A DNA stretch of 64,000 nucleotides from Nitrospirota bacterium (GTDB lineage: Bacteria > Nitrospirota > Thermodesulfovibrionia > Thermodesulfovibrionales > UBA6898), in contig JACRMT010000016.1 in the NCBI GenBank assembly GCA_016214855.1, forward strand, positions 62,001 to 126,000, read 5' to 3'. The notes beneath the pieces are model-generated. The model saw only the letters and a program-made list of their open reading frames with translations, did not search any database and was not told the DNA's origin. Of this stretch, positions 1 to 64,000 are shown piece after piece (positions within the stretch are counted from its first letter, which is position 1; the number at the start of each line of letters is the position of its first letter). The translations under genes and the position numbers were made by a program.

Positions 1-187
1 GCACGCCGCCCATCTCCTTGAGATAGACCTTGATCGGGTCATATTCGGCTTCGAGCAGAGCGCTGCCCTTTTCCTCTTCCTCTTCGGCAATCTCTTCGTC
101 CCCGGCATCTTCCTTTGACTCAAAGGTGCGTTCACTGTCAAAGTCAAACTCTTCAAAATACTCGTTAAAGTCCTTATCGTGTTTCAT
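1..187 (-). CDS. rpoD: RNA polymerase sigma factor RpoD, N-terminal part (cut by window edge)
   Basis: The minus-strand reading frame opens with ATG at 187 and runs off the window. It encodes a very acidic N-terminal stretch (many Glu and Asp between residues 10 and 45) followed by DPIKVYLKEMGGV. That motif matches the start of sigma-70 region 1.2 (DPVRMYLKEMG type), which makes a primary sigma factor the best reading. Only about 62 residues are visible. The start overlaps the dnaG stop by 14 bases, so the two are probably translated from one message in the common dnaG-rpoD order. Confidence 0.85.
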   Translation of the reverse strand, partial: MKHDKDFNEYFEEFDFDSERTFESKEDAGDEEIAEEEEEKGSALLEAEYDPIKVYLKEMGGV

Positions 188-1868
188 GATCCCTTTCCTT
201 TATCATTTTTTTCTTTTCAAGCAAGAGGGCATTGATCAATTGTATATCACCTGAGGCCCTGGCATGTTGGAGCCGCGACTCAAATTTCCTTTTCTCTATC
301 TTCATGAAACAGTCTTCGATGTTCCGGTCGACAAAATCCGGGTCAAAGCCCGGCGCAACAGAAAGCCTGGTAAAAAGCAGCCGGTCTTCCTCGCTCGCGT
401 GATCAAGGACTCCGGCTATATTGGTCCTGTCGGGCAGCGCCGCGATCTTGCGAAACAGTGAGGCAACAGCAGCATCTTCCATCTCATCAGGGTTGAGCCG
501 CGAAAGCACGGCATCAGCCTTGTCAGAAAATGCAATGACCGCGCTGAGAAGAAGTTCCTCTTCAGCACGGTTTCTGGGTGCGGTCCTTGTCCGGACCGGC
601 GCTATCGGCACCCCTGTTTTCTTTGCCCGCAGCTTCCGGTATTCCTCTCTCAGCGTCGCCTCGCTGATCCTTGTCTTGCCCGCAAGTTCGATGAGCATAT
701 GTTCAGCCTCGATCGCATCCTGCCTCTCGGCAATGACCGCAAGCGCCTCCCGCACAGCCTCGCTCTTCTGCCCCTTTGAAGCGCCCAGAATGAAATCGGT
801 AACGGATTCAGCCTTTTCGATAAGAATGCTGAAGGCTTCGCTGCCGTGTTTTCCCAGATAGCTGTCCGGGTCCTCGCTATCCGGCAGGATCAGTACCTTC
901 GCATGAAAATCATTCTGCGCCAGAAGCGGCAGCGCCCTCTTTGCTGCGGCAATACCGGCGGCATCTCCGTCAAAGATAACGACCACCTCTTTCGTCAGCT
1001 TCCGCAGTTTCAGAAGATGCCCTGATGTCAGTGATGTACCAAGCGGCGCGACCGCATTCTTAAACCCGTATTGGTGGCAGATGAGCACATCCATGTACCC
1101 TTCCACGATCAGCGCATGGTCCTTCTGCCGGATCGCCTCTTTTGCCGTGTACAGGCCGTAGAGCGTTTCGGATTTCCTGAAGACCGGGGTTTCCGGAGAA
1201 TTGATATACTTCGGCAGACTGTCATCCATTGCCCTTCCGCCAAAGGCGATCACATTGCCGTTCGTTCCCATGATCGGGAAGATGATCCTTTCACGGAACA
1301 TGTCGTACAGGCCTTTGTCGCCGGCAACAGCAAGCCCGGCCTCCCTGATCACAACATCGTTGTACCCTGCCTGCCTGAGATGCTTCAGGAGATTGCTCCA
1401 TCCTGCCGGCGCATATCCTATTTTGAACAATGCTATGGATTCGTCTGCTATACCGCGTTTTTTGATATAGGCAGAGGCGCTCTTTGATTCGCGCAGTCTG
1501 AGACCATAGAATTCCGCTGCATGGGCGAGCGCATTCCTGATCTGCTGCCCTTTTTCGGTCGCTTTTTTGTCCTGCCCGAATACGGGCAGCTTTACACCTG
1601 CTTTCTCCGCAAGCACCTGCAGGGCCTCTGGAAAAGACATGCGCTCATAGTTTACCAGAAAGCCGATAACATCACCGCCAGCCCCGCACCCAAAGCAGTG
1701 GTAAATCTGCTTGGCCTGACTTACCATAAAGGAGGGGGTCTTTTCGTTATGGAACGGGCAGTTGCCTTTCCAGTTCTGGCCTGACTTTCTGAGCTGAACA
1801 TAGCCGGAGATGAAATCTACAATATCTATTCTTTCTTTTATCTCTTCAAGAACTCTGTCAGATCTCAT
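174..1868 (-). CDS. dnaG: DNA primase DnaG
   Basis: This 564-residue protein synthesises RNA primers at the replication fork; its length is close to the family norm of about 580. The N-terminal CHC2-type zinc finger is visible as C37, H40, C58 and C61 (CPFH then CFGC). The TOPRIM catalytic core follows with EGYMD at 256-260 and the metal-binding DGD at 300-302. The C-terminal third, which contacts the DnaB helicase in the family, is more divergent. The stop overlaps the rpoD start downstream. No damage is seen. Confidence 0.97.
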   Translation of the reverse strand: MRSDRVLEEIKERIDIVDFISGYVQLRKSGQNWKGNCPFHNEKTPSFMVSQAKQIYHCFGCGAGGDVIGFLVNYERMSFPEALQVLAEKAGVKLPVFGQDKKATEKGQQIRNALAHAAEFYGLRLRESKSASAYIKKRGIADESIALFKIGYAPAGWSNLLKHLRQAGYNDVVIREAGLAVAGDKGLYDMFRERIIFPIMGTNGNVIAFGGRAMDDSLPKYINSPETPVFRKSETLYGLYTAKEAIRQKDHALIVEGYMDVLICHQYGFKNAVAPLGTSLTSGHLLKLRKLTKEVVVIFDGDAAGIAAAKRALPLLAQNDFHAKVLILPDSEDPDSYLGKHGSEAFSILIEKAESVTDFILGASKGQKSEAVREALAVIAERQDAIEAEHMLIELAGKTRISEATLREEYRKLRAKKTGVPIAPVRTRTAPRNRAEEELLLSAVIAFSDKADAVLSRLNPDEMEDAAVASLFRKIAALPDRTNIAGVLDHASEEDRLLFTRLSVAPGFDPDFVDRNIEDCFMKIEKRKFESRLQHARASGDIQLINALLLEKKKMIKERDHETR

Positions 1869-1938
1869 ATGGCCCCAGTGAGGAAATAGTCAGGCCGTAT
1901 TTTACCATGCAGGAAATTTTTCTGCCCGGCCGGGCTGA

Positions 1939-2898
1939 TCAGGAGAGCCTGCCTGTCCTTTTGTACCCGGAGCATTCGAGAATCTGTATATCTGTCCCCT
2001 TCAGTGTCTCGTCAAGGAGCAGATTCAGCCCGAGATTATCACTCGATATGTGACCGGCTATGATGACATTCAGGTGGTTCTTTTCAGCCTCTTTCCGGTG
2101 CTCTTCACTCATATGCATGCCTACGATAGTATTTACGCCGGCATGGGCCAGACTATTGAAGATGTCCTTGGACCCCTCAGTGCCGCCGGTCATGTCAACA
2201 AAGACCTTGCCGGCACGCCGCTTCTTTGAACCCAGGAGTATCTTCGGACCAACGCCGATCTTCATGGCATCGGCATACTCCGGTATTGCTCTGAGCAGGT
2301 CAAACAGATCACCGAGATCATGAGGTTTTTTCTCATCAAAGAGCCTTTGGAGAAACGTGACGACCATATTATCGGCAGGGGTATGAAGACAGAGAAAAGG
2401 GATATTGAGAAGACGGGCCGCATCCACTGCCCGCGTATGATTGACCGGCATGAGCCGCCGTTCGATCTCCTTTGCCCGGCCTTCCATAAGATCTTCGGCA
2501 ATGTTGATCGGAACGCCGAAAAGGCTCAGGATGTCCGACTGCATATGCATGACAGCGGCCAGGTTTGCAAATGCCCTGCCCTCCGGGTGGTGCGCAAGTA
2601 CAAGATCTATCTTTTCACCGCGATTCCTGAGGGTATCTGCCAGAAGGATCTCGCCGACCTCGATATCGACGCCGACAAGAATGTGCCTGATCTCCTCGTC
2701 CCCGCTGCCGTGGAGAATGCGGGAATCCGAGTAGGGATTGTTCAGTGAGTCAAGGTCAAAGAGGTCTTTTTCTTCCTGTTTGAGTTCTTCATGATCTTTT
2801 ATGAGCCGCTGCAGTTCCTGCTGTACGGCTTTCTGTCCGCGCGGGTCATTTGCCGCGCCGATTTCAATTGCTTTCTGGTAAAGGTTGCGGAGGATCAT
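1939..2898 (-). CDS. NIF3-like (NGG1p-interacting factor 3) dinuclear-metal protein
   Basis: The product has 319 residues when started at the ATG at 2898. That start overlaps the stop of the upstream yqeY-like gene by one base (TGATG), which implies translational coupling; the in-frame start further upstream lies inside yqeY. The protein has a charged helical N-terminus, then HHPEG at 103-107 and GHISSDN near 282. These are the two halves of the NIF3/DUF34 metal site. The family binds two metal ions in a toroidal hexamer; its biochemical role is not settled. A specific substrate cannot be named from sequence. Confidence 0.75.
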   Translation of the reverse strand: MILRNLYQKAIEIGAANDPRGQKAVQQELQRLIKDHEELKQEEKDLFDLDSLNNPYSDSRILHGSGDEEIRHILVGVDIEVGEILLADTLRNRGEKIDLVLAHHPEGRAFANLAAVMHMQSDILSLFGVPINIAEDLMEGRAKEIERRLMPVNHTRAVDAARLLNIPFLCLHTPADNMVVTFLQRLFDEKKPHDLGDLFDLLRAIPEYADAMKIGVGPKILLGSKKRRAGKVFVDMTGGTEGSKDIFNSLAHAGVNTIVGMHMSEEHRKEAEKNHLNVIIAGHISSDNLGLNLLLDETLKGTDIQILECSGYKRTGRLS

Positions 2899-3359
2899 CA
2901 GGACCGGGCGGGAGGGGAGACCAGCAGCTCTTTTACCCGCGTATTGACCCATTTGCCGTCTGCCACACCTTTGATCTTCGGCATCAGCACCTTCATCACC
3001 TTGCCCATATCTGCCTCTGATGTTGCGGATGACTCCTGGATGGCCTGTATAATAAATTTCTCAACTTCATCCATCGAAAGCTGGGCCGGCATATAAGACT
3101 GCAGAATGGAAAGCTCCTGCCGTTCTATTCCGGCAAGATCTTCCCTGCCTGCCTTTGCGAACTGCTCTATGGACTCACGACGCTGCTTGCCCATAGATGA
3201 GAGAACCGGGAGTATCTCCTCATCGGAGAGCTCCCGGCCCTTCTCGATCTGAACGTTTTTGATCGCCGCCTTGGCCATGCGCAATGCAGAGACCCTGACC
3301 GTGTCAGAGCTCTTCATCGCGACCTTGAGATCCTCGTCAATCCGTTTTAGAACCGACAC
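2898..3359 (-). CDS. GatB/YqeY domain protein
   Basis: The product is 153 residues when begun at the GTG at 3359, one base after the rpsU stop. The first residues (SVLKRIDEDLKVAMKS) match the typical YqeY N-terminus, whereas the longer frame would run into rpsU. The body has the family's paired helical halves: an N-terminal domain with LRMAKAAIKN and a C-terminal domain related to the tRNA-binding tail of GatB (YMPAQLS, then MGKVMKVLMP). YqeY proteins often sit behind rpsU, as here. Their cellular role is poorly defined. The gene overlaps the NIF3-like start. Confidence 0.88.
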   Translation of the reverse strand: MSVLKRIDEDLKVAMKSSDTVRVSALRMAKAAIKNVQIEKGRELSDEEILPVLSSMGKQRRESIEQFAKAGREDLAGIERQELSILQSYMPAQLSMDEVEKFIIQAIQESSATSEADMGKVMKVLMPKIKGVADGKWVNTRVKELLVSPPARS

Positions 3360-3360
3360 G

Positions 3361-3558
3361 TTATCGCGATCCCAACTTGATTCTTTTTGCTGCCTTCTTG
3401 CGTGCAGCAATGGCTTTCTTCTTCTTTTTCACGCTCGGCTTGTCGTAGTGCTCACGCTTCTTGACCTCAGAAAGGATCCCTTCCTTTTCGCACTGTTTCT
3501 TGAAGCGTTTAAGAGCATTTTCGAGTGAGTCACTTTCGCGCACCCTGATTTCGGGCAT
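3361..3558 (-). CDS. rpsU: 30S ribosomal protein S21
   Basis: This is a 65-residue, strongly basic protein of the small ribosomal subunit. The sequence begins [21 protein letters not shown] and ends in a lysine-rich tail (KKKKK, then [12 protein letters not shown]), which is diagnostic for S21. An AGGAG-type ribosome binding site lies just upstream of the ATG on the minus strand. The gene heads the rpsU-yqeY-NIF3 string. The dnaG-rpoD pair follows on the same strand, echoing the widespread rpsU-dnaG-rpoD macromolecular-synthesis order. Confidence 0.97.
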
Positions 3559-3801
3559 TCATGTATCACTCCTCTCTCTTTGAAAATTGTCGAATATTTT
3601 ATCAGGTTACAAGGAAGCATGTCAATCTAACCATAGGAAAACCATTTGAAAACAAAAGGAAATGTAACTTTTCAGGTTGCTCAGACCGAAGCCCGCAAGG
3701 GAAAGCTGCAGACCGACCGCAGTGTCCTCCAGGGAATACATAACCCTGCAGACCATCTCTCCGGGCAGCTGCACCGTCCCCTGCCGGGGACAGGTCTGCT
3801 T

Positions 3802-4800
3802 TTATGCCCGCTCTGCAGACCCCAACACTTCCTTATTCTTGTGGATGATCATCTTCGTCAATTCGTCACGGGCCGGTCCAAGGTATTTCCTCGGATCGAA
3901 CTCAGCCGGCTTCTCGGCAAAGGTCTTGCGGATCAACGCAGTCATGGCAAGACGGCCGTCACTGTCGATATTGATCTTGCAGACTGCGCTCTTGGCAGCT
4001 TTTCTGAGCTGTTCCTCGGGTATGCCCACCGCATCCTTCAGTTTGCCTCCATTAGCATTGATCATCTGCACATATTCCGGCACAACTGACGAGGCGCCAT
4101 GAAGCACAATAGGAAACCCGGGGATGCGCTTTTCGATCTCCTCAAGAATGTCAAACCGAAGCGGAGGAGGAACAAGTATGCCCCGCTCGTCAAGGGTGCA
4201 CTGCTCAGGCTTGAACTTCATGGCGCCGTGGGATGTCCCGATCGATATGGCCAGAGAGTCCACATTCGTCTTGCTCACGAAGTCTTCCACTTCCTCGGGT
4301 TTGGTATAGGTGGATTTATCCGCGGAAACCTCATCTTCAATACCTGCAAGCACACCTAACTCACCTTCGACTGTAACATCGTGGTCGCGGGCGTATTCCA
4401 CCACCTGCCTGGTCAGTTTAATGTTGTCTTCATAGGAATGGTGCGAGCCGTCGATCATAACCGAAGAAAATCCGGTATCAATGCAGGATTTGCAGAGTTC
4501 AAAGGTATCGCCGTGGTCAAGATGAAGCGCAAATTTCACCGGCGACCCTGCATCCCTTATCATGGCAACGGCACCCATGGCAAGGAAGCGCAGCAGCGTC
4601 TGGTTGGCATATTTGCGGGCGCCGCTGGAAACCTGCAGGATGAAGGGGGATCTGGATTCGACACATCCCATGACGATCGCCTGCAGCTGCTCCATGTTGT
4701 TGAAATTGTATGCCGGGATCGCGTATTGCCCCTGCATCGCCTTTTGAAACATTTCCCTGGTATTCACCAGGCCGATCTCCTTGTAAGATACCTTCTCCAT
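3802..4800 (-). CDS. fba: Class II fructose-bisphosphate aldolase
   Basis: This 332-residue metal-dependent aldolase cleaves fructose 1,6-bisphosphate in glycolysis and forms it in gluconeogenesis. Class II signatures are visible: HLDHGD with the zinc-ligand histidine, the GSHHSYEDN segment, and HGASS near residue 235. I chose the ATG at 4800 over the GTG at 4803 because GGAGG lies five bases upstream of the ATG but only two before the GTG. It appears to be transcribed alone. A GTCCCC/GGGGAC hairpin at 3776-3791 lies beyond its stop but has no T-run. Confidence 0.95.
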   Translation of the reverse strand: MEKVSYKEIGLVNTREMFQKAMQGQYAIPAYNFNNMEQLQAIVMGCVESRSPFILQVSSGARKYANQTLLRFLAMGAVAMIRDAGSPVKFALHLDHGDTFELCKSCIDTGFSSVMIDGSHHSYEDNIKLTRQVVEYARDHDVTVEGELGVLAGIEDEVSADKSTYTKPEEVEDFVSKTNVDSLAISIGTSHGAMKFKPEQCTLDERGILVPPPLRFDILEEIEKRIPGFPIVLHGASSVVPEYVQMINANGGKLKDAVGIPEEQLRKAAKSAVCKINIDSDGRLAMTALIRKTFAEKPAEFDPRKYLGPARDELTKMIIHKNKEVLGSAERA

Positions 4801-5065
4801 CACACCCTCCTTAATTTCAGATCATCCGATCTTCTCTGTCTCAGATCTCTTAATTATCATAATAGTGCGTCTGTTCAAGCCCATCTCGTTATCCCAGGTT
4901 TTCATGCTACCATAACTTGTTACACAAATGTAAGCAGCATAAATTACCAAGGAAACCGAAAATAAATAAGGCGACATCTCAGCTTGTTCTGTCATTCCGA
5001 CCTGCGTAAATGACAAGTTATGGGGCTTTACTTATTGCCTCATAGGCAGGTCGCCATGTTCAATG

Positions 5066-5093
5066 AAAAAAAAAGCGGGGCAAAGCCCCGCCA
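5066..5093 (-). terminator. Rho-independent terminator
   Basis: Read on the minus strand, a GCGGGGC / GCCCCGC stem with a TTT loop is followed by nine T residues. It lies about 25 bases beyond the stop of the minus-strand gene fragment ending at 5119. The same hairpin sequence occurs in the opposite orientation at 8099-8123. Confidence 0.9.
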
Positions 5094-5625
5094 TCAGAAA
5101 TACGGATGTTCAGTTCTATCAGTTCCTCGTGAAATTCTGTCCTGTCATATTTGCATTGTTTATGATCACCGCCCTGTTGACAGGTGTGAAAGTGAACCCT
5201 GCAAGGGATGGTGTTACCGTGTAATTGCCGTTGGCCAGCCCTGTTAAGGTATAGACTCCTAAGGCATTCGTAGTGGTCGTGCCTGTTGCTGCTCCACCAA
5301 GGGTTATAGTCACCCCTGCCACAGGAGTCCCAAGACCACCGCCCACGCCAATACCGCCGCCTGCTGTCCTCACCGTTCCTGAGATTGAGAAGGTGGATGC
5401 AGCTGGCGTACCTACAAAGTCCTGTCCTGTCACATTGGCATTGTTTATCACAACTGCCCTGTTTACAGGAGCAAAGGTGAACCCTGCAAGGGAAGGTGTG
5501 ACCGTATAGTTGCCATTAGCCAGCCCTGTAAAGGTGAAAACTCCTGAGGCATTCGTGGTGGTATTAGCAATTGCAGCTCCAGTCAAGACAATCGACACGC
5601 CCGACAGAGAAAGCCCTCCGGGCGA
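5066..5625. repeat. Left arm of ~550-bp imperfect inverted repeat (partner 7555-8123)
   Basis: From the terminator at 5066 to about 5625 this DNA matches the reverse complement of 7555-8123, except for small substitutions and an indel in the glycine-rich linker. The shared unit covers two carboxypeptidase-regulatory-like repeats, the stop codon context (CACGAGGAACTGATAGAA) and the terminator hairpin. The 1.9 kb between the arms carries the RTX-like and Big_9-like domains. Confidence 0.8.
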
Positions 5626-5634
5626 CAACCGCAC
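5119..5634 (-). pseudogene. 3' fragment of a repeat-rich surface protein (carboxypeptidase-regulatory-like repeats)
   Basis: The frame encodes two tandem Ig-like repeats of the carboxypeptidase-regulatory/SdrD-B type (NGNYTVTPSLAGFTF, then AVVINNANVTGQDF, in each) and ends QNFTRN. Homology to the plus-strand copy begins at about 5619, so the 5' part of this gene is missing. The first 15 or so bases after the nominal start belong to unrelated sequence. The DNA is an imperfect inverted copy of 7560-8120, including the terminator. It could be a remnant of inversion or duplication, or an assembly join between repeat copies. I cannot separate these from sequence alone. Confidence 0.6.
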
Positions 5635-6151
5635 TGCTGCAATTATCGCTCCTGATCACGCACTCAATGCTGCCGGCATCGCGAGGATCCAGGGCCTGGC
5701 AGCGCTTCTGCCGGTTGGCGCGACGTCATTCAGCGGCGGCAACATAATCCTTGGCGGCGCAGGAAGCGACATCCTCGAGGGTCGTGGCGGCGATGACATC
5801 CTCGACGGAGACGCATGGCTCGATGCCCAGATCAGGGTCACCGGCGTGCGACCTCCAGGCGTGGCCGAGTTCCATGACACCATGGCAACGCTCAATACTG
5901 TTGTGATTGCAGGCCAGATCAATCCCGGCCAGCTGGTGATCGTCCGCTCTATCAAGGTGGCTGCTGTAAACCCAGCCCACATCGACACAGCGGTCTTCTC
6001 CGGTCCTCTGGCCGACTACGATATCGTCAACAATGCTGGCATTATTACTGTTACTCATGCTCGTGGGACCACAGCCGACGGGACTGATACGCTCCGGAAC
6101 ATAGAAGCCTTACAGTTTGCCGACCGGACGATATCCTTTGTTCTGCGCACG

Positions 6152-6997
6152 GTTGCCAGCGGGGATGTTGCTACTGCCAATGGAGCTGCTCCGGTGAATA
6201 TTAATGTCCTGGCTAATGACACTTTTGATGGCCTGGCCATTCCTGCAGGGGCCATAGTGACGCGGGTGACGAACGCTGTTGATGGGAATGCGGTTCTTAA
6301 TCCCGACAACACCTTCACCTTTACAGCCAATGCAGGCTTTATAGGGGTAGCTACCTTTACGTACAATGTTACGGTGAGCGGTCAACTCTCCAATACCGCT
6401 ACAGTGACAGTAACCGTGAACCCGGCTGTTCCGGTTGCCAATAACGATGTTGCAACCACCACAGGGACTACCCCGGTGAATATTAATGTCCTGGCTAATG
6501 ACACGTACGATGGTCTGGCCATACCGGCAGGAGCCACAGTGACGCGGGTGACGAACTCTGCAAACGGCAATGCGGTACTTAACGTTGACAACACCTTCAC
6601 CTTTACAGCCAACGCAGGTTTCTCCGGGATAGCCACTTTTACGTACAATGTTACGGTGAGCGGTCAGGTCTCCAACATTGCCACAGTGTCTGTAACGGTG
6701 ATTTCGTCTAACGTGATTGCCAATAACGATGTTGCAACCACCACAGGGACTACGCCGGTGAATATTAATGTCCTGGCTAACGATACTTTCAATGGCGGGG
6801 CCATTCCGGCAGGGGCCACAGTGACGCGGGTGACGAACTCTGCAAACGGCAATGCGGTACTTAATGCCGATAACACCTTTACCTTTACAGCCAATGCAGG
6901 TTTTTCCGGGATAGCCACCTTTACCTACACTGTTACGGTGCTCGGTCAAATCTCCAATACCGCCACGGTGTCGGTAACGGTGAATCCGGCAATCTCG
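6152..6997 (+). repeat. Three tandem 282-bp units encoding Big_9/cadherin-like domains
   Basis: Units begin at 6152, 6434 and 6716, exactly 282 bp (94 residues) apart. Each encodes a module with NINVLANDT, AIPAGA.VTRVTN and DNTFTFTANAGF. The nucleotide identity between units is very high, so unequal recombination can change copy number. Confidence 0.9.
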
Positions 6998-7749
6998 TCG
7001 ATCTCGGGCAGGGTTGCAAGATCAAACGGCGTTGCAGTTCCCAATGTGACAATGACCTTAAGCGGCGCTGCCACAGGCACGGTCACAACTGACGTCAACG
7101 GTAATTACACCTTTGCCGGGTTGCTGAACGGCAACTACACGGTTACACCTTCCCTTGCAGGATTTGCTTTCACGCCTGCAAGCAGGGCGGTGACGATAAA
7201 TAATGTAAACGTAACGGGCCAGGACTTTACAGCGCTTCCCGCGATCTTCTCGATCTCAGGAACAGTGAGGGTACCGGGCGGTGGTCTCGGTGGAGGCACA
7301 CCTGTGGCAGGAGTGCCGGTTGCTCTGACCGGAGCTGCAACTGCTAATGCCATTACGAATGCCTTAGGAGTTTACACCTTCACCAGTCTGGCAGACGGTA
7401 ACTACACGGTAACCCCGAGTCAGCCAGGTTTTGTCTTCACGCCTGTGAACAGGGCTGTTGTGATAAACAGTGCAAATGTGACAGGTCGGGACTTTCTCAG
7501 GACGGTTGCTGCAGGGACCTTCTCGGTTTCCGGAACGGTGACCAGCGGAGGGCTTCCTCTGTCAGGAGTGTCTATTGCCCTGACCGGAGCAGCAACTGCT
7601 AATACCACGACGAATGCCTCTGGAGTCTATACCTTCACAGGTCGTGCAAACGGCAACTATACGGTCACACCTTCCCTTGCAGGGTTCACCTTTGCTCCTG
7701 TAAACAGGGCAGTTGTGATAAACAATGCCAATGTGACAGGACAGGACTT

Positions 7750-7823
7750 TGTAGGCACGGCTGCTGCAGCCACCTTCTCGATCTCATGTAGGCACGGCTG
7801 CTGCAGCCACCTTCTCGATCTCA
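7750..7823 (+). repeat. 37-bp perfect tandem duplication that breaks the reading frame
   Basis: The 37 bases at 7750-7786 are repeated immediately at 7787-7823. Because 37 is not a multiple of three, the frame shifts and stops at 7846. Removing one copy restores a single frame through to the stop at 8072. Confidence 0.95.
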
Positions 7824-7829
7824 GGAACA

Positions 7830-8072
7830 GTGAGAACGTCAAGTAGTGGTGTAGGTGGAGGGCTTCCTCTGTCCGGAGTAACGATAACCCTTGGCGGAGC
7901 AGCCGCAGGCACGACCACCACGAATGCCTCCGGTGTCTATACCTTAACAGGGCTGGCCAATGGCAATTACACGGTCACACCTTCCCTTGCAGGGTTCACC
8001 TTCACACCTGTCAGCAGGACGGTGACTATAAACAATTCGAATTTGGCAGGACAGAATTTCACGAGGAACTGA
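7830..8072 (+). pseudogene. Out-of-frame C-terminal remainder of the repeat-rich surface protein
   Basis: This frame carries the last carboxypeptidase-regulatory-like repeat (LPLSGVTITLGGAAAG, then NGNYTVTPSLAGFTFTPVS) and the natural end QNFTRN, the same ending as the minus-strand copy at 5119. It is joined to the upstream frame if one copy of the 37-bp duplication is removed. An independent start here is unlikely because no ribosome binding site precedes it. Confidence 0.7.
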
Positions 8073-8098
8073 TAGAATTGAACATCCGTATTTCTGAT

Positions 8099-8123
8099 GG
8101 CGGGGCTTTGCCCCGCCTTTTTT
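8099..8123 (+). terminator. Rho-independent terminator
   Basis: A GGCGGGGC / GCCCCGCC stem with a TTT loop is followed by six T residues. It lies 27 bases after the stop at 8072 and mirrors the terminator at 5066-5093. Confidence 0.93.
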
Positions 8124-8171
8124 AAACGAGCAATCTCCCAAGACGGTAATACAAGAAACAGAGGAGGGTCT

Positions 8172-9002
8172 ATGGATCGAAGAGATTTTATCAAGATAGG
8201 GTTGACCGGCATGACAGCCGTGGCTTTTAGTGACCTCATAAAGATCCCGGGAATATTCAACCAGAGCGAAGCCTTGGCATCCCAGGTGACACTTGAGCTC
8301 TCTATAACCGATGCCATGCTCGAAACAGTGGATCTCAACCAGACCTACATCTGGGCCTTTGCAGATCTGACCGGACCGAAATTTCCGGGCCCTGTTATCT
8401 TTGCGAGGGAAGGGGACAGCATCAGGCTCAGAATCACAAACAACCTTGATGAGGACCACGCAGTTGCTGTAACGGACACGAGGATAAGCAGCGGCATGAT
8501 AGCGCCAGGACAGAGTGTTAACCTCGATTTTCAGGCGCCGCCGGCAGGCACATATATCTATTATGACCCGCTGAATGCGCCTGTTAACCGGGTGATGGGC
8601 CTCAGCGGAACGCTCATAGTTCTTCCCGGATCAGGCGGAGAGATCACCCCATACTCAGGGCCGCCGGCCCAGATAAACAGGCTCTTTAGCGATCTCGGAA
8701 ATACTGCCGAGTTCCCTGGCAACGGGTGGGATAGTGCAAGGACCTGGATCTGGCATCTGCACAATATTGACCCCAGATTTAATGCAATGGCGGAGGCAGG
8801 CCAGACAATAAACCGTATCCAGTTCACGAGGGAGTTCATCCCGGAGTATTTTTTCGTCAGCGGAAAACAGGGCTCCGTTTGTACTGCATGTTGTCCGACA
8901 TTATTTCCTCTATTTCTCTGTAACTCACAGCCAACAGTAGGCGCTTACGCGAGAATACCGAAAAAAGATTTAAATATAGTAATTATTAAGAATTTATCAT
9001 AA
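8172..9002 (+). pseudogene. Tat-exported multicopper-oxidase-like protein, C-terminally truncated
   Basis: The start is ATG 8172 behind GAGGAGG at 8161. MDRRDFIKIGLTGM is a Tat-type signal (twin Arg, hydrophobic stretch to about residue 40). A cupredoxin fold follows: FARGDSIRLRITNN-like strands, then APPAGTYIYY and LSGTLIVLP near residues 120-155. Copper-binding HxH pairs expected of multicopper oxidases are missing; the usual YHSH position reads YYDP. After YFFVSGKQG, near 8868, the sequence becomes AT-rich and unrelated, and the frame ends after 276 residues. I infer an interrupted gene whose full-length form would be considerably longer. Confidence 0.6.
8930..8944. repeat. Dispersed 15-bp motif GCCAACAGTAGGYGC, copy 1
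   Basis: GCCAACAGTAGGCGC occurs here, at 20000-20014 and at 63134-63148 (the latter two with T at the variable position). All three lie outside intact genes. Confidence 0.6.
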
Positions 9003-9101
9003 TCATCACTGTATAACAATTCAGAGAAATACCCATTTCAGTATAGGTAGAATTACTATCAGACAATGCCTACGCGCGAGGTCAGTATTCCCGACAGGCG
9101 C

Positions 9102-9509
9102 TCAGATGAGGCTTGGGAAAAAGACCTGGCCCTGCCTTATAACTGATATGGCCGGGTACAGGTCTCTATCAATATGTTCCTTGAGCACATACCCCTCAGC
9201 GCCGACAGAGATCGCCCGCCTGAGATAGGCATCATCTTTGTGTATGGTCAGGATCAGCACTTTAATACGCGGGTGTTTCTGCTCGATTTCATGGGCTGCG
9301 TCGATTCCACTGAGCTTGGGCATGGATATGTCGAGTATTGCCATCTGCGGCCTGAGGCTGCCAATGAGTTTCAGCAGTTCATGCCCGTTGCAGGCTTCAC
9401 CAACCACCTTGAGGCCTGACATCCCGTCGATGATTTTTCTCAAATCCTGCCGGAACAATTCATGGTCATCAGCCAATACAATGTCATAACTTTTTACCTT
9501 CGGCATCAT
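9102..9509 (-). CDS. Stand-alone receiver-domain regulator (NarL-type, lacking its HTH domain)
   Basis: The 135 residues form one receiver domain: acidic pair D14/D15 (LADDHELFR), phospho-acceptor D60 (AILDISMP) and a VLKE lysine near residue 108. It closely resembles the receiver of the adjacent regulator at 9667-10320 but stops at FFPSLI, where that neighbour goes on to a linker and LuxR-type helix-turn-helix. Beyond the stop a shifted frame reads GILTSRV, reminiscent of the neighbour's GVLTPREKE. This suggests the DNA-binding domain was lost by frameshift and deletion. It may still act as a phosphate sink or be inactive. Confidence 0.8.
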   Translation of the reverse strand: MMPKVKSYDIVLADDHELFRQDLRKIIDGMSGLKVVGEACNGHELLKLIGSLRPQMAILDISMPKLSGIDAAHEIEQKHPRIKVLILTIHKDDAYLRRAISVGAEGYVLKEHIDRDLYPAISVIRQGQVFFPSLI

Positions 9510-9666
9510 TTATTTACCATGATAGTACGCACATGTCTCGTTGCTCATGGCACAAGGATATCAGGCTGCAGCAGGGGAGTAAATCGGCTAAACTACCTGT
9601 TTTGATATGGGCAAAACTACGTATGCGAAAAAAGAGGGGAGGGCCTTATCGCCCGAGCCATACAGT

Positions 9667-10320
9667 TCAGATATACCCTTCCTGCATGGCATATCTAACG
9701 AGATCGGCGGTATTTCTGATCTCTAATCTATCCATGATATTGGCACGATGACGTTCAACGGTACGTACACTGATAAAGAGAAGCTCGCCGATCTCTCTGC
9801 TCGTCTTGCCTTCAGCTATGAGCTTAAGGACTTCTTTTTCTCTTGGGGTCAGTACTCCGGACCGCACAGAGCTATTAACCGCACCGCGGTGCATGCCTGC
9901 CCAGTCATCCAGCATATCTTCCGCGAGATGAGGAGATACATATATTTTCCCCTGCCGTATCTTCTCAATAGCAATGAAAAGGTCAGGATCAGCGTCCTCC
10001 TTCAGCAGGTACCCGGCAGCGCCGGCAGCAATGGCCTGGTGAAGGTAAGACCTGTCATTATGCATGGTCAGGATCAGCACCTGTACCTCCGGATACTGAT
10101 GTCTGATCCGTGAGACGGCTTCGATCCCCCTGAGATTCGGCATGGATATATCCAGGATGACCAGATTCGGAGTTATTCTGCCAAGAAGTTTCAGCAGTTC
10201 AAGTCCGTCGCCGGCCTCCCCGACAACTTCAAGGCCTGCCACACTCTCGAGGATGCCCTTTAGGCCACTCCGCAGCAGTTTATGGTCGTCAGCAAGAATT
10301 ATGCGATATGTTTCCGCCAC
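9667..10320 (-). CDS. NarL/FixJ-family response regulator
   Basis: The 217-residue protein has a receiver domain (D11/D12, phospho-acceptor D57 in LVILDISMP) and a C-terminal LuxR-type helix-turn-helix starting LTPREKEVLKLIAEGKTS and containing SVRTVERHRANIM. It would bind DNA when phosphorylated. Its start lies three bases after the stop of the histidine kinase at 10324-11823, so the two form a cognate pair. The target genes cannot be told from this window. The receiver-only gene downstream looks like a decayed paralogue. Confidence 0.93.
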   Translation of the reverse strand: MAETYRIILADDHKLLRSGLKGILESVAGLEVVGEAGDGLELLKLLGRITPNLVILDISMPNLRGIEAVSRIRHQYPEVQVLILTMHNDRSYLHQAIAAGAAGYLLKEDADPDLFIAIEKIRQGKIYVSPHLAEDMLDDWAGMHRGAVNSSVRSGVLTPREKEVLKLIAEGKTSREIGELLFISVRTVERHRANIMDRLEIRNTADLVRYAMQEGYI

Positions 10321-10323
10321 TGC

Positions 10324-11823
10324 TTACTCCTTCTGAGCCGGTATAGTGAAAGATATTCGGGTGCCTCTTCCTTCCTTACTCTGTATCGTCAGGATTCCCA
10401 TCAGCATCCGCACCCGCTCTTCCATGATAGCAAGACCCAAACCCTTTCCAACAGAGTCTGCCCCAGAGAATCGCGAAGGGTTGAACCCCCTCCCATTATC
10501 CTCAATGGAGAAGGCGACCGCTCCGTTAACCTTTCGGACGATAACTGACGCGTCCCTCGCATCGGCGTGCTTTCCCAAGTTGGTGATAGCCTCCTGGAGG
10601 ACCCTGTATATCATTATACTGGCTTCCTCTGGAAAGAGACTGTCGATATCCTCCATATCCAGCGCGATGGTTCCATCAAAATTCCTGTTGAAGTTATCCA
10701 CCAGCCACCGGATGGCAGCGGTAAGACCGAGGTCTTCCAGTATGGCAGGACTCAAATCGCGGCTGAGCCTGCGTACGCTATCGATAGTCTGATCGATATA
10801 GTTCATTATATCTTCGCATTCATCTTTGCTCCCGGCATTGCCCTGACAGACTCTCGAGACAGACTTCAGCCTGAGCTTCATGATCGTCAAGGCATGCCCC
10901 AATTCATCATGCAGCTCTCTCGAAATGTTCTTTCTCTCCGTTTCCTGGGCAGTCATAAGACTGGAGGAAAGCAGCCGGAGCTGTTTTTCCGACTCTTTCA
11001 ATGTAACTTCTGTCTGCTTGCGCACCTCGATTTCGTTCAGGAGAAGCTCGTTAACGGTCGATAATTCCGATGTGCGCATTTCGATCAGCTCTGTAAGGCG
11101 CTCACGGTGTTCCTTCAGTTCCTCTGACTGAGAGAGAAGTTGCGCATTTGCCTCTACCAGCTCATTTTCCGTCCTTCGCCGCCGCTTTTCTCCGTACCAA
11201 AGACCTATTGCGGCGATAACCATGATAACAGTCCATGACGACAGGATACCAACGAAGAGACGCCGCGCTGTCTCTCTTTTTTTAGCATTGCCTGTTTTGG
11301 TAAGTTCTTCCAAAGCCCTCGTCTTTCTGAGAATTTCCCTGAATATCGGATCTGACTGCTCATCTTCGTCAGTTCCGCTGCCGGGCTTGTCAGCACGCTG
11401 AACGCTCTGAGGAATCATCATTTTGACCTGTATAATCAGGGACTTGATCTCTTCCACGCGTTCCTGCAGTACTCTGTCCTTCAGCGGATAAGGGATGTCC
11501 TCATGTTCGGTTTTCCCGCCGTTGACGAGCGCTTCGGCAAGGTTTATTGCCTGATCGATATGAGACCTAGCCTCATCCAGCGTCTCTGAAACCTCATTTT
11601 CGAAGGCCTCCTCCAACTGGCTATGGCCCATTGCAGTATGAATCTGTATATCCATGAGCGTAGCGCTCCGGACAAAATCGAGACGCTCTCTTTCGTTTAA
11701 GCGTTCGGCTGTCATGAGCAGGACAATCGAAAGAGTGCCGAGCAAAAAGAAAATTGTCGGCACCACGTAACAATACCTTAACTTTAGTGAACCAATCATC
11801 AGTTCTCTTATTAATTCAGCCAT
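10324..11823 (-). CDS. Membrane sensor histidine kinase, NarX/DegS (HisKA_3) type
   Basis: The 499-residue protein has a membrane segment at about 19-37, a 150-residue extracytoplasmic helical region, a second membrane segment at about 190-210 and a long coiled coil at 215-290. The HisKA_3 dimerisation helix follows with H305 (ERKNISRELHDELGH), and then an ATPase domain with N box (LQEAITNLGKHA), DNGRGF and GKGLGLAIM. The periplasmic segment contains acidic patches and no recognisable ligand domain. It is the partner of the NarL-type regulator immediately downstream and diverges from ntrB. Confidence 0.93.
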   Translation of the reverse strand: MAELIRELMIGSLKLRYCYVVPTIFFLLGTLSIVLLMTAERLNERERLDFVRSATLMDIQIHTAMGHSQLEEAFENEVSETLDEARSHIDQAINLAEALVNGGKTEHEDIPYPLKDRVLQERVEEIKSLIIQVKMMIPQSVQRADKPGSGTDEDEQSDPIFREILRKTRALEELTKTGNAKKRETARRLFVGILSSWTVIMVIAAIGLWYGEKRRRRTENELVEANAQLLSQSEELKEHRERLTELIEMRTSELSTVNELLLNEIEVRKQTEVTLKESEKQLRLLSSSLMTAQETERKNISRELHDELGHALTIMKLRLKSVSRVCQGNAGSKDECEDIMNYIDQTIDSVRRLSRDLSPAILEDLGLTAAIRWLVDNFNRNFDGTIALDMEDIDSLFPEEASIMIYRVLQEAITNLGKHADARDASVIVRKVNGAVAFSIEDNGRGFNPSRFSGADSVGKGLGLAIMEERVRMLMGILTIQSKEGRGTRISFTIPAQKE

Positions 11824-12039
11824 TGCACTCTATTGTATAAAAATTCGAACATCTATGCCATAACCTGCCATAACTATTATGAGAGAAGAAATTTTTCAAA
11901 AGCATTTATCGGGTTGTCAAGAACCGAAAGTTTTCAGTGTGTCAAGCCTGTTCGCTTTCGACCTCGAGCATTTCCCAATTTGAAAAAAGTCCTGCTGATA
12001 TGATAGAGTTCATGCACTCCTTCTACCGAAAAATAGGCA

Positions 12040-13074
12040 ATGTTTTCTTTTGAATCAATCATTCATAACCTTAAAGAGACCATCATTCTTTTTGACAAAA
12101 AAAGCAGGATGACATTTATCAATAAAAGCGGCGAAGAGCTCTTCGGCAAGAGCTCCAGGGATATTGTCGGCAAAAAACTGAGCCAGCTCTTTCGGGGTGA
12201 AAAGAAGATATCGCCGCTCATCAGGAAGAGCATCGACGAAGAACGCTCCTTCAGGGGGAAGTCGGTCAGCATTTACATGGCAAGACAGATGAACATTGAT
12301 TTCAGCCTCTCACCCTTTTATGTCCAGGACCGGGTCGAAGGGGCAGCCCTTTCGCTGTCCGAGAATATACCGCTTGCCGAAGGTGAGGATCATGACCACG
12401 AGGCACTGGTATTTCTGCTCGGCTCCATATCTCATGAGATAAAAAATCCCCTCGGCGGCATAAAGGGCGCTGCGCAACTTCTCGTTCAGAGAACAAAAGA
12501 CTCATCCCTTGCTGAATACGCTGACCTCATCGTCAGAGAAACCGACCGGCTGAATGCTATCCTCCAGGACTATCTCACCATATGCAGAAAGCCTTCCTTC
12601 CAGGCGGTCAATATCCACGAAGTCGTCGAAAAAACCGTTGCGATCCTCTCTGTTCCGATCGAAAAGGCCGGTATCAGGATCAGGAGGCTCTACGATCCCA
12701 GCCTCCCGGTTATCCTCGGCGATGAGTCAAAGCTCCTTCAGGTTTTTCTGAACATCATCAAGAATGCGCTGGAATCGATGAAGAAAGGTGGGTTGCTTGA
12801 AATATCCACCGGTCCCTCAAAGGAGCTCTTTGGTGAACACGGGAAGATAAAACGCATGGCTCTGATAACCATCAGGGATACGGGAAAAGGCATGACAGAA
12901 GAGGATCTGCAAAAGATCTTCCTGCCGTTTTACACAAAGAAAAAAGGCGGTACCGGCATAGGGCTCGCCCTCTCGAAGAAGATCATGAAAGATCACGGCG
13001 GCATGATCTCGGTCACGAGCCAGAAAGGCAAGGGCACTATGTTCTCGCTGTATCTGCCCTTCCGGGAAGCCTGA
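12040..13074 (+). CDS. ntrB: Nitrogen-regulation-type histidine kinase (PAS-HisKA-HATPase)
   Basis: This soluble 344-residue kinase has no membrane segment. It has an N-terminal PAS domain (residues about 5-110), HisKA with H132 (GSISHEIKNPLGG) and a HATPase domain with NIIKNALESM, DTGKGM and GTGIGLALSKKI. The architecture and its place 16 bases ahead of a sigma-54 activator match NtrB/GlnL. Other AtoS-like kinases share this layout, so nitrogen sensing is inferred from architecture and is not shown directly. Confidence 0.8.
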   Translation: MFSFESIIHNLKETIILFDKKSRMTFINKSGEELFGKSSRDIVGKKLSQLFRGEKKISPLIRKSIDEERSFRGKSVSIYMARQMNIDFSLSPFYVQDRVEGAALSLSENIPLAEGEDHDHEALVFLLGSISHEIKNPLGGIKGAAQLLVQRTKDSSLAEYADLIVRETDRLNAILQDYLTICRKPSFQAVNIHEVVEKTVAILSVPIEKAGIRIRRLYDPSLPVILGDESKLLQVFLNIIKNALESMKKGGLLEISTGPSKELFGEHGKIKRMALITIRDTGKGMTEEDLQKIFLPFYTKKKGGTGIGLALSKKIMKDHGGMISVTSQKGKGTMFSLYLPFREA

Positions 13075-13090
13075 AGCGGGTGCTTTAATT

Positions 13091-14485
13091 ATGGATAAGA
13101 AGATCCTCATCATAGACGACGACGAAAGCATCATCTGGGTGGTTAAAAAAGCGCTGGAGCCGGCAGGATATAAGATCAGCTCGCGGACCAGGCTCGCATC
13201 AGGTCTTCGGGCTGCCGAGGATCAGCCCCCGGTCATTCTGCTTGACCTCATCCTGCCTGACGGCAACGGCCTTGACGGCCTGCGCGAACTGAGGGCATCG
13301 CATCCGGACACGATCGTGATCATGATAACGGCAAACGCCATGATGGACAGCACGATCAGCGCCATGAAGGAAGGCGCATATGATTATCTCGAAAAACCCT
13401 TTGACATCGAAGAGCTTAAGATCCTGGTGGACAAGGCATTCAAGGATCTTGCCCTGCGGCAGGAACTGAGGGAGCTCAAGAAAGCTGCCTTTGAGACCGA
13501 AGCGCCGCAGATGGTCGGCAAAAGTCCGAAGATGCTGAAGATATTCAAGGATATCGGCAGGGTGGCGTCAAAAGATATTACGGTCCTGATCACCGGCGAA
13601 AGCGGCACCGGCAAGGAACTGGTGGCCAAGGCCATCCACCTGAACAGCAGACGTTCAACCGGGCCCTTTGTGGCCATTAATGCTGCATCGATCCCCAGGG
13701 ATCTGCTCGAATCAGAGCTGTTCGGGTATAAAAAAGGGGCCTTTACCGGTGCTGTCCGTGACAAGACCGGCAGGATCGAAGCGGCCGATGGGGGCACGCT
13801 CTTCCTTGACGAAATCGGTGAAATGGAGCAGAACCTCCAGGCAAAACTGCTCCGTTTTCTTCAGGAGAAGGAGTTCAATCCCCTTGGGAGCAATAATACT
13901 ATCAAGGCCGATGTCCGTATTATCGGTGCAACGAACAGAGATCTTGCCGAGGCAGTCAGTCAGGGCCGTTTTCGCGAGGACCTCTATTACCGCTTCAATG
14001 TCGTTCAGATCAAGGTGCCGCCGCTCAGAGAGAGAAAAGAGGACGTCCCTCTGCTGATAAAACGCTTTCTGCAGGAAGCGGTTGAAAAGCTGGAGACCGG
14101 GGAAAAGGAACTATCCAGGGAAACAAAGGCCTTTCTTGAAAAATATGATTGGCCCGGCAATGTGCGCGAACTTGAAAATGTGATCAAGCGGGCCTGCGTG
14201 CTTTCGACCGGCACGATCATCGAGAAAAAAGACCTGCTTATCGAAGAGGCAAATTCTTACTCCATAAAGGATTTTCTCGAGGAGAAGCTGAAGCGGTATC
14301 TCAAGGACATGGCAAAGATCACGAATTTCAATCTGTACGACACGGTCCTCTCTGAGGTGGAAAAAGCGCTTATCTCCATCGTCCTGAAAGAAACGAACGG
14401 CAACCAGCTCAAGACAGCGAGACTGCTTGGCATTAACCGCAACACGCTCAGGACCAAGATCAAGGGATACAAGATCAAGACCTGA
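13091..14485 (+). CDS. ntrC: Sigma-54-dependent response regulator, NtrC type
   Basis: This 464-residue activator has a receiver domain (D10/D11, phospho-acceptor D52), a central AAA+ domain with Walker A GESGTGKE from residue 169, the sigma-54 contact loop GAFTGA at 216-221, GGTLFLDEIGEM as Walker B and RFREDLYYRFNV. A C-terminal Fis-type helix-turn-helix follows (NQLKTARLLGINRNTLRTKI). It would open sigma-54 promoters when phosphorylated by the adjacent kinase. The receiver and kinase order is the classical ntrBC pair. I found no convincing sigma-54 promoter in the window. Confidence 0.9.
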   Translation: MDKKILIIDDDESIIWVVKKALEPAGYKISSRTRLASGLRAAEDQPPVILLDLILPDGNGLDGLRELRASHPDTIVIMITANAMMDSTISAMKEGAYDYLEKPFDIEELKILVDKAFKDLALRQELRELKKAAFETEAPQMVGKSPKMLKIFKDIGRVASKDITVLITGESGTGKELVAKAIHLNSRRSTGPFVAINAASIPRDLLESELFGYKKGAFTGAVRDKTGRIEAADGGTLFLDEIGEMEQNLQAKLLRFLQEKEFNPLGSNNTIKADVRIIGATNRDLAEAVSQGRFREDLYYRFNVVQIKVPPLRERKEDVPLLIKRFLQEAVEKLETGEKELSRETKAFLEKYDWPGNVRELENVIKRACVLSTGTIIEKKDLLIEEANSYSIKDFLEEKLKRYLKDMAKITNFNLYDTVLSEVEKALISIVLKETNGNQLKTARLLGINRNTLRTKIKGYKIKT

Positions 14486-14660
14486 GTTTCAGCCACATCA
14501 GACCTCACCAGCACACTATGCATCGCTTCTCTCATAAGCCTGACACAGCTGACCCTTGACGGGCTTATCACTGCAGAGGAAGGTTCAAGGCACGCGGTTA
14601 ACCTGACTGCTGCCAGGAGGGGATAAAAGAAAGGGGCATAAGACGACCGCCGCGGAAGAA

Positions 14661-15902
14661 TTATTTCATGAGATATTCGAAGCGTTTTTTGAAATCAGCA
14701 ACGGACAGCTTTGCGGTCTTTGCCAGCACCTCGACATTCCCGGTATTGAAGTCCTCTTTTTCGAGGCGTATCATATATTTTCTTCCGACCTCATAGGACT
14801 CTGACGTTATATCAACGAGCCGCACCTTTGTCTTGCCGGTTGCAGAGTCTGTCATTTCGACAAAAGATACAGGCCTGAGCCTGCCTTCATCAAGGGTTAT
14901 CATGGCACCGGTCCCTCCACTAAGCAGAAACCGGACAGCGCCGTACCCGAGGTTACGCGTGTACTCGATATCATAGGGCACTGGGTCTGCCGCCCGCAGT
15001 TCATAGCCTATGGTCTTGTGGACAATGGTCATATGCACACCTCTTGCGCCAAGGCTCTTCTTCACCATGTCACTCATAATTCTGCCAAGCTGGATCTCCG
15101 AGAGCCTCATTCTGCCGACCTCATCACATTTGATATCGTCGCAGGCCCTGAGTTCCAGTTCGTCAACCTTTGCTGAAATACCTTCAGCCAGTACCGCTAT
15201 GCCATGATCCTTGCCATGGGCAAGCCTCTTGATAATAGCACCCTCAAGGATATCGGAGATCTTCTGAAAGGGGATCCTGTTTTCAGTGAATTCTTCAGGG
15301 ATAAGAGTGATCGTGGCGCCAACTGCCTTGCCGATACCCAGTGCAAGGTGACCGGCGTTCCTTCCCATGGTAGAGATGAAATACCATCTGCCCGTGGTTC
15401 TGGCATCCTCCATGATATTCTTCACGATCTCTACGCCCCAGTGGCGCGCCGTGTGATAGCCAAAGGATGACCGGCCGCCCGGAAGGGTGAGGTCGTTATC
15501 AATCGTCTTGGGCACATGGACAACAGAGACCTTGCCCCGCGACTCCCGTTCGATCCAGCGTGCCATAAATGCGGTGCCGTCACCGCCGATCGTTATGAGA
15601 TATCGGACCTTCAGGGTCTTCAGGGTCTTGAGCAGGACCGGGAATTTGGCTTTCGCAATGTCAGCAGGGTCGCGGGATGTCCTGAGGATCGAGCCGCCCG
15701 CAGTATGGATCCTTGACACATCCTCGATGCTAAGGGGTATGGCACAATTCTTATCGCCCGCAAAAAGGCTCTTAAAGCCTCCGAAAATGCCGATGACCTC
15801 TTTGCCTTCATTAATCGCCTCAATGGTCGCCGCACTGATGACCCCGTTGATACCGGGCGCAGGGCCGCCGCCGACAACAATAGCCACAACCTCTTTTTTC
15901 AT
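14661..15902 (-). CDS. 6-phosphofructokinase family protein (phosphoryl donor uncertain)
   Basis: This 413-residue enzyme would phosphorylate fructose 6-phosphate. The donor site reads GGDGT at 106-110, and the Gly at the fourth position is typical of ATP-dependent forms. The catalytic loop is PKTIDND at 131-137, where Lys is typical of pyrophosphate-dependent forms. The protein therefore carries mixed donor signatures, and I leave the donor open. It starts two bases after the yjbQ-like stop, so both are on one message. A glycolytic role with the class II aldolase at 3802 is plausible. Confidence 0.88.
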   Translation of the reverse strand: MKKEVVAIVVGGGPAPGINGVISAATIEAINEGKEVIGIFGGFKSLFAGDKNCAIPLSIEDVSRIHTAGGSILRTSRDPADIAKAKFPVLLKTLKTLKVRYLITIGGDGTAFMARWIERESRGKVSVVHVPKTIDNDLTLPGGRSSFGYHTARHWGVEIVKNIMEDARTTGRWYFISTMGRNAGHLALGIGKAVGATITLIPEEFTENRIPFQKISDILEGAIIKRLAHGKDHGIAVLAEGISAKVDELELRACDDIKCDEVGRMRLSEIQLGRIMSDMVKKSLGARGVHMTIVHKTIGYELRAADPVPYDIEYTRNLGYGAVRFLLSGGTGAMITLDEGRLRPVSFVEMTDSATGKTKVRLVDITSESYEVGRKYMIRLEKEDFNTGNVEVLAKTAKLSVADFKKRFEYLMK

Positions 15903-15904
15903 GT

Positions 15905-16318
15905 CTATGCCTGCTTCCTGTCGCTGGTGGTGAACTTGAGCGCAACCCTTCTATGTCTCGGCCCATCGAACTCGCAGAAAAAGATGGACTGCCAGGTGCC
16001 TAACACAAGCTTGCCTTCTTCAACAAAAACATGACTGGAAACGCCGACCACCGCTGCCTTGATATGCGCTGATGAGTTGCCCTCGCGGTGATGATAGTCA
16101 CCCTCAAACGGTATGACCCTGTTCAGATAGGTCTGGATATCGCGCTGCACAGAGGGATCAGCCCCCTCATTGATCGTAATACCCGCTGTAGTATGCGGCA
16201 CAAAGAGATAGCAGATACCGTTAGAAATGCCTGCTTCCTTGACCGCCTCCTGTATCTTTTCCGTAACGTCGACAAACTCGGTTCTTGTCTTGCTCTTTAC
16301 GTTTATATACCTGACCAC
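15905..16318 (-). CDS. YjbQ / UPF0047 family protein
   Basis: The 137-residue protein belongs to the secondary thiamine-phosphate synthase-like YjbQ family. Diagnostic segments are LFVPHTTAGITINEGADPSV, with the conserved His and Glu, then GNSSAHIKA and GTWQSIFFCEFDGPR. The family's physiological role is unsettled; weak thiamin phosphate synthase activity has been reported for members. It sits between lpxK and the phosphofructokinase with short gaps on both sides and is likely co-transcribed. Confidence 0.93.
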   Translation of the reverse strand: MVRYINVKSKTRTEFVDVTEKIQEAVKEAGISNGICYLFVPHTTAGITINEGADPSVQRDIQTYLNRVIPFEGDYHHREGNSSAHIKAAVVGVSSHVFVEEGKLVLGTWQSIFFCEFDGPRHRRVALKFTTSDRKQA

Positions 16319-16345
16319 GTCTTCCCCCTATAGTGTTCAGACCAG

Positions 16346-17380
16346 TTATGCAAACACGCTGTCATAAAAAGACCGGTCTGCAATGAATGCAATTTCTATT
16401 ATAAGAATATTTCCCGGCAAATCAAGATTTCTGAGCTTAACAAAATCTTTCTCTGTGGTAAGGATCCAGGATGCGCCTGATGCCATACATTCTCTGCTGA
16501 CAGCATCAACGTCCTGCTGACAATACCGGTGATGGTCGCGGTATGCCTTCATGCCTGTCACTTCTGCGCCTGAACCTGTTGCCGTTGCTCTGAACGCCTC
16601 GGGATCTGCCAGGCCGCAAAAACAGAAGACCTTTCTGCCTTGCAGGGAAGCAGGCGGTTTTCTCTCTCCCGATCCGGACCTCACCGCAATAACACGATGA
16701 TCAGAAAAAAAGATCGGAGCATGCTTATTGTATTTTCTTATCCCAGCGATAAGTCCTGCATCTTCACGCTCTGCCTTGGTGATCATGATGACATCTGCCC
16801 TGTTCAGTCCGGTCAAGGGCTCCCTCAAGATTCCAACAGGAAACAGTTTCCTGTTGCCAAAAGGATTTCTTGAATCAATAAGCACGATGTCCCGGTCTCT
16901 GGACAGTTTCCAGTGCTGGAATCCATCGTCGAGAATGAAGAGAGGAGTTGGGGGTTGGGGATTAGGGGAAGAAGATAAACTCAGTTCCGAAGCTGAAGGC
17001 TGAAGGCTAAGAGCTGAGATTGCAAACATACCTGATTCATACCTGTCAGCACCCTTTACGATAGCTACTCCTTCGAGCCTCTCTGCCATCAGAAGCGGTT
17101 CGTCACCAGCCTGCGCCGAAGTGAGAAGCGGCTTTTCTCCTTTGGTTACAAAACACGGTCCCTGAGCAGTTCCCTTGTACCCGCGCGTAAGAATGATCGG
17201 CAGGAATCCCCGCTTTTTCGCCTCTTGCGCTACAGCGATCGCAGCGGGAGTTTTGCCGGTCCCGCCCAGCGTGATGTTGCCGATGCTGATCACTCTGAAA
17301 GGCAATCTCTTTTGGTCCTTCAGCGCAAAAAACTTCTTTGCGGAAAGCCCAAGATAATATAGGTATTCGAGGAAATTCAT
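16346..17380 (-). CDS. lpxK: Tetraacyldisaccharide 4'-kinase LpxK
   Basis: LpxK phosphorylates the 4' position of the lipid A disaccharide at the inner membrane. The Walker A motif is at 34-45 (GNITLGGTGKTP), and ILDDGFQH and RDIVLID follow in the usual order. Residues about 121-146 form a Ser/Pro-rich insert not expected in the family, encoded by a low-complexity stretch at 16943-17020 that looks like a dispersed repeat inserted in frame. The length of 344 matches LpxK otherwise. It belongs to the minus-strand lipid A block with waaA, lpxB and gnnA/gnnB-like genes. Confidence 0.95.
   Translation of the reverse strand: MNFLEYLYYLGLSAKKFFALKDQKRLPFRVISIGNITLGGTGKTPAAIAVAQEAKKRGFLPIILTRGYKGTAQGPCFVTKGEKPLLTSAQAGDEPLLMAERLEGVAIVKGADRYESGMFAISALSLQPSASELSLSSSPNPQPPTPLFILDDGFQHWKLSRDRDIVLIDSRNPFGNRKLFPVGILREPLTGLNRADVIMITKAEREDAGLIAGIRKYNKHAPIFFSDHRVIAVRSGSGERKPPASLQGRKVFCFCGLADPEAFRATATGSGAEVTGMKAYRDHHRYCQQDVDAVSRECMASGASWILTTEKDFVKLRNLDLPGNILIIEIAFIADRSFYDSVFA
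16943..17020 (-). repeat. Low-complexity in-frame insert inside lpxK
   Basis: The plus strand reads GAGTTGGGGGTTGGGGATT followed by GCTGAAGGCTGAAGGCTAAG-type repeats. On the coding strand it adds about 26 residues rich in Ser, Pro and Leu between ADRYESGMFA and LFILDDGFQH, segments that are close together in typical LpxK proteins. The boundaries are approximate. Confidence 0.6.
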
Positions 17381-17423
17381 TTTTCTATTCTACTCCAATC
17401 CCCCCACAAAAAATGAGATGCTC

Positions 17424-19829
17424 CTATTCTTTGCTCGTAAATAATCGTGCGATCGCTGCCAGAAAAAGATCGAGCGGTGGAAGTGTGTAAGTCTCATCGA
17501 TCTGCCCTGAGAACTGTTCTGACCAGCGATTCTCTACGCCGAGCGCAAGCGCATACGGCATATAGGCCTGGAACAGGGCAGGCGTCTTTTCGGGCGGATG
17601 CATCCGGTCGAGCCGGTCTCCCTCGGTTGCTGCGAGAAAGACCCTGAAGCCCTCAATCTCATCAAGCATCCTCCTGCCCAACTCTGTTGGGGCTCTGAGC
17701 AGAAAGAGAAAGACCACATGGCCTGTCATCATCACGAAAAGCGGCGCAAAGAACATAAACTTCATGATATTGAAGACCTCAACACTTTGACTGACCACAA
17801 CAGCAACAGCATAGAGCACAAGAGGGAAAAGGGCTGCAAGATAGACGACCTTGGAAGGCTTCTTCAGTTCGAGGACTTTTTTTCTCATGAGAAAGCGTGT
17901 GATGAATCCGGTCAACAGTGTCCAGAGACCAAGAGCGGTCAACTCCCTGATATACGTTCCTCCTATGTCAACGATCTCCGCATTGATCGCAGCAACAACG
18001 AGCGAGATCAGGAAGGCGGGTATGACATGGAGCAAATTCCGCGTAAAGAACCGTCTGTTCACCAACCGCCAGAGAGAGCGGCGGTGCGCACGATAAGCCC
18101 GGTGGATCATAATGGCATCAAGCTCCTGCCTGCTCCGTTGATGAGCGCTGTTGGATGAACTCTTAAATAGCGCGTCAAGGAGGCTTGCCTCATCCGGAGC
18201 AAGGCCGACAGCCTGCTTGTCTGTTCTCTCCACAAAATACCGTCCTGCCCGAGACGTGAGCCTGACCAGACCCGCTGCTGCCAGATCAAGCAGTGCCGCA
18301 GAAAAGGCGGTACGGTCATAGCCCATCGTGACCAGGCGGCGGGCAATGGCTGGTGAACACCCTGCCGGAGGCCTGTAACGCGGCACGATCGAAGATGCCT
18401 CCGGGTCTCTGCCGACGCGTACCCAGGCAAAAAGATAGTATGTGAAGAATACGGTCAGCCCGATCAGTCCTGCCCAATAGGCGCTCATGTCGCGAAAAAA
18501 GAAAATCACGCGCTGGTCCAGATCAGGCCCGCTGACCGCACCTTTAGGCATGCTCACCACGACCGAGAGGTAGGGGTGCTTCTTCGAGATGACCTTCTCA
18601 TAGTGCAGGACATTTGCAGATTCAGAGGCTGCAGCCTGTCTGAGGAGTTCCGGTATCTTCCCTGTGCCGGCATTCCAGGAGTGATCTTCAAGACTGGCGA
18701 TGACGCCGGAAGTCCCGTAGGGAAGAAGAACCGTAACGCCAATCGTGCCGACCGATCCGGCCCAGCCGTGCATGCCCTCGCCAAAGACCCACCAGAAGAG
18801 CTCATCGTGATCGGGAAGGAATCTGATATGACGGTCCACCACATACTCAATCGTAAACTCATGGGTCCCTGGTGTGAGGGTAAGCCGCTCCGGTCCGAGA
18901 AAAACATAATGGGTGTACCAGCGGCCAGAGGTCTTAACCCTATAGGGTATCGGCTGGCCGTCGAGAGCAGCACCCTTCATCTCAAATCCCATCAGCCGGT
19001 AATACGCATGCTGTCCCTGGACGCGTCCGCCAATGGCCCGGTAAATGCCGGTAAGCAGCGCACCCTCTTTCTGCTCGAATGTCGCACCGCCTGTCAGGAC
19101 CAGCATCGTCTCCCTGACATGGATATTTCCATCCGACTGGATGAGGATGTTGGCATGGAAGTTCGTAACACTGCCAGGGACCTTCCTATCAGCAGAAGAT
19201 CCGGGACCTGCTTCCGGCAGCGGCGCGATCAAAGGAGCCGGCGTTTTCGATGCAGGGCTTTTCACTTCAGCCTCTCCACGGGAGAGATCAAAACAGCGGA
19301 TGCCGTCATGCGAAAGGTCATTGATCGGTCGCACCAGCCTGCCGGGCTCATTGAAACAGTATTGAAGCACCTTTCCCTTGAGCGAAAAGGCGCCCAACGA
19401 GGAGCTGTTTCTATGGCGGGGTTCTGTTGAGTCAATGATATCAACATCAAGGGGCGCCCAGCCGGGCGGCACCCTGACCAATCCGTCCGTAAGACCCAGT
19501 TTCCAGTGGACAAATGCGGTCCCCTGACTCGCATATCCTGAAGAACTGGATATCCGGACCGCAAAGTTTTTTTCAAAGGTGAACTGCCAGGCAGTCCCGT
19601 CCAGATCGCTGACACCTTTCCACGTTCCTGCGATCCCCTCGATATTCCACGGCAATGTCGTATCAGGCAAGGGGCCGCTTCCCTGGCGATGCTCGCCAAC
19701 CATACGGGATACCAGAATATCAAGGCCCGGAGCATTGATCCGCTTACCGAGACCGAGCAGACCGAGCAGACCGACGATAACGATCAGGATGAGGAACAGG
19801 AACACCGCGACAAAGACTTTACGGATCAT
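17424..19829 (-). CDS. DUF2207-type integral membrane protein
   Basis: The 801-residue protein has an N-terminal membrane anchor at about 5-27, a roughly 400-residue periplasmic region and further membrane segments near 455-475, 605-625, 640-655 and 670-715. The region after the first 225 residues begins with NFHANILIQSDGNIHVRETM and FEYVVDRHIRF-like strands, typical of DUF2207. The first 200 residues are an added domain that I do not recognise. The family's function is unknown. It lies between waaA and lpxK, which suggests an envelope role but does not prove one. Confidence 0.7.
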   Translation of the reverse strand: MIRKVFVAVFLFLILIVIVGLLGLLGLGKRINAPGLDILVSRMVGEHRQGSGPLPDTTLPWNIEGIAGTWKGVSDLDGTAWQFTFEKNFAVRISSSSGYASQGTAFVHWKLGLTDGLVRVPPGWAPLDVDIIDSTEPRHRNSSSLGAFSLKGKVLQYCFNEPGRLVRPINDLSHDGIRCFDLSRGEAEVKSPASKTPAPLIAPLPEAGPGSSADRKVPGSVTNFHANILIQSDGNIHVRETMLVLTGGATFEQKEGALLTGIYRAIGGRVQGQHAYYRLMGFEMKGAALDGQPIPYRVKTSGRWYTHYVFLGPERLTLTPGTHEFTIEYVVDRHIRFLPDHDELFWWVFGEGMHGWAGSVGTIGVTVLLPYGTSGVIASLEDHSWNAGTGKIPELLRQAAASESANVLHYEKVISKKHPYLSVVVSMPKGAVSGPDLDQRVIFFFRDMSAYWAGLIGLTVFFTYYLFAWVRVGRDPEASSIVPRYRPPAGCSPAIARRLVTMGYDRTAFSAALLDLAAAGLVRLTSRAGRYFVERTDKQAVGLAPDEASLLDALFKSSSNSAHQRSRQELDAIMIHRAYRAHRRSLWRLVNRRFFTRNLLHVIPAFLISLVVAAINAEIVDIGGTYIRELTALGLWTLLTGFITRFLMRKKVLELKKPSKVVYLAALFPLVLYAVAVVVSQSVEVFNIMKFMFFAPLFVMMTGHVVFLFLLRAPTELGRRMLDEIEGFRVFLAATEGDRLDRMHPPEKTPALFQAYMPYALALGVENRWSEQFSGQIDETYTLPPLDLFLAAIARLFTSKE

Positions 19830-19877
19830 ATCTGAAAGTGTAGCATAGAAAATTCTCTATATATAATGTAAGAATCA

Positions 19878-19999
19878 TAACCCCTCCTCACCTCCCCTTA
19901 TCTTCAGGGGAGGAATAAACCACCTCTTGTCTCCTCGTCGAATCCGCCTGAGCGCGGAGAGGTAAGAATAAATCCCCCTCTTGAGGTTAGAGGGGGATG
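19878..19999. repeat. Dispersed GC-rich palindromic repeat, family A, copy 1
   Basis: The element begins TAACCCCTCCTCACCTCCCC and contains complementary CCCCTTATCTTCAGGGG and CCCCCTCTTGAGGTTAGAGGGGG arms. Related elements lie at 40337-40493 and 41424-41537. The stretch between the DUF2207 gene and waaA holds nothing else that I recognise except the GCCAACAGTAGG motif at 20000. Confidence 0.75.
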
Positions 20000-20014
20000 G
20001 CCAACAGTAGGTGC
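20000..20014. repeat. Dispersed 15-bp motif GCCAACAGTAGGYGC, copy 2
   Basis: GCCAACAGTAGGTGC directly abuts the right end of the family A repeat. The other copies are at 8930 and 63134. Confidence 0.6.
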
Positions 20015-20070
20015 CTTAAGCGGGGAGTTATGAATCACCAGTAACTGAAGGGATACAGCATGAGCACTCG

Positions 20071-21342
20071 TTATTCTGAAGTGGACTGCACAAAACCATC
20101 CACAATCTTCATTGCACGGTCAACAGCTCCGGAGTTTTTCAGATACAGGGCACGCGCTTTTTCTCCTGCTGACCTTGCCTTTTCCGGCTGCATGAGGAGT
20201 TCCTTGATCTTTTTCGCAAGACCGGCCGGGGTAACCTGAAAGGCCGCTCCTGCAGCATAAAAATCTTTAATAAAGGGAAAGTTCTCCATATGCTCTCCGC
20301 AGATGATCGGCTTTCCCCAATATGCAGGCTCAAGCGGGTTCTGGCCGCCGCGACCTTCGATGCTTTTGCCCATGATCGCGATATCAGCGATGCTGTACAC
20401 AGCGGTCAGCTCACCCACCGTATCAAGCAGCATTATATTGAATTTATTTGACTGCGCCTCCCCTCCCGCTGCTTCCAGTTCCGACCGTTTGGCATATCTC
20501 ATGTCGGATTTCCTGATCACCTCTTCTGCCTCTGCAAAGCGTTCAGGGTGACGCGGCGCAATAATAAGTTTCAGCCCGGGAAAGAGATAGACGTTCTCCC
20601 GGTATGCATCAATGATTATCTGCTCCTCGCCTGCATGTGTGCTTCCTGCAACGATAACGTGACCCTGCACCTCTTTCATCCAGGACGGGATATGCAGCGA
20701 GATGTCCATATCAAACTTGAAATTGCCGAGCACCTGCACTTTGTTCCCTTCTGCGCCGATAGCCTTGATCCTGTCGGCATCCGGACCGCTCTGCATGCAA
20801 AAGAGCGTAACATGATCCAAAACCTCCTTCATGAAAAAGGATACCCGCCGGTATCCCTTTGAGGACTTCTCCGATATCCGTCCGTTCAGGATAATGACCG
20901 GGATGGTCCTTTCAGCTGCAACCCTGAATAGGTTCGGCCAGAGTTCTGTCTCCACAACAATGAACAGCCTCGGCCTGATCTTTTCAAAACACCGCGTAAG
21001 GATCGATCTCAGGTCAAAGGGAAGGTAGACAATATGAGTGCCCTCAGGAGTCTTTTGTCTCGCGACCTTCTGCCCGGTATCAGTGATGGTAGACAGGATG
21101 ACAGGGATTGCCGGATATGCCGCCTTCAGTTTCGTCAGAAAGGGAATTGCCGCATTAACTTCACCGACCGAGACAGCATGGATCCAGATAGGTGATGAGT
21201 GATGCGTAATGCGTACTAGGTCAAAAAACCCGAACTTGTCGCGGAGCCATTTCCTGCGCAGATCAGAGGGCCGTTTCAGATACTCCGGCATGAACAGGAT
21301 CAGAAGAGCCATTGTGTAAAGAATGCTGTATATCAGGAACAT
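20071..21342 (-). CDS. waaA: 3-deoxy-D-manno-octulosonic acid (Kdo) transferase
   Basis: This 423-residue enzyme adds Kdo to lipid A at the cytoplasmic face of the inner membrane. The ATG at 21342 was chosen because MFLIYSILYTMALLILF is the usual membrane-anchoring start; the longer frame reads into a repeat. Visible signatures are IWIHAVSVGEVNA (catalytic Glu), ETELWPN, and GSTHAGEE with IIAPRHPER of the GT30 fold, then GGQNPLEPA. Residues VRITHHSSP just before IWIHA look like a short insert of a dispersed TGATGAGTGATG-type repeat. lpxB lies upstream. Confidence 0.95.
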   Translation of the reverse strand: MFLIYSILYTMALLILFMPEYLKRPSDLRRKWLRDKFGFFDLVRITHHSSPIWIHAVSVGEVNAAIPFLTKLKAAYPAIPVILSTITDTGQKVARQKTPEGTHIVYLPFDLRSILTRCFEKIRPRLFIVVETELWPNLFRVAAERTIPVIILNGRISEKSSKGYRRVSFFMKEVLDHVTLFCMQSGPDADRIKAIGAEGNKVQVLGNFKFDMDISLHIPSWMKEVQGHVIVAGSTHAGEEQIIIDAYRENVYLFPGLKLIIAPRHPERFAEAEEVIRKSDMRYAKRSELEAAGGEAQSNKFNIMLLDTVGELTAVYSIADIAIMGKSIEGRGGQNPLEPAYWGKPIICGEHMENFPFIKDFYAAGAAFQVTPAGLAKKIKELLMQPEKARSAGEKARALYLKNSGAVDRAMKIVDGFVQSTSE

Positions 21343-21380
21343 AGTTTTATTATTAGGTGCATTGGTTATTGGCCATCCAA

Positions 21381-21475
21381 AAAAATCTCCCCCCACCCCT
21401 CTTTGCCAAAGAGGGGCATGATACCTCCCTTTGGCAAAGACCTGTCCCCGGATGGGGAGAGGATAGGAGGGATTT
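21381..21475. repeat. Dispersed palindromic repeat, family B, copy 1
   Basis: The element runs AAATCTCCCCCCACCCCTCT, then CTTTGCCAAAGAGGGG and CCTCCCTTTGGCAAAG, and ends TAGGAGGGATTT. It separates waaA from lpxB. A second copy lies at 23803-23880 between gnnB-like and gnnA-like genes. Confidence 0.8.
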
Positions 21476-21514
21476 AATAATTGTCTTCATGCTTATAAAC
21501 CCCTTAGCATTGTA

Positions 21515-22657
21515 TTACTTCTTCCAGCCGGCCATCTCCATGACCATGTCAGACACCCGGTCAGACGCATGCTTTTCAGAAAATATCTCCCGCACCTCAT
21601 CATAGGTCTTCAGCATCTGCGACCGGTATGCAGGATCGCTCATCATGCGCTTCAGCTCAAGCATGATATTTTCAACGGTCGCCTCTTTCTGGAGGAGTTC
21701 CCTGACAACCTCGCGACCGGAAAGGATATTGACGAGAGATGCGTATTTCACCCTGATGATGCGCCGGGCAAGCCAGAAGGTGAGCGGAAAAACCTTATAG
21801 ACAACAACAAGCGGAAGCCCGAGAAGCACTGCCTGAAGCGTTGCCGTACCCGAGGCAATAACCGCATAATCTGAGGCAGCAAGGGTCTTCAGCGACTTGC
21901 CTTTATTGATCTTCACGCCTTCATGCTGCAAGGCGTCGATAAGGGCCTTATGCTGTATCAGGTCCGTGTTCGGAGCAAAGGGCAGGCAATACTGAGCTTC
22001 GGGCAGATCCGATCTGGCCTGTCTTACCGTATCAAGGAGCAGGGGAAGAAGCCTTTCCAGTTCATGGGGCCTGCTTCCCGGAAGAAGAGATATGAGCTGC
22101 ATATCAGGATCAAGGCCCAGCTCTGTTTTCATTGTCTTCCTGTCCGACTGCAACTGCCTCATCTCGTCAAGGATCGGGTGTCCCACAAACTCTGCATCGA
22201 GACCGGAATCACGATAGATCTGCTCCTCAAAGGGAAGGAGAACTGCCATCCGGTCAACGAGTTTAGCGATCTTCTTCACCCTACCCTTCCGCCATGCCCA
22301 TACCTGAGGACTCACGTAATAAAGGACCGGGATATCCTGCTTTTGTGCCTCTGCTGCAAGACGGAGATTGAAGTCAGGGTAGTCGATAAGAACAACAACT
22401 GAAGGGCGGTAGTGCTGAAACGCCTCTGAAGCTTTTCTGAATGTCTCTTTCAGTGCCTTTATGGAAGAGAGTGCCTCGGCAAGGCCAAAGGCGCTTGCTA
22501 TGCCGGAGAGCAGTTCAACCCCGGCAGCCTGCATCCTTTCGCCGCCGATGCCGATGATCCTGATATGCGGGACCTTCTTTTTCAGGGCCTCTGCAAGGAG
22601 CGCTCCGTAGAGCTCCCCTGAGGTCTCACCTGCAACGATCATGACCGTTTCAGGCAT
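21515..22657 (-). CDS. lpxB: Lipid A disaccharide synthase
   Basis: The 380-residue glycosyltransferase joins UDP-diacylglucosamine and lipid X. The ATG at 22657 is chosen because it begins MPETVMIVAGETSGE, the normal LpxB start; the longer frame lies inside the upstream aminotransferase. Signatures are GIGGERMQAAG, IDYPDFN, YYVSPQVWAWR, LPGSRPHE and SGTATLQ. The start overlaps the aminotransferase stop by eight bases, which points to coupled translation. Confidence 0.97.
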   Translation of the reverse strand: MPETVMIVAGETSGELYGALLAEALKKKVPHIRIIGIGGERMQAAGVELLSGIASAFGLAEALSSIKALKETFRKASEAFQHYRPSVVVLIDYPDFNLRLAAEAQKQDIPVLYYVSPQVWAWRKGRVKKIAKLVDRMAVLLPFEEQIYRDSGLDAEFVGHPILDEMRQLQSDRKTMKTELGLDPDMQLISLLPGSRPHELERLLPLLLDTVRQARSDLPEAQYCLPFAPNTDLIQHKALIDALQHEGVKINKGKSLKTLAASDYAVIASGTATLQAVLLGLPLVVVYKVFPLTFWLARRIIRVKYASLVNILSGREVVRELLQKEATVENIMLELKRMMSDPAYRSQMLKTYDEVREIFSEKHASDRVSDMVMEMAGWKK

Positions 22658-23738
22658 TGTTGATGATCTCTGCAATCTCCCTGATCGTTTTTTCTTCAAG
22701 TTCCGGATACATGGGCAGGGAAAGCACGGTTGCCGCTGCCTCTTCAGCAACCGGGAAATCCCCTTTTTTGTGGTCAAGGAAACTCAATGCCTCCTGCAGG
22801 TGAAGAGGGATCGGATAATAGACAACTGACGAAATGTCCTTTTCACGCAGCTTCTGCTGTATCCTGTCCCGCTGTGCGCTCCGCAGGGTGTATTGGTGAT
22901 ATACATGGGTCATGCCGGGCCTTTCAACTGGTTTGAGCACCGTATCCGAGATACAGGTGTTGTACAGCGCTGCGTTTTCACGTCTGCGCCTGTTGTACTC
23001 GTCAATTCTCCTGAACTTCACCAGGAGAATGCCTGCCTGCAGTTCATCGAGCCTGCTGTTGAAACCGACAGACTCATGTTTGTACGCACCTTTTGAGCCG
23101 TGGTTCCTGAGTACTCTGATCCTGTCAACAAGCTCTGCATCATTCAGGGTCACCATACCGGCGTCGCCGAATGCGCCGAGGTTCTTGCTCGGATAGAAAC
23201 TGAAACAGCCGATATCCCCAAAGCTGCCGGTCTTCCTGCCCCTGATATCTGCGCCGAAGGACTGGGCGCAGTCTTCGATGACATGCAGGTTATATTTCTT
23301 TGCGATCGCCATGATCTTTTCCATCTCTGCCGGATGGCCAAAGATATGGACAGGAACGATCGCCTTTGTGTTCTCGGTGATCTTCGCCTCGATCTGGGCA
23401 GGATCAATATTCATGGTCTCGGGATCAATATCGACGAAGACCGGCGTGGCACCCGTATAGATCACGGATTCGGCCGTTGCGAAGAAGGTGAAGGGCGTTG
23501 TGATCACTTCGTCTCCATCGCCGATCCCCAGCGCCTCTACCGCAAGATGCAGCGCATCCGTGCCGGATGCAACGCCGATCGCCACGGACACGCCGTGGTA
23601 CGCAGCGACCTTCTTCTCGAACTCGGATACCCGCGGGCCAAGGATATAGTGCGCACTTTCAAGGATCTCGGCAACCGTGCCAAGCACCTCATCCTTTATG
23701 TCAGCAAACTGTTTTTTCAGGTCTATCATCGGAACCAT
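22650..23738 (-). CDS. gnnB: DegT/DnrJ/EryC1-family sugar aminotransferase, probable GnnB
   Basis: The 362-residue PLP enzyme has the internal-aldimine lysine K185 in SFYPSKNLGAFGD, plus VASGTDALHLA and HVIEDCAQSFGA. DegT enzymes transaminate nucleotide-linked ketosugars. The gene overlaps lpxB and follows a Gfo/Idh dehydrogenase. GnnA (dehydrogenase) and GnnB (transaminase) together turn UDP-GlcNAc into UDP-GlcNAc3N for lipid A with amide-linked acyl chains at position 3, and such genes are known next to lpx genes. The family is certain; the GnnB assignment is inferred from context. Confidence 0.7.
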   Translation of the reverse strand: MVPMIDLKKQFADIKDEVLGTVAEILESAHYILGPRVSEFEKKVAAYHGVSVAIGVASGTDALHLAVEALGIGDGDEVITTPFTFFATAESVIYTGATPVFVDIDPETMNIDPAQIEAKITENTKAIVPVHIFGHPAEMEKIMAIAKKYNLHVIEDCAQSFGADIRGRKTGSFGDIGCFSFYPSKNLGAFGDAGMVTLNDAELVDRIRVLRNHGSKGAYKHESVGFNSRLDELQAGILLVKFRRIDEYNRRRRENAALYNTCISDTVLKPVERPGMTHVYHQYTLRSAQRDRIQQKLREKDISSVVYYPIPLHLQEALSFLDHKKGDFPVAEEAAATVLSLPMYPELEEKTIREIAEIINNA

Positions 23739-23802
23739 TTCTGTTATATCTCCATTATTTTTATTGCTTACAAATTAAACGCATTGATTATATGTCATCC
23801 AC

Positions 23803-23880
23803 AAAAAATCTCCCCACACCCCTCTTTTTCAAAGAGGGGCAGTTTTCCTCCCTTTGACAAAGGGAGGTTAGGAGGGATTT
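23803..23880. repeat. Dispersed palindromic repeat, family B, copy 2
   Basis: Same design as 21381-21475: AAATCTCCCCACACCCCTCT, TTTCAAAGAGGGG, CCTCCCTTTGACAAAGGGAGG and an AGGAGGGATTT end. It fills the gap between the gnnA- and gnnB-like genes. Confidence 0.8.
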
Positions 23881-23929
23881 TATAAACCAATGTTCATGCC
23901 ATGTTAAGACTATTTATATCCTGTAATAC

Positions 23930-24835
23930 CTATATCATCTCGTTTATTTTCAACACGATCTCCAGGGCCTGCATACCCTCTTTTCCCGATACCAGAGGAC
24001 AGGTCCTGCCCTGCAGACAGGAGATAAAATCCTTCAGTTCCTCTTTTAGAGGCTCCCTGCTCTCAGTCTTGATGACATCAAAGGCAATACCGGTGGCATC
24101 CTTAAAATACCGTCTCACTTCCTGGGCCTGGTAGTCGATCGAAATGTACGCATCATTCTGATGGACCTTCAGACTCCGCACCTTTTCCGTCGCAAGCCTG
24201 CTTGCCGTGATGAGCGCCTTGCAGCCGTTCTCAAACTCGATCCATGCCTTTGCAGCATCGATCTTGCCGGTGAGCACCCGGTCACCAGCAGCACTGATGC
24301 TCCGGACCTTTGACTTTACCAGGCCGCTCACAATATCAATATCGTGTATCATGAGGTCGAGGGTCACATCAACATCCGTACCCCTGCCCAGGAACGGCGA
24401 AAGCCGCTCTGCCTCAATGAACCGGGGGTTCTGTATAAGACCCGCGGCTGCGACAATGGCAGGGTTATAGCGTTCCAGATGACCGACCTGAAGAATGCGT
24501 TCTCCCGCATCAGCCGCAGCGATGAGCTCACGCGCATCGTCGAGCGTTTCCGTGATCGGTTTTTCAATAAAGACATCCTTGCCTGCTTTCAGGCAGGCAA
24601 GCGCGATCCCATGGTGCGTTGTTGTAGGAGTAACAATACTGACCGCATCGCATTTTTCGACCAGTTCTTTCCAATCTTCGAATGCTGCACAGCCGTATTT
24701 TGCTGCGATCCCGTCAGCTCTCAAGCGGTCACGGTCAGCAACGCCAACAAGCTGAGCATGCTCCAATTCAGAAAAAATGCGGGCATGGTGCTGCCCGAGA
24801 TAGCCCACGCCGATTACGCCGATACGCAGTGACAC
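23930..24835 (-). CDS. gnnA: Gfo/Idh/MocA-family oxidoreductase, probable GnnA
   Basis: The 301-residue protein starts at the GTG at 24835, behind AAGGGGG with about five bases spacing; upstream codons do not fit the family. It opens LRIGVIGVGYLGQHHARIF, a Rossmann NAD-binding fingerprint, followed by the conserved EKPI and VGHLERYNPA segments. It could oxidise the 3-OH of UDP-GlcNAc ahead of the DegT transaminase, as GnnA does in lipid A diamino-sugar synthesis. This rests on the neighbours lpxB, waaA and lpxK; other nucleotide-sugar substrates are possible. Confidence 0.7.
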   Translation of the reverse strand: MSLRIGVIGVGYLGQHHARIFSELEHAQLVGVADRDRLRADGIAAKYGCAAFEDWKELVEKCDAVSIVTPTTTHHGIALACLKAGKDVFIEKPITETLDDARELIAAADAGERILQVGHLERYNPAIVAAAGLIQNPRFIEAERLSPFLGRGTDVDVTLDLMIHDIDIVSGLVKSKVRSISAAGDRVLTGKIDAAKAWIEFENGCKALITASRLATEKVRSLKVHQNDAYISIDYQAQEVRRYFKDATGIAFDVIKTESREPLKEELKDFISCLQGRTCPLVSGKEGMQALEIVLKINEMI

Positions 24836-25014
24836 GCTTCCCCCCTTGACAAGAATATGCGGTATATTTTGCACTATCAAAGGAAGTTTCAGCAAGGATA
24901 CCCATGATCATAAAAAGCGAACAGGAAGGGATTAAGCAGCGGAGGCAGCCGCCTGAAGCATCTGCACTGCTTGTAATCCAAATATCATAATTTGTAAAAT
25001 GAGCGTAGTCAACC

Positions 25015-26250
25015 ATGAAAAAGAATAGCCTCTTTTCCCTTCTGTTCTGTATCGCCTTTTTTGCCGGCTGCGCTTCTGTACCGACACAGAACGTTGCCCC
25101 GGTCCTGCCCTTTGACGACAAATCCCTCGGAGAGTTCCTGGAGCAGAAGCAGCAGCATATCGGCGCTGTCATGGACGCCGTAGAAAAAAGGAACCAGGAT
25201 ATCGAAAAGGACCCGCACTGGATATCGTGGGCATACAGCAAGCTCGGCATTCGGAAACTGCAGGATATCCCGCCCAGCTCGTACGGCGATTACGCTAAAT
25301 ATATCGACAGCAGCAAGTCGGTATATATCTTTGTACATCCCTCCTACTACCTGTTCTTTCACTCTAATAAACCACAGGTAGTTCGCCCCCCCATGGACCA
25401 GAAGGACAGCCTTGTTGATCTGTTCCTGAGAGAACCGCAGATAAAGGCTATCAAGCGGCTGGAGCAGGAACAGCAGAGAAATGAAAAGAACTTTCTTGAA
25501 TATCTGACCATGGATGAAAAACTCGTCATACTTCTGCTGCCGCGGAACTATCGGACCACCAACAGTTACACATACATGAATTCCAATGACGAATATGCAC
25601 GCTACCTCAATGAGATCGCCAACGGGTCGCCGTCCGTGATCTACATGGAGTCCGAATCGGCAAGTGTCGGCAGGCTTCTTTCGGAGGACCTTGTGGTGCT
25701 CCTTTCCTTCCTTGAAGCAGTTGGTGCGAAGTCTGTGCTTATCGGAGGGGGATACGTAGGCAGATGCCAGAAAGAATTCTATAACTATGTCACAAAGTAT
25801 TCGTTCGGAAGCAACTACTTCATCGTTCCTGAGATCTCTACCTTCTCACCTGAGGATATCACGGAAAGTACAGCCGGCCGCTTTTTTGAAAACGACCAGA
25901 TAAATCTGATGGCAAGTTCAGAATTCATTTTGAATAAAACACCGAGCAATACGAACCTTCAGCACCTTCCTCCCCAATTCCTCAATACCGTGATTAATGT
26001 CGCCATGACAAAGAACAGGGACAGCGGGATCTCGAACAACAGAGAACATCAGCAAAATAAAAATGTGGCTGCGGAACCGGCAGGCATAAAAGATGCCCGG
26101 GATTCAGGGGCTAATGTTGCCGCGGCAAAAAGCAGGGACATAGGGATCTCGAATAATAAGGGACCTCAACCAAATACAGATGTAACCACGGAACCGGCGG
26201 GGAATAAAGATACACAGGAAGACCCGGCTGAACAAGATTACTGTTATTAG
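25015..26250 (+). CDS. Putative lipoprotein of unknown function with C-terminal tandem repeat
   Basis: The 411-residue protein begins with a lipoprotein signal (MKKNSLFSLLFCIAFFAGCA; lipidated Cys about residue 19). The globular region (about 40-320) has no domain that I recognise and shows short strands such as SVYIFVHPSYYLFF and KLVILLLPRNY. The last 80 residues are two imperfect 39-residue copies rich in Asn, Lys and Glu (NRDSGISNN, AEPAGIKD / SRDIGISNN, TEPAGNKD), encoded at 25996-26229. No ribosome binding site is evident. It precedes trpD by six bases but shows no functional link to tryptophan synthesis. Confidence 0.75.
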   Translation: MKKNSLFSLLFCIAFFAGCASVPTQNVAPVLPFDDKSLGEFLEQKQQHIGAVMDAVEKRNQDIEKDPHWISWAYSKLGIRKLQDIPPSSYGDYAKYIDSSKSVYIFVHPSYYLFFHSNKPQVVRPPMDQKDSLVDLFLREPQIKAIKRLEQEQQRNEKNFLEYLTMDEKLVILLLPRNYRTTNSYTYMNSNDEYARYLNEIANGSPSVIYMESESASVGRLLSEDLVVLLSFLEAVGAKSVLIGGGYVGRCQKEFYNYVTKYSFGSNYFIVPEISTFSPEDITESTAGRFFENDQINLMASSEFILNKTPSNTNLQHLPPQFLNTVINVAMTKNRDSGISNNREHQQNKNVAAEPAGIKDARDSGANVAAAKSRDIGISNNKGPQPNTDVTTEPAGNKDTQEDPAEQDYCY

Positions 26251-26256
26251 GGGGAT

Positions 26257-27276
26257 ATGACCATTATGATCAAGGAAGCCATCAATCTGCTCGTCGGAGG
26301 CATTAACCTCTCTGAATCTGAAATGGCCGAGTGCATGAAAGAGATCATGGAGGGAAAGGCCACTGATGCCCAGATAGGCGCCTTTCTCACAGCGCTCAGG
26401 ATCAAGGGTGAGACCGTTGAAGAGATCACCGGTGCGGCACGCATCATGCGGGACAAGGCAGCGAAGATCAATGCACCGGAGGGTGTGCTTGATACCTGCG
26501 GCACAGGCGGGGACATGTCTCATACATTCAATATCTCCACAACCGTTGCTATCGTTGTGGCAGCGGGGGGTGTTCCTGTGGCCAAGCATGGCAATAAGGC
26601 CGTATCGAGCAAATCAGGCAGCGCGGACCTGCTTGAGGCGCTCGGCATCAGGATCGATCTGTCCCCGGACAAGGTCGAGAAATGTCTCTTTGAAACAGGT
26701 TTCGGTTTTCTTTTCGCTCCCCTTTTCCACCCGGCAATGAAGTACGCGATCGGGCCGCGCAGAGAGATGGGCCTGAGAACGGTCTTCAATATTCTCGGCC
26801 CCATAACCAATCCTGCCGGAGCCAAAAGACAGATACTCGGCGTATTCACCGCCAAGCTCACCGAAACGCTCGCAACCGTGCTGGGAAACCTCGGGGCAGA
26901 AGATGCTATGGTAGTGCACGGTGAAGACGGTCTTGATGAGATCACGATCACTGACGGCACACGGGTATCCCGGTTCACGCAAGGCAGGGTGGAAAACCTT
27001 ATCCTCTCTCCCGAGGACTTCGGGCTTGAACGCGGGAAGCGGGAAGATCTGGTCGGCGGCGACAATCAGGAAAATGCGAATATCACCCGGCAGACCCTGG
27101 GCGGTGAAAAGGGGGCAAAACGCGATATCGTGCTGATCAATGCGGCTGCAGGTTTTATGGTCGCAGGCAGGGCATCGGATGCGAAAACCGCTGTTGCAAT
27201 GGCTCAGGAAGCGATCGATTCAGGCCGTGCCCTGAAAAAACTCGAAGAGATCATAAAGGTCTCAAACAGCCTATAG
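26257..27276 (+). CDS. trpD: Anthranilate phosphoribosyltransferase
   Basis: The 339-residue enzyme transfers phosphoribose from PRPP to anthranilate in tryptophan synthesis. Signatures are DTCGTGGD (residues about 80-87), AKHGNKAVSSKSGSADLLEALG, ATLGNLGAEDA-like sequence and VVHGEDGLDEIT. GGGGG lies just ahead of the first ATG. It converges with trpG, whose stop lies only two bases away on the other strand, so no spacer is left for a terminator. Confidence 0.97.
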   Translation: MTIMIKEAINLLVGGINLSESEMAECMKEIMEGKATDAQIGAFLTALRIKGETVEEITGAARIMRDKAAKINAPEGVLDTCGTGGDMSHTFNISTTVAIVVAAGGVPVAKHGNKAVSSKSGSADLLEALGIRIDLSPDKVEKCLFETGFGFLFAPLFHPAMKYAIGPRREMGLRTVFNILGPITNPAGAKRQILGVFTAKLTETLATVLGNLGAEDAMVVHGEDGLDEITITDGTRVSRFTQGRVENLILSPEDFGLERGKREDLVGGDNQENANITRQTLGGEKGAKRDIVLINAAAGFMVAGRASDAKTAVAMAQEAIDSGRALKKLEEIIKVSNSL

Positions 27277-27278
27277 CA

Positions 27279-27851
27279 TTATTTCTGTCTGAGCTTAAGA
27301 AAATTCCTGAGCAGATCTTTTCCCGCAAGGGTCAGTATTGACTCCGGGTGGAACTGCACTCCCTCTATGAGCAGCTCCTTGTGCCTGACGCCCATGATCT
27401 CCCCGGTATCGGTCCATGCCGTTATCTCGAGACAGTCCGGCTTGGTCTCTTTCCTGATGAGCAGCGAATGGTACCGTGTTGCCTCAAAGGGGTTCGGCAG
27501 ACCCTCGAAGAGTGTCCTGCCGTCATGATGAATAAGCGAGGTCTTGCCATGCATGAGCCTCGGCGCGCGGATGATCTCTCCGCCGAATGCCGCACCGATC
27601 GACTGGTGGCCGAGACATACACCAAGGAGCGGCACCCTGCCGCCGAATCGCCTGATCGTATCGATTGAGATCCCTGCTTCGTTCGGTGTGCAGGGGCCCG
27701 GTGATATGACAATACGGTCAGGCTTCATCGCATCTATCTCATCAAGCGTTATCCTGTTGTTCCTGAATACCCGCACATCCTCACCCAGTTCACCGAAATA
27801 CTGGACCAGGTTATAGGTAAAAGAATCATAGTTGTCAATCATCAATAGCAT
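27279..27851 (-). CDS. trpG: Anthranilate/aminodeoxychorismate synthase glutamine amidotransferase subunit
   Basis: The 190-residue class I amidotransferase has nucleophile C79 in LGVCLGHQ and the catalytic His/Glu pair in QFHPES (H168, E170). The opening [19 protein letters not shown] and [11 protein letters not shown] are typical for TrpG/PabA. It would supply ammonia to the TrpE-type subunit encoded upstream. A dual role in folate synthesis, as in organisms with one shared TrpG/PabA, is possible. Confidence 0.95.
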
Positions 27852-27931
27852 CGTATTTCCCTCTTCACCTTCTGTTTCTTTCTGTTTGCTGCCTACCCAT
27901 CACTCATCACCCATTACTGGTTACGGCTTTT

Positions 27932-29404
27932 CTAATCCAATCCTTCTTCGGCCATGTCAACGGCCTTCATCATGCCCTTTGCCTTGTTCACCGTCTCCGT
28001 GTATTCCTTCTCCGGCTCCGAGTCTGCAACAATGCCTGCGCCTGCCTGGACATAGACCTTATTGTCCCTGATCACAAGCGTCCTGATCGTAATGCACATA
28101 TCGAGGTTCCCCGAATAGCTCAGATAGCCGACAGACCCGGCATAGGGTCCTCTCTGCGCAGGCTCAAGCTCATCTATGATCTCCATGGCACGCACCTTGG
28201 GAGCGCCGCTCACCGTACCTGCAGGGAAACAGGCGCCTAACACATCAAAAGAATCAAGTCCGTCCTCAAGATCTCCCTCAACATTCGATACGAGATGCAT
28301 CACATGACTGTACCGTTCCACTGCCATCAGGTCCGTAACCTTCACAGAGCCGACCTTTGCCACCCGTCCCACATCATTCCTTCCCAGGTCGACCAGCATG
28401 ATATGCTCAGCGATCTCCTTGGGATCACGTTTTAATTCCTCTTCCAGTTCTTTATCAACCGTGTCGGTCTCTCCCCGCCTCCGCGTACCTGCGATAGGAC
28501 GGAGTACGATCTTCCGGTTCTCGACCCTCACCAGGATCTCGGGCGACGATCCCACGATCTTGCCTTCACCGATGTCAAGATAATACATATACGGCGAAGG
28601 GTTGATCACCCGCAGCGCCCTATAGATATCAAAGGGATCGACCTGCGAAGACCGCTCGAACCGCTGAGACAGAACCACCTGGACGATGTCGCCTGCCATC
28701 ACATATTCCTTGGCCTTTTCTACGGCAGAAAGGAACCCTTCTTTGGGTATATTCGAAACAAAACCGGTTTCCTTTTCCGGGGTGCCGGCATCTGTTCCCT
28801 GCAGAGGAGTTCTCAGCCTGCTGATGATCTCATCGATCTTCTGCACCGATTCTGCATAGATCTCCTTCAGGTCCCTGCCGTCAACATGAGCATTCGAAAC
28901 CACCTTGATCTTCTGCTTCAGACTGTCGAAGACAAGCATGGTGTCAGTAAGCATAAGAAAGAAATCCGGCAGGCCGATGCCCTCCTTGGCCTTCAGTTCG
29001 ATCGTCTCAAAGAACTTGACCATGTCATACCCGATATACCCGACAAGGCCGCCGAAAAAACGGGGCAGACCCTTCACCTCAACAGGGCGATAGGTCATGA
29101 TCTCGGCCTTGATGACATCGACAGGGTTTTCGGTCTCGATGATCCGCGGCGGGTTCATCCCTTCAAGGATCTCTACCCTCCGGCCCCTGCCTTTCAGGAT
29201 TTTTTCAGGACGTGAGCCAAGAAATGAATAGCGCGCCCATTTCTCACCGCCCTCAACGCTCTCGAGCAGAAAGGACGGAGAGCCGCCGAGTTTCAGAAAT
29301 GCGGTCACCGGTGTGTATGTATCGGCGAGGATCTCCCGATACACCGGGATCAGGTTCCCCTTCTGCGAAAGCCCCTCAAATTCTGCAAAATCAGGATAGA
29401 GCAT
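27932..29404 (-). CDS. trpE: Anthranilate synthase component I
   Basis: The 490-residue chorismate-binding enzyme forms anthranilate with TrpG. Conserved features are GGLVGYIGYDMVKFFE, GDIVQVVLSQRF, IVGSSPEILV, RPIAGTRRRG, DLGRNDVGRVA and GTVSGAPKVRAMEIIDELE. A TrpE-type feedback site of the LLES form is present near residue 47 (FLLESVEGGEKWARYSF). It lies 80 bases ahead of trpG on the same strand; the gap carries a low-complexity CATCACTCATCACCC-like repeat. Confidence 0.96.
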   Translation of the reverse strand: MLYPDFAEFEGLSQKGNLIPVYREILADTYTPVTAFLKLGGSPSFLLESVEGGEKWARYSFLGSRPEKILKGRGRRVEILEGMNPPRIIETENPVDVIKAEIMTYRPVEVKGLPRFFGGLVGYIGYDMVKFFETIELKAKEGIGLPDFFLMLTDTMLVFDSLKQKIKVVSNAHVDGRDLKEIYAESVQKIDEIISRLRTPLQGTDAGTPEKETGFVSNIPKEGFLSAVEKAKEYVMAGDIVQVVLSQRFERSSQVDPFDIYRALRVINPSPYMYYLDIGEGKIVGSSPEILVRVENRKIVLRPIAGTRRRGETDTVDKELEEELKRDPKEIAEHIMLVDLGRNDVGRVAKVGSVKVTDLMAVERYSHVMHLVSNVEGDLEDGLDSFDVLGACFPAGTVSGAPKVRAMEIIDELEPAQRGPYAGSVGYLSYSGNLDMCITIRTLVIRDNKVYVQAGAGIVADSEPEKEYTETVNKAKGMMKAVDMAEEGLD

Positions 29405-29521
29405 ATTGACAAAAATTTCCTTTTTAAATTAGTATCTCTAACGTCGTAATTATAGCGCATTCCTCACTGATAAGTTAAGAATGCCCTCTGGTTATGACAG
29501 AGTTTTCGTAAAGCATTGCAT

Positions 29522-29596
29522 GCGGGAATAGCTCAGTGGTAGAGCACAACCTTGCCAAGGTTGGGGTCGCGGGTTCGAATCCCGTTTCCCGCTCCA
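29522..29596 (+). tRNA. tRNA-Gly (anticodon GCC)
   Basis: A full cloverleaf is visible: acceptor stem GCGGGAA/TTCCCGC, D arm GCTCAGTGGTAGAGC, anticodon stem CAACC/GGTTG with loop TTGCCAA (anticodon GCC), T arm GCGGGTTCGAATCCCGT, discriminator T and encoded CCA. Confidence 0.97.
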
Positions 29597-29713
29597 TAAA
29601 AATCAGTAAGCACTAAGCACCAGAAGTGGCTGCCGTAAGCAGCAGGCACAACACAGACATAAAGTCCTTTTTTCTTCCACTGCTTACTTATTACTGCTTA
29701 CTTTGTCAAACAC

Positions 29714-29789
29714 GGCGGCGTACCCAAGTGGTTAAGGGGACGGTCTGCAAAACCGTTATTCAGCGGTTCAAATCCGCTCGCCGCCTCCA
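29714..29789 (+). tRNA. tRNA-Cys (anticodon GCA)
   Basis: The acceptor stem GGCGGCG/CGCCGCC closes a cloverleaf with anticodon stem ACGGT/ACCGT, loop containing TGCAA (anticodon GCA), T arm CAGCGGTTCAAATCCGCTC-like, discriminator T and encoded CCA. Its 3' 22 bases overlap the 3' end of the convergent minus-strand gene that stops at 29768. Confidence 0.95.
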
Positions 29790-31621
29790 ACTCCCTTCAC
29801 CGCTCTCCCTTCCCTGATCGCCTCAAGCAGAGCAATGTCCATTTCCTTCTCTTCGAAATACTCCTGCTCAAGGGACTCAACATAAAAGCGGTCCAGTCCG
29901 CTGTTCTGGAGAAAGTCCTCCCGCAACGCATAATCGCTGTTCTGTATCACCTGAGGGAGGATCTGGTTCAGATAGACCGATTCCTTGCGGAGGTCGAGAA
30001 AGACCTTTTCAAAAAGCCGGGCCGGGATCTTCGCGGTCATACCCTTGTCCGCCAGCTCTTTTGCAATGTCCTCCCGGATATGGTTTCTGACTGCTTTCAG
30101 TTCAAGACCGGGGAAAAAGCTTCTCATCCGCTCCTTGAGCGCGGCATGCGTCTCAAAGTAGATCTTCTCTTCATCCGTGAGCGCCGTGAGGTCTGCGATA
30201 ACATCTTTGTATGAGGCCTCGCCGTTTTGAATATTCTCAACACCCTTGTTCACCAGCTTCAGCTTGCGCCTGCCATATGCCGTGATATATTTGTTGTCCA
30301 TCAGGTCGGTAATAAAAACAGCCCTGAAAAGCTCGCTGTCAAGACGGTCAAATTCCTTTTTATTGCCGACAAGGCTTCTGAGCGATTCCTCCCTGAACTC
30401 GATGTTCTTCATAAAGGACATCTGGCTGAGAAGCGCCTGGACATTATCATACCGGTCAAAATAGGTGATGATGGAGCTGAACTCCTCGAAGATGCTGAAG
30501 TCGTCGGTCTCCCGCGCAAGCTCATCACAGGCCTTGCCGATGTCAAGCAGCACCTGCTCAAAGCCGCGGTCATTCTGCGAGTACGCAATATGTTTTGCCC
30601 GGATGAGCCTTACAATGTCCTCCTTGATGATATGCTGCTTCAGGGAAGGGTCTTTGAAAAAGAGGTTCTCAAGAATGGCGCGCGACTCTTTCAGATATTC
30701 CTGCTCCTGCACCTCAAGCACTTTCTTGTCCTTGAGAAGAAGATCGTCAAGCGTGTCAAAGAGCACAACCGGGATGTTATTTCTGATGCTCAGGGTCCTG
30801 AGCCTGTTCAGACGGGCATGACCTGAGGCGTCAAGGGTATCGTCAGCAGCACCTTTGATAAGAATATCGCGATATTCATCAACAACCAGCTTATTATCCG
30901 GATGCCGGTACATGACATCGATCTTCATCCGCTCCTGCTGATAGTGGTCGATCCCGTTTTGCGACACGATCTCGTTCAGGAAGAGCTCTTCCTCAGAGGT
31001 GATCCCCCTGTTCCTGAAATAAAAACTCCTGAAGGCGTTGTAGTATTCACTGTTCGCCCGGTGAATCAGCTTGAAGATGAAGACCATGGACTTCTTCTCC
31101 CCCAGCTCGGAACAGAACCTCTCAAGCAGCTCGGTATCCTTGTTCTGTGACAAGATATCCGTGCGCTTCAGAAACTTGCCGACAGCCCTGAGCACCTGCT
31201 TCTGCCGTTTCTTGTGGTCGCCGTCAGACTCTGACGCGATCAGGAAGTAATAGTTCGCGACCGCATGTCCCTGGAGAAAAAGACGATAAAAGGTCTCTCC
31301 GCCCTCAGTGTCATTGGTAAAAATGACCCTCTCGCTTTCATCCATAAAAGCGCCGAACATGATGAGCCTGTTCAGCACATCCTCTTTTTCCATGTCTGCA
31401 AGGGGCTTTTCCACGCCGAACATGTATTCGCAGAAGCTGCCGCCTGTCCCCCGGTAGCTTACCCCTGTTTCAGAGATCGTAAACTCATTGCCGCGGGAAA
31501 AAAAGCGGATACGTGCAGTCTCTTCTTCATAGAAATAAGTGCTGAGGGTGTCTGCTCCGGAGATGAGGGCAAAAAAGTCCACCGGACCATGACTGCCGTG
31601 GAGCCTGAGGTCTTTGATCAT
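29768..31621 (-). CDS. Large soluble protein of unknown function (possibly TIGR04442-type)
   Basis: The 617-residue protein has no signal peptide or membrane segment and is rich in charged helices. I recall similar proteins in Nitrospirota and deltaproteobacteria grouped as TIGR04442, but I could not check this. The first 110 residues look like a small beta-rich domain (FFALISGADTLSTYF, GVSYRGTGGSFCEYMFG); the rest is helical. The last seven codons (GGGERI and stop) lie inside the antisense of tRNA-Cys, so the true C-terminus may have been set by chance read-in. No function can be assigned. Confidence 0.7.
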   Translation of the reverse strand: MIKDLRLHGSHGPVDFFALISGADTLSTYFYEEETARIRFFSRGNEFTISETGVSYRGTGGSFCEYMFGVEKPLADMEKEDVLNRLIMFGAFMDESERVIFTNDTEGGETFYRLFLQGHAVANYYFLIASESDGDHKKRQKQVLRAVGKFLKRTDILSQNKDTELLERFCSELGEKKSMVFIFKLIHRANSEYYNAFRSFYFRNRGITSEEELFLNEIVSQNGIDHYQQERMKIDVMYRHPDNKLVVDEYRDILIKGAADDTLDASGHARLNRLRTLSIRNNIPVVLFDTLDDLLLKDKKVLEVQEQEYLKESRAILENLFFKDPSLKQHIIKEDIVRLIRAKHIAYSQNDRGFEQVLLDIGKACDELARETDDFSIFEEFSSIITYFDRYDNVQALLSQMSFMKNIEFREESLRSLVGNKKEFDRLDSELFRAVFITDLMDNKYITAYGRRKLKLVNKGVENIQNGEASYKDVIADLTALTDEEKIYFETHAALKERMRSFFPGLELKAVRNHIREDIAKELADKGMTAKIPARLFEKVFLDLRKESVYLNQILPQVIQNSDYALREDFLQNSGLDRFYVESLEQEYFEEKEMDIALLEAIREGRAVKGVGGGERI

Positions 31622-31729
31622 AGTGAAAATATACCACAGGGCTCCTGTTTTATTCTAATTCCGGCGTCGGAACGCTCGCTGATAAGTTGCTGAAAGGCCG
31701 CGATTTATCTATTATAAATACAGGTAATT

Positions 31730-33697
31730 ATGAACCGTCATCACCACAATATGCATGGCTGCTCCACAGCAAAGATAACCCTTCCCGCATGCTGCGCGCT
31801 GATCCTGTTGTCTGTCCTTATCTCTGTCTCGGCAGGGGACTCCGGAGGCAGAGAAGCTTTGGCAAACGGCAGGAAAGATCTCGCTGCCGGCCGTTACAGC
31901 GAGGCAGTGCCCAATCTTCTCATCGCCCAAAGGGAGTTTGCTCTTCTTGAGGACTATGCGATGATCTATCTTGCCGACGCGTACCACAATCTCGGAGAGC
32001 ATGGCAAGTCGAGAGAAACTCTCCAGGCACTGATCGACAAGTATCCGTCCTCTCCTCTGCGCAAAAAGGCAAGAATGGCTGAGCTCAGAGAAGAAAAAGA
32101 TATCAGCGGCGAAGAACTGCTGCCTCTTTACGAGACCTATGTGAAGGATTTCCCGGAGGACGATGAAACATATTATGTCTATGGGAAGCTGCTGAAGAAG
32201 AACAGCCGCGAGGACAGGGCAGCCGCGGTCTTCAAAAAGCTCTATATCAGAGCGGGCTATCTCTCCGCTGCTGCACGCAGCGAACTGGGCCCGGACCAGA
32301 TCACGACGGGTGACATTGTTGAGCGGGCCGCAAATCTTATCAAACAGTATGATTTTGAGGAAGCTGAGCGCGACCTGAAGCAGGCGCTTGCAGTATGCTC
32401 GGGAAAACACCGGCAGGAAATCCTCAGGAACCTCGCCTATGCCCTTTTCAAACAGAAGAAATACCGGGAGGCAGCAGAGCTTTATGAAAAGGTTAACGAC
32501 CTCTTCTACAAAGCCCGTTCCCTGTACCGTGCAGGTGATAAAAAAGGCTTTGAAGCGGCACTGAACACACTCGCGGACAGGAATGATAAGAAGACCGGGT
32601 TTCTTCTGGTCACGGTTGCAGCTGACAGAAGGAGAGAAAAGGATTTTAACCGGGCATTACAGATCTACCAGGACGTGCTGAAGACCTATCCGTCTGACGC
32701 AGAAGATGCACTCTGGGGCATCGGGTGGACACAGTACCTTTCGGGGGACTACCAGCAGTCGGAAGATACCTTCTCCAGGCTCCATGCCCAATACGATGAT
32801 CCGAAATATCTGTATTGGCAGGCCAGGAGCATGGAGGCACAGAACAAGGATGCATCGCACATTTATGCAGGGCTTGTCGCAGCGGACAACAACAATTTTT
32901 ATGTAGTGCTGGCATATGCCCGAAGCCGCCGGATAATCCCCCGGCTTTCGTCGCTGAATCTGCCCGAGAGCACACCAGGGAAGACCCGGGCAAACGAGAG
33001 GGTGGAGGCGCTCATCTCTCTGGGCATGCGGGAAGAGGCGGTTGCCGAGCTCGCAGCATCAAGCAGGCATACTGCCTCGTTGCCTGATCTCATGTACAAC
33101 GCAGCCAAGTTCCAGGAGTTGGGCGAATTCAGACGCTCCATCGGCCTCACAACAAAGATCCCCTACTCGGAAAAAATGCATCGCTTCTGGTACCCGCTCG
33201 CCTTCTGGGACAAGGTAGAACAGGCATCAAAGCGAAACAATCTTGATCCCTTCATCATCCTCTCGGTCATGAGGGAGGAGAGCCGGTTCGATCAGGCGGT
33301 AAAATCTCCTGCAGGAGCATACGGGCTCATGCAGCTCATGCCCCAGACAGCATACCGCCTTGATAAAAGCCTCAAGCTCGGCATTCACAGGCCCTCGCAG
33401 CTTACCGATCCGAAGAACAATGTCCTGCTGGGGAGCTTTTACCTGAGGTCCCTGCTGGACGAATTCCATTCCCTGGCTCATATGCTCGCCGCATATAATG
33501 CAGGCGAACTCGCGGTAAGGTCATGGCAGCAGCGCTTTGATTACCGCTCTGTCGACGAATTCATCGAAGACATTCCCTACAGCGAAACGAGAAATTACGT
33601 CAAAAAAGTGCTCACCAGCTATTTTCAATACAGGCGGGCCGGGCTGGCTGAGCAGGGAGATGACAAAGGAATCGAGATCATCCTCGGAAAGACATAG
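31730..33697 (+). CDS. Soluble lytic murein transglycosylase (Slt-type)
   Basis: The 655-residue exported protein has an N-terminal hydrophobic signal (residues about 17-35), a long TPR-like helical superhelix (YSEAVPNLLIAQREF, YREAAELYEKVND, FNRALQIYQDVLKTYPSD) and a C-terminal SLT domain. The catalytic Glu lies in VMREESRF at 516/517. AYGLMQLMP and LAAYNAGELAV complete the goose-lysozyme-like signature. It would cut glycan strands of peptidoglycan in the periplasm. It lies ahead of the cell-division genes zapB-like/zapA. Confidence 0.93.
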   Translation: MNRHHHNMHGCSTAKITLPACCALILLSVLISVSAGDSGGREALANGRKDLAAGRYSEAVPNLLIAQREFALLEDYAMIYLADAYHNLGEHGKSRETLQALIDKYPSSPLRKKARMAELREEKDISGEELLPLYETYVKDFPEDDETYYVYGKLLKKNSREDRAAAVFKKLYIRAGYLSAAARSELGPDQITTGDIVERAANLIKQYDFEEAERDLKQALAVCSGKHRQEILRNLAYALFKQKKYREAAELYEKVNDLFYKARSLYRAGDKKGFEAALNTLADRNDKKTGFLLVTVAADRRREKDFNRALQIYQDVLKTYPSDAEDALWGIGWTQYLSGDYQQSEDTFSRLHAQYDDPKYLYWQARSMEAQNKDASHIYAGLVAADNNNFYVVLAYARSRRIIPRLSSLNLPESTPGKTRANERVEALISLGMREEAVAELAASSRHTASLPDLMYNAAKFQELGEFRRSIGLTTKIPYSEKMHRFWYPLAFWDKVEQASKRNNLDPFIILSVMREESRFDQAVKSPAGAYGLMQLMPQTAYRLDKSLKLGIHRPSQLTDPKNNVLLGSFYLRSLLDEFHSLAHMLAAYNAGELAVRSWQQRFDYRSVDEFIEDIPYSETRNYVKKVLTSYFQYRRAGLAEQGDDKGIEIILGKT

Positions 33698-33836
33698 TAA
33701 TATGGACACAAAACCGGCGCATCTGGTATCGTAACAAATGGCATGGAAGGCATCCCTTTTCGATGATGATCCTCTGGCTCCATCATCACCCGGCGCAGGG
33801 GAAACACCAGCTCTTATCAGCAAGGAGGTAGCACCC

Positions 33837-34055
33837 GTGGACAGACTAAAAAACCTCGAGGAAAAAATAGCGACAGCAGTAGAAAGGGTCAAGGCCCTGA
33901 AAGAGGAGAAGATATCCCTCGAAAATAAGATCAGGGAGCTTGAATCCCTTCTTGACGGCAAAAACCGGGAGGTAGAATCTCTGAAGGACGAAAAGACGTC
34001 GATCAAGAGCCAGGTCGAAGAGCTTCTTGAGGAGCTCGAAACCCTGGAGATCTGA
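33837..34055 (+). CDS. Small coiled-coil protein, ZapB-like
   Basis: The 72-residue protein starts at the GTG at 33837, with AAGGAGG at 33822-33828 eight bases ahead. The longer frame from 33738 has no such site, although its extra 33 residues cannot be fully ruled out. Nearly the whole product is one heptad-repeat coiled coil (KNLEEKIATAVERVKALKEE). Position directly before zapA suggests a division-ring partner like ZapB. Sequence alone does not prove it, since coiled coils are not diagnostic. Confidence 0.65.
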   Translation: MDRLKNLEEKIATAVERVKALKEEKISLENKIRELESLLDGKNREVESLKDEKTSIKSQVEELLEELETLEI

Positions 34056-34062
34056 TACAGCT

Positions 34063-34329
34063 GTGGGCAGCGTTGAAATCAGCATCCTCGGACAGAAATA
34101 CACCATCAAGGGTGATGCCCAGGAGGAATACATCAAGAAACTTGCCGCTTATGTGGAGGAAAAACTTCAGGAGATCCACGCTGGCAATCCAAATATAACC
34201 CCCCTGAAAGCTTCCATTCTTGCATCGCTCAATATCGCTGACGAGCTGCAGAGACTGAGGGATGACCACGACAGAGCAGCACAGACCATAGAGGAAAAGA
34301 CCAACGCCCTCAGCGGTCTTTTCGACTGA
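34063..34329 (+). CDS. zapA: Cell division protein ZapA
   Basis: The 88-residue protein begins at GTG 34063 with GSVEISILGQKYTIKGDAQEEYI, the typical ZapA N-terminus, followed by the long helix ASLNIADELQRLRDDHDRA. ZapA binds and bundles FtsZ at midcell. It starts seven bases after the stop of the coiled-coil gene, so the two are co-translated. The end of the frame is followed by a T-rich stretch without a clear hairpin. Confidence 0.85.
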   Translation: MGSVEISILGQKYTIKGDAQEEYIKKLAAYVEEKLQEIHAGNPNITPLKASILASLNIADELQRLRDDHDRAAQTIEEKTNALSGLFD

Positions 34330-34490
34330 TCCGCATCGTTTTTTTTCGGCAATACCTCCTTGCTTATTTTTCCGCTATAACCGGCTCAGCCATTCATGCG
34401 GCTTAGTCGTCCTCTCAACAAATGATGAACACCGATTTCACCGGAAATAGTTATTAAAATCAAAGGGTTCAGAACAGTCTTCATTTGGCC
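34330..34490. other. Gene-free spacer between zapA and the nrdJ promoter
   Basis: I see no open frame, tRNA or convincing structured RNA here. 6S RNA often follows zapA in proteobacteria, but I could not find the long hairpin with central bubble that it needs. No B12-box-like segment of a cobalamin riboswitch is visible either. Confidence 0.4.
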
Positions 34491-34519
34491 TTGACTTATA
34501 CCATATGTTGTGGTTAAAT
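34491..34519 (+). promoter_or_regulatory. nrdJ promoter (TTGACT-17-TTAAAT)
   Basis: TTGACT at 34491-34496 and TTAAAT at 34514-34519 are separated by 17 bases. The start codon is 174 bases downstream, giving a long leader that ends in a GGGAGGG ribosome binding site. A NrdR-type box lies inside the spacer. Confidence 0.65.
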
Positions 34520-34546
34520 TCTTAAGTCAAACACAAGATGTAGTTT
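34498..34546 (+). promoter_or_regulatory. Pair of putative NrdR boxes upstream of nrdJ
   Basis: ATACCATATGTTGTGG (34498-34513) and ACACAAGATGTAGTTT (34531-34546) match the NrdR consensus ACACTATATCTTGTGT at about 12 and 11 of 16 positions. The gap is 17 bases, close to the 15-16 typical of tandem NrdR boxes, and the first box lies between the -35 and -10 elements. NrdR would repress ribonucleotide reductase when dATP is plentiful. The function is inferred from motif and position. Confidence 0.6.
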
Positions 34547-34692
34547 TTTATGACCATTGTATTTAAGGTTCTGATGTTCAAATATAGAGGCAAAATAACG
34601 CAGTATCATCAAGAGCAGACATCCTGTTTTTTGGCAATAAACAGCCATTTTTTCGACATAATTTAGCATTACCACCGGGAGGGAACCATCTT

Positions 34693-36927
34693 ATGAAGAG
34701 CACAGCGGCAGCGATCGGACTTACCCCAAATGCATTAAAGGTCCTGGAAAAGAGATACCTGAAAAAAGACGAGGAAGGCAAGGTCGTCGAAGCACCAGCG
34801 GACCTTTTCAGGAGGGTTGCAAAGACCATTGCGCGCGCTGATATGATGTACGGGAAGTCGGAAGCTGATGTCCTGTTGCTCGAAGAAGAGTTCTATCACA
34901 TGATGACCTCCCTCGATTTTCTCCCAAACAGCCCAACACTCATGAATGCCGGAAGAAAGTTAGGCCAGCTCTCCGCATGCTTTGTGCTTCCTGTCGGAGA
35001 TTCCATGGAGTCCATATTCGATGCGGTAAAGCACACTGCCATCATCCATAAGTCAGGCGGCGGCACCGGCTTCAGCTTCTCGAATCTCAGACCAGGCGGC
35101 GATATTGTCGGCTCCACAAAAGGCGTATCATCAGGGCCCGTGTCGTTCATGACCGTATTTGACACGGCAACCGAGGCGGTGAAGCAGGGCGGCACCCGGA
35201 GAGGTGCAAACATGGGGATACTCCGTGTTGACCATCCTGATGTCCTCAACTTCATCACTGCCAAGGACGACAATTCCCGGTTCAACAACTTCAACATCTC
35301 GATCGCCATAACCGACCGTTTCATGCAGGCGGTCAAGGACGATACAGACTATGAACTGGTCAATCCCAGGACAAAGAACGTGGTCAGGTCGCTCAAGGCA
35401 CGCGAGGTCTTTGACCTCATCGTCAACCATGCCTGGAAAAACGGCGAACCCGGCATTGTCTTTATCGACAGGATCAACGCCTCGAACCCCACGCCAAAGG
35501 TCGGGGAGATCGAGTCAACAAACCCCTGCGGCGAGCAGCCGCTTCTGCCGTATGAGTCCTGCAACCTCGGCTCGATCAACCTCTCGATGATGGTAACTGA
35601 GGGCAAGGTCAACTATCAGAAGCTGAAGAAGACGGTCTGGAAGTCAGTACATTTCCTCGACAATGTGATCGACGTGAACAAATATCCTATTCAGAAGATC
35701 GCCGAGATGACGCGGGCCAACAGAAAGATCGGCCTTGGGGTCATGGGCTGGGCTGACATGCTGATCATGATGGGCGTCCCGTACAATTCCCCCCAGGCCA
35801 TAGAACTCGCAAAAGAGGTGATGGGCTTTATCCAGAAAGAAGGCAAAAACGCATCGTCTGCACTTGCTGAAGACAGGGGCGTATTCCCGAATTATGCTGA
35901 GAGCATCTATGACGGCAAGATGAAGATCAGGAATGCAACCGTCACGACGATCGCCCCTACAGGCACGCTCTCGATCCTCGCTACCTGCTCATCAGGCGTT
36001 GAGCCGCTCTTTGCCGTCTCCTATGTAAGGAACGTCATGGAGGGCACCAAGCTCCTTGAGATCAACCCGTATTTTGAGAAGGTGGCAAAGGAGCGTGGAT
36101 TCTGGTCCAGGGACCTGATGGAAAAGATAGCGGACAAGGGCTCGCTCCACGACTTTGACGAGATACCCGAGGATGTAAAGGCGGTCTTTGTGACTGCTCA
36201 CGACATCAAGCCGGTCGAGCATGTTGCCATGCAGGCGGCATTTCAGGAGTTTGTGGACAACGCAGTCTCCAAGACCGTGAACTTCTCCCATAGTGCAACG
36301 CCCAAGGATGTTGAGAATGTTTATCTGCTTGCGTACCAGCAGAATTGTAAAGGTGTGACCGTGTACCGCGACGGCTCACGCGATGAGCAGGTGCTCTCGA
36401 CCGGCAAGACAGGGGCAAAGCAGGCAGAGCCTCAGCCGACAGAGACAAAGATCGTCCCCAGAAAGCGGCCTGATGCGATCATCGGCGAGACCCGCACCAT
36501 GAACACCGGCTGCGGCACGATCTATGTGACCGTGAACGAGGATGAAAACGGCCATCTCTTTGAGCTCTTCACGCATATGGGCAAGGCAGGAGGCTGCGCC
36601 TCAAGCCAGGCAGAAGCGATCGGCAGACTGGTAAGCCTTGCGCTCCGTTCCAACATCGAGCCTGACGTGATCATCAAGCAGCTCAAGGGCATCACCTGCC
36701 ACAACCAGACCTGGGCAAACGGCGGCAAGATCACCTCATGCTCTGATGCCATAGCAAAGGCCCTCGAAAAGTATATGGAAAAGGGGACCAAGGGCAACGG
36801 CAACGGCGGCGACAAGCACCATAGAGAGAATGTCTTTATCGGCCAGTGTCCGGAATGCGGCGGCACAGTCGAGCACGAAGGCGGCTGCGCAGTCTGCCAC
36901 AGCTGCGGCTTCACCAAGTGCGCATAG
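34693..36927 (+). CDS. nrdJ: Adenosylcobalamin-dependent (class II) ribonucleotide reductase
   Basis: The 744-residue enzyme reduces ribonucleotides using adenosylcobalamin and needs no oxygen. Signatures include SGGGTGFSFSNLRP, GGTRRGANMG, NPCGEQPLLPYESCNLGSINL (active-site C279 and E281) and TIAPTGTLSILA. The C-terminus has the NrdJ tail with NTGCGTIYVTVNED, then a Cys-rich zinc-ribbon end (C719, C722 and the CAVCHSCGF motif). No second subunit is needed. A near-identical copy of the last 40 codons lies at 37900-38022. Confidence 0.96.
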   Translation: MKSTAAAIGLTPNALKVLEKRYLKKDEEGKVVEAPADLFRRVAKTIARADMMYGKSEADVLLLEEEFYHMMTSLDFLPNSPTLMNAGRKLGQLSACFVLPVGDSMESIFDAVKHTAIIHKSGGGTGFSFSNLRPGGDIVGSTKGVSSGPVSFMTVFDTATEAVKQGGTRRGANMGILRVDHPDVLNFITAKDDNSRFNNFNISIAITDRFMQAVKDDTDYELVNPRTKNVVRSLKAREVFDLIVNHAWKNGEPGIVFIDRINASNPTPKVGEIESTNPCGEQPLLPYESCNLGSINLSMMVTEGKVNYQKLKKTVWKSVHFLDNVIDVNKYPIQKIAEMTRANRKIGLGVMGWADMLIMMGVPYNSPQAIELAKEVMGFIQKEGKNASSALAEDRGVFPNYAESIYDGKMKIRNATVTTIAPTGTLSILATCSSGVEPLFAVSYVRNVMEGTKLLEINPYFEKVAKERGFWSRDLMEKIADKGSLHDFDEIPEDVKAVFVTAHDIKPVEHVAMQAAFQEFVDNAVSKTVNFSHSATPKDVENVYLLAYQQNCKGVTVYRDGSRDEQVLSTGKTGAKQAEPQPTETKIVPRKRPDAIIGETRTMNTGCGTIYVTVNEDENGHLFELFTHMGKAGGCASSQAEAIGRLVSLALRSNIEPDVIIKQLKGITCHNQTWANGGKITSCSDAIAKALEKYMEKGTKGNGNGGDKHHRENVFIGQCPECGGTVEHEGGCAVCHSCGFTKCA

Positions 36928-36953
36928 GTAATCATTCGATATAGAGAATCGCG

Positions 36954-36979
36954 AAGGGCTGAACCTCTGTTCAGCCCTT
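36954..36979 (+). terminator. Terminator hairpin after nrdJ
   Basis: AAGGGCTGAAC and GTTCAGCCCTT form a perfect 11-bp stem with loop CTCT, followed by TGTAGTT. It lies 27 bases after the nrdJ stop. Confidence 0.8.
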
Positions 36980-37042
36980 TGTAGTTGAGTACAGAGGATA
37001 ACGGGTCAACAGAGGGGAGGCGGCTTGTCACTTATTATTCGA

Positions 37043-37074
37043 TTGACCGGACTATATCATAGGTATATCATACC
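37043..37074 (+). promoter_or_regulatory. Promoter and direct repeat at the tumE-like gene
   Basis: TTGACC (37043-37048) and TATCAT (37066-37071) are spaced by 17 bases. The -10 lies in the second unit of a direct repeat, TATATCATAGG / TATATCATACC (37053-37074), a likely binding site for the HTH antitoxin. Transcription would start about at the ATG at 37078, and no ribosome binding site is present, so the message may be leaderless. Confidence 0.6.
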
Positions 37075-37077
37075 AAT

Positions 37078-37368
37078 ATGAAAGCCCACCTGATTCTTTA
37101 TGAAAAGGGCTTTGATGAGCTGGGCAACACTATTGAGGTTAAGATGTGGCAATTGCCTGCACCGACAGAGGACAAACCACATGGGTACAAATACTCGCTC
37201 GTCTATATCGTTGATGATATCAGGGTTATTGGATATGACAACGCTGAAGCAAAGGGAGACCACCGGCATATTTATGAAGCAACAAATGTATATCGTTATG
37301 TCAGTCTTCGTGATTTGGTAACAGATTTCTACAACGACGTGGAGAAGTTTAAAAGAGGTGAACTATGA
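37078..37368 (+). CDS. TumE-like toxin (DUF6516 family)
   Basis: The 96-residue protein has alternating strands and helices (HLILYEKGFDEL, IEVKMWQLP, GYKYSLVYIV, NVYRYVSLRDLVTDFYNDVEKFKRG), which resembles the DUF6516 toxins paired with HTH antitoxins. It overlaps the following HTH gene by four bases (ATGA), the usual toxin-antitoxin layout. The family is thought to act on RNA, but no catalytic residue can be fixed here. The assignment rests on overall pattern and gene pairing. Confidence 0.65.
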   Translation: MKAHLILYEKGFDELGNTIEVKMWQLPAPTEDKPHGYKYSLVYIVDDIRVIGYDNAEAKGDHRHIYEATNVYRYVSLRDLVTDFYNDVEKFKRGEL

Positions 37369-37736
37369 AGGTCAAAAAGATCAAGGTCGGGATTAAGGAC
37401 TTAAAGGGAATCCTGGACAATGTAGTAAGGGCCGGAGAGGCCATCGAGAGGGGAGAGAGGCTAAAGCCTGTCAGAGATCCTGAGATTAATTTCACAAGCT
37501 TTGAATCGTTCAGAAAAGCTCTGACCCCCAAGCGGCTGGAGCTGTTGCATATCGTCAAAACCCAAAAGCCTTCATCCATTAATGAACTTGCAAGGATGGC
37601 AAAGAGGGACGTGAAAAATGTTGCTGACGATGTGAAGTATCTTGTACGCATCGGCCTGGTTGAGATCAGGGAGGACAAGCGCAAGACAGCGCCCGTGATA
37701 AGTTACGATCAGATAGCGTTGGAAATAGCGGTATGA
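37365..37736 (+). CDS. HTH antitoxin, TumA-like (HVO_A0114-type DNA-binding protein)
   Basis: The 123-residue protein has an N-terminal linker and a winged helix-turn-helix: LTPKRLELLHIVKTQKPSS, INELARMAKRDVKNVADDVKYL and LVEIREDKRKTAPVISYD. It would neutralise the upstream toxin and repress their shared promoter, where a direct repeat is seen. A broken copy of its first 24 codons occurs at 38886-38966, so the module has been duplicated or recombined in this island. Confidence 0.75.
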   Translation: MKVKKIKVGIKDLKGILDNVVRAGEAIERGERLKPVRDPEINFTSFESFRKALTPKRLELLHIVKTQKPSSINELARMAKRDVKNVADDVKYLVRIGLVEIREDKRKTAPVISYDQIALEIAV

Positions 37737-37744
37737 CTGCTGGC

Positions 37745-37855
37745 CATGAATATGAAAGAATCGACCTGAAGATCGTCCACAGGGGTATGGCAAAAGATCA
37801 GCAAAGACCTTGATGCATACTGCAGGGCAGTGGTGAAGAATTTTAAGTTGTAGTG
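37745..37855 (+). pseudogene. hepT 3' remnant
   Basis: The DNA matches the end of the intact hepT at 38755-38864 (CATGAATATGAAAGAATCGA..., CTGCAGGGCAGTGGT...) with scattered substitutions. An extra G and a shortened A-run shift the frame. The 5' three quarters of the gene are missing. Confidence 0.85.
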
Positions 37856-37899
37856 TTCAGTGGAGGGTAAGTGAAAGCGAGATTAGTAAGCAATAAAGC

Positions 37900-38022
37900 G
37901 GCGGCGACAAGAACCATAGAGAGAACGTCTTTATCGGCCAGTGTCCGGAATGCGGCGGCACGGTCGAACACGAAGGCGGCTGCGCGGTCTGCCATAGCTG
38001 CGGCTTTACCAAGTGCGCATAA
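37900..38022 (+). pseudogene. Second copy of the nrdJ C-terminal zinc-ribbon end
   Basis: The last 40 codons of an nrdJ gene, including stop, lie here with the frame preserved. Compared with 36805-36927 most differences are silent third-position changes (for example ACA to ACG, TTC to TTT, TAG to TAA), with one His-to-Asn change. That pattern suggests descent from a second, once functional nrdJ and not a recent slip copy. Everything upstream of GGDKN is gone; the junction is AATAAAGC. Confidence 0.9.
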
Positions 38023-38026
38023 CAAC

Positions 38027-38452
38027 GTGGATCCCATAGAGGATTTAACAAGGATAAAGCGGTATTTCAGGGAAAGGGCCGAAGTTTCGGCCCTTTATCT
38101 TTTCGGCAGCTTCAGCAGGGATAAGGTTAATGCCGAGAGCGATATCGACATCGCCGTACTGATCGACGAATCACAGCTGAAGGGAAAGAACTTTGAGTCT
38201 TTGAAAAATCGCTATTATGCAGCGTCTCCTTCCTTTTCGCTGCGGCCTGTTGATATCGTGATCCTGAACACTGCGCCTACCTTCCTTAAGTATCAGGTGC
38301 TGAAAACCGGGAAAGTCCTCTTTGACAGAAAGCGAAAGCTTAGGGTCCACTTTACTGAACGGGCGATAATCGAATACCTTGATTTCAAACCACTTCAGGA
38401 CATCTGCCTCAATGGGGTTTCAAAGCGCATCAGGAGGGCAAACAATGGTTGA
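38027..38452 (+). CDS. MntA-like minimal nucleotidyltransferase antitoxin
   Basis: The 141-residue protein has the nucleotidyltransferase signature LFGSFSRDK with the metal-binding D39 and D41 (SDIDIAVLI), followed by SLRPVDIVIL. MntA enzymes inactivate the HepT toxin by adding nucleotides to a tyrosine. The GTG at 38027 lies only four bases after the nrdJ remnant's stop and has no ribosome binding site, so the natural promoter and start may have been replaced. It overlaps hepT by eight bases. Confidence 0.82.
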   Translation: MDPIEDLTRIKRYFRERAEVSALYLFGSFSRDKVNAESDIDIAVLIDESQLKGKNFESLKNRYYAASPSFSLRPVDIVILNTAPTFLKYQVLKTGKVLFDRKRKLRVHFTERAIIEYLDFKPLQDICLNGVSKRIRRANNG

Positions 38453-38864
38453 TAGACCTCTCGTATTGAGAAAAATAGAAAAGATCGAGATATACCTTGG
38501 AGCAATAAGGGCCAGAAAAGATCCAGGGATTGCAGCATTCCAGAAAGACAGTGACCTCCAAAGTATCATACTCTTCAACCTAATCCAGGCTATTCAGGCA
38601 TGCAGCGATATAGCAGCGCATATTCTGAGCGACGCCGGATGGGAAGTTCCGGGCTCTCAGGCAGCGATATTCGAGACCATGACAAAGAAAAAAGTGATCG
38701 GCCCGCAGCTGTCGAAGAAGATGATCCAGATGGCAGGGTTCAGAAATAGGATCGTGCATGAATACGAAAAGATCGACCTGAAGATCGTCCACAGGGTATG
38801 GCAAAAAAAAAGCAAAGACCTTGATTCGTTCTGCAGGGCAGTGGTTAAGAAATTTGGATTGTAG
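38445..38864 (+). CDS. HepT-like HEPN-domain RNase toxin
   Basis: The 139-residue all-helical protein carries the HEPN motif R-x4-H-x-Y as R100, H105 and Y107 (FRNRIVHEYEKID), the catalytic site of the RNase and the target tyrosine modified by MntA. CAGGAGGG at 38431 precedes the ATG. A frameshifted remnant of the same gene is at 37745-37855. Confidence 0.85.
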   Translation: MVDRPLVLRKIEKIEIYLGAIRARKDPGIAAFQKDSDLQSIILFNLIQAIQACSDIAAHILSDAGWEVPGSQAAIFETMTKKKVIGPQLSKKMIQMAGFRNRIVHEYEKIDLKIVHRVWQKKSKDLDSFCRAVVKKFGL

Positions 38865-38885
38865 GATGCGCTTGTGAGCAATAAA

Positions 38886-38966
38886 GTCACAAAGATTAAG
38901 ATTGGGATTAAGGACTTAAAGGGAGTCCTGGACAATGTAGTAAGGGCCGGAGTAGAAGTATTTTAG
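38886..38966 (+). pseudogene. tumA 5' remnant
   Basis: The sequence is a close copy of the start of the HTH antitoxin gene at 37374-37440 (GGGATTAAGGACTTAAAGGG, then GACAATGTAGTAAGGGCCGG). It departs after GCCGGAG and ends in TAG at 38966, immediately before the GTG of the RelA/SpoT-domain gene. Confidence 0.85.
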
Positions 38967-40001
38967 GTGATTACCATTGAACAGCTCAGAAAAGATTACG
39001 AATCCAGCCGTGTCCTGTATACGGATTTTTTAAAAGAAATTAGTAATCAGCTTAAGACAATACTTGAAAATCATGGTGTGACAAAAATAGCAGAAATTAG
39101 TCAACGGGTTAAAGGGTTTGATTCAATTGAACAAAATATCCGCAACTTAAAATTTGCGTCTACAATTCCCGAACACTTAGCGCAGGTAAAGGATTTAGCC
39201 GGAATCAGGATTGCTTTATTGTTTAAAAGGTATATCGATCCAATATGCTCCTCAATTGAAGCACATTTCGAGATTCAGAAAAAGAAATACATATTTCATG
39301 AAGATGATCAATTTGGATATAAATCTGTGCATTATGAGGTACGTTTGAAACGGGCTGCTTGTATGCCTGACATCTTTGACAAGTTTGGCAATCTAATTGC
39401 AGAAATTCAAGTTAGGACGCTATCACAACATTTATGGGCGGCTGCCTCTCACTATATGAATTACAAAGAGAGAAAAGATGTTGGCAAGGATCTTCTGCGG
39501 CCTCTCAGCAGAATGGCTGCACTCTTGGAGCTAATTGACGAGGAGTATGATCGCTTATTGAATCAGAAAGAAGAGTATCTAATAAAGGCTGATATTAGTG
39601 ATTCCTTAGAGACTCTCAATGTAGATTTGCTTTCAAAGATACTTAATGAAGAATTCCCGGATTCTAAGGGTTTTGCGTTGGATGAAAATATGAGTAGCAT
39701 ATTGGCCGATTTATTCCTCTTTGAAGTGAAGACAGTGAAGGACTTTCGAAATCTTCTAAATAAGCAGAAGACGAAGGTTCTTGAACTTAAGGAAGTCGCC
39801 TTCAAAATAATCCGTGATGCTGAACCCGATGTAGCGCCTGACGCAATAGATTTCTCGATACAGGTCATTATAAGAAAAATGCTTGATTTTGAATTTAGCA
39901 AAGAAGATAGATGGGGATTTTTTGAGAAAGTAAGTAGGCTACCAGCCGGAACTGTGGGAAAGCTTATTTCCACTATGGAAGGCGAAGAAGGAGAAAAATA
40001 A
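38967..40001 (+). CDS. RelA/SpoT-domain protein (putative small alarmone synthetase)
   Basis: The 344-residue protein has an N-terminal nucleotidyltransferase domain of the RelA/SpoT synthetase type: R47/K49 region (ISQRVKGFDSI), D76 in KDLAGIR, G-loop Y118 and H122 (FGYKSVHYEV), and E146 in AEIQVRT followed by HLWAAASHY. No hydrolase, TGS or ACT domain is present; the C-terminal 170 residues are helical and unknown. The key synthetase residues look intact, so (p)ppGpp-like synthesis or a toxic pyrophosphokinase role is possible. The gene is visibly more AT-rich than its neighbours, and the GTG start abuts a foreign gene fragment, which suggests transfer. Confidence 0.78.
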   Translation: MITIEQLRKDYESSRVLYTDFLKEISNQLKTILENHGVTKIAEISQRVKGFDSIEQNIRNLKFASTIPEHLAQVKDLAGIRIALLFKRYIDPICSSIEAHFEIQKKKYIFHEDDQFGYKSVHYEVRLKRAACMPDIFDKFGNLIAEIQVRTLSQHLWAAASHYMNYKERKDVGKDLLRPLSRMAALLELIDEEYDRLLNQKEEYLIKADISDSLETLNVDLLSKILNEEFPDSKGFALDENMSSILADLFLFEVKTVKDFRNLLNKQKTKVLELKEVAFKIIRDAEPDVAPDAIDFSIQVIIRKMLDFEFSKEDRWGFFEKVSRLPAGTVGKLISTMEGEEGEK

Positions 40002-40089
40002 AACAAAATATGAGGCCGAGAAGTCTCTTTTAGGAAGTGCTAGAAAGTGTCAGGTCTACACCTTGACAGGTTACGGGAATAGAACGGTT

Positions 40090-40320
40090 ATGAAAGAAAA
40101 AGCGACGATACGGTCTGGCAGTGATGTTATTGAAATTCCGCTGGAGATGGATGACGGGCGGGAAGTTGGCTCGCTCCAGATCGATGGGGTTTCCTATCAC
40201 TTCGAGCGGATCAGGAAAGAGATCTTGCTGAGCGAATATAAAGTTGATGGTGACCCTGACTATGAGCCGCAGACAGATCCAGAGGGTTACTGTTACATCC
40301 TTGCGCCGTTTTGTGAATAA
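40090..40320 (+). CDS. Small protein of unknown function
   Basis: The 76-residue acidic product begins MKEKATIRSGSDVIEIPLEM at the ATG at 40090 and ends GYCYILAPFCE. I do not recognise the family. It holds short beta-strands (GSLQIDGVSYHFERI) and no signal peptide. A copy of its last 25 or so codons, with the same stop and following repeat, lies at 41325-41410, which shows that the segment was duplicated around the AbrB/PIN module. Confidence 0.5.
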   Translation: MKEKATIRSGSDVIEIPLEMDDGREVGSLQIDGVSYHFERIRKEILLSEYKVDGDPDYEPQTDPEGYCYILAPFCE

Positions 40321-40336
40321 GGAAAGAGACAATAAA

Positions 40337-40493
40337 TAACCCCTCCTCACCTCCCCTTACCTCAAGTGGAGGGACAAGATGGCAAGAGAAGAACGAGACA
40401 TGACCAATAACGTCATCAAGGGTAACTGAAGTGTTGGAATTGAGAACTCCTTCTAATTTCCCCCTTGAGATAAGGGGGGCTGAGGGGGTTATG
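40337..40493. repeat. Dispersed palindromic repeat, family A, copy 2
   Basis: The left part TAACCCCTCCTCACCTCCCC and the right part TTTCCCCCTTGAGATAAGGGGGG ending GAGGGGGTTATG flank about 80 bases. Together with the gene tail before it, this unit repeats directly at 41325-41537. An additional short GCTGAGGGGGTTATG copy lies at about 40556-40570. Confidence 0.8.
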
Positions 40494-40601
40494 TGTCTTG
40501 AGGTATTATGAAAATCTTAAGAAATGATCCGGCATTAAAGCAACGAAGACAGGAGCTGAGGGGGTTATGTCACTAAGAGCCAGCCATGCATCAAATCAAG
40601 T

Positions 40602-40630
40602 TTGACTTAGTTATCGGTAAGACTTAATAT
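40602..40630 (+). promoter_or_regulatory. Promoter of the abrB/PIN operon (TTGACT-17-TAATAT)
   Basis: TTGACT at 40602-40607 and TAATAT at 40625-40630 have optimal 17-base spacing. The -10 box lies at the centre of the palindrome at 40611-40646, so repressor binding would block RNA polymerase. Confidence 0.85.
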
Positions 40631-40646
40631 TAAGTATTACCGATAA
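40611..40646. promoter_or_regulatory. 36-bp palindromic operator for the AbrB-type antitoxin
   Basis: The left half TTATCGGTAAGACTTAAT and right half ATTAAGTATTACCGATAA are reverse complements except for one position. It covers the promoter spacer and -10 box and ends at the AAGGAGG ribosome binding site of the antitoxin gene. Autoregulation by the swapped-hairpin antitoxin or the antitoxin/toxin complex is the expected use. Confidence 0.85.
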
Positions 40647-40658
40647 GGAGGTAAGGCA

Positions 40659-40913
40659 ATGTCATTCATAACAAAAAAAGGACAGGTTACCATTCCCAAA
40701 CCGTTCAGGGAAAAACTCCACATACAGGAAGGCGACAGCCTCGACTTTGAAATGCGCGACGATGTCCTGATAATAAAGAAACGGACAAGAAAATCCATAT
40801 TAAGTCTTGGCGGCATTGCACAGGGAAGAAAAGTCGGCAAAGGAGATGAAAGAGCATTCACCCGGAAAGTCATAGCCGAAAAGATTGCAAAAGAAGGCTC
40901 CAAACATGGATGA
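40659..40913 (+). CDS. AbrB/MazE-type swapped-hairpin antitoxin
   Basis: The 84-residue protein opens MSFITKKGQVTIPKPFREKL and continues with EGDSLDFEMRDDVLIIKKR, a classic AbrB/SpoVT DNA-binding hairpin of VapB type. The C-terminal half would wrap the toxin. AAGGAGG lies upstream. It overlaps the PIN gene by eight bases and is preceded by a matching palindromic operator. Confidence 0.92.
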   Translation: MSFITKKGQVTIPKPFREKLHIQEGDSLDFEMRDDVLIIKKRTRKSILSLGGIAQGRKVGKGDERAFTRKVIAEKIAKEGSKHG

Positions 40914-41316
40914 TCCTGTCTTTGTCGACACCAATGCATTCCTCAGATTCTTTGTGCGGGACGTGGAGCCGTTCTATCTTAAGGCAAAGGAGCTTTTTGA
41001 AAAGGCGGACAAGGGATCTGTAAAACTCGAAACAAGCGATCTCGTGATTGCAGAAATTGTTTTGGTCCTTGAATCGTATTATGCCTTTTCAAGGGCGGAG
41101 ATACAGCGAGTGATCGATACGATCCTTGAAACAAGAAACATCAAGGTTGCCAACCAGTCAAGAATTACCGAGGCAGCCCGTCACTATTCATCGGGCAAGA
41201 TCGATTTTATCGATGCATACAATATCGCCTATATGAAAGCGAAAAATTACTCTAAGATTGCAACATTCGATGTAAAGCACTTTAAAAATGTCGAGGGGCT
41301 GAAACTTGTCTTGTAG
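40906..41316 (+). CDS. PIN-domain RNase toxin (VapC-like)
   Basis: The 136-residue protein starts at ATG 40906 inside the antitoxin's 3' end. PIN-domain acidic residues are in place: D8 (VFVDTNAFLR), Glu in VIAEIVLVLE, Asp in FIDAYNIAYM and Asp in TFDVKHF. The fold is a metal-dependent endoribonuclease that usually cleaves specific tRNAs or rRNA. The longer frame from 40885 has no added support. Confidence 0.92.
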   Translation: MDDPVFVDTNAFLRFFVRDVEPFYLKAKELFEKADKGSVKLETSDLVIAEIVLVLESYYAFSRAEIQRVIDTILETRNIKVANQSRITEAARHYSSGKIDFIDAYNIAYMKAKNYSKIATFDVKHFKNVEGLKLVL

Positions 41317-41324
41317 TGCATGAT

Positions 41325-41537
41325 CATATAAAGTCGACGGAGACCCTGATTATGAGCCGCAGACAGATGCAGAGGGTTATTGTTACATCCTCGCGCCGTT
41401 TTGTGAATAACAAGAAGAGACCATAACCCCTCCTCGCCTCCCCTTACCCCAAGGGGAGGAATAGGACAGGAAGAAAAGACTGAGGCATGACGAGTGATAT
41501 CTTCCCCCTTGAGGTAAGGGGGACTGAGGGGGTTATG
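41325..41537 (+). repeat. Direct-repeat copy of the unit at 40237-40493 (gene tail plus family A repeat)
   Basis: This stretch repeats the tail of the small unknown gene (TATAAAGTCGACGGAGACCC to the stop at 41410) and then a family A palindromic element from TAACCCCTCCTCGCCTCCCC to GAGGGGGTTATG. It flanks the AbrB/PIN module on the right as 40237-40493 does on the left. Confidence 0.85.
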
Positions 41538-41625
41538 TCTCTAACAAGTGAGTAATTGGATCGGACTTGCTTATTGATTTTTTGCATTGCTCCGAGATAC
41601 AGAATGTAAAAAAGGAAACAAACTC

Positions 41626-41976
41626 ATGAAAAAAGACTATTATTTATATCTTGTAGCAATCACGTTTGGTGCGGCGATATGGTATTTCATCGCAGCGGCC
41701 TCAGGACGAAGAGAGGCCTGGGATTCCGGCCTGTATTTCACGATGGGCATGCCGGCTGTCTGCCTGATCTCTTTTGCATTAGGCTTCTTTGCGCCTGTCA
41801 GATCGTGGCGATGGGGAATCGCACCGCTCTTCGGACAGTTTATCTGGATGCTCCTTACACAGGGAGTAGGCAATCTCCTGCCCCTCGGCATCATTGTATT
41901 CGCTGTGCTTTCCGTTCCGTCGGTCCTTGCCGCTCTCTTCGGCGGGTTTCTTGGAGCCAGAAAGGCACAGCACTGA
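41626..41976 (+). CDS. Small integral membrane protein of unknown function
   Basis: The 116-residue product is started at the ATG at 41626 (MKKDYYLYLVAITFGAAIWY), because the 13 residues upstream are hydrophilic and lack a ribosome binding site. It has four predicted membrane helices: about 6-24, 40-58, 66-80 and 84-107. No family motif is recognised. It lies 37 bases ahead of the flavodiiron gene. Confidence 0.7.
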   Translation: MKKDYYLYLVAITFGAAIWYFIAAASGRREAWDSGLYFTMGMPAVCLISFALGFFAPVRSWRWGIAPLFGQFIWMLLTQGVGNLLPLGIIVFAVLSVPSVLAALFGGFLGARKAQH

Positions 41977-42013
41977 GCTGCACTATTTTTATGAAGGACA
42001 ATAGATAACGCAG

Positions 42014-43210
42014 ATGACTTCTGAGATACAACTGAACGACAAGATATACTGGATCGGGGTCAATGACCGGCAGACCGCCCTGTTCGAAGAGCTCTGGCCC
42101 ATACCGCATGGCGTGGCGTACAACTCGTACATGATCCTTGACGATAAGGTGGCGATCATCGATGCAGTAAAGGACATCTCCATGGACCGGTACCTGGAGA
42201 AGATCAGGAGCCTGCTGGGTGAGAGAAAGAAGATCGACTATCTGATCGTCAACCATATCGAGCCTGACCATTCAGGCGGCATAAAAATACTGCGTGAGGC
42301 CTTTCCTGATATGGCGATCGTGGGCAACAAAAAGACCTTGGACCTGCTCACCCATTTCTACGGCATCAAAGATAATGTCAGGCAGGTGGAAGACGGCGAC
42401 AGTCTCGATCTTGGAAGCTGCAGGCTGAAATTCTTTCTGACCCCCATGGTCCACTGGCCAGAGACCATGATGACCTATGAAGAGACCCGCAAGGTCCTTT
42501 TCTCCGGTGATGCCTTCGGCGGCTTCGGAAGTCTTGATGACGGCATCTTTGATGACGAGATCAAAGACCTGCAGTTTTACGAAGACGAGATGCTCAGGTA
42601 TTTCACGAATGTGATCGCCAAATACAGCGTTATGGTGCAGAAGGCGATAGCAAAGATAAAGGACCTGGAGATCAGCATGGTCGCCTCGACCCACGGCCCT
42701 GTCTGGAGAACACGGCCCAGGCATGCCATAGAACTGTACGACAGTTGGTCCCGGCAGGATGCTGAAGCAGGCGTGGTGATCGTGTACGCCTCGATGTACG
42801 GCAATACAGAGAAGATGATGGAGGCGATCGGCCATGCCCTTGCCGCTGAAAAACCGGGCACCATCAAGATCCATAATGTCTCCCGTACGCACCCTTCATA
42901 CATCCTCGCCGATATCTGGCGCTATAAGGCAATTGTCCTCGGAAGCCCGACCTATAACATGGGGGTCTTTCCGCTCATGGACCATCTTCTCCGCCTGATC
43001 GAAAACAAGGGATTGAAGGACCGCATTGTTGGCCTGTTCGGCTCGTATGGCTGGAGCGGAGGTGGGATCAAGGAACTGACCGATCTCGCCGGGCGGATGA
43101 AATGGCAGCTCATGGAGCCTGTTATAGAGGTGAACTGCTCCCCGACTGAAGAAGATCTGCAGAACTGCAGTCGTCTCGGCGCAAATATCGCACAAAGGTT
43201 ACGTATATGA
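42014..43210 (+). CDS. Flavodiiron protein (FprA/NorV-type A-type flavoprotein)
   Basis: The 398-residue protein has an N-terminal metallo-beta-lactamase-like domain with di-iron ligands in NHIEPDHSGG (H81, E83, D85, H86), then MVHWPETM, FSGDAFGGFG and ASTHGPVWR. A C-terminal flavodoxin domain follows, with the FMN loop YASMYGNTE, GSPTYNMG and GSYGWSGGG. Such proteins reduce O2 to water or NO to N2O in anaerobes. No rubredoxin domain is fused. It overlaps the rhomboid-like gene by four bases. Confidence 0.93.
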   Translation: MTSEIQLNDKIYWIGVNDRQTALFEELWPIPHGVAYNSYMILDDKVAIIDAVKDISMDRYLEKIRSLLGERKKIDYLIVNHIEPDHSGGIKILREAFPDMAIVGNKKTLDLLTHFYGIKDNVRQVEDGDSLDLGSCRLKFFLTPMVHWPETMMTYEETRKVLFSGDAFGGFGSLDDGIFDDEIKDLQFYEDEMLRYFTNVIAKYSVMVQKAIAKIKDLEISMVASTHGPVWRTRPRHAIELYDSWSRQDAEAGVVIVYASMYGNTEKMMEAIGHALAAEKPGTIKIHNVSRTHPSYILADIWRYKAIVLGSPTYNMGVFPLMDHLLRLIENKGLKDRIVGLFGSYGWSGGGIKELTDLAGRMKWQLMEPVIEVNCSPTEEDLQNCSRLGANIAQRLRI

Positions 43211-44013
43211 ACATGCTCAATAAACTCGAAAGGAAGTTCGGCCGGTATGCGATCAGGCAGCTGATAGTCTATATCGTCGGCATCAATGCGCTGATCTATA
43301 TCCTGAGGATCGGCATGCCGCAGAGCGACGCCATCAGCATGCTCGTACTCAACCCGCAGCTGATCATGCAGGGAGAGGTCTGGAGGCTTATTACCTGGGT
43401 ATTCATACCGCCCTCAGCCTCTCTGCTCTGGATCTTCTTTATCCTCTATTTCTATTACATGATCGGCACAGGCCTGGAGCAGGAATGGGGAAGCTTCAGG
43501 TTCAATATCTACTATTTCACCGGTGTGGCAGCTACCGCACTTGCAGCATTCATAACCGGCCAGGGCACAACAGCTCTGTATCTGAACCTTTCGCTCTTCC
43601 TGGCCTTTGCCTATATATTTCCCGATTTCCAGGTCCTGCTCTTCTTCATCATTCCGGTAAAGATCAAATATCTGGCATGGCTGAACTGGGCCTTTATCGC
43701 ATTTACGCTCCTGACCGCTCCTCTTTCAGGAAAAGTGGCGGCCCTGGTCTCTGTCTCGAATTACTTTCTCTTCTTCGGCAGCGATATCATCAATACCGTG
43801 AAGCACAGGGGTTCAGCGTACCAAAGAAGAAAAGGGTTCAGCAGTTCGCTCAATAAGCCTCTAAAAAAAGGCTTTATCCATAAATGCACGATCTGCGGCA
43901 TGACCGAGAACGACGATAGCACCATGGAGTTCAGATACTGCTCGACCTGTGAAGGGGATCATGAGTATTGCATGAAGCATCTGAAGAACCATGAGCACGT
44001 TAAGAAAGCCTAA
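43207..44013 (+). CDS. Rhomboid-like membrane protein with C-terminal zinc ribbon; catalytic Ser not seen
   Basis: The 268-residue protein has about six membrane helices in a rhomboid pattern (GEVWRLITWVFIP, GTGLEQEWGSFRFNIYYF) and a cytosolic tail with paired cysteines (CTICGMTEN, YCSTCEGDHEYCMKH). The GxSG motif expected at the fourth helix reads LYLNLSLFLAF, and the partner His is not apparent, so it is probably a catalytically dead rhomboid. The ATGA overlap with the flavodiiron gene implies a shared role, which I cannot specify. Confidence 0.75.
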   Translation: MNMLNKLERKFGRYAIRQLIVYIVGINALIYILRIGMPQSDAISMLVLNPQLIMQGEVWRLITWVFIPPSASLLWIFFILYFYYMIGTGLEQEWGSFRFNIYYFTGVAATALAAFITGQGTTALYLNLSLFLAFAYIFPDFQVLLFFIIPVKIKYLAWLNWAFIAFTLLTAPLSGKVAALVSVSNYFLFFGSDIINTVKHRGSAYQRRKGFSSSLNKPLKKGFIHKCTICGMTENDDSTMEFRYCSTCEGDHEYCMKHLKNHEHVKKA

Positions 44014-44169
44014 GCAGCCGGCAAGCTGACAGGCTGAAAAGATGACGTGAATGAACTATAAACATTTCATTTGGTTAGCCTATAGGTTATCAATCCACGG
44101 CTCTGCCTCTACCTGACAGACTACAGCAGATAACCCGGGCAGTTACGAAGAACTGCTTCTTAACGTATA

Positions 44170-45117
44170 ATGTCTGCTATGCAGGATATCCTTTTTCCCT
44201 TTGGTCTGATCATCCTGGCAGGCGTAGCCTGCAGGAGGTTCAGGGTCGGCGGCATCCACGCTGACTCCCTGCGCCAGGGCATCAATGTCATGGTGCTGAA
44301 CATCTTTCTCCCTGCCCTCTGCATAAAGACGCTCTATACCTCCAGCATCGATATCGAGACGATCCTGATCCCGGCCACCGCGATAATAACAACGCTCTCA
44401 ACGCTGGCCATTGCGGTCGCGGTCTATACGCTGCTCGGCAGGATAATGCATCTCACGCCGCAGGAAAAGGGGATTCTTGTCATTTCGGCTGCGTTTGGAA
44501 ATGTCACCTATCTCGGGCTTCCGGTACTGACCGGCCTGTATGGTCCTGGAGCTGCTAAATACGCCCTCTTCTACGACCTTCTGGCAACAACACCGGTCCT
44601 CTGGCTTGCAGGCGCGTCGCTTGCGGCCCGGTATGGTGAGAACCAGAAAATGACCATACGGGAAGCAATTAGGACGATCATCTCGCTACCGCCTATCTGG
44701 GGCATAGCCTGCGGCATTACGCTTAAGCTCGCCGGCATTCCTCTTCCTGTTTTTTTTCTAAAAGCACTCGATATGCTTGGAGGCCTTGTGGTTCCGCTGA
44801 TGATCTTCAGCATCGGACTGGCGCTTACTCTCCCGAGAGTGAGTCACGCGTATGCCATCATCCCTGCAGTGGTGATCAAGATGGTTCTCTCGCCGTTCAT
44901 CTCGTTCATGGCAGCACGCTCTCTCGGTCTGCAGGGGCAGGCCCTTTCTTCCACCCTGCTGGAGGGCGCCATGCCGACCATGGTACTTTCACTGCTGATC
45001 GCATCGCGGTTCAAGCTCGATGTCGCCTTGTCCGCCTTCATAATCGTGGTAACAACGGTTCTTTCCTTTTTTACCCTGCCGATTGCGGTCCATTTCACCG
45101 GTCTGCTGGTACAGTAA
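44170..45117 (+). CDS. AEC-family transporter (auxin efflux carrier-like)
   Basis: The 315-residue protein has ten hydrophobic helices in two five-helix halves. It contains FLPALCIKTLY and SAAFGNVTYLGLPVLTGLYG in the first half and LSSTLLEGAMPTMVLSLLIASRF in the second, typical of AEC carriers. Substrates of bacterial members are organic acids or amino acids; none can be named here. It appears to be a single-gene unit. Confidence 0.88.
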   Translation: MSAMQDILFPFGLIILAGVACRRFRVGGIHADSLRQGINVMVLNIFLPALCIKTLYTSSIDIETILIPATAIITTLSTLAIAVAVYTLLGRIMHLTPQEKGILVISAAFGNVTYLGLPVLTGLYGPGAAKYALFYDLLATTPVLWLAGASLAARYGENQKMTIREAIRTIISLPPIWGIACGITLKLAGIPLPVFFLKALDMLGGLVVPLMIFSIGLALTLPRVSHAYAIIPAVVIKMVLSPFISFMAARSLGLQGQALSSTLLEGAMPTMVLSLLIASRFKLDVALSAFIIVVTTVLSFFTLPIAVHFTGLLVQ

Positions 45118-45238
45118 CAGCAGGAGATCCGAGAGGCTGTCTCCATGAACTGGGCAGAAAATTTATTGATTATGCACATGGATTTCACTATAATGGAACC
45201 AGAATTCGAGCAGGAAGCAAAAATAAGGAGGATTTTTT

Positions 45239-45547
45239 ATGAAAAAGATCACAGCTTTTATTCTGGTATTGGCTTTTCTTGTAGTATCGGTTCCGGTGTT
45301 TGCGGGTATGGAAAATGACGGTCCTATTGCCGGAGATACGATCTTTGCGCGGCCCCTTGGTATCATGTCTATTATAGGCGGTGCTGCGCTCTGGGTGGTC
45401 TCGTTTCCCTTTGCGCTCATAAGCGGCAGCGTACCCGACACCACAGAGACATTGATAACCAATCCGATAAAATATACCCTTGCAAGGCCGGTAGGCGATT
45501 TTGATTATGTGCCTTCTTCTAACCGGGTAGACGAGATTAAACAGTAA
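45239..45547 (+). CDS. Small exported protein of unknown function
   Basis: The 102-residue protein has a signal peptide (MKKITAFILVLAFLVVSVPV, cleavage after FAG region near residue 23) and a second hydrophobic segment at about 41-62 (LGIMSIIGGAALWVVSFPFAL). AAGGAGG lies about six bases before the ATG. The C-terminal part (LITNPIKYTLARPVGDFDY) resembles short periplasmic proteins often seen as hypothetical in deltaproteobacteria. No function is known. Confidence 0.75.
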   Translation: MKKITAFILVLAFLVVSVPVFAGMENDGPIAGDTIFARPLGIMSIIGGAALWVVSFPFALISGSVPDTTETLITNPIKYTLARPVGDFDYVPSSNRVDEIKQ

Positions 45548-45602
45548 CTTGGTCCATGTCCGATCAGCCTTTGCTGATCATTATTACGGATCGACCATGA
45601 CA

Positions 45603-45644
45603 GGGTTGCAGCCTGAGGACCAACGGGCAGCAGCCCTTTTTTTT
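45603..45644 (+). terminator. Hairpin and T-run between the small exported gene and the receiver/Hpt gene
   Basis: GGGTTGC (45603-45609) pairs with GCAGCCC (45630-45636) through one G-T pair, followed by eight T residues. A second hairpin without T-run, GATCAGC/GCTGATC, lies at 45562-45579. It ends 37 bases before the next ATG, so attenuation of that gene is also possible. Confidence 0.6.
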
Positions 45645-45680
45645 ATGGCTGACCTGCATTGATCAGAGAGATCCGCCGCC

Positions 45681-46751
45681 ATGTTCAGGATACTCCTTGC
45701 TGAAGACAATAAGGACAACCAGGCAGTCTGCCGGAGGATGCTTGAAGGGGCAGGGTACGAAATCGCCATTGCCAATAACGGCAGGGAGGCAGTAGAGGCC
45801 TTTACGAGATCGTCCTATGACCTCATTCTGATGGACCTTCAGATGCCTGAAATGGACGGCATTGAGGCAACTGCAGAGATCAGACGTCTTGACAGCGGCA
45901 GGAGAGTTCCCATTATCGCATTCACGGCGCTACCTGCAGACCCTCACCGGCGGGCATGTCTTGATCAGGGCATGAATGATTTTCTGAACAAGCCCTGTGA
46001 TGAGCAGATACTCAGGGCCTGTCTGGAACATTGGCTTGAGATGAGACCGGTGATCCTCTTTGTTGACGACATGAAGGAGAGCAGGCGGCTGCTGAAACAT
46101 TACCTGAAGGAAACCCCCTATGCGTTACTCTTTGCAAAGAACGGCATCGAGGCGATTGCTGCAGTCAGGAAAGATGACCGCATATCCCTGATCCTGATGG
46201 ATATGGAGATGCCGGTTATGGATGGGTACACAGCCGCACGATCCATACGCTCCATGACGGGCAGCGACGAAATACCGATAATCGCCATGACAGCCCACGA
46301 GGGTCACCATGAAGTGCAGAAGTGCCTCCGGGCAGGCTGTACCGGATATCTCAGCAAGCCCGTAACACGCCAATCGATCATGAAGGCCCTGTCTGACCAT
46401 CTAAGACCGGAGACCGTCTTGCATCGCAATCGGGTGCAGGAAGACTTTGAATCTGACGTGGTCGAGATCGATCCTGATATCGCTGAACTGGTGCCGGGAT
46501 TTCTTAATAACCGAAAGGCAGATACTGAAAAGATCCGCAAACTGCTTGAGCAGGAGAACTTCGGAGAGATACGCGTCATCGGCCACAGCATGGCGGGCAG
46601 CGCCGGGGGATACGGCTTCCCCGAGATCGGAAAGATGGGAAAAGCCATAGAAGCAGCAGCGCTGACCTCCAGGACCGAAGACATCAGGAAGGCGAACAGC
46701 ATGCTGGCGGGGTATCTGAGAACCGTTACGGTGGTGGAAAAAAAGAACTGA
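45681..46751 (+). CDS. Double receiver-domain protein with C-terminal Hpt domain
   Basis: The 356-residue protein has two receiver domains. The first (about 2-115) has phospho-Asp in LILMDLQMPEMDG; the second (about 122-240) has LILMDMEMPVMDG. A C-terminal histidine phosphotransfer domain follows, with His in VIGHSMAGSAGGYGF near residue 300. This layout is that of a phosphorelay hub without its own kinase or output domain. The partner kinase is not in the immediate neighbourhood. Confidence 0.9.
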   Translation: MFRILLAEDNKDNQAVCRRMLEGAGYEIAIANNGREAVEAFTRSSYDLILMDLQMPEMDGIEATAEIRRLDSGRRVPIIAFTALPADPHRRACLDQGMNDFLNKPCDEQILRACLEHWLEMRPVILFVDDMKESRRLLKHYLKETPYALLFAKNGIEAIAAVRKDDRISLILMDMEMPVMDGYTAARSIRSMTGSDEIPIIAMTAHEGHHEVQKCLRAGCTGYLSKPVTRQSIMKALSDHLRPETVLHRNRVQEDFESDVVEIDPDIAELVPGFLNNRKADTEKIRKLLEQENFGEIRVIGHSMAGSAGGYGFPEIGKMGKAIEAAALTSRTEDIRKANSMLAGYLRTVTVVEKKN

Positions 46752-46760
46752 CCGCGTCTA

Positions 46761-47147
46761 CTAAAGCAGACTGCTCACTTTCGTCAAAAGGTCGCTTTTC
46801 GAAAAGGGTTTCACCATAAAGGCATCAGCCTTGAATTCTATGACCTCGAACTTGTATTTCTGGGTCTTATAGACACTCGACATGAGGATCACCTTCGGCT
46901 TCTTCTTCAGTCTCGGCTCTTCCTTGATCTTTTTACAGAGCTCGAATCCATGGATGCCCGGTATCAGACCGTCTATAATAGCGAGGTCCGGCTGCTGGCT
47001 GAGCGTCATTTCGAACGCTTCATCTCCCCGCCGTGACAGAAGAAGTTCATGACCGGAATCCTTCAGAAAATGCTGGATCAGCACGAGCGTATCTGCGTCA
47101 TCCTCAACGATAAGTATCTTTTTTATGCTTTGTGCTGATTCTGTCAT
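46761..47147 (-). CDS. Single-domain response regulator
   Basis: The 128-residue protein is a lone receiver domain: acidic residues EDDAD near 16-20, phospho-Asp in LAIIDGLIPGIHG (about 58) and MVKPF lysine near 113. It converges with the receiver/Hpt gene (nine bases between stops), which suggests both may take part in one relay. No output domain is present. Confidence 0.9.
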   Translation of the reverse strand: MTESAQSIKKILIVEDDADTLVLIQHFLKDSGHELLLSRRGDEAFEMTLSQQPDLAIIDGLIPGIHGFELCKKIKEEPRLKKKPKVILMSSVYKTQKYKFEVIEFKADAFMVKPFSKSDLLTKVSSLL

Positions 47148-47331
47148 GTCCCTGCCTTTCCCCTGAATCCCTTCTGATACCGCTGTCCGGGTGCCTGACC
47201 TGCACCGCTCTATCCTGAATAATATATACCTTGGAGCGAAAAAAGCAAAACAACGATCATGATTTTTTCAGCCCGGAGGTGCAGAAATACCCGGCAGGAG
47301 TTTATACTATACCTGAAACAGGAGGCTCAGG

Positions 47332-48231
47332 ATGACCATCAGCAGAACCATGATAATAGTCCGTCTCTGTCTGACAGCCGCACTTTGTATCTGCCTTCTC
47401 CTTGCTGCATGTGCCCCGCAGGAAGTCAAACCACAGCAGAAACCGGCGAGGGTGGCATTGGTGCTTGGAGCAGGCGCTTCACGCGGCTTCGCGCATATCG
47501 GTGTTCTCAAGATCATTGAGGCGAATAAGATCCCGGTCCATATGGTTATCGGCACCAGCGCAGGCAGCTTTGTCGGCAGTCTCTATGCATATGGATTTAC
47601 GTCTTATCAACTCCAGAAGATGGCTCACACGCTGGACAAGAACGAGATCATTGACCTGACGGTCCCGGACAACGGCTTTGTAAAAGGCGAGCGGCTCGAA
47701 GAATACGTCAATGCCATGGTCAGAAACACACCGCTCGAAAAGATGCGAATCCCCTTTTATGCTGTTGCAGCCAATATTCAGAACGGACAGGAGACGGTAT
47801 TTTCGCGGGGCAATACCGGCACTGCAGTAAGGGCGAGCTGTTCGATCCCCGGCATATTCAGACCGGTCAAAATAGACGGCAGGATGTATGTGGACGGCGG
47901 CGTTGTAAGCCCTGTTGCCGTTGATGCGGCGCGAAGACTGGGAGCTGACATCGTCATTGCTGTTGACATCTCGGCTGATATCGATGCGCTCCAGCCTGAA
48001 GGCACTGTCGAGACGATACTGCAGTCTATCGGGATCATGCATGCGAAGATCTCCGCCATACAGCTTGCAAAGGCAGACGTGGTCATACGGCCAAAGGTAG
48101 GCCGCATCGGCGCTGCAGACTTTGAGAAACGCCTCGATGCCGTGATCGAAGGGGAGAAAGCAGCCCTCGACATGCTGCCTCAGATCCAGGCCATCATTGC
48201 GCGGCTCAGGCAGGAGAAGAGGCTGGACTGA
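47332..48231 (+). CDS. Patatin-like phospholipase, RssA-type lipoprotein
   Basis: The 299-residue protein has a lipoprotein signal ending LLAACAP (lipidated Cys near residue 27). The patatin domain has the oxyanion loop GAGASRGFAHIG, the nucleophile motif GTSAGS and the catalytic Asp in YVDGGVVSP. AGGAGG lies upstream of the ATG. It would be membrane-anchored, probably facing the periplasm, and hydrolyse lipids. The exact substrate is unknown. Confidence 0.92.
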   Translation: MTISRTMIIVRLCLTAALCICLLLAACAPQEVKPQQKPARVALVLGAGASRGFAHIGVLKIIEANKIPVHMVIGTSAGSFVGSLYAYGFTSYQLQKMAHTLDKNEIIDLTVPDNGFVKGERLEEYVNAMVRNTPLEKMRIPFYAVAANIQNGQETVFSRGNTGTAVRASCSIPGIFRPVKIDGRMYVDGGVVSPVAVDAARRLGADIVIAVDISADIDALQPEGTVETILQSIGIMHAKISAIQLAKADVVIRPKVGRIGAADFEKRLDAVIEGEKAALDMLPQIQAIIARLRQEKRLD

Positions 48232-48294
48232 GAGCGGCTGCCTGAAGAACATTTTGCGATCAGAGGAAAAAACTATGGATAATAAGGAGAGGTC

Positions 48295-48729
48295 ATGAAC
48301 TATCAGGTCGGCAGGCCGGGCAGAGTAATTGTGGTTCGTTTCGAAGACAGGGACGATATTCTTTCAAATCTCGTGCATATTGCAAAAAAAGAGAATATCC
48401 GGGCAGCAGTAGTGCATCTTGTCGGCGGCATGCGTGAAGGCAGCATTGTGGTCGGGCCTGAAACTGATGAGTTCCCTCCGAAGCCTGTATGGAAGAAGCT
48501 CGGGGAAAGCCATGAGGTTGTCGGCTTCGGCACGATCTTCTGGCAGGATGACGAACCAAAGGTGCATTTCCATGGGGCATTCGGTAAAAAGGATATGGTC
48601 AAGGTCGGCTGCCTCAGGGCTGATTCAGAGACCTTCCTGGTCCTTGAGGCGGTTATTACCGAAATAGAGGGCGTGACCGCAAGGAGAGAGCTCGATCCGG
48701 TATCAGCAATGGTGCTGCTGAAACTCTGA
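48295..48729 (+). CDS. PPC/DUF296-domain protein
   Basis: The 144-residue protein matches the PPC (plant and prokaryote conserved, DUF296) fold: YQVGRPGRVIVVRFEDRDDI at the start, VVHLVGGMREGSIV, GFGTIFWQDDEPKVHFHGAFG with clustered histidines, and a C-terminal strand. Plant relatives bind AT-rich DNA through an extra AT-hook, which is absent here, so DNA binding is uncertain. AAGGAGAGG precedes the ATG. Confidence 0.88.
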   Translation: MNYQVGRPGRVIVVRFEDRDDILSNLVHIAKKENIRAAVVHLVGGMREGSIVVGPETDEFPPKPVWKKLGESHEVVGFGTIFWQDDEPKVHFHGAFGKKDMVKVGCLRADSETFLVLEAVITEIEGVTARRELDPVSAMVLLKL

Positions 48730-48773
48730 GGTCCTGCTGCCCCAACTATTGGACTTCTTAATTGAACTGGTGA

Positions 48774-49316
48774 TTATTTAATCCTGACCCCAACATCATC
48801 GATACCATCGGCAACAGCGGCGCTGTTCGTAGGCGTTTCCAGGATGCCATTAGGCCCTGCCGAAATTATCCAGACTGGCTGCCCGGAAACTGCAAAAGCA
48901 TTTGCATTTGTCACGTAGCTGTTTCCCCAGGGATCCTTAGTCACAACTGCCATATACGATCCCTTCCAGTTCGTATAACAACCACCAACATCAGTAGATA
49001 AATGAGAATCGTATGAACTCGCAACGCCGGTATCATAGCCCATTGCAGCAAGGTCTGCAGGAAGATTGCCTGATCCCGACAGAAAAGTAACATTAGGTGC
49101 ACAGCCTCCATCCATCAAAGGCCAGGCTCCGGTATCCTTCTTGAACACGAGCATCGCAGCAGATATTGACTTGACATCAGCAGAAGCCCTTGTAATTTTC
49201 GACTCATCGATCTCCTTGAATATCAATGGCACCAGGATTCCGGCGAGTATGGCGATAATCCCTGCGACAACAATTACTTCGATCAGTGTAAAACCTTTTT
49301 CATTCCCGAACTTCAT
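48774..49316 (-). CDS. Type II secretion/type IV pilin-like pseudopilin (GspG-type)
   Basis: The 180-residue protein is started at the ATG at 49316, with GGAGGGAGGAC just ahead. Its prepilin signal is NEKGFTLIEVIVV (cleavage after Gly8) followed by a hydrophobic helix. The C-terminal part has KKDTGAWPLMDGG and TKDPWGNSYV, close to the major pseudopilin pattern that ends with a calcium-binding loop. No other secretion genes are adjacent. It diverges from the giant C25 protease gene, whose product might be its cargo. Confidence 0.85.
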   Translation of the reverse strand: MKFGNEKGFTLIEVIVVAGIIAILAGILVPLIFKEIDESKITRASADVKSISAAMLVFKKDTGAWPLMDGGCAPNVTFLSGSGNLPADLAAMGYDTGVASSYDSHLSTDVGGCYTNWKGSYMAVVTKDPWGNSYVTNANAFAVSGQPVWIISAGPNGILETPTNSAAVADGIDDVGVRIK

Positions 49317-49652
49317 AAAAGTCCTCCCTCCAAATAATTTCCTATGATACATCAGGTGATACATCAGGCTATCAACGTGATGGATCTTGAAAATTATTTC
49401 ACAACCTGACAGATAATACAACAATTATTCCGCGAAATGCGACAAACGGCAACTCATTTTACAGCAGCAGATCAGGGAAAGAGGATACTCCCCCGACCAA
49501 AAAAATGCTGTTTCCCGTGTATGCGTGAGGTTAAAATCCATTCTGTCGAACAGAGACGGCTGCTTTAAATATTTTACATGGCAATGATATAAGATGATAT
49601 AATTATGTAAATACTGTATTTAGTTGCCATGATCTGAACAGTGGAGGTTATT
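49317..49652. promoter_or_regulatory. Divergent intergenic region with nested inverted repeats ahead of the C25 protease gene
   Basis: This AT-rich stretch has no gene. TTTACAT (49573-49579) pairs with ATGTAAA (49605-49611), and CATGGCAA (49577-49584) pairs with TTGCCATG (49624-49631), giving interleaved inverted repeats. A weak TTTACA (49573) and TATAAT (49598-49603) pair has a 19-base spacer. GGAGG at 49643-49647 is the ribosome binding site of the downstream gene. The rest toward 49317 holds nothing that I recognise. Confidence 0.45.
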
Positions 49653-52600
49653 ATGTCCGGTCATTACAGATATTTTTCAAATCCCGCGCGTCAAGGAACA
49701 AGATTCATGAAATCAATAAGAGTTATTTATAAATTTTTGTTAGGTCTTTTAGTCATGCTGTCCGCATCGCCCGCGATGGGCCAAGTCGTGTCGGGGTATT
49801 CCGAATACTACATACCCGGCGACGAGGACACCATTGGTGCCGTCCTCTGCGCCCAGGGGGCGACTGCCTGCCCGGCGGGTTATCACACACACACTGTTAT
49901 CAGCGTGGCGGCATGGTCTGACAACACTACCATCTATTACGACCACTGGGAGAACGGTTACAACTTCGACCCCGCGAATCCAGGGGCTACGGCAGACGAG
50001 ACGTACACACTCAACACCGGCGGTATAAAAATCTTTGAGAGCGCGAACATCGCTCTCCCTACTACTCCGGGCGCATGCCCTTGCACCATCTACGACGGCC
50101 GGGACCGGATCTACGTGGCCGGCGGTGCCGTCACGGTCAGCCGGGTGAGTTGGATAGAGGAGCGGGGTGTAGGTCTCCAGGGGGTAGCCTGGGAGATTTA
50201 CCCTATCAAGCCCCAACTGACGACTTACATCGTCCCATTCGGGGAAACCAGCGGCTGGTACGGATTCCAGCGAGTGAACGTTCTGATCCAGGCCACGAAG
50301 GACAACACACAGGTCACTATTGATCTCAACAACGACGGCACCCCGGACGTCCTCGACCTGAACCGTAGCGGCATACTGGATGCCGGTGATGGGACGACCG
50401 TCACCCTTAACACAGGCCAGACTTTTTTGCTCGACGACGTGAGTGCCTTCGCAGCCCCAGGGACCCTGGCCGCGGGGGCCGTGATTACCGGCACCGACAC
50501 GCTTCAGGTCAAATACATCACCGGCCGGACTGACGTGAACAACCAGACCCGAGGTTTCAGTGCGTTTCCACGAGGCTTCTGGACAAAGGACTACTATGCG
50601 CCTCTCAACCAGCCCGGTCTGGACGACAACGCCCAGGCAAGCGATACTGACTACTACCTGTATAACCCAAACTCCTCAACAATCACGGTCGATTGGCAGG
50701 GTCGCACCACCTCCGGGACCTTCAACATCCTTGCCAATACTGTAGTTTCTTTCCGTGCAGCAAGTGGAGGCTCCGTCCCCCTGGACTCGGGACTGTACTT
50801 CAAGGGAAGCGATATATTCTGGGGTGTAGGCTCCAACGATGCCAACGGCGGAGGCGGTACAAGAGGGTTCGCGCACGAGTGGGGGTACAGCCTCCTCCCC
50901 TCCACAATGCTGTACACTGAGCATTTCCTCGGCTGGACCCCTAATGGCTACTGGCCCGCCGACGTTCCTCCCGGGCCTCGTGCCGGGGACAATGATATGG
51001 GCGTGTTCCTCACCGTTGCCCAGGACAACACCCGGGTCTTTGTGGACTTAAACAACGACGGTACGGTGGACCAGACTTACACTCTAGACCGCCTGCAAAC
51101 GCAGTACATAATAGATCCTGACGGCAACCTGTCGGGGGCACGCATCTGGGCGACCGGTGAGTTCTCCATGGCCTATGGTCAGAACTCAGACATCTCCGGG
51201 AACTCCACGCCGGCGCTGGACCTCGGCTATGTCGCGCTGCCGGCCACAGACTTCGTCTCCCTCGTGCTCAGCGTGGACAAGACTGTGAATCCTCAGGTCG
51301 TACCGACTGCAGCGGGGTCAACTGCCACGTTCACCCTCACCGCTAACTCTCAGAAATACACGGTGGATAATGTAATGATAATGGATATGCTGCCGGCTAA
51401 CTGGCAATATCTTGGCCCAACATCAATTACACTCCCCGATATGACGACAGTCACAACTGCACCGACTGTGACAGCTGCTGGAGCTGCCCTGCCGGCGCCG
51501 TTCACTGGCAATTGCCCGGCAGGCGGCGGTTCATGTCTCACCTGGGACAACACGGTGCTCGGCAATATGGCCGAAAATCAGCAGGTCACTATTTCCTTCA
51601 CTGCTCAGACAACAGCAGTCCTTGCCGCAGGAACCCTCAGCCAGAACCGTGTGAAGGCCATCGGCACGAGGACCTTCGGAACACCGAGCCAGACCCAGAC
51701 CTTCACAACAACTGACTTTGCTTATGTTGCCTCAGGGGGACCGACGATCACTAAGGCATCGGGGGCAGCTGACCCGGTATCTCCGGGTGACACGATCCCT
51801 TATACCGTTACTGTAACCAATCCTGCATCTGCAACAGCCAACCTGACAGGTGTCTCTATTTACGATCCCCTGCCGGCAGGGGTAAGCTATGTTCCTGCCA
51901 GCGGATCAGTAACCTGTGATATTCTACGGAACGTGGCCGACGTGTTCAACCCTGCACTCTACAATAACACGGGGCCTGGTTCAGTAAGTTGGGCCGCCAA
52001 TCCGTGGGCAGAGACAGACCCTGGTCCCGGCGCAGCCGGGGCAGGAGCCGGATTCGTATGGATCACGGCCGGCCAATTGCAGTTTCGATATCTGCTCTCC
52101 AATGTGCTCGATCAGTTCAACACCAACGGCAGCTATGCAGGAAATAATGGATCGAATAATTGGAGCAACAACTGGACGGAAGTCAATGATGACGGCTCAG
52201 CCGCGATCACGGGCAACCAGCATATGTACGTCAGCGGAAACCGTCTTGTATTTGATCGCAATCCCTCTGCAGCTAATCCGTTCATGATCAGCAGGACAGC
52301 CAATATCACGGGAGCTACAAGTGTTACGATCAGTTTCGTGCCTACTAACCGTACGGCAGGAGCCGGCGAGGCTGTGACTGCCGAATACAGTTTAAACGGG
52401 GGAGTTGGCTGGACGACGCTCGGCACCTTTGACGGGGGGGCGTCCGGTTCGTGGAGCGGGGTCACACAGGCCTTCGGTCCTATAGCCCCTGGCGGCGCAG
52501 CCTCGATCATCCTTCGATTTAGATCGAGTGCTGTTGCGTGGAATTCCAATAACGACGAAATATATTTCGACAATGTGGACATAAGCTTCAACGTCCCTGC

Positions 52601-55600
52601 CAATGCAGTTGGTTCACAGATCAAGCGCACTGCCAATCTCACCGGTGCCACGAACGCCACTCTGAATTTCGACTACAATTCAACAGGTCTTGCCGCAGGT
52701 GATACGCTGGTGATCGAGGCCGGCAACGCAGTAGCCGGGCCATTTACGGTCCTGGCGACTTTCACAGGCGGTGTTCCTAATGTTGCGCCACCCTACAGTC
52801 TGAATTCGTATATCTCCGGCTTTACCACCATACAGTTCCGTGTTACAGGCGGATTCAATGCCGTTGGTAAGACTTTCAATGTCGACAACGTGGATATCAG
52901 ATATATTGTGCCGCCGGCCAGTACATTCGCATCCGGCAATCCGCCTGATTTCCTGGCAAGCAGCGCAGGCTGTGTTATCGCTCCGGGCAGCTCACTCACC
53001 CTTACGTTTAGCGCCACCGTGGACGACCCTTTCCCTTCGGGTCAGACCATTATTACCAACACCGCATCGACAAGCTCCGTGCAGATCCCGATGGCGGTAT
53101 CTGCCTCGGCAACAAACACCGTGCTTGTACCGAGCTCCCTCAGCGCCAGCACCGGCGGCAGGATCTGGCTTGACGCTGATGCTGATGGAACGCAGGACAT
53201 AGGCGAACCGGGCATACCGAACACCGAGGTTACGCTCAAGGACCAGTTCGGAACGCCGATCGCAACAACTCTCACCGATGGCAATGGCCGCTACCTCTTC
53301 ACCGGCGTTACACCCGGGACCGGGTATTATGTCGAGGTGACTGACGGCCTCCCTGCAGGGCTGACGCAGACATACCCTTACACCTCAACACCCGGGGATC
53401 TGACGAACAATCGGACCACGACCTTCACGTTAGTCGACGGGCAGGTCTACACCTCAGGGAATATTGGTTATCGCGCAGCAGCCGGAACAGCGAGCTTCGG
53501 AGACCAGGTCTGGGTAGATGCCGATTCTGACGGGATTCGCGATGCCGGCGAAGTTGGCATGGGCGGGGTCACAGTCCAACTTTACCTTGATAATAACGGC
53601 GACGGCGTCATCGATGGCGGCGACACTCTTGCCGGGACACAGACGACTGCACCGGATGGGACCTACCTCTTCACAGGCGCCACTGCCACAGGGGCTGAGG
53701 ACTACCTCGTCTCGGTCACGACCCCTGCAGGCTATCTTGCGACAGGGGCTACGCAATTCCGCTATATCGATGTCACAGCCGGGAGCACCCTGCTTTTTGC
53801 TGATTTTGGCTTCGTGGACGACACGGTCACCACCTACACCATCAAGGACCGCGTATGGACAGACACTGATGGTGATGGAGTATTTGACGCGGGAGAAAGC
53901 GGACTTGCCGGGGTAACAATAGAACTGCTGGATGCAAGCCTCAATGTCATCGGCACGACAATTTCTTCTGCTGACGGCACATTTATCTTCAGCGGCGTGA
54001 CAGGTGGCGGTGCGGATTATACGGTACGCATCAACGACACGGGTGGTGTCCTTCTGGACTACTACGGTACAACCTCCTATTCTCTGGCCCTGCAGCGCGC
54101 CGAGAGCAACCTCAGCGCCAATGTGGACCACACCTCAGCGTCGCCCTTTGGCAGTTACGGGTTCCGCCCGTTGCGCAGCATCGGTGACACGGTATTTAAC
54201 GACCTCAACGGCAATGGAGTCCAGGATTCAGGAGAACCGGGTATCGCAGGGGTCATCGTCAGCCTCTACAGTAACAATGCCCCTCTCGGCACCTTTGACG
54301 GCAGCGATACCCTCATCAGCACCGTAACCACCGATGCGTCAGGCCAGTATCTCTTCTCGGGGCTTGCCGATGGGGAGTATATCGTCAGCGTGTCTGTCAC
54401 TGCAGGCTACAGCTTTATCCCCAACGGTGTCGTTAACCCTGACATGGACGGCAACGCGGCAAACGGTATCCAAAACAGGGCTGCGATCGCGGGCGGCGTC
54501 AACGACCTGGGTAAAGACTTTGGCTTCCAGGCCACGACTCCACGCACAGTCTCCGGCACAGTATGGGAAGACCTTGATGCTGACGGGGTGATAGACGGTG
54601 GAGAAAGCGGACTGGCTGGAGTTACGCTCGACATCCTTTCGGGCAGCACTGTTGTGGGTACGGTAACTACCAATGCTTCGGGTGTCTACACATTACCGGG
54701 ACTCGCCTCTGGCATCTATACGGTACGTATCACTGACACCTCAGGCGTACTTATTGACTACGAGCCGACCTTCGAATACGGCGTTGGTACCGGAGGCCCC
54801 TTTGACAATCAGGCCCCGGTGGACCTGACCGGCGGCAGCATCGCAACTGTGCACTTTGGTTTCAAAAAACCAACACCCACGCTTGTGACCCTTTCTGACT
54901 TCAGCGCGTATAAGGACAAAGGCAGGCTCGTTGTGCAGTGGACCACATCCTCCGAAACAGACACCGCAGGATTTTACCTTTTCCGGTTCGATGGCAAATC
55001 CGGCAGTTACCGCCAGATCAACAGCGGCCTTCTGCCTGCGCTGATCACCTCACAGCAGGGAGGCACATACAGCCTCATCGACAATGGCGCCTCTTTGACC
55101 GGCAGCAATACCTATCTGCTGATGGAGATAGAAGGCAAAGGCGGCAAGAACACCTACGGGCCGTTCACGGTTATGGCAGGGGCAGGCAATGCACTGGAAA
55201 GCCAATACAGCTCTGCGCCGAAGGCAGCCGGGGCACTGACCGGCATAACTCCGGGTTCAGCAGGCATTCAGGCAAGAAGCATCACGAAGTACGTTGACCG
55301 TGAAGGGACCCTTGTCATTGCGGCCGGCAGCGCATCTTCCCCGGGCATTGGCAGCCTCGTTACCAATGAGGTATCAGACTTTACGAGGGTGGCAAAAGCC
55401 ATCCCCGGGACCAAACAGGCAGCACTGGATAGCAGGGCAGAAGCCAGGGCAGCCTTCGGCCTTCTGCAGAAGCAGAAGACCGGCAATAAAGTGAAGATCA
55501 CTGTCAGCAAAGACGGACTTTACTATATGGACTCTGCAGAGATCTCCTCGCTGCTTGGGCTGACAGATGCCTGGGTAAGGCAGCTGATCAGATCCGGCAA

Positions 55601-57554
55601 GCTCGCATTAACCAATCAGGGCAACAATGTTGCTTACGTCCCTGCCGAAGACATGACCGGTCTGTTCTTCTACGGCCGGGGCATAGACAGCATATACACA
55701 AAAGAAAATGTCTACTGGCTATACAGCGGCAACGGGCTGCAGATGGCAAGCCTGGAAGGTTCAGGGCCCGCTCCGGCGGGATACAGCAGCTATAGAGAAA
55801 CAATCCATGCCGAGGAAGACAAGACCGTAGCCCCGGTGCTTGCCACAGGCCCGGAGTCTGACTACTGGTTCTGGGATTATGTGATAGCCGGCAATCCTTC
55901 ACTGGGCAGGAAACCCTTTGACCTGCAGGCCTTTGGTGTTGCTGACAGCTTATCTGCCGCTGCTCTGACGGCAACACTGCATGGCGTTACCGCTACCGGC
56001 GTAATCAATGAGCATCATGTAAGCATCAGCCTCAACGGTACGGTTATTGGAGAAGACCGCTGGAAAGGTATGGAGAAGCATATCGTCAACCTCAGTTTCA
56101 GCCAGTCATTGCTCCTTGAGGGAACAAATATCATAGAGGTCAAAGGCCTGCTTGATACCGGCATTCCTTACAGCGTATTCTTTGTGGATTCCTTTGACCT
56201 TACCTACCAGCGGTCATTGGCAGCCCATAATGATTCACTTGCCTTCACCGCAGCGGGCAGCCAGCCTCTGACCGTGCATGGCTTTACCAAACCCGATCTG
56301 TTCATCTTTGATATAACCGACCCTGACAGGCCGGTCTTGAACAGGGCCGCAACCATTGACGGCTCAGGCGGCAATTACAGCATAAGTTTCAGACCGTCGC
56401 CCGGCTCCCGCTATCTTGCTATAGCATCTGATGCGGCAGCTGCCCCTGTTGATGCGGTGGCATCCAACCCCTCATCACTTTCCTCCATGGAGAACATGGC
56501 TGACTACCTCATCATAACCACAAAAGAACTTGTTACCGCTGCGCAGGAACTTGCCGATTATCGGCAGGGACAGGGCCTTACGAGCATGATTGCAGATATC
56601 GAAAACATCATGGATGAGTTTAACCACGGCATATCAAACCCTCATGCAATCCGGACTTTTCTGGCTTATGCTTTTACCAACTGGAGGAAGGCACCGAAAT
56701 ATGTTCTGCTTGCAGGGGACGGGACCTATGATTACAAAGATAACATGGGCATGGGAGACAACCTTCTGCCGACCCTGATGGCCGAGACGCCGCAGGTCAT
56801 CTCGCCTTCCGACAACCTGTATGCAGACATGGACAATGATCATGTCCCTGATATTGCCATAGGCAGGCTTCCGGTGCTGACTGCTGAAGAACTGCGCAGT
56901 GTGATCGCCAAGATCATTGCCTATGAGAGCACTGCCGGCAGCAGGATCGTGATGCTTGCGGACAATCCGGATGCCGGGGGCAAGTTCCCCTCTGACAGCG
57001 ATGACGTTGCAGCGCTTGTTCCGGCAGGCTACTCGGTTTCCAGGATCTATCTTTCGGGGAATACCCTGGAGCAGGCCCGGCAGCTTCTTTTCAATGAAAT
57101 ACAGACCGGGGCCGTCCTGGTGAACTACACAGGCCATGCAGGTGTGGATCGTTTGGCCGGCGAGGGGCTGCTGCAGATGAGCGACGTGGCTTCCCTGCAA
57201 AATACCGTAAAGCCTTTTGTGCTGGCAGCCATGACCTGCAGCGTGGGAAACTTTGCCCTGCCGGGATATGATTCCCTCAGCGAGGCCCTGGTGACAAAAG
57301 ACCGGGGAGGCGCTGTGGCTGTCTGGGCACCTTCCGGACTGTCGTATAACTATCTGTCAAAGGTGCTGGATGAGCAGTTCTTCCGGGGCGGACTCCAAAA
57401 CAGACAGTTCTTCCGGAGCGGACTTCAAAACGAGAGGGTTGCCTTAGGCAATGTAATACTCAAGGCATTCAGAAATTACCAGGCTGCGGGCAGACCTGCC
57501 TATATCATGGATATCTTCAACCTGCAGGGCGATCCGGCGCTGCGGTTGTGGTAG
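49653..57554 (+). CDS. Giant secreted protein with DUF11-like and five SdrD-B-like domains and a C-terminal C25 (gingipain-type) peptidase
   Basis: The 2633-residue product starts at the ATG at 49653, five bases after GGAGG. A signal peptide ends near residue 45 (LLVMLSASPAMGQ). Next come a large beta-rich N-terminal region, a DUF11-like domain (SPGDTIPYTVTVTNP), and five SdrD-B-like modules at about 1168-1740, each with an Asp-rich calcium-type loop (WLDADADGTQD, VWVDADSDGIRD, VWTDTDGDGVFD, VFNDLNGNGVQD, VWEDLDADGVID). A linker domain (VVQWTTSSETDTAGF) leads to the peptidase from about 2280, with catalytic H2495 (YTGHAG) and C2529 (AMTCSVGNF). It ends DPALRLW with no sorting tail. A 30-bp in-frame tandem duplication lies at 57375-57434. 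Confidence 0.9.
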   Translation: MSGHYRYFSNPARQGTRFMKSIRVIYKFLLGLLVMLSASPAMGQVVSGYSEYYIPGDEDTIGAVLCAQGATACPAGYHTHTVISVAAWSDNTTIYYDHWENGYNFDPANPGATADETYTLNTGGIKIFESANIALPTTPGACPCTIYDGRDRIYVAGGAVTVSRVSWIEERGVGLQGVAWEIYPIKPQLTTYIVPFGETSGWYGFQRVNVLIQATKDNTQVTIDLNNDGTPDVLDLNRSGILDAGDGTTVTLNTGQTFLLDDVSAFAAPGTLAAGAVITGTDTLQVKYITGRTDVNNQTRGFSAFPRGFWTKDYYAPLNQPGLDDNAQASDTDYYLYNPNSSTITVDWQGRTTSGTFNILANTVVSFRAASGGSVPLDSGLYFKGSDIFWGVGSNDANGGGGTRGFAHEWGYSLLPSTMLYTEHFLGWTPNGYWPADVPPGPRAGDNDMGVFLTVAQDNTRVFVDLNNDGTVDQTYTLDRLQTQYIIDPDGNLSGARIWATGEFSMAYGQNSDISGNSTPALDLGYVALPATDFVSLVLSVDKTVNPQVVPTAAGSTATFTLTANSQKYTVDNVMIMDMLPANWQYLGPTSITLPDMTTVTTAPTVTAAGAALPAPFTGNCPAGGGSCLTWDNTVLGNMAENQQVTISFTAQTTAVLAAGTLSQNRVKAIGTRTFGTPSQTQTFTTTDFAYVASGGPTITKASGAADPVSPGDTIPYTVTVTNPASATANLTGVSIYDPLPAGVSYVPASGSVTCDILRNVADVFNPALYNNTGPGSVSWAANPWAETDPGPGAAGAGAGFVWITAGQLQFRYLLSNVLDQFNTNGSYAGNNGSNNWSNNWTEVNDDGSAAITGNQHMYVSGNRLVFDRNPSAANPFMISRTANITGATSVTISFVPTNRTAGAGEAVTAEYSLNGGVGWTTLGTFDGGASGSWSGVTQAFGPIAPGGAASIILRFRSSAVAWNSNNDEIYFDNVDISFNVPANAVGSQIKRTANLTGATNATLNFDYNSTGLAAGDTLVIEAGNAVAGPFTVLATFTGGVPNVAPPYSLNSYISGFTTIQFRVTGGFNAVGKTFNVDNVDIRYIVPPASTFASGNPPDFLASSAGCVIAPGSSLTLTFSATVDDPFPSGQTIITNTASTSSVQIPMAVSASATNTVLVPSSLSASTGGRIWLDADADGTQDIGEPGIPNTEVTLKDQFGTPIATTLTDGNGRYLFTGVTPGTGYYVEVTDGLPAGLTQTYPYTSTPGDLTNNRTTTFTLVDGQVYTSGNIGYRAAAGTASFGDQVWVDADSDGIRDAGEVGMGGVTVQLYLDNNGDGVIDGGDTLAGTQTTAPDGTYLFTGATATGAEDYLVSVTTPAGYLATGATQFRYIDVTAGSTLLFADFGFVDDTVTTYTIKDRVWTDTDGDGVFDAGESGLAGVTIELLDASLNVIGTTISSADGTFIFSGVTGGGADYTVRINDTGGVLLDYYGTTSYSLALQRAESNLSANVDHTSASPFGSYGFRPLRSIGDTVFNDLNGNGVQDSGEPGIAGVIVSLYSNNAPLGTFDGSDTLISTVTTDASGQYLFSGLADGEYIVSVSVTAGYSFIPNGVVNPDMDGNAANGIQNRAAIAGGVNDLGKDFGFQATTPRTVSGTVWEDLDADGVIDGGESGLAGVTLDILSGSTVVGTVTTNASGVYTLPGLASGIYTVRITDTSGVLIDYEPTFEYGVGTGGPFDNQAPVDLTGGSIATVHFGFKKPTPTLVTLSDFSAYKDKGRLVVQWTTSSETDTAGFYLFRFDGKSGSYRQINSGLLPALITSQQGGTYSLIDNGASLTGSNTYLLMEIEGKGGKNTYGPFTVMAGAGNALESQYSSAPKAAGALTGITPGSAGIQARSITKYVDREGTLVIAAGSASSPGIGSLVTNEVSDFTRVAKAIPGTKQAALDSRAEARAAFGLLQKQKTGNKVKITVSKDGLYYMDSAEISSLLGLTDAWVRQLIRSGKLALTNQGNNVAYVPAEDMTGLFFYGRGIDSIYTKENVYWLYSGNGLQMASLEGSGPAPAGYSSYRETIHAEEDKTVAPVLATGPESDYWFWDYVIAGNPSLGRKPFDLQAFGVADSLSAAALTATLHGVTATGVINEHHVSISLNGTVIGEDRWKGMEKHIVNLSFSQSLLLEGTNIIEVKGLLDTGIPYSVFFVDSFDLTYQRSLAAHNDSLAFTAAGSQPLTVHGFTKPDLFIFDITDPDRPVLNRAATIDGSGGNYSISFRPSPGSRYLAIASDAAAAPVDAVASNPSSLSSMENMADYLIITTKELVTAAQELADYRQGQGLTSMIADIENIMDEFNHGISNPHAIRTFLAYAFTNWRKAPKYVLLAGDGTYDYKDNMGMGDNLLPTLMAETPQVISPSDNLYADMDNDHVPDIAIGRLPVLTAEELRSVIAKIIAYESTAGSRIVMLADNPDAGGKFPSDSDDVAALVPAGYSVSRIYLSGNTLEQARQLLFNEIQTGAVLVNYTGHAGVDRLAGEGLLQMSDVASLQNTVKPFVLAAMTCSVGNFALPGYDSLSEALVTKDRGGAVAVWAPSGLSYNYLSKVLDEQFFRGGLQNRQFFRSGLQNERVALGNVILKAFRNYQAAGRPAYIMDIFNLQGDPALRLW
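57375..57434 (+). repeat. 30-bp tandem duplication inside the C25 peptidase
   Basis: Two copies encode QFFRGGLQNR and QFFRSGLQNE. The frame is kept. They lie near the end of the catalytic domain, about 45 residues before the C-terminus. Confidence 0.9.
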
Positions 57555-57555
57555 C

Positions 57556-57870
57556 ATGTCAGAAAAAATGAAGGATCAGGAAGCTCCCTTGAGGGAAAAG
57601 GTCTTCATGAAAAATGAAGATATTGTCACCCGGAAGATCGCCGGGGAGCTCTTCATTGTGCCTGTCAGGGGAAGGCTGGCTGATATGCAGAGGATCTTCA
57701 CCCTCAATCCGGTTGCTGAATACATCTGGGATTCTCTTGACGGCCGGGCAAGCATTGAAGATATCCGCAGAGGCGTCTTATCCGCGTATGAAGTCCCGGA
57801 AGATCAGGCAAATACTGATATCGCGGATTTTATCAGAGAGCTTTTGGATGCGGATCTGATCAGGGAGTGA
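57556..57870 (+). CDS. PqqD-like peptide-binding chaperone
   Basis: The 104-residue protein has the PqqD (RRE) fold pattern: a strand-rich start (IVTRKIAGELFIVPVRGRLADMQ), FTLNPVAEYIWDSLDGRASIEDI and a winged-helix end (ADFIRELLDADLIRE). PqqD-type proteins bind leader peptides and deliver them to radical SAM enzymes. The gene begins one base after the protease stop, and its own stop abuts the radical SAM start, so all three are likely translated from one message. Confidence 0.88.
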   Translation: MSEKMKDQEAPLREKVFMKNEDIVTRKIAGELFIVPVRGRLADMQRIFTLNPVAEYIWDSLDGRASIEDIRRGVLSAYEVPEDQANTDIADFIRELLDADLIRE

Positions 57871-57878
57871 ACAGAACC

Positions 57879-58979
57879 ATGGAATGTTTGGAAACGACAT
57901 ACCCTGATAATATGCAGTATCTCCGGGAATTCAATGCAAGGTCAGCCAGACTTCGTGTGCCGCTTTCCGGCAGTCTTGATCTTACACACCGCTGCAATCT
58001 CAGATGCCTGCACTGTTATACCGGCGATCATGCCGGCGATATGTCCGTTACGGAGATGGATACCGGGAGAATAGTATCACTTCTCGATGAACTCAGTGAT
58101 GCCGGCTGTCTCTATCTCCTGTTGACAGGAGGCGAACCCCTGCTGAGAAAGGATTTCCCTGAAATTTATCGTTATGCAAAAGAGAAAGGTTTCGTCATAA
58201 CCGTATTTACAAACGGCACGCTGATATCAGACGAAATCGTACAACTTTTCGAGAAAATGCCGCCTCACATCGTTGAGATAAGCCTGTATGGAGCTACTGG
58301 GCCGACGTATGAAAGCATCACCGGCGTAACGGGTTCGTACCAAAAATGCCTTTTGGGCATCAATAACTTGTTGGATCAAAAGATAAATGTCAGACTGAAA
58401 ACCATTCTTATGACCCTTAACAGCCACGAATTCTCTGATATAGAACGCATGGCAAAGGACTTCGGGGTGAAATTCCGTTTTGATGCAGGGATATTCCCTC
58501 GTTTAAATGGAGACCAATCTCCTGTCAGTTTCAGAGTTGCACCAGCTGAGTCAGTGGACAAGGAATTTTCAGCCATCGAACGTATCGCCGAGTGGGAAAA
58601 GTTTCTTGACAATCATTGGCATGGATCTTTCTCTGATGACCTCTATCAATGCGGGGCCGGAATTACAAGCTTCTATATAGACCCCTTCGGAAATCTGCGT
58701 CCCTGTCTCATGACGACCACCCTTTCCTATGACCTTCTAAAAGGAAGCTTCTTTACCGGTTGGAACGAAATATCATCGCGTATCAGAGAGAAAAAAGCAG
58801 GTCGTGAGTTCGCCTGTAATACGTGTGACAAAAAACTGCATTGCGGTTATTGTCCTGCTTTTTTCGAACTTGAAAACAGGGATGAACAGGTGCGTTCCGA
58901 ATACCTTTGCGCCATGGGGATCAGTCGGCACGAAAAGTTGCAAAATATCTACTCAAAAGGAGCTCAGCATGAAAAATAG
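57879..58979 (+). CDS. Radical SAM/SPASM peptide-modifying enzyme
   Basis: The 366-residue enzyme has the radical SAM cluster C39, C43 and C46 (CNLRCLHC), the SAM-binding LLLTGGEPLLRKDF and NGTLI, and a C-terminal SPASM region with clustered cysteines (YQCGAG, FGNLRPCLM, CNTCDKKLHCGYCPA, YLCAMG) for auxiliary iron-sulfur clusters. I chose the ATG at 57879 behind AGGGAG; a GTG at 57867 overlapping the pqqD stop is possible. Its placement between a PqqD-like gene and a small peptide gene points to modification of that peptide. Confidence 0.93.
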   Translation: MECLETTYPDNMQYLREFNARSARLRVPLSGSLDLTHRCNLRCLHCYTGDHAGDMSVTEMDTGRIVSLLDELSDAGCLYLLLTGGEPLLRKDFPEIYRYAKEKGFVITVFTNGTLISDEIVQLFEKMPPHIVEISLYGATGPTYESITGVTGSYQKCLLGINNLLDQKINVRLKTILMTLNSHEFSDIERMAKDFGVKFRFDAGIFPRLNGDQSPVSFRVAPAESVDKEFSAIERIAEWEKFLDNHWHGSFSDDLYQCGAGITSFYIDPFGNLRPCLMTTTLSYDLLKGSFFTGWNEISSRIREKKAGREFACNTCDKKLHCGYCPAFFELENRDEQVRSEYLCAMGISRHEKLQNIYSKGAQHEK

Positions 58980-59142
58980 CGACCATGAAATGACAAGCAA
59001 ACAGGCATATGAAAAACCAAAGCTCAGGGTTATCGAGCTGGTCGCCGAAGAAGTGATGGGCGTCGGATGCAAAACTGCTGCGAGTCCCGCGCTTGGTGCA
59101 TCCTTCTGTGCCTCTGGCGCGTGTTCACTCCCGGGATCATAA
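58969..59142 (+). CDS. Putative radical-SAM-modified precursor peptide (RiPP-like)
   Basis: The 57-residue peptide overlaps the radical SAM stop by 11 bases and has AAGGAG about eight bases before its ATG. The N-terminal part (QAYEKPKLRVIELVAEEVMG) looks like a leader with alternating hydrophobic positions suited to PqqD binding. The C-terminal part after GVGCK is small-residue-rich, with Cys34, Cys47 and Cys52 (SFCASGACS), and ends PGS. Cys next to Gly/Ala/Ser suggests thioether formation, as in sactipeptides and ranthipeptides. The modification is inferred and not visible. Confidence 0.7.
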   Translation: MKNSDHEMTSKQAYEKPKLRVIELVAEEVMGVGCKTAASPALGASFCASGACSLPGS

Positions 59143-59236
59143 CCAGAATTGGGAATCCCTTGAACTCTATTTTTTTTCATCTCTTTCTGCCTTTTCACCA
59201 GCGCATAGAATTTCTTGTTTCCTCTGCGCACTCCTG

Positions 59237-60154
59237 ATGGAAAACGTCATGCATATGGAAGTCGCCGGCATTAATTTTGCCGTCAGCTGTCATTACCCGC
59301 TCTCCGTCGACAGGCTTCAGGATACTTACCACCCGTTCATAAACAATGCCGTTTCTCCAGCGGCAGATATACACGTCAATGTCCGGATCGAGACCGGCGA
59401 CATGCCTGACACCGGACAGATGACAAAGGTCTTTGATACCGGCCAGTCCTGGTCTATGTTCAGACAGGGTACTGATTATTTCCTGTCGCTCAATTTCCCC
59501 TCGGCAGGCGGCCGGGGCATCTGGCTTGCAGCGTTCGACATGTATTGCGATACCATAACAATCTATTGCAGTGACCTGCTCATCAACAAAGGTGAAGGTG
59601 AAGGGCAGACAACCTGTTTTACGCCGCTGACCTATCCCCTTGACCAACTCCTATTGATGTACATACTGGCAGCGAAAGGTGGTGCATTGCTTCATGCCGC
59701 CGGAGCTGACATGAACAGCAGGGGATACGTCTTCCCCGGCAGATCCGGCGCCGGCAAAAGCACCCTGTCACGTCTCTTTCTCCCCATAGAGACAGCACAG
59801 GTGCTCAGCGATGATCGCATTATAATCAGAAAAATAGACGGCATATTCATGGCGTGCGGAACACCCTGGGCAGGGGATGCCGGGATAGCCGAGAATAAAC
59901 GTGTCACGCTTGACCGCATATTCTTTATTCGTCATGCCGGAACAAACAGGGTAAAGGAGCTTACACCAGCAGAGGCGGTTAAAAGGCTTATGCCGGTGAC
60001 CTCTGTTCCATGGTATGACAGGCAGGCAATGCAGAGCATACTTACATTCTGTGAGGACCTGGTTCTGAATATACCTGCATATGAACTATATTTCAGGCCT
60101 GATGCTGAAATGGTCACATTTCTTGAAGATTTCATCACCCGGGGCAGGATATGA
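59237..60154 (+). CDS. HPr-kinase-like P-loop protein
   Basis: The 305-residue protein has the Walker A loop GRSGAGKST at 168-176 within YVFPGRSGAGKSTLSRLF. It is preceded by LLHAAGADM and followed by LSDDRIIIRK, the pattern of HprK-related kinases found beside PqqD proteins. The N-terminal 150 residues are a beta-rich domain that I do not recognise. The start is uncertain: the ATG at 59237 has no clear ribosome binding site and ATGs follow at 59249 and 59255. It may phosphorylate a protein or peptide of this cluster; such homologues are known in peptide-maturation neighbourhoods. Confidence 0.75.
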   Translation: MENVMHMEVAGINFAVSCHYPLSVDRLQDTYHPFINNAVSPAADIHVNVRIETGDMPDTGQMTKVFDTGQSWSMFRQGTDYFLSLNFPSAGGRGIWLAAFDMYCDTITIYCSDLLINKGEGEGQTTCFTPLTYPLDQLLLMYILAAKGGALLHAAGADMNSRGYVFPGRSGAGKSTLSRLFLPIETAQVLSDDRIIIRKIDGIFMACGTPWAGDAGIAENKRVTLDRIFFIRHAGTNRVKELTPAEAVKRLMPVTSVPWYDRQAMQSILTFCEDLVLNIPAYELYFRPDAEMVTFLEDFITRGRI

Positions 60155-60191
60155 TCAGCCCGGAGGCCGGCGGCTGTTGACCGCAGCATAG

Positions 60192-60707
60192 ATGATGCCT
60201 TACGATAAGCATATGCAGAAGGGGTCAGTGCTTTATTTCAGGGAAATGGCCGGAGCAGTTCTCAGAGAAGGCGCACAGCTCTCATTTCGGGCAGGCGGCA
60301 GGTCCATGTCACCCTTTATCCGTGACAATGAAACCGTCATAGTTGAGCCGCCATCCAGCAGTCTGCGCATCGGTGATGTAATCCTTTTTGGGTCCTCAGA
60401 ACAGCATCTGACGCTCCACCGCATAGTCAGAAAAACAGCTGACGGTTATGTAACAAGAGGTGATTCTACCTGCCATGAAGACGGGACGGTTCATCATAAT
60501 GCGGTTCTCGGCAGAGCTGTCCTTGTTGTCGGCGGCCTGAGCTTCCACCTCAGATTTCCGCTCAGCGCGCTCGTGGCCCTTGCACTCCGCATGAGAAAAC
60601 GGCCCGCGCTTTTTGGCATACTCAGAGTACCCGGCCGTTTTCTTCTCCGCAGCCTGCAACAACCGGGCAGAGGCCGCGCACGTACCAGCTCGCAGAGATT
60701 GACATAG
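60192..60707 (+). CDS. S24/S26-family signal-peptidase-like protein with Ser/His site
   Basis: The 171-residue protein has the nucleophile motif GRSMSPFI (S38), the strand RIGDVILF, and LTLHRIVR where H76 stands at the position of the general base, then TRGDS. A His here is the eukaryotic/archaeal (SEC11) type and differs from the Ser/Lys dyad of bacterial LepB. A hydrophobic segment at about 107-132 could anchor it, but no N-terminal transmembrane helix is seen. In this cluster it is a candidate leader-cleaving protease. Confidence 0.8.
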   Translation: MMPYDKHMQKGSVLYFREMAGAVLREGAQLSFRAGGRSMSPFIRDNETVIVEPPSSSLRIGDVILFGSSEQHLTLHRIVRKTADGYVTRGDSTCHEDGTVHHNAVLGRAVLVVGGLSFHLRFPLSALVALALRMRKRPALFGILRVPGRFLLRSLQQPGRGRARTSSQRLT

Positions 60708-60733
60708 TATATGATCCCTGTGATAATAACTAT

Positions 60734-61378
60734 ATGAACTTCCCGAAGATACTGACAATAGCTCTGTCCGTCGTCTTGCTGTTTGCAAGTCAGACATTGG
60801 GGCAGCCGCGCACCGCAGAGGAGGCTTGCGATTCCCTGAAGGCTGCTGTCAGGAGCGGCGCAGAACCGCGCTCTGCGCTCAGGGACATACTGAGGACAAA
60901 GCAGGAATTCTGCCCGATCATACGCTGCGCTCTTGAGATCGGCATACCGCTTAAGGCAGTACATCTGGCAGCAAGAGACGCAGCCCTGCAGGACGACGTG
61001 GTAACCCGCTGCTCGACTTCAGCCTGCAGTCAGACCTTCAGACTCTTCGAAACAGATGAGGTCTGCAAACAGATAAAACGGGAGGTCGCAAGCGGAAAAG
61101 ATGCTGCTGCGGTGACCCTCGAAAAACTTCGTCAGGGATATCAGGCCTGCATTGTGCTCAAGTGTACAGTGGCTGCAGGCGCCGATCTTGACGGCGTGAT
61201 CAAGGCTGCGCGTGACGCAAAGGTATCCGATGATATCATTTCACGCTGCTGCATGGACGGCTGCGCAGACCCTTACCGCGTTGCCAGACTCCTGCGTGAA
61301 CCTGACAGGGTCATCCCCATTGAACCGACAAGGCCGGGAGGCACAAAATCCGGATACCTCAGCCCATCAGGCTTTTAA
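60734..61378 (+). CDS. Exported protein with two five-cysteine repeats; family not recognised
   Basis: The 214-residue protein has a signal peptide (MNFPKILTIALSVVLLFAS, cleavage about residue 23). The mature part consists of two 65-70-residue repeats with the same cysteine pattern: C32, C60, C65, C93, C98 and C111, C139, C144, C172, C177 (spacings 28-5-28-5 in both), with an extra C173. Both share KxAARDA before a D-D-V/I-V/I run and a final RC. This implies a disulfide-stabilised or metal-binding helical domain in the periplasm or outside. It follows the signal-peptidase-like gene by 26 bases. Confidence 0.75.
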   Translation: MNFPKILTIALSVVLLFASQTLGQPRTAEEACDSLKAAVRSGAEPRSALRDILRTKQEFCPIIRCALEIGIPLKAVHLAARDAALQDDVVTRCSTSACSQTFRLFETDEVCKQIKREVASGKDAAAVTLEKLRQGYQACIVLKCTVAAGADLDGVIKAARDAKVSDDIISRCCMDGCADPYRVARLLREPDRVIPIEPTRPGGTKSGYLSPSGF

Positions 61379-61477
61379 TTTGTCAGCTTTGCTGCCCCAA
61401 CGTTTTTCTTTAAGCTGCTTTTTTTAGCTCTCACTATCAGCTTTTCGGCGCCCTGCCTCACCAATATTAATATTTTT

Positions 61478-61505
61478 TTGCGATATTTTTATGCAATAAT
61501 ATAAC
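61478..61505 (+). promoter_or_regulatory. Putative promoter of the beta-barrel gene (TTGCGA-16-TATAAC)
   Basis: TTGCGA at 61478-61483 and TATAAC at 61500-61505 are 16 bases apart. If it is used, transcription starts at or just after the first ATG at 61509, so either the message is leaderless or translation begins at the ATG at 61530. Confidence 0.4.
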
Positions 61506-61508
61506 AAT

Positions 61509-63107
61509 ATGGTTTATGTTAAGAAAAAGATGTTCTCGGGAAAAAGATGGTCCGGTCCTGCTTTCCCCCTACGCAGAGCATGTCAGGAGATCTTTCTTGT
61601 ATTAGCTCTTTTTTTGCCGATCTGTAATGCGTGGGCTGCATCCGGACCGGGCAATCAGAACGAGATCCCGGCTGTGCAAGCTGTCACTCCATCAGATCTG
61701 CAGCCCGAAAAAGCTGCCGCAGCACCGGCTCAGAAGTTGGAAATGGGGCGCTTCAGCAGTATGGAAACTGCAAAGGCCTTTCTCCTGAATCTCACGGAAA
61801 GCGGGTACATCGGCGGCATCGAACAACAGAAAGACAGCAGCGGACAGATCGAGTATCAGGTGCATGTTCTGCTTTCCTCCGTGCCTGAGGCAGGCGCAGG
61901 CTCTGAAAGTCTGACCTGGTCTCTTCTCGGGACAAAGGGAAAGAACATACACGGTGCAGTGACCCTCACCGGTATCTTCACAGACAATGCCTTTAATACA
62001 AAGGAAAACCGCAAGAGCGACTTTTCCCTGTTCCTCACGCCGGAGGTCTGGCTGAATCTTCCGCGCACAGACAAGGGCATTTCCTACGAAAGTGTTTCTC
62101 CCCGCTCGGCAGGCGGGCATCTCGTTGATACGCTTCTGGGCGAGCGGCTCTTCGGATATCAGGCTTCACTCTATTATCGGGCTGATCTGCCGCTGATAAC
62201 AGCAAAGACCTCACCTTACGGCAATGCTGCAACGCACAAGCTTGCAGCCGGACTTGCCCTGATCGGCAACAGATTTTCTCTCATCCTGTCAGACCAGTTC
62301 GAGAAGTCCTATCAGGAGCGGGAAGCAGGCCAGCTCATCCGTGCTGATGCCGAAAATCGCTATGATGCAAACCGCTTAAGCGCAAGCGCAGCCTATGATA
62401 CCAGAAACCGCCTGATCTTCAGCCTCGACTATACAAACTTCACCACTCAGTATAGCGGCGAAAGCTCGGCGCTCCTTGACCGACACGACTATGGGCTTAC
62501 TCCGGCTGTTCGGTACAGGATCACTCCCAGGATCAACCTGTTGGCCGAATATACCTTCTACTCCATTTCCTACGACGGCAACAGCTTGTTGGACAGCAGG
62601 GAGCAATATCTTCTGGGAGGTCTCGAATGGAGGCTCACGGAAAAGTCTTTCGGCCGCCTCAAGGCAGGTTATGAGATGAAAGACTTCGAACACGGAAGCA
62701 GGTACAAAGGCTACAGCTTTGAGCTTCAGCTGGAACACAGACTGACACCGAAAACACAGGTTGCCCTGGCCGCATACCGCAAGACGAACGAGACACGGGT
62801 CATAGGGACTGCCTTTGCGATATCAACGGGTGCCCGCCTTGCTCTCAGTCATATGATAACCGCCAGGATCACTGCAGCGGCCAAGCTTTTTTATCTGAAC
62901 GACCGGCACAGGGGAACTTCTCCGGCACTGCTTTCGGAAACTGCAGTAAAGGACAACATTTATCAGGCCGGCATTGAAGTCCAGTATGCCTTCCGCAGAT
63001 GGCTCAGGGCACGCGCGGAATACCTCTTCACCGTAAAAGATTCAACAGACCCTGCCTTTGACTATCGTTCCAATACCCTGCTTTTAGGCCTCACCGGCTC
63101 GTTCTGA
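61509..63107 (+). CDS. Outer-membrane beta-barrel protein with SPOR-like N-terminal region
   Basis: The 532-residue protein has a signal peptide (IFLVLALFLPICNAWA, cleavage near residue 44) and a short SPOR-like segment at about 75-120 (LEMGRFSSMETAKAFLLNL, YQVHVLL). About 20 amphipathic strands follow, ending LLLGLTGSF with a terminal Phe, as expected of outer-membrane barrels. It resembles barrel proteins found next to Wza-type genes in exopolysaccharide clusters, and the next gene is such a Wza homologue. The start could be at 61530 instead. Confidence 0.82.
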   Translation: MVYVKKKMFSGKRWSGPAFPLRRACQEIFLVLALFLPICNAWAASGPGNQNEIPAVQAVTPSDLQPEKAAAAPAQKLEMGRFSSMETAKAFLLNLTESGYIGGIEQQKDSSGQIEYQVHVLLSSVPEAGAGSESLTWSLLGTKGKNIHGAVTLTGIFTDNAFNTKENRKSDFSLFLTPEVWLNLPRTDKGISYESVSPRSAGGHLVDTLLGERLFGYQASLYYRADLPLITAKTSPYGNAATHKLAAGLALIGNRFSLILSDQFEKSYQEREAGQLIRADAENRYDANRLSASAAYDTRNRLIFSLDYTNFTTQYSGESSALLDRHDYGLTPAVRYRITPRINLLAEYTFYSISYDGNSLLDSREQYLLGGLEWRLTEKSFGRLKAGYEMKDFEHGSRYKGYSFELQLEHRLTPKTQVALAAYRKTNETRVIGTAFAISTGARLALSHMITARITAAAKLFYLNDRHRGTSPALLSETAVKDNIYQAGIEVQYAFRRWLRARAEYLFTVKDSTDPAFDYRSNTLLLGLTGSF

Positions 63108-63133
63108 CGGCAGCCTGTCCTGTTCTTGCATTG

Positions 63134-63148
63134 GCCAACAGTAGGTGC
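63134..63148. repeat. Dispersed 15-bp motif GCCAACAGTAGGYGC, copy 3
   Basis: GCCAACAGTAGGTGC is followed by small stem-loops (GGTGC TCCAG GCACC, then GGTGC TTTAG GCATC). It lies between the barrel gene and the polysaccharide export gene. Confidence 0.6.
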
Positions 63149-63205
63149 TCCAGGCACCGACAGCAGGTGCTTTAGGCATCGAAAATGGTCTATAATTGTA
63201 CTGTA

Positions 63206-64000
63206 ATGAAAAGAATAATCTATATCTTTCTTGCCATGCTCTTCCTGACGTTTCCTGGAGCAGCAGCATACGCAGAACAGGATTACATGATCGGACCTGA
63301 TGATGTGGTCAAGGTGACGGTTTACAACCACCCTGACCTGACTGCTACAGACCGCGTAAGCGGCGAAGGCGTGATCATGCTGCCGCTCATAGGCGACGTG
63401 AAACTCGCAGGTCTCTCGGTTGAACAGGCAGCAAAGAAGATCAGTCGGCTCCTGAGCGACGGCTTTATCATGGACCCGAAGGTCTCGGTCTTTGTTATTG
63501 AGTTCCGGAGCCGCAAAATAATGATCATGGGGCAGGTCTTCCGCCCCGGCGTATTCACGCTCAGCGGCAGCACCACGTTTCTTGAACTGCTGACGCTCGC
63601 AGGAGGCCTGACCAAGGAGGCCGGCGACAAGGCCACGATCAAGCGCAAGACGCTCGATGCGGACAGGGAAAGGGAAGGTCTCATCACTATAGACCTCAGA
63701 AGACTGATCGATCAGGGTGATGCGTCGCTCGATGTCATGCTCATGGACAATGACAGCATATACATTGCAAAGGCAGGTGTCTTCTACATCACCGGCGAGA
63801 TACGAAAACCTGACGCGTACAAACATGAGGAAGGTCTTACGGTGATCAAGGCAGCGACCATGGCCGGCGGCTTCTCGGACAAGGCAGCTCCCGGAAGGAT
63901 CAAGATCATCCGAAAAGTGGACAAAAAAGAGAAGGTGATCGAGCGTGCCGGCATGGACGAGCTGATCCTTCCTGACGACATTATCATCATACCGGAGAGT
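63206..64000 (+). CDS. Wza-type polysaccharide export protein (cut by window edge)
   Basis: The frame begins at ATG 63206 and stays open to the window end (265 residues). A signal peptide (MKRIIYIFLAMLFLTFPGAA, cleavage near YA-EQ) precedes a polysaccharide export (Poly_export) domain: YMIGPDDVVKVTVYNHPDLT, SGEGVIMLPLIGDVKLAGLS and VSVFVIEFRS. SLBB domains then follow, with GQVFRPGVFTLSGSTTFLEL and GEIRKPDAYKHEEGLTV. No lipobox Cys is seen, unlike Wza of Escherichia coli. A TATAAT sits only nine bases before the ATG and no ribosome binding site is present. Confidence 0.93.
   Translation, partial: MKRIIYIFLAMLFLTFPGAAAYAEQDYMIGPDDVVKVTVYNHPDLTATDRVSGEGVIMLPLIGDVKLAGLSVEQAAKKISRLLSDGFIMDPKVSVFVIEFRSRKIMIMGQVFRPGVFTLSGSTTFLELLTLAGGLTKEAGDKATIKRKTLDADREREGLITIDLRRLIDQGDASLDVMLMDNDSIYIAKAGVFYITGEIRKPDAYKHEEGLTVIKAATMAGGFSDKAAPGRIKIIRKVDKKEKVIERAGMDELILPDDIIIIPES

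Follow-up and report, generated by a model that had tools for sequence, protein, structure and literature searches.

A gingipain/PorU-family protease gene associated with a putative radical-SAM RiPP cassette in Nitrospirota and other phyla

The window analyzed here, a stretch of 64,000 nucleotides from contig 16 of a 3.3 Mb Nitrospirota (Thermodesulfovibrionales) genome, carries seven consecutive plus-strand genes between positions 49653 and 61378, all confirmed where the original prediction had placed them (Table 1). Its proposal of a seven-gene unit holds for the first six genes, which form a compact block. The C25 stop and the PqqD start are 1 nt apart, the PqqD and radical SAM (rSAM) genes overlap by 4 nt, and the precursor start overlaps the end of the rSAM gene, while gaps of 94 nt and 37 nt precede the HprK-like and signal-peptidase-like genes, respectively. 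A GGAGG ribosome site was observed 5 nt upstream of the C25 ATG at 49653. The seventh gene, encoding the Cys-repeat protein, was rejected as a member, as outside the genus it follows EpsL/Wza-type genes and not the cassette. A strong promoter-like site at 60699-60727, overlapping the 3' end of the signal-peptidase-like gene and lying just before the Cys-repeat gene (11 of 12 matches with an extended -10, a consensus match only), suggests that the latter may be a separate transcription unit. An Rfam search of 48700-64000 matched no RNA element. Directly upstream of the C25 gene lies a GspG-type gene (type II secretion pseudopilin-like; 48774-49424, minus strand), an arrangement also present in L026 and L027.

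Table 1. Positions of the cassette genes, their sub-features and flanking genes in the window.
Feature	Position	Strand	Basis
C25 (gingipain/PorU-family) protease gene, 2633 aa	49653-57554	+	Pfam, nearest solved structures, ribosome site
C-terminal region common to all linked C25 proteins	55692-57551	+	Alignment A1
C25 catalytic His	57135-57137	+	Aligned to gingipain R His
C25 catalytic Cys	57237-57239	+	Aligned to gingipain R Cys
PqqD-type RiPP recognition element (RRE), 104 aa	57556-57870	+	Pfam PqqD, 56.3 bits
SPASM radical SAM enzyme (rSAM), 370 aa	57867-58979	+	Pfam Radical_SAM, 82.9 bits
Precursor peptide, 57 aa	58969-59142	+	Precursor-family features
Presumed leader	58969-59067	+	Precursor family
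Presumed core, CKTAASPALGASFCASGACSLPGS	59068-59139	+	Precursor family
HprK-like kinase, about 305 aa	59237-60154	+	Invariant residues, structure model
Signal-peptidase-I-like (archaeal/ER type) Ser/His protein, presumed leader peptidase	60192-60707	+	sigpep_I_arch 38.3 bits, invariant triad
Secreted Cys-repeat protein, neighbor judged outside the cassette	60734-61378	+	Goes with EpsL-type genes
EpsL-like outer-membrane barrel, start of polysaccharide export set (context only)	61509-63107	+	EpsL, BBP2_2

The C25 protein comprises an apparent signal sequence, a DUF11 domain, five SdrD_B modules (Pfam, 259 bits) and a C-terminal catalytic domain (Pfam Peptidase_C25, 275 bits, residues 2289-2636), and in most loci the protein ends directly after this domain. 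The closest solved structure is PorU (6za2), followed by gingipain R, and the catalytic His and Cys are retained in all 55 linked C25 copies. Domain score and intact dyad place the protein in peptidase family C25. An identity as the T9SS sortase PorU was rejected, the score against the PorU equivalog (NF033707) being 234.8 bits with a cut-off of 420; the type IX secretion model SprA_N matched nothing in the host genome and was equally silent in control genomes. PorU and the gingipains share the C25 catalytic domain and its His/Cys dyad with the present protein, which differs from them in its SdrD_B modules, in a catalytic domain mostly at the extreme C-terminus and in its RiPP-cassette partner. 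Because the dyad is intact in every linked copy, a role as passive scaffold is disfavored. Locus L077 (3125-21872) encodes two C25 proteins with unrelated N-terminal parts, each gene followed by its own near-identical precursor, with the HprK-S26-PqqD-rSAM genes after both pairs. This combination points to the C-terminal part that the two proteins have in common, about 860 residues, as the natural partner of the peptide.

The core of PqqD, rSAM and small peptide anticipated in the original prediction was supported by Pfam, the leader motif and adjacency, and the HprK-like and S26-like proteins were likewise supported as its companions. As in discrete-RRE RiPP clusters, a PqqD-fold RRE, an RRE-binding leader motif and a modifying enzyme all lie adjacent. 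The closest solved structures to the RRE are the lasso RREs TbiB1 (5v1u) and 9x90. The rSAM is closest to SkfB, and its CxxxCxxC motif and SPASM cysteines are invariant in 24 homologs. NCBIfam family scores of the kinase (HprK_rel_B, 32 bits) and of the signal-peptidase-like protein are both below cut-off, and the HprK assignment was therefore checked with a structure model (pLDDT 89.6). The modeled fold is that of the PEPCK/HprK superfamily, with a Z of about 13 to PEPCK, and a Foldseek search with the model also listed HPr kinase (1knx). Among kinase homologs, a His, the P-loop Lys and one Asp are invariant, and a second Asp position is occupied by Asp or Glu. In the signal-peptidase-like protein, Ser38, His76 and Asp91 are invariant; it matches Peptidase_S24 (Pfam, 24.4 bits), is nearest to SEC11C/SEC11 by sequence and adopts a signal-peptidase/LexA fold in its model. 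Its gene is not directly next in 12 of the 34 linked loci with enough context. In L075 (14353-15993), an NTP_transf_5 domain is fused to an S24/S26-like peptidase on the opposite strand beside the C25 cassette.

Judged by their sequences, the precursors form one clear family, with the consensus YEKPxLRxIELxAEEVxxxGCK. The motif YxxPx[LVIFA] was present in 36 of 36 precursors, and in linked precursors the leader mostly ends in EEVLxxG, followed by CK and a core rich in Gly, Ser, Ala and Pro. Among the C25-linked precursors, the core contains exactly three Cys in 44/44, the last residue is Ser in 43/44 (Thr in the other), and the last Cys is located 5-6 residues from the C-terminus in 43/44. Small residues occupy position -3 relative to Cys34 in 39/44 and position -1 in 44/44, which would suit a signal-peptidase-type cleavage at Gly33/Cys34. 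The Lys after Cys34 is invariant and is the sole basic core residue in 17 of 36 precursors, including that of the window. The leader covaries with PqqD when C25 is allowed for (partial r 0.42; 0 of 1000 permutations as high). Core and C25, with rSAM allowed for, gave no signal (0.04; 241/1000), and recognition of the variable core by C25 was rejected. No NCBIfam model matches the precursor, and an identity as lipoprotein was discarded, with Leu at -4 of the Cys rather than -3 and the N-terminal signal absent. In L052 (2795-2980), a second precursor copy with a core identical to that of the main precursor lies just upstream of C25.

The association of C25 with the cassette was examined in two samples. 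Among 60 relatives plus the host genome (C25 threshold 185 bits or more), the cassette rSAM was found in 23 genomes and a strong C25 in 14, all 14 among the 23. C25 together with the cassette was seen in 11 genomes of the host's order besides the host itself. The phylum sample comprised 296 genomes picked without regard to C25 (threshold 600 bits or more); 22 genomes carried the rSAM and 12 the C25, all 12 among the 22. The Fisher p values, 3.6e-8 for the order and 8.6e-16 for the phylum, overstate the number of events, because related genomes are not independent draws. The remaining 10 of the 22 cassettes of the phylum sample lack C25, which is thus not needed for the cytosolic pathway. Cassettes without C25 have the same kind of precursor. 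The neighbors tested beside such cassettes were a PKS, a class I tRNA synthetase, UvrB, an M48 peptidase, a molybdopterin oxidoreductase, a methyltransferase and one unmatched protein, with no common partner replacing C25 among them. In L044 (8629-16428), the gene adjoining a C25-less cassette codes for a polyketide synthase of 2599 aa whose N-terminus carries a PilZ domain. Thirteen further genomes of the phylum, from other families (G091, G099, G102, G108, G116, G122, G128, G132, G136, G140, G144, G212 and G313), encode a shorter, lower-scoring C25 and no cassette rSAM; C25 as such is therefore not the trigger.

Scanning species genomes with the C25 alignment yielded 77 loci. Relatives included, 80 distinct C25 copies were obtained, of which 43 lie directly beside a cassette, 12 near one and 22 alone, with 3 undecidable owing to short downstream sequence; these proportions are biased because the scan was seeded with linked C25s, and the fair comparison comes from the phylum sample. 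Dozens of genomes in other phyla also carry C25 with the cassette, about ten phyla in all. The hosts include Nitrospirota, Thermodesulfobacteriota, Acidobacteriota, Aminicenantota, Planctomycetota, Lentisphaerota, Kiritimatiellota, Verrucomicrobiota, Chloroflexota and CSSED10-310, where single cases may be misbinned because nearly all hosts are metagenome assemblies. The window copy belongs to a group of the C25 tree (SH-aLRT 93, quick method) in which 41 of 45 members are linked; the three unlinked members come from genomes with a strong cassette rSAM. The pairwise distances of C25 track those of rSAM (correlation 0.75; 0 of 2000 permutations), and gene distances in general correlated with r 0.67-0.75. 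The cassette genes remain together despite several rearrangements, including the orders C25-rSAM-peptide-PqqD-HprK (L031, L109) and PqqD-rSAM-peptide-HprK-C25 (L047) and convergent genes (L094, L102). The recurrence in about ten phyla and the association in the phylum sample show that the link is more than local chance. The tie between C25 and the cassette, for which a lack of co-occurrence in related genomes would have been damaging, withstood this check in the order and in the phylum.

Several characterized systems resemble parts of the cassette. In the linear polyphosphorylated peptides (LPP) of Bacillota, a discrete RRE binds a YxxP leader, an HprK-like kinase phosphorylates core Ser, and an archaeal-type signal-peptidase homolog with Ser/His/Asp cleaves the leader with RRE assistance (Popov et al. 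2026, PMC13381572). The present cassette shares the YxxP leader, the discrete RRE, the HprK-like kinase and the archaeal-type signal-peptidase-like protein, and polysaccharide genes are often near. NTP_transf_5 genes and MsbA-like ABC transporters occur near the cassette in some relatives, as in LPP clusters; both are absent beside the cassette of the window. Unlike LPP, the cassette adds a SPASM rSAM, a three-Cys core and a C25 partner and is found outside Bacillota, and its precursors do not match the LPP leader motif YxxPxVLxHQxIxFETxxS. In paeninodin, the target of the HprK-like kinase is the C-terminal Ser of the lasso precursor (review PMC9266682). Such phosphorylated lasso systems share with the cassette a lasso-type RRE, an HprK-like kinase and an invariant C-terminal Ser, but neither the lasso macrolactam synthetase C nor the leader peptidase B2, a cysteine protease, was matched among the genes of 49653-61378 (Pfam, NCBIfam), where rSAM and C25 are found instead.

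A SPASM rSAM together with a Cys-containing precursor also characterizes the sactipeptide and related radical-SAM RiPP systems (SkfB, AlbA). The three invariant core Cys would be compatible with the Cys-to-alpha-carbon thioether of sactipeptides, which is not proof of one; in contrast to those systems, the cassette has a discrete RRE, a kinase and a signal-peptidase-like enzyme, and its scores are below the curated cut-offs. The SynChlorMet cassette (NCBIfam ScmC-ScmF) likewise combines PqqD-like, HprK-like and radical SAM proteins, whereas here one rSAM adjoins one identified precursor. An identity with SynChlorMet was rejected, with 19, 38, 84 and 73 bits for ScmC, ScmD, ScmE and ScmF against cut-offs of 125, 100, 400 and 400.

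From the gene set and its order, the conservation, the co-occurrence, the catalytic residues and the precursor family, we infer a pathway of reactions, leader cleavage, export and a C25 step, the last being the least certain. We consider it somewhat probable that the locus represents a novel radical-SAM RiPP family that depends on an RRE and has an active C25 as its dedicated partner outside the cell. A small three-Cys peptide is very probably the substrate that the cassette enzymes modify, phosphorylate and cut. In the cytosol, the PqqD-type RRE would capture the YxxPxL leader and present the precursor, and the SPASM rSAM would act on the three-Cys core, most likely by a thioether or other Cys-centered change. 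The invariant C-terminal Ser (Ser57) would then be phosphorylated by the HprK-like kinase, and the signal-peptidase-like enzyme would cut off the leader, probably at Gly33/Cys34, to give a 24-residue core starting with Cys-Lys. This order is proposed because of the LPP and paeninodin precedents and the matching invariant residues. The window's cassette contains no exporter gene, and the peptide would leave the cell by a route encoded elsewhere. Gingipains cleave after Arg or Lys; because of this specificity and the invariant Lys after Cys34, a candidate recognition residue, we lean toward a C25 that trims or attaches the exported peptide outside the cell, a role to which we give moderate odds. 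A sortase-like C25 that covalently anchors the modified phosphopeptide on the cell surface, on exopolysaccharide or on C25 itself appears quite unlikely; the RiPP would then be, with equally slight probability, a structural surface modification and neither a diffusible signal nor an antibiotic.

The action could also run in the opposite direction, the modified peptide inhibiting the surface protease, becoming a small subunit of it or decorating it covalently. A precedent for a peptide subunit exists, as radical-SAM-crosslinked QhpC becomes part of a periplasmic dehydrogenase. The strict co-occurrence, the one-to-one C25-precursor pairs duplicated in L077 and a variable core lacking the covariation with C25 that a substrate might show are in line with such a role. 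Nevertheless, a passive target would not need the dyad that all linked C25 copies keep, and cassettes without C25 have the same kind of precursor, so we regard this direction as possible and rather doubtful. Less probable still is a mere sharing of an expression program, for example with exopolysaccharide, in which peptide and C25 would be produced jointly as exported surface products with no mutual action. Downstream of the cassette in the host genome lies a polysaccharide export set of EpsL (49.5 bits, below cut-off; BBP2_2, 73 bits), Wza (from 63185), Wzz/kinase and Wzy. Polysaccharide export genes were located near 9 of 52 C25-cassette loci versus 1 of 21 solo C25 loci, which are unequal in length, and near three C25-less cassettes. 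The link between polysaccharide genes and the cassette is suggestive only, and C25 adjoins the cassette in many loci where polysaccharide genes were not found.

An accidental neighborhood, with C25 unrelated to the cassette, could draw on the cassettes that lack C25 and on the cassette-free C25 in Verrucomicrobiota and in another part of the host phylum. It is contradicted by the co-occurrence in both samples and by an adjacency maintained across phyla and through rearrangements, and we consider it extremely improbable.

Each enzyme type of the cassette is known, and C25 is, as far as could be checked, a new partner for such clusters. The arrangement had been predicted to be undescribed, and in the literature searched (subscription journals lay outside it) we found no paper on PqqD with HprK and none on C25 with radical SAM and PqqD or RiPP. 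As far as checked, the cassette unites radical SAM peptide chemistry, the kinase and leader cutter of LPP and lasso systems and a gingipain/PorU-family protease, previously seen apart. Its precursor is strikingly uniform. The cassette is widespread in mostly uncultivated phyla, and this recurrence speaks for a peptide natural-product system, so far undescribed, with ties to the cell surface. If C25 does process or attach the peptide, the gingipain family would gain a role in natural-product maturation. The biological role of LPP peptides was left open (PMC13381572), and the related C25 cassette therefore bears on that question.

Two further loci depart from the usual gene content. In an Acidobacteria assembly (L116, 1-2797), the order is C25-PqqD-precursor-HprK; the intervening rSAM is missing, and the assembly, which may be incomplete, yielded none of the cassette family, which hints that the phosphorylation step may stand without rSAM. 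In L057 (14540-21586), the C25 cassette is followed directly by a 475-aa fusion of PqqD and radical SAM and by another PqqD-rSAM-HprK-S26 set.
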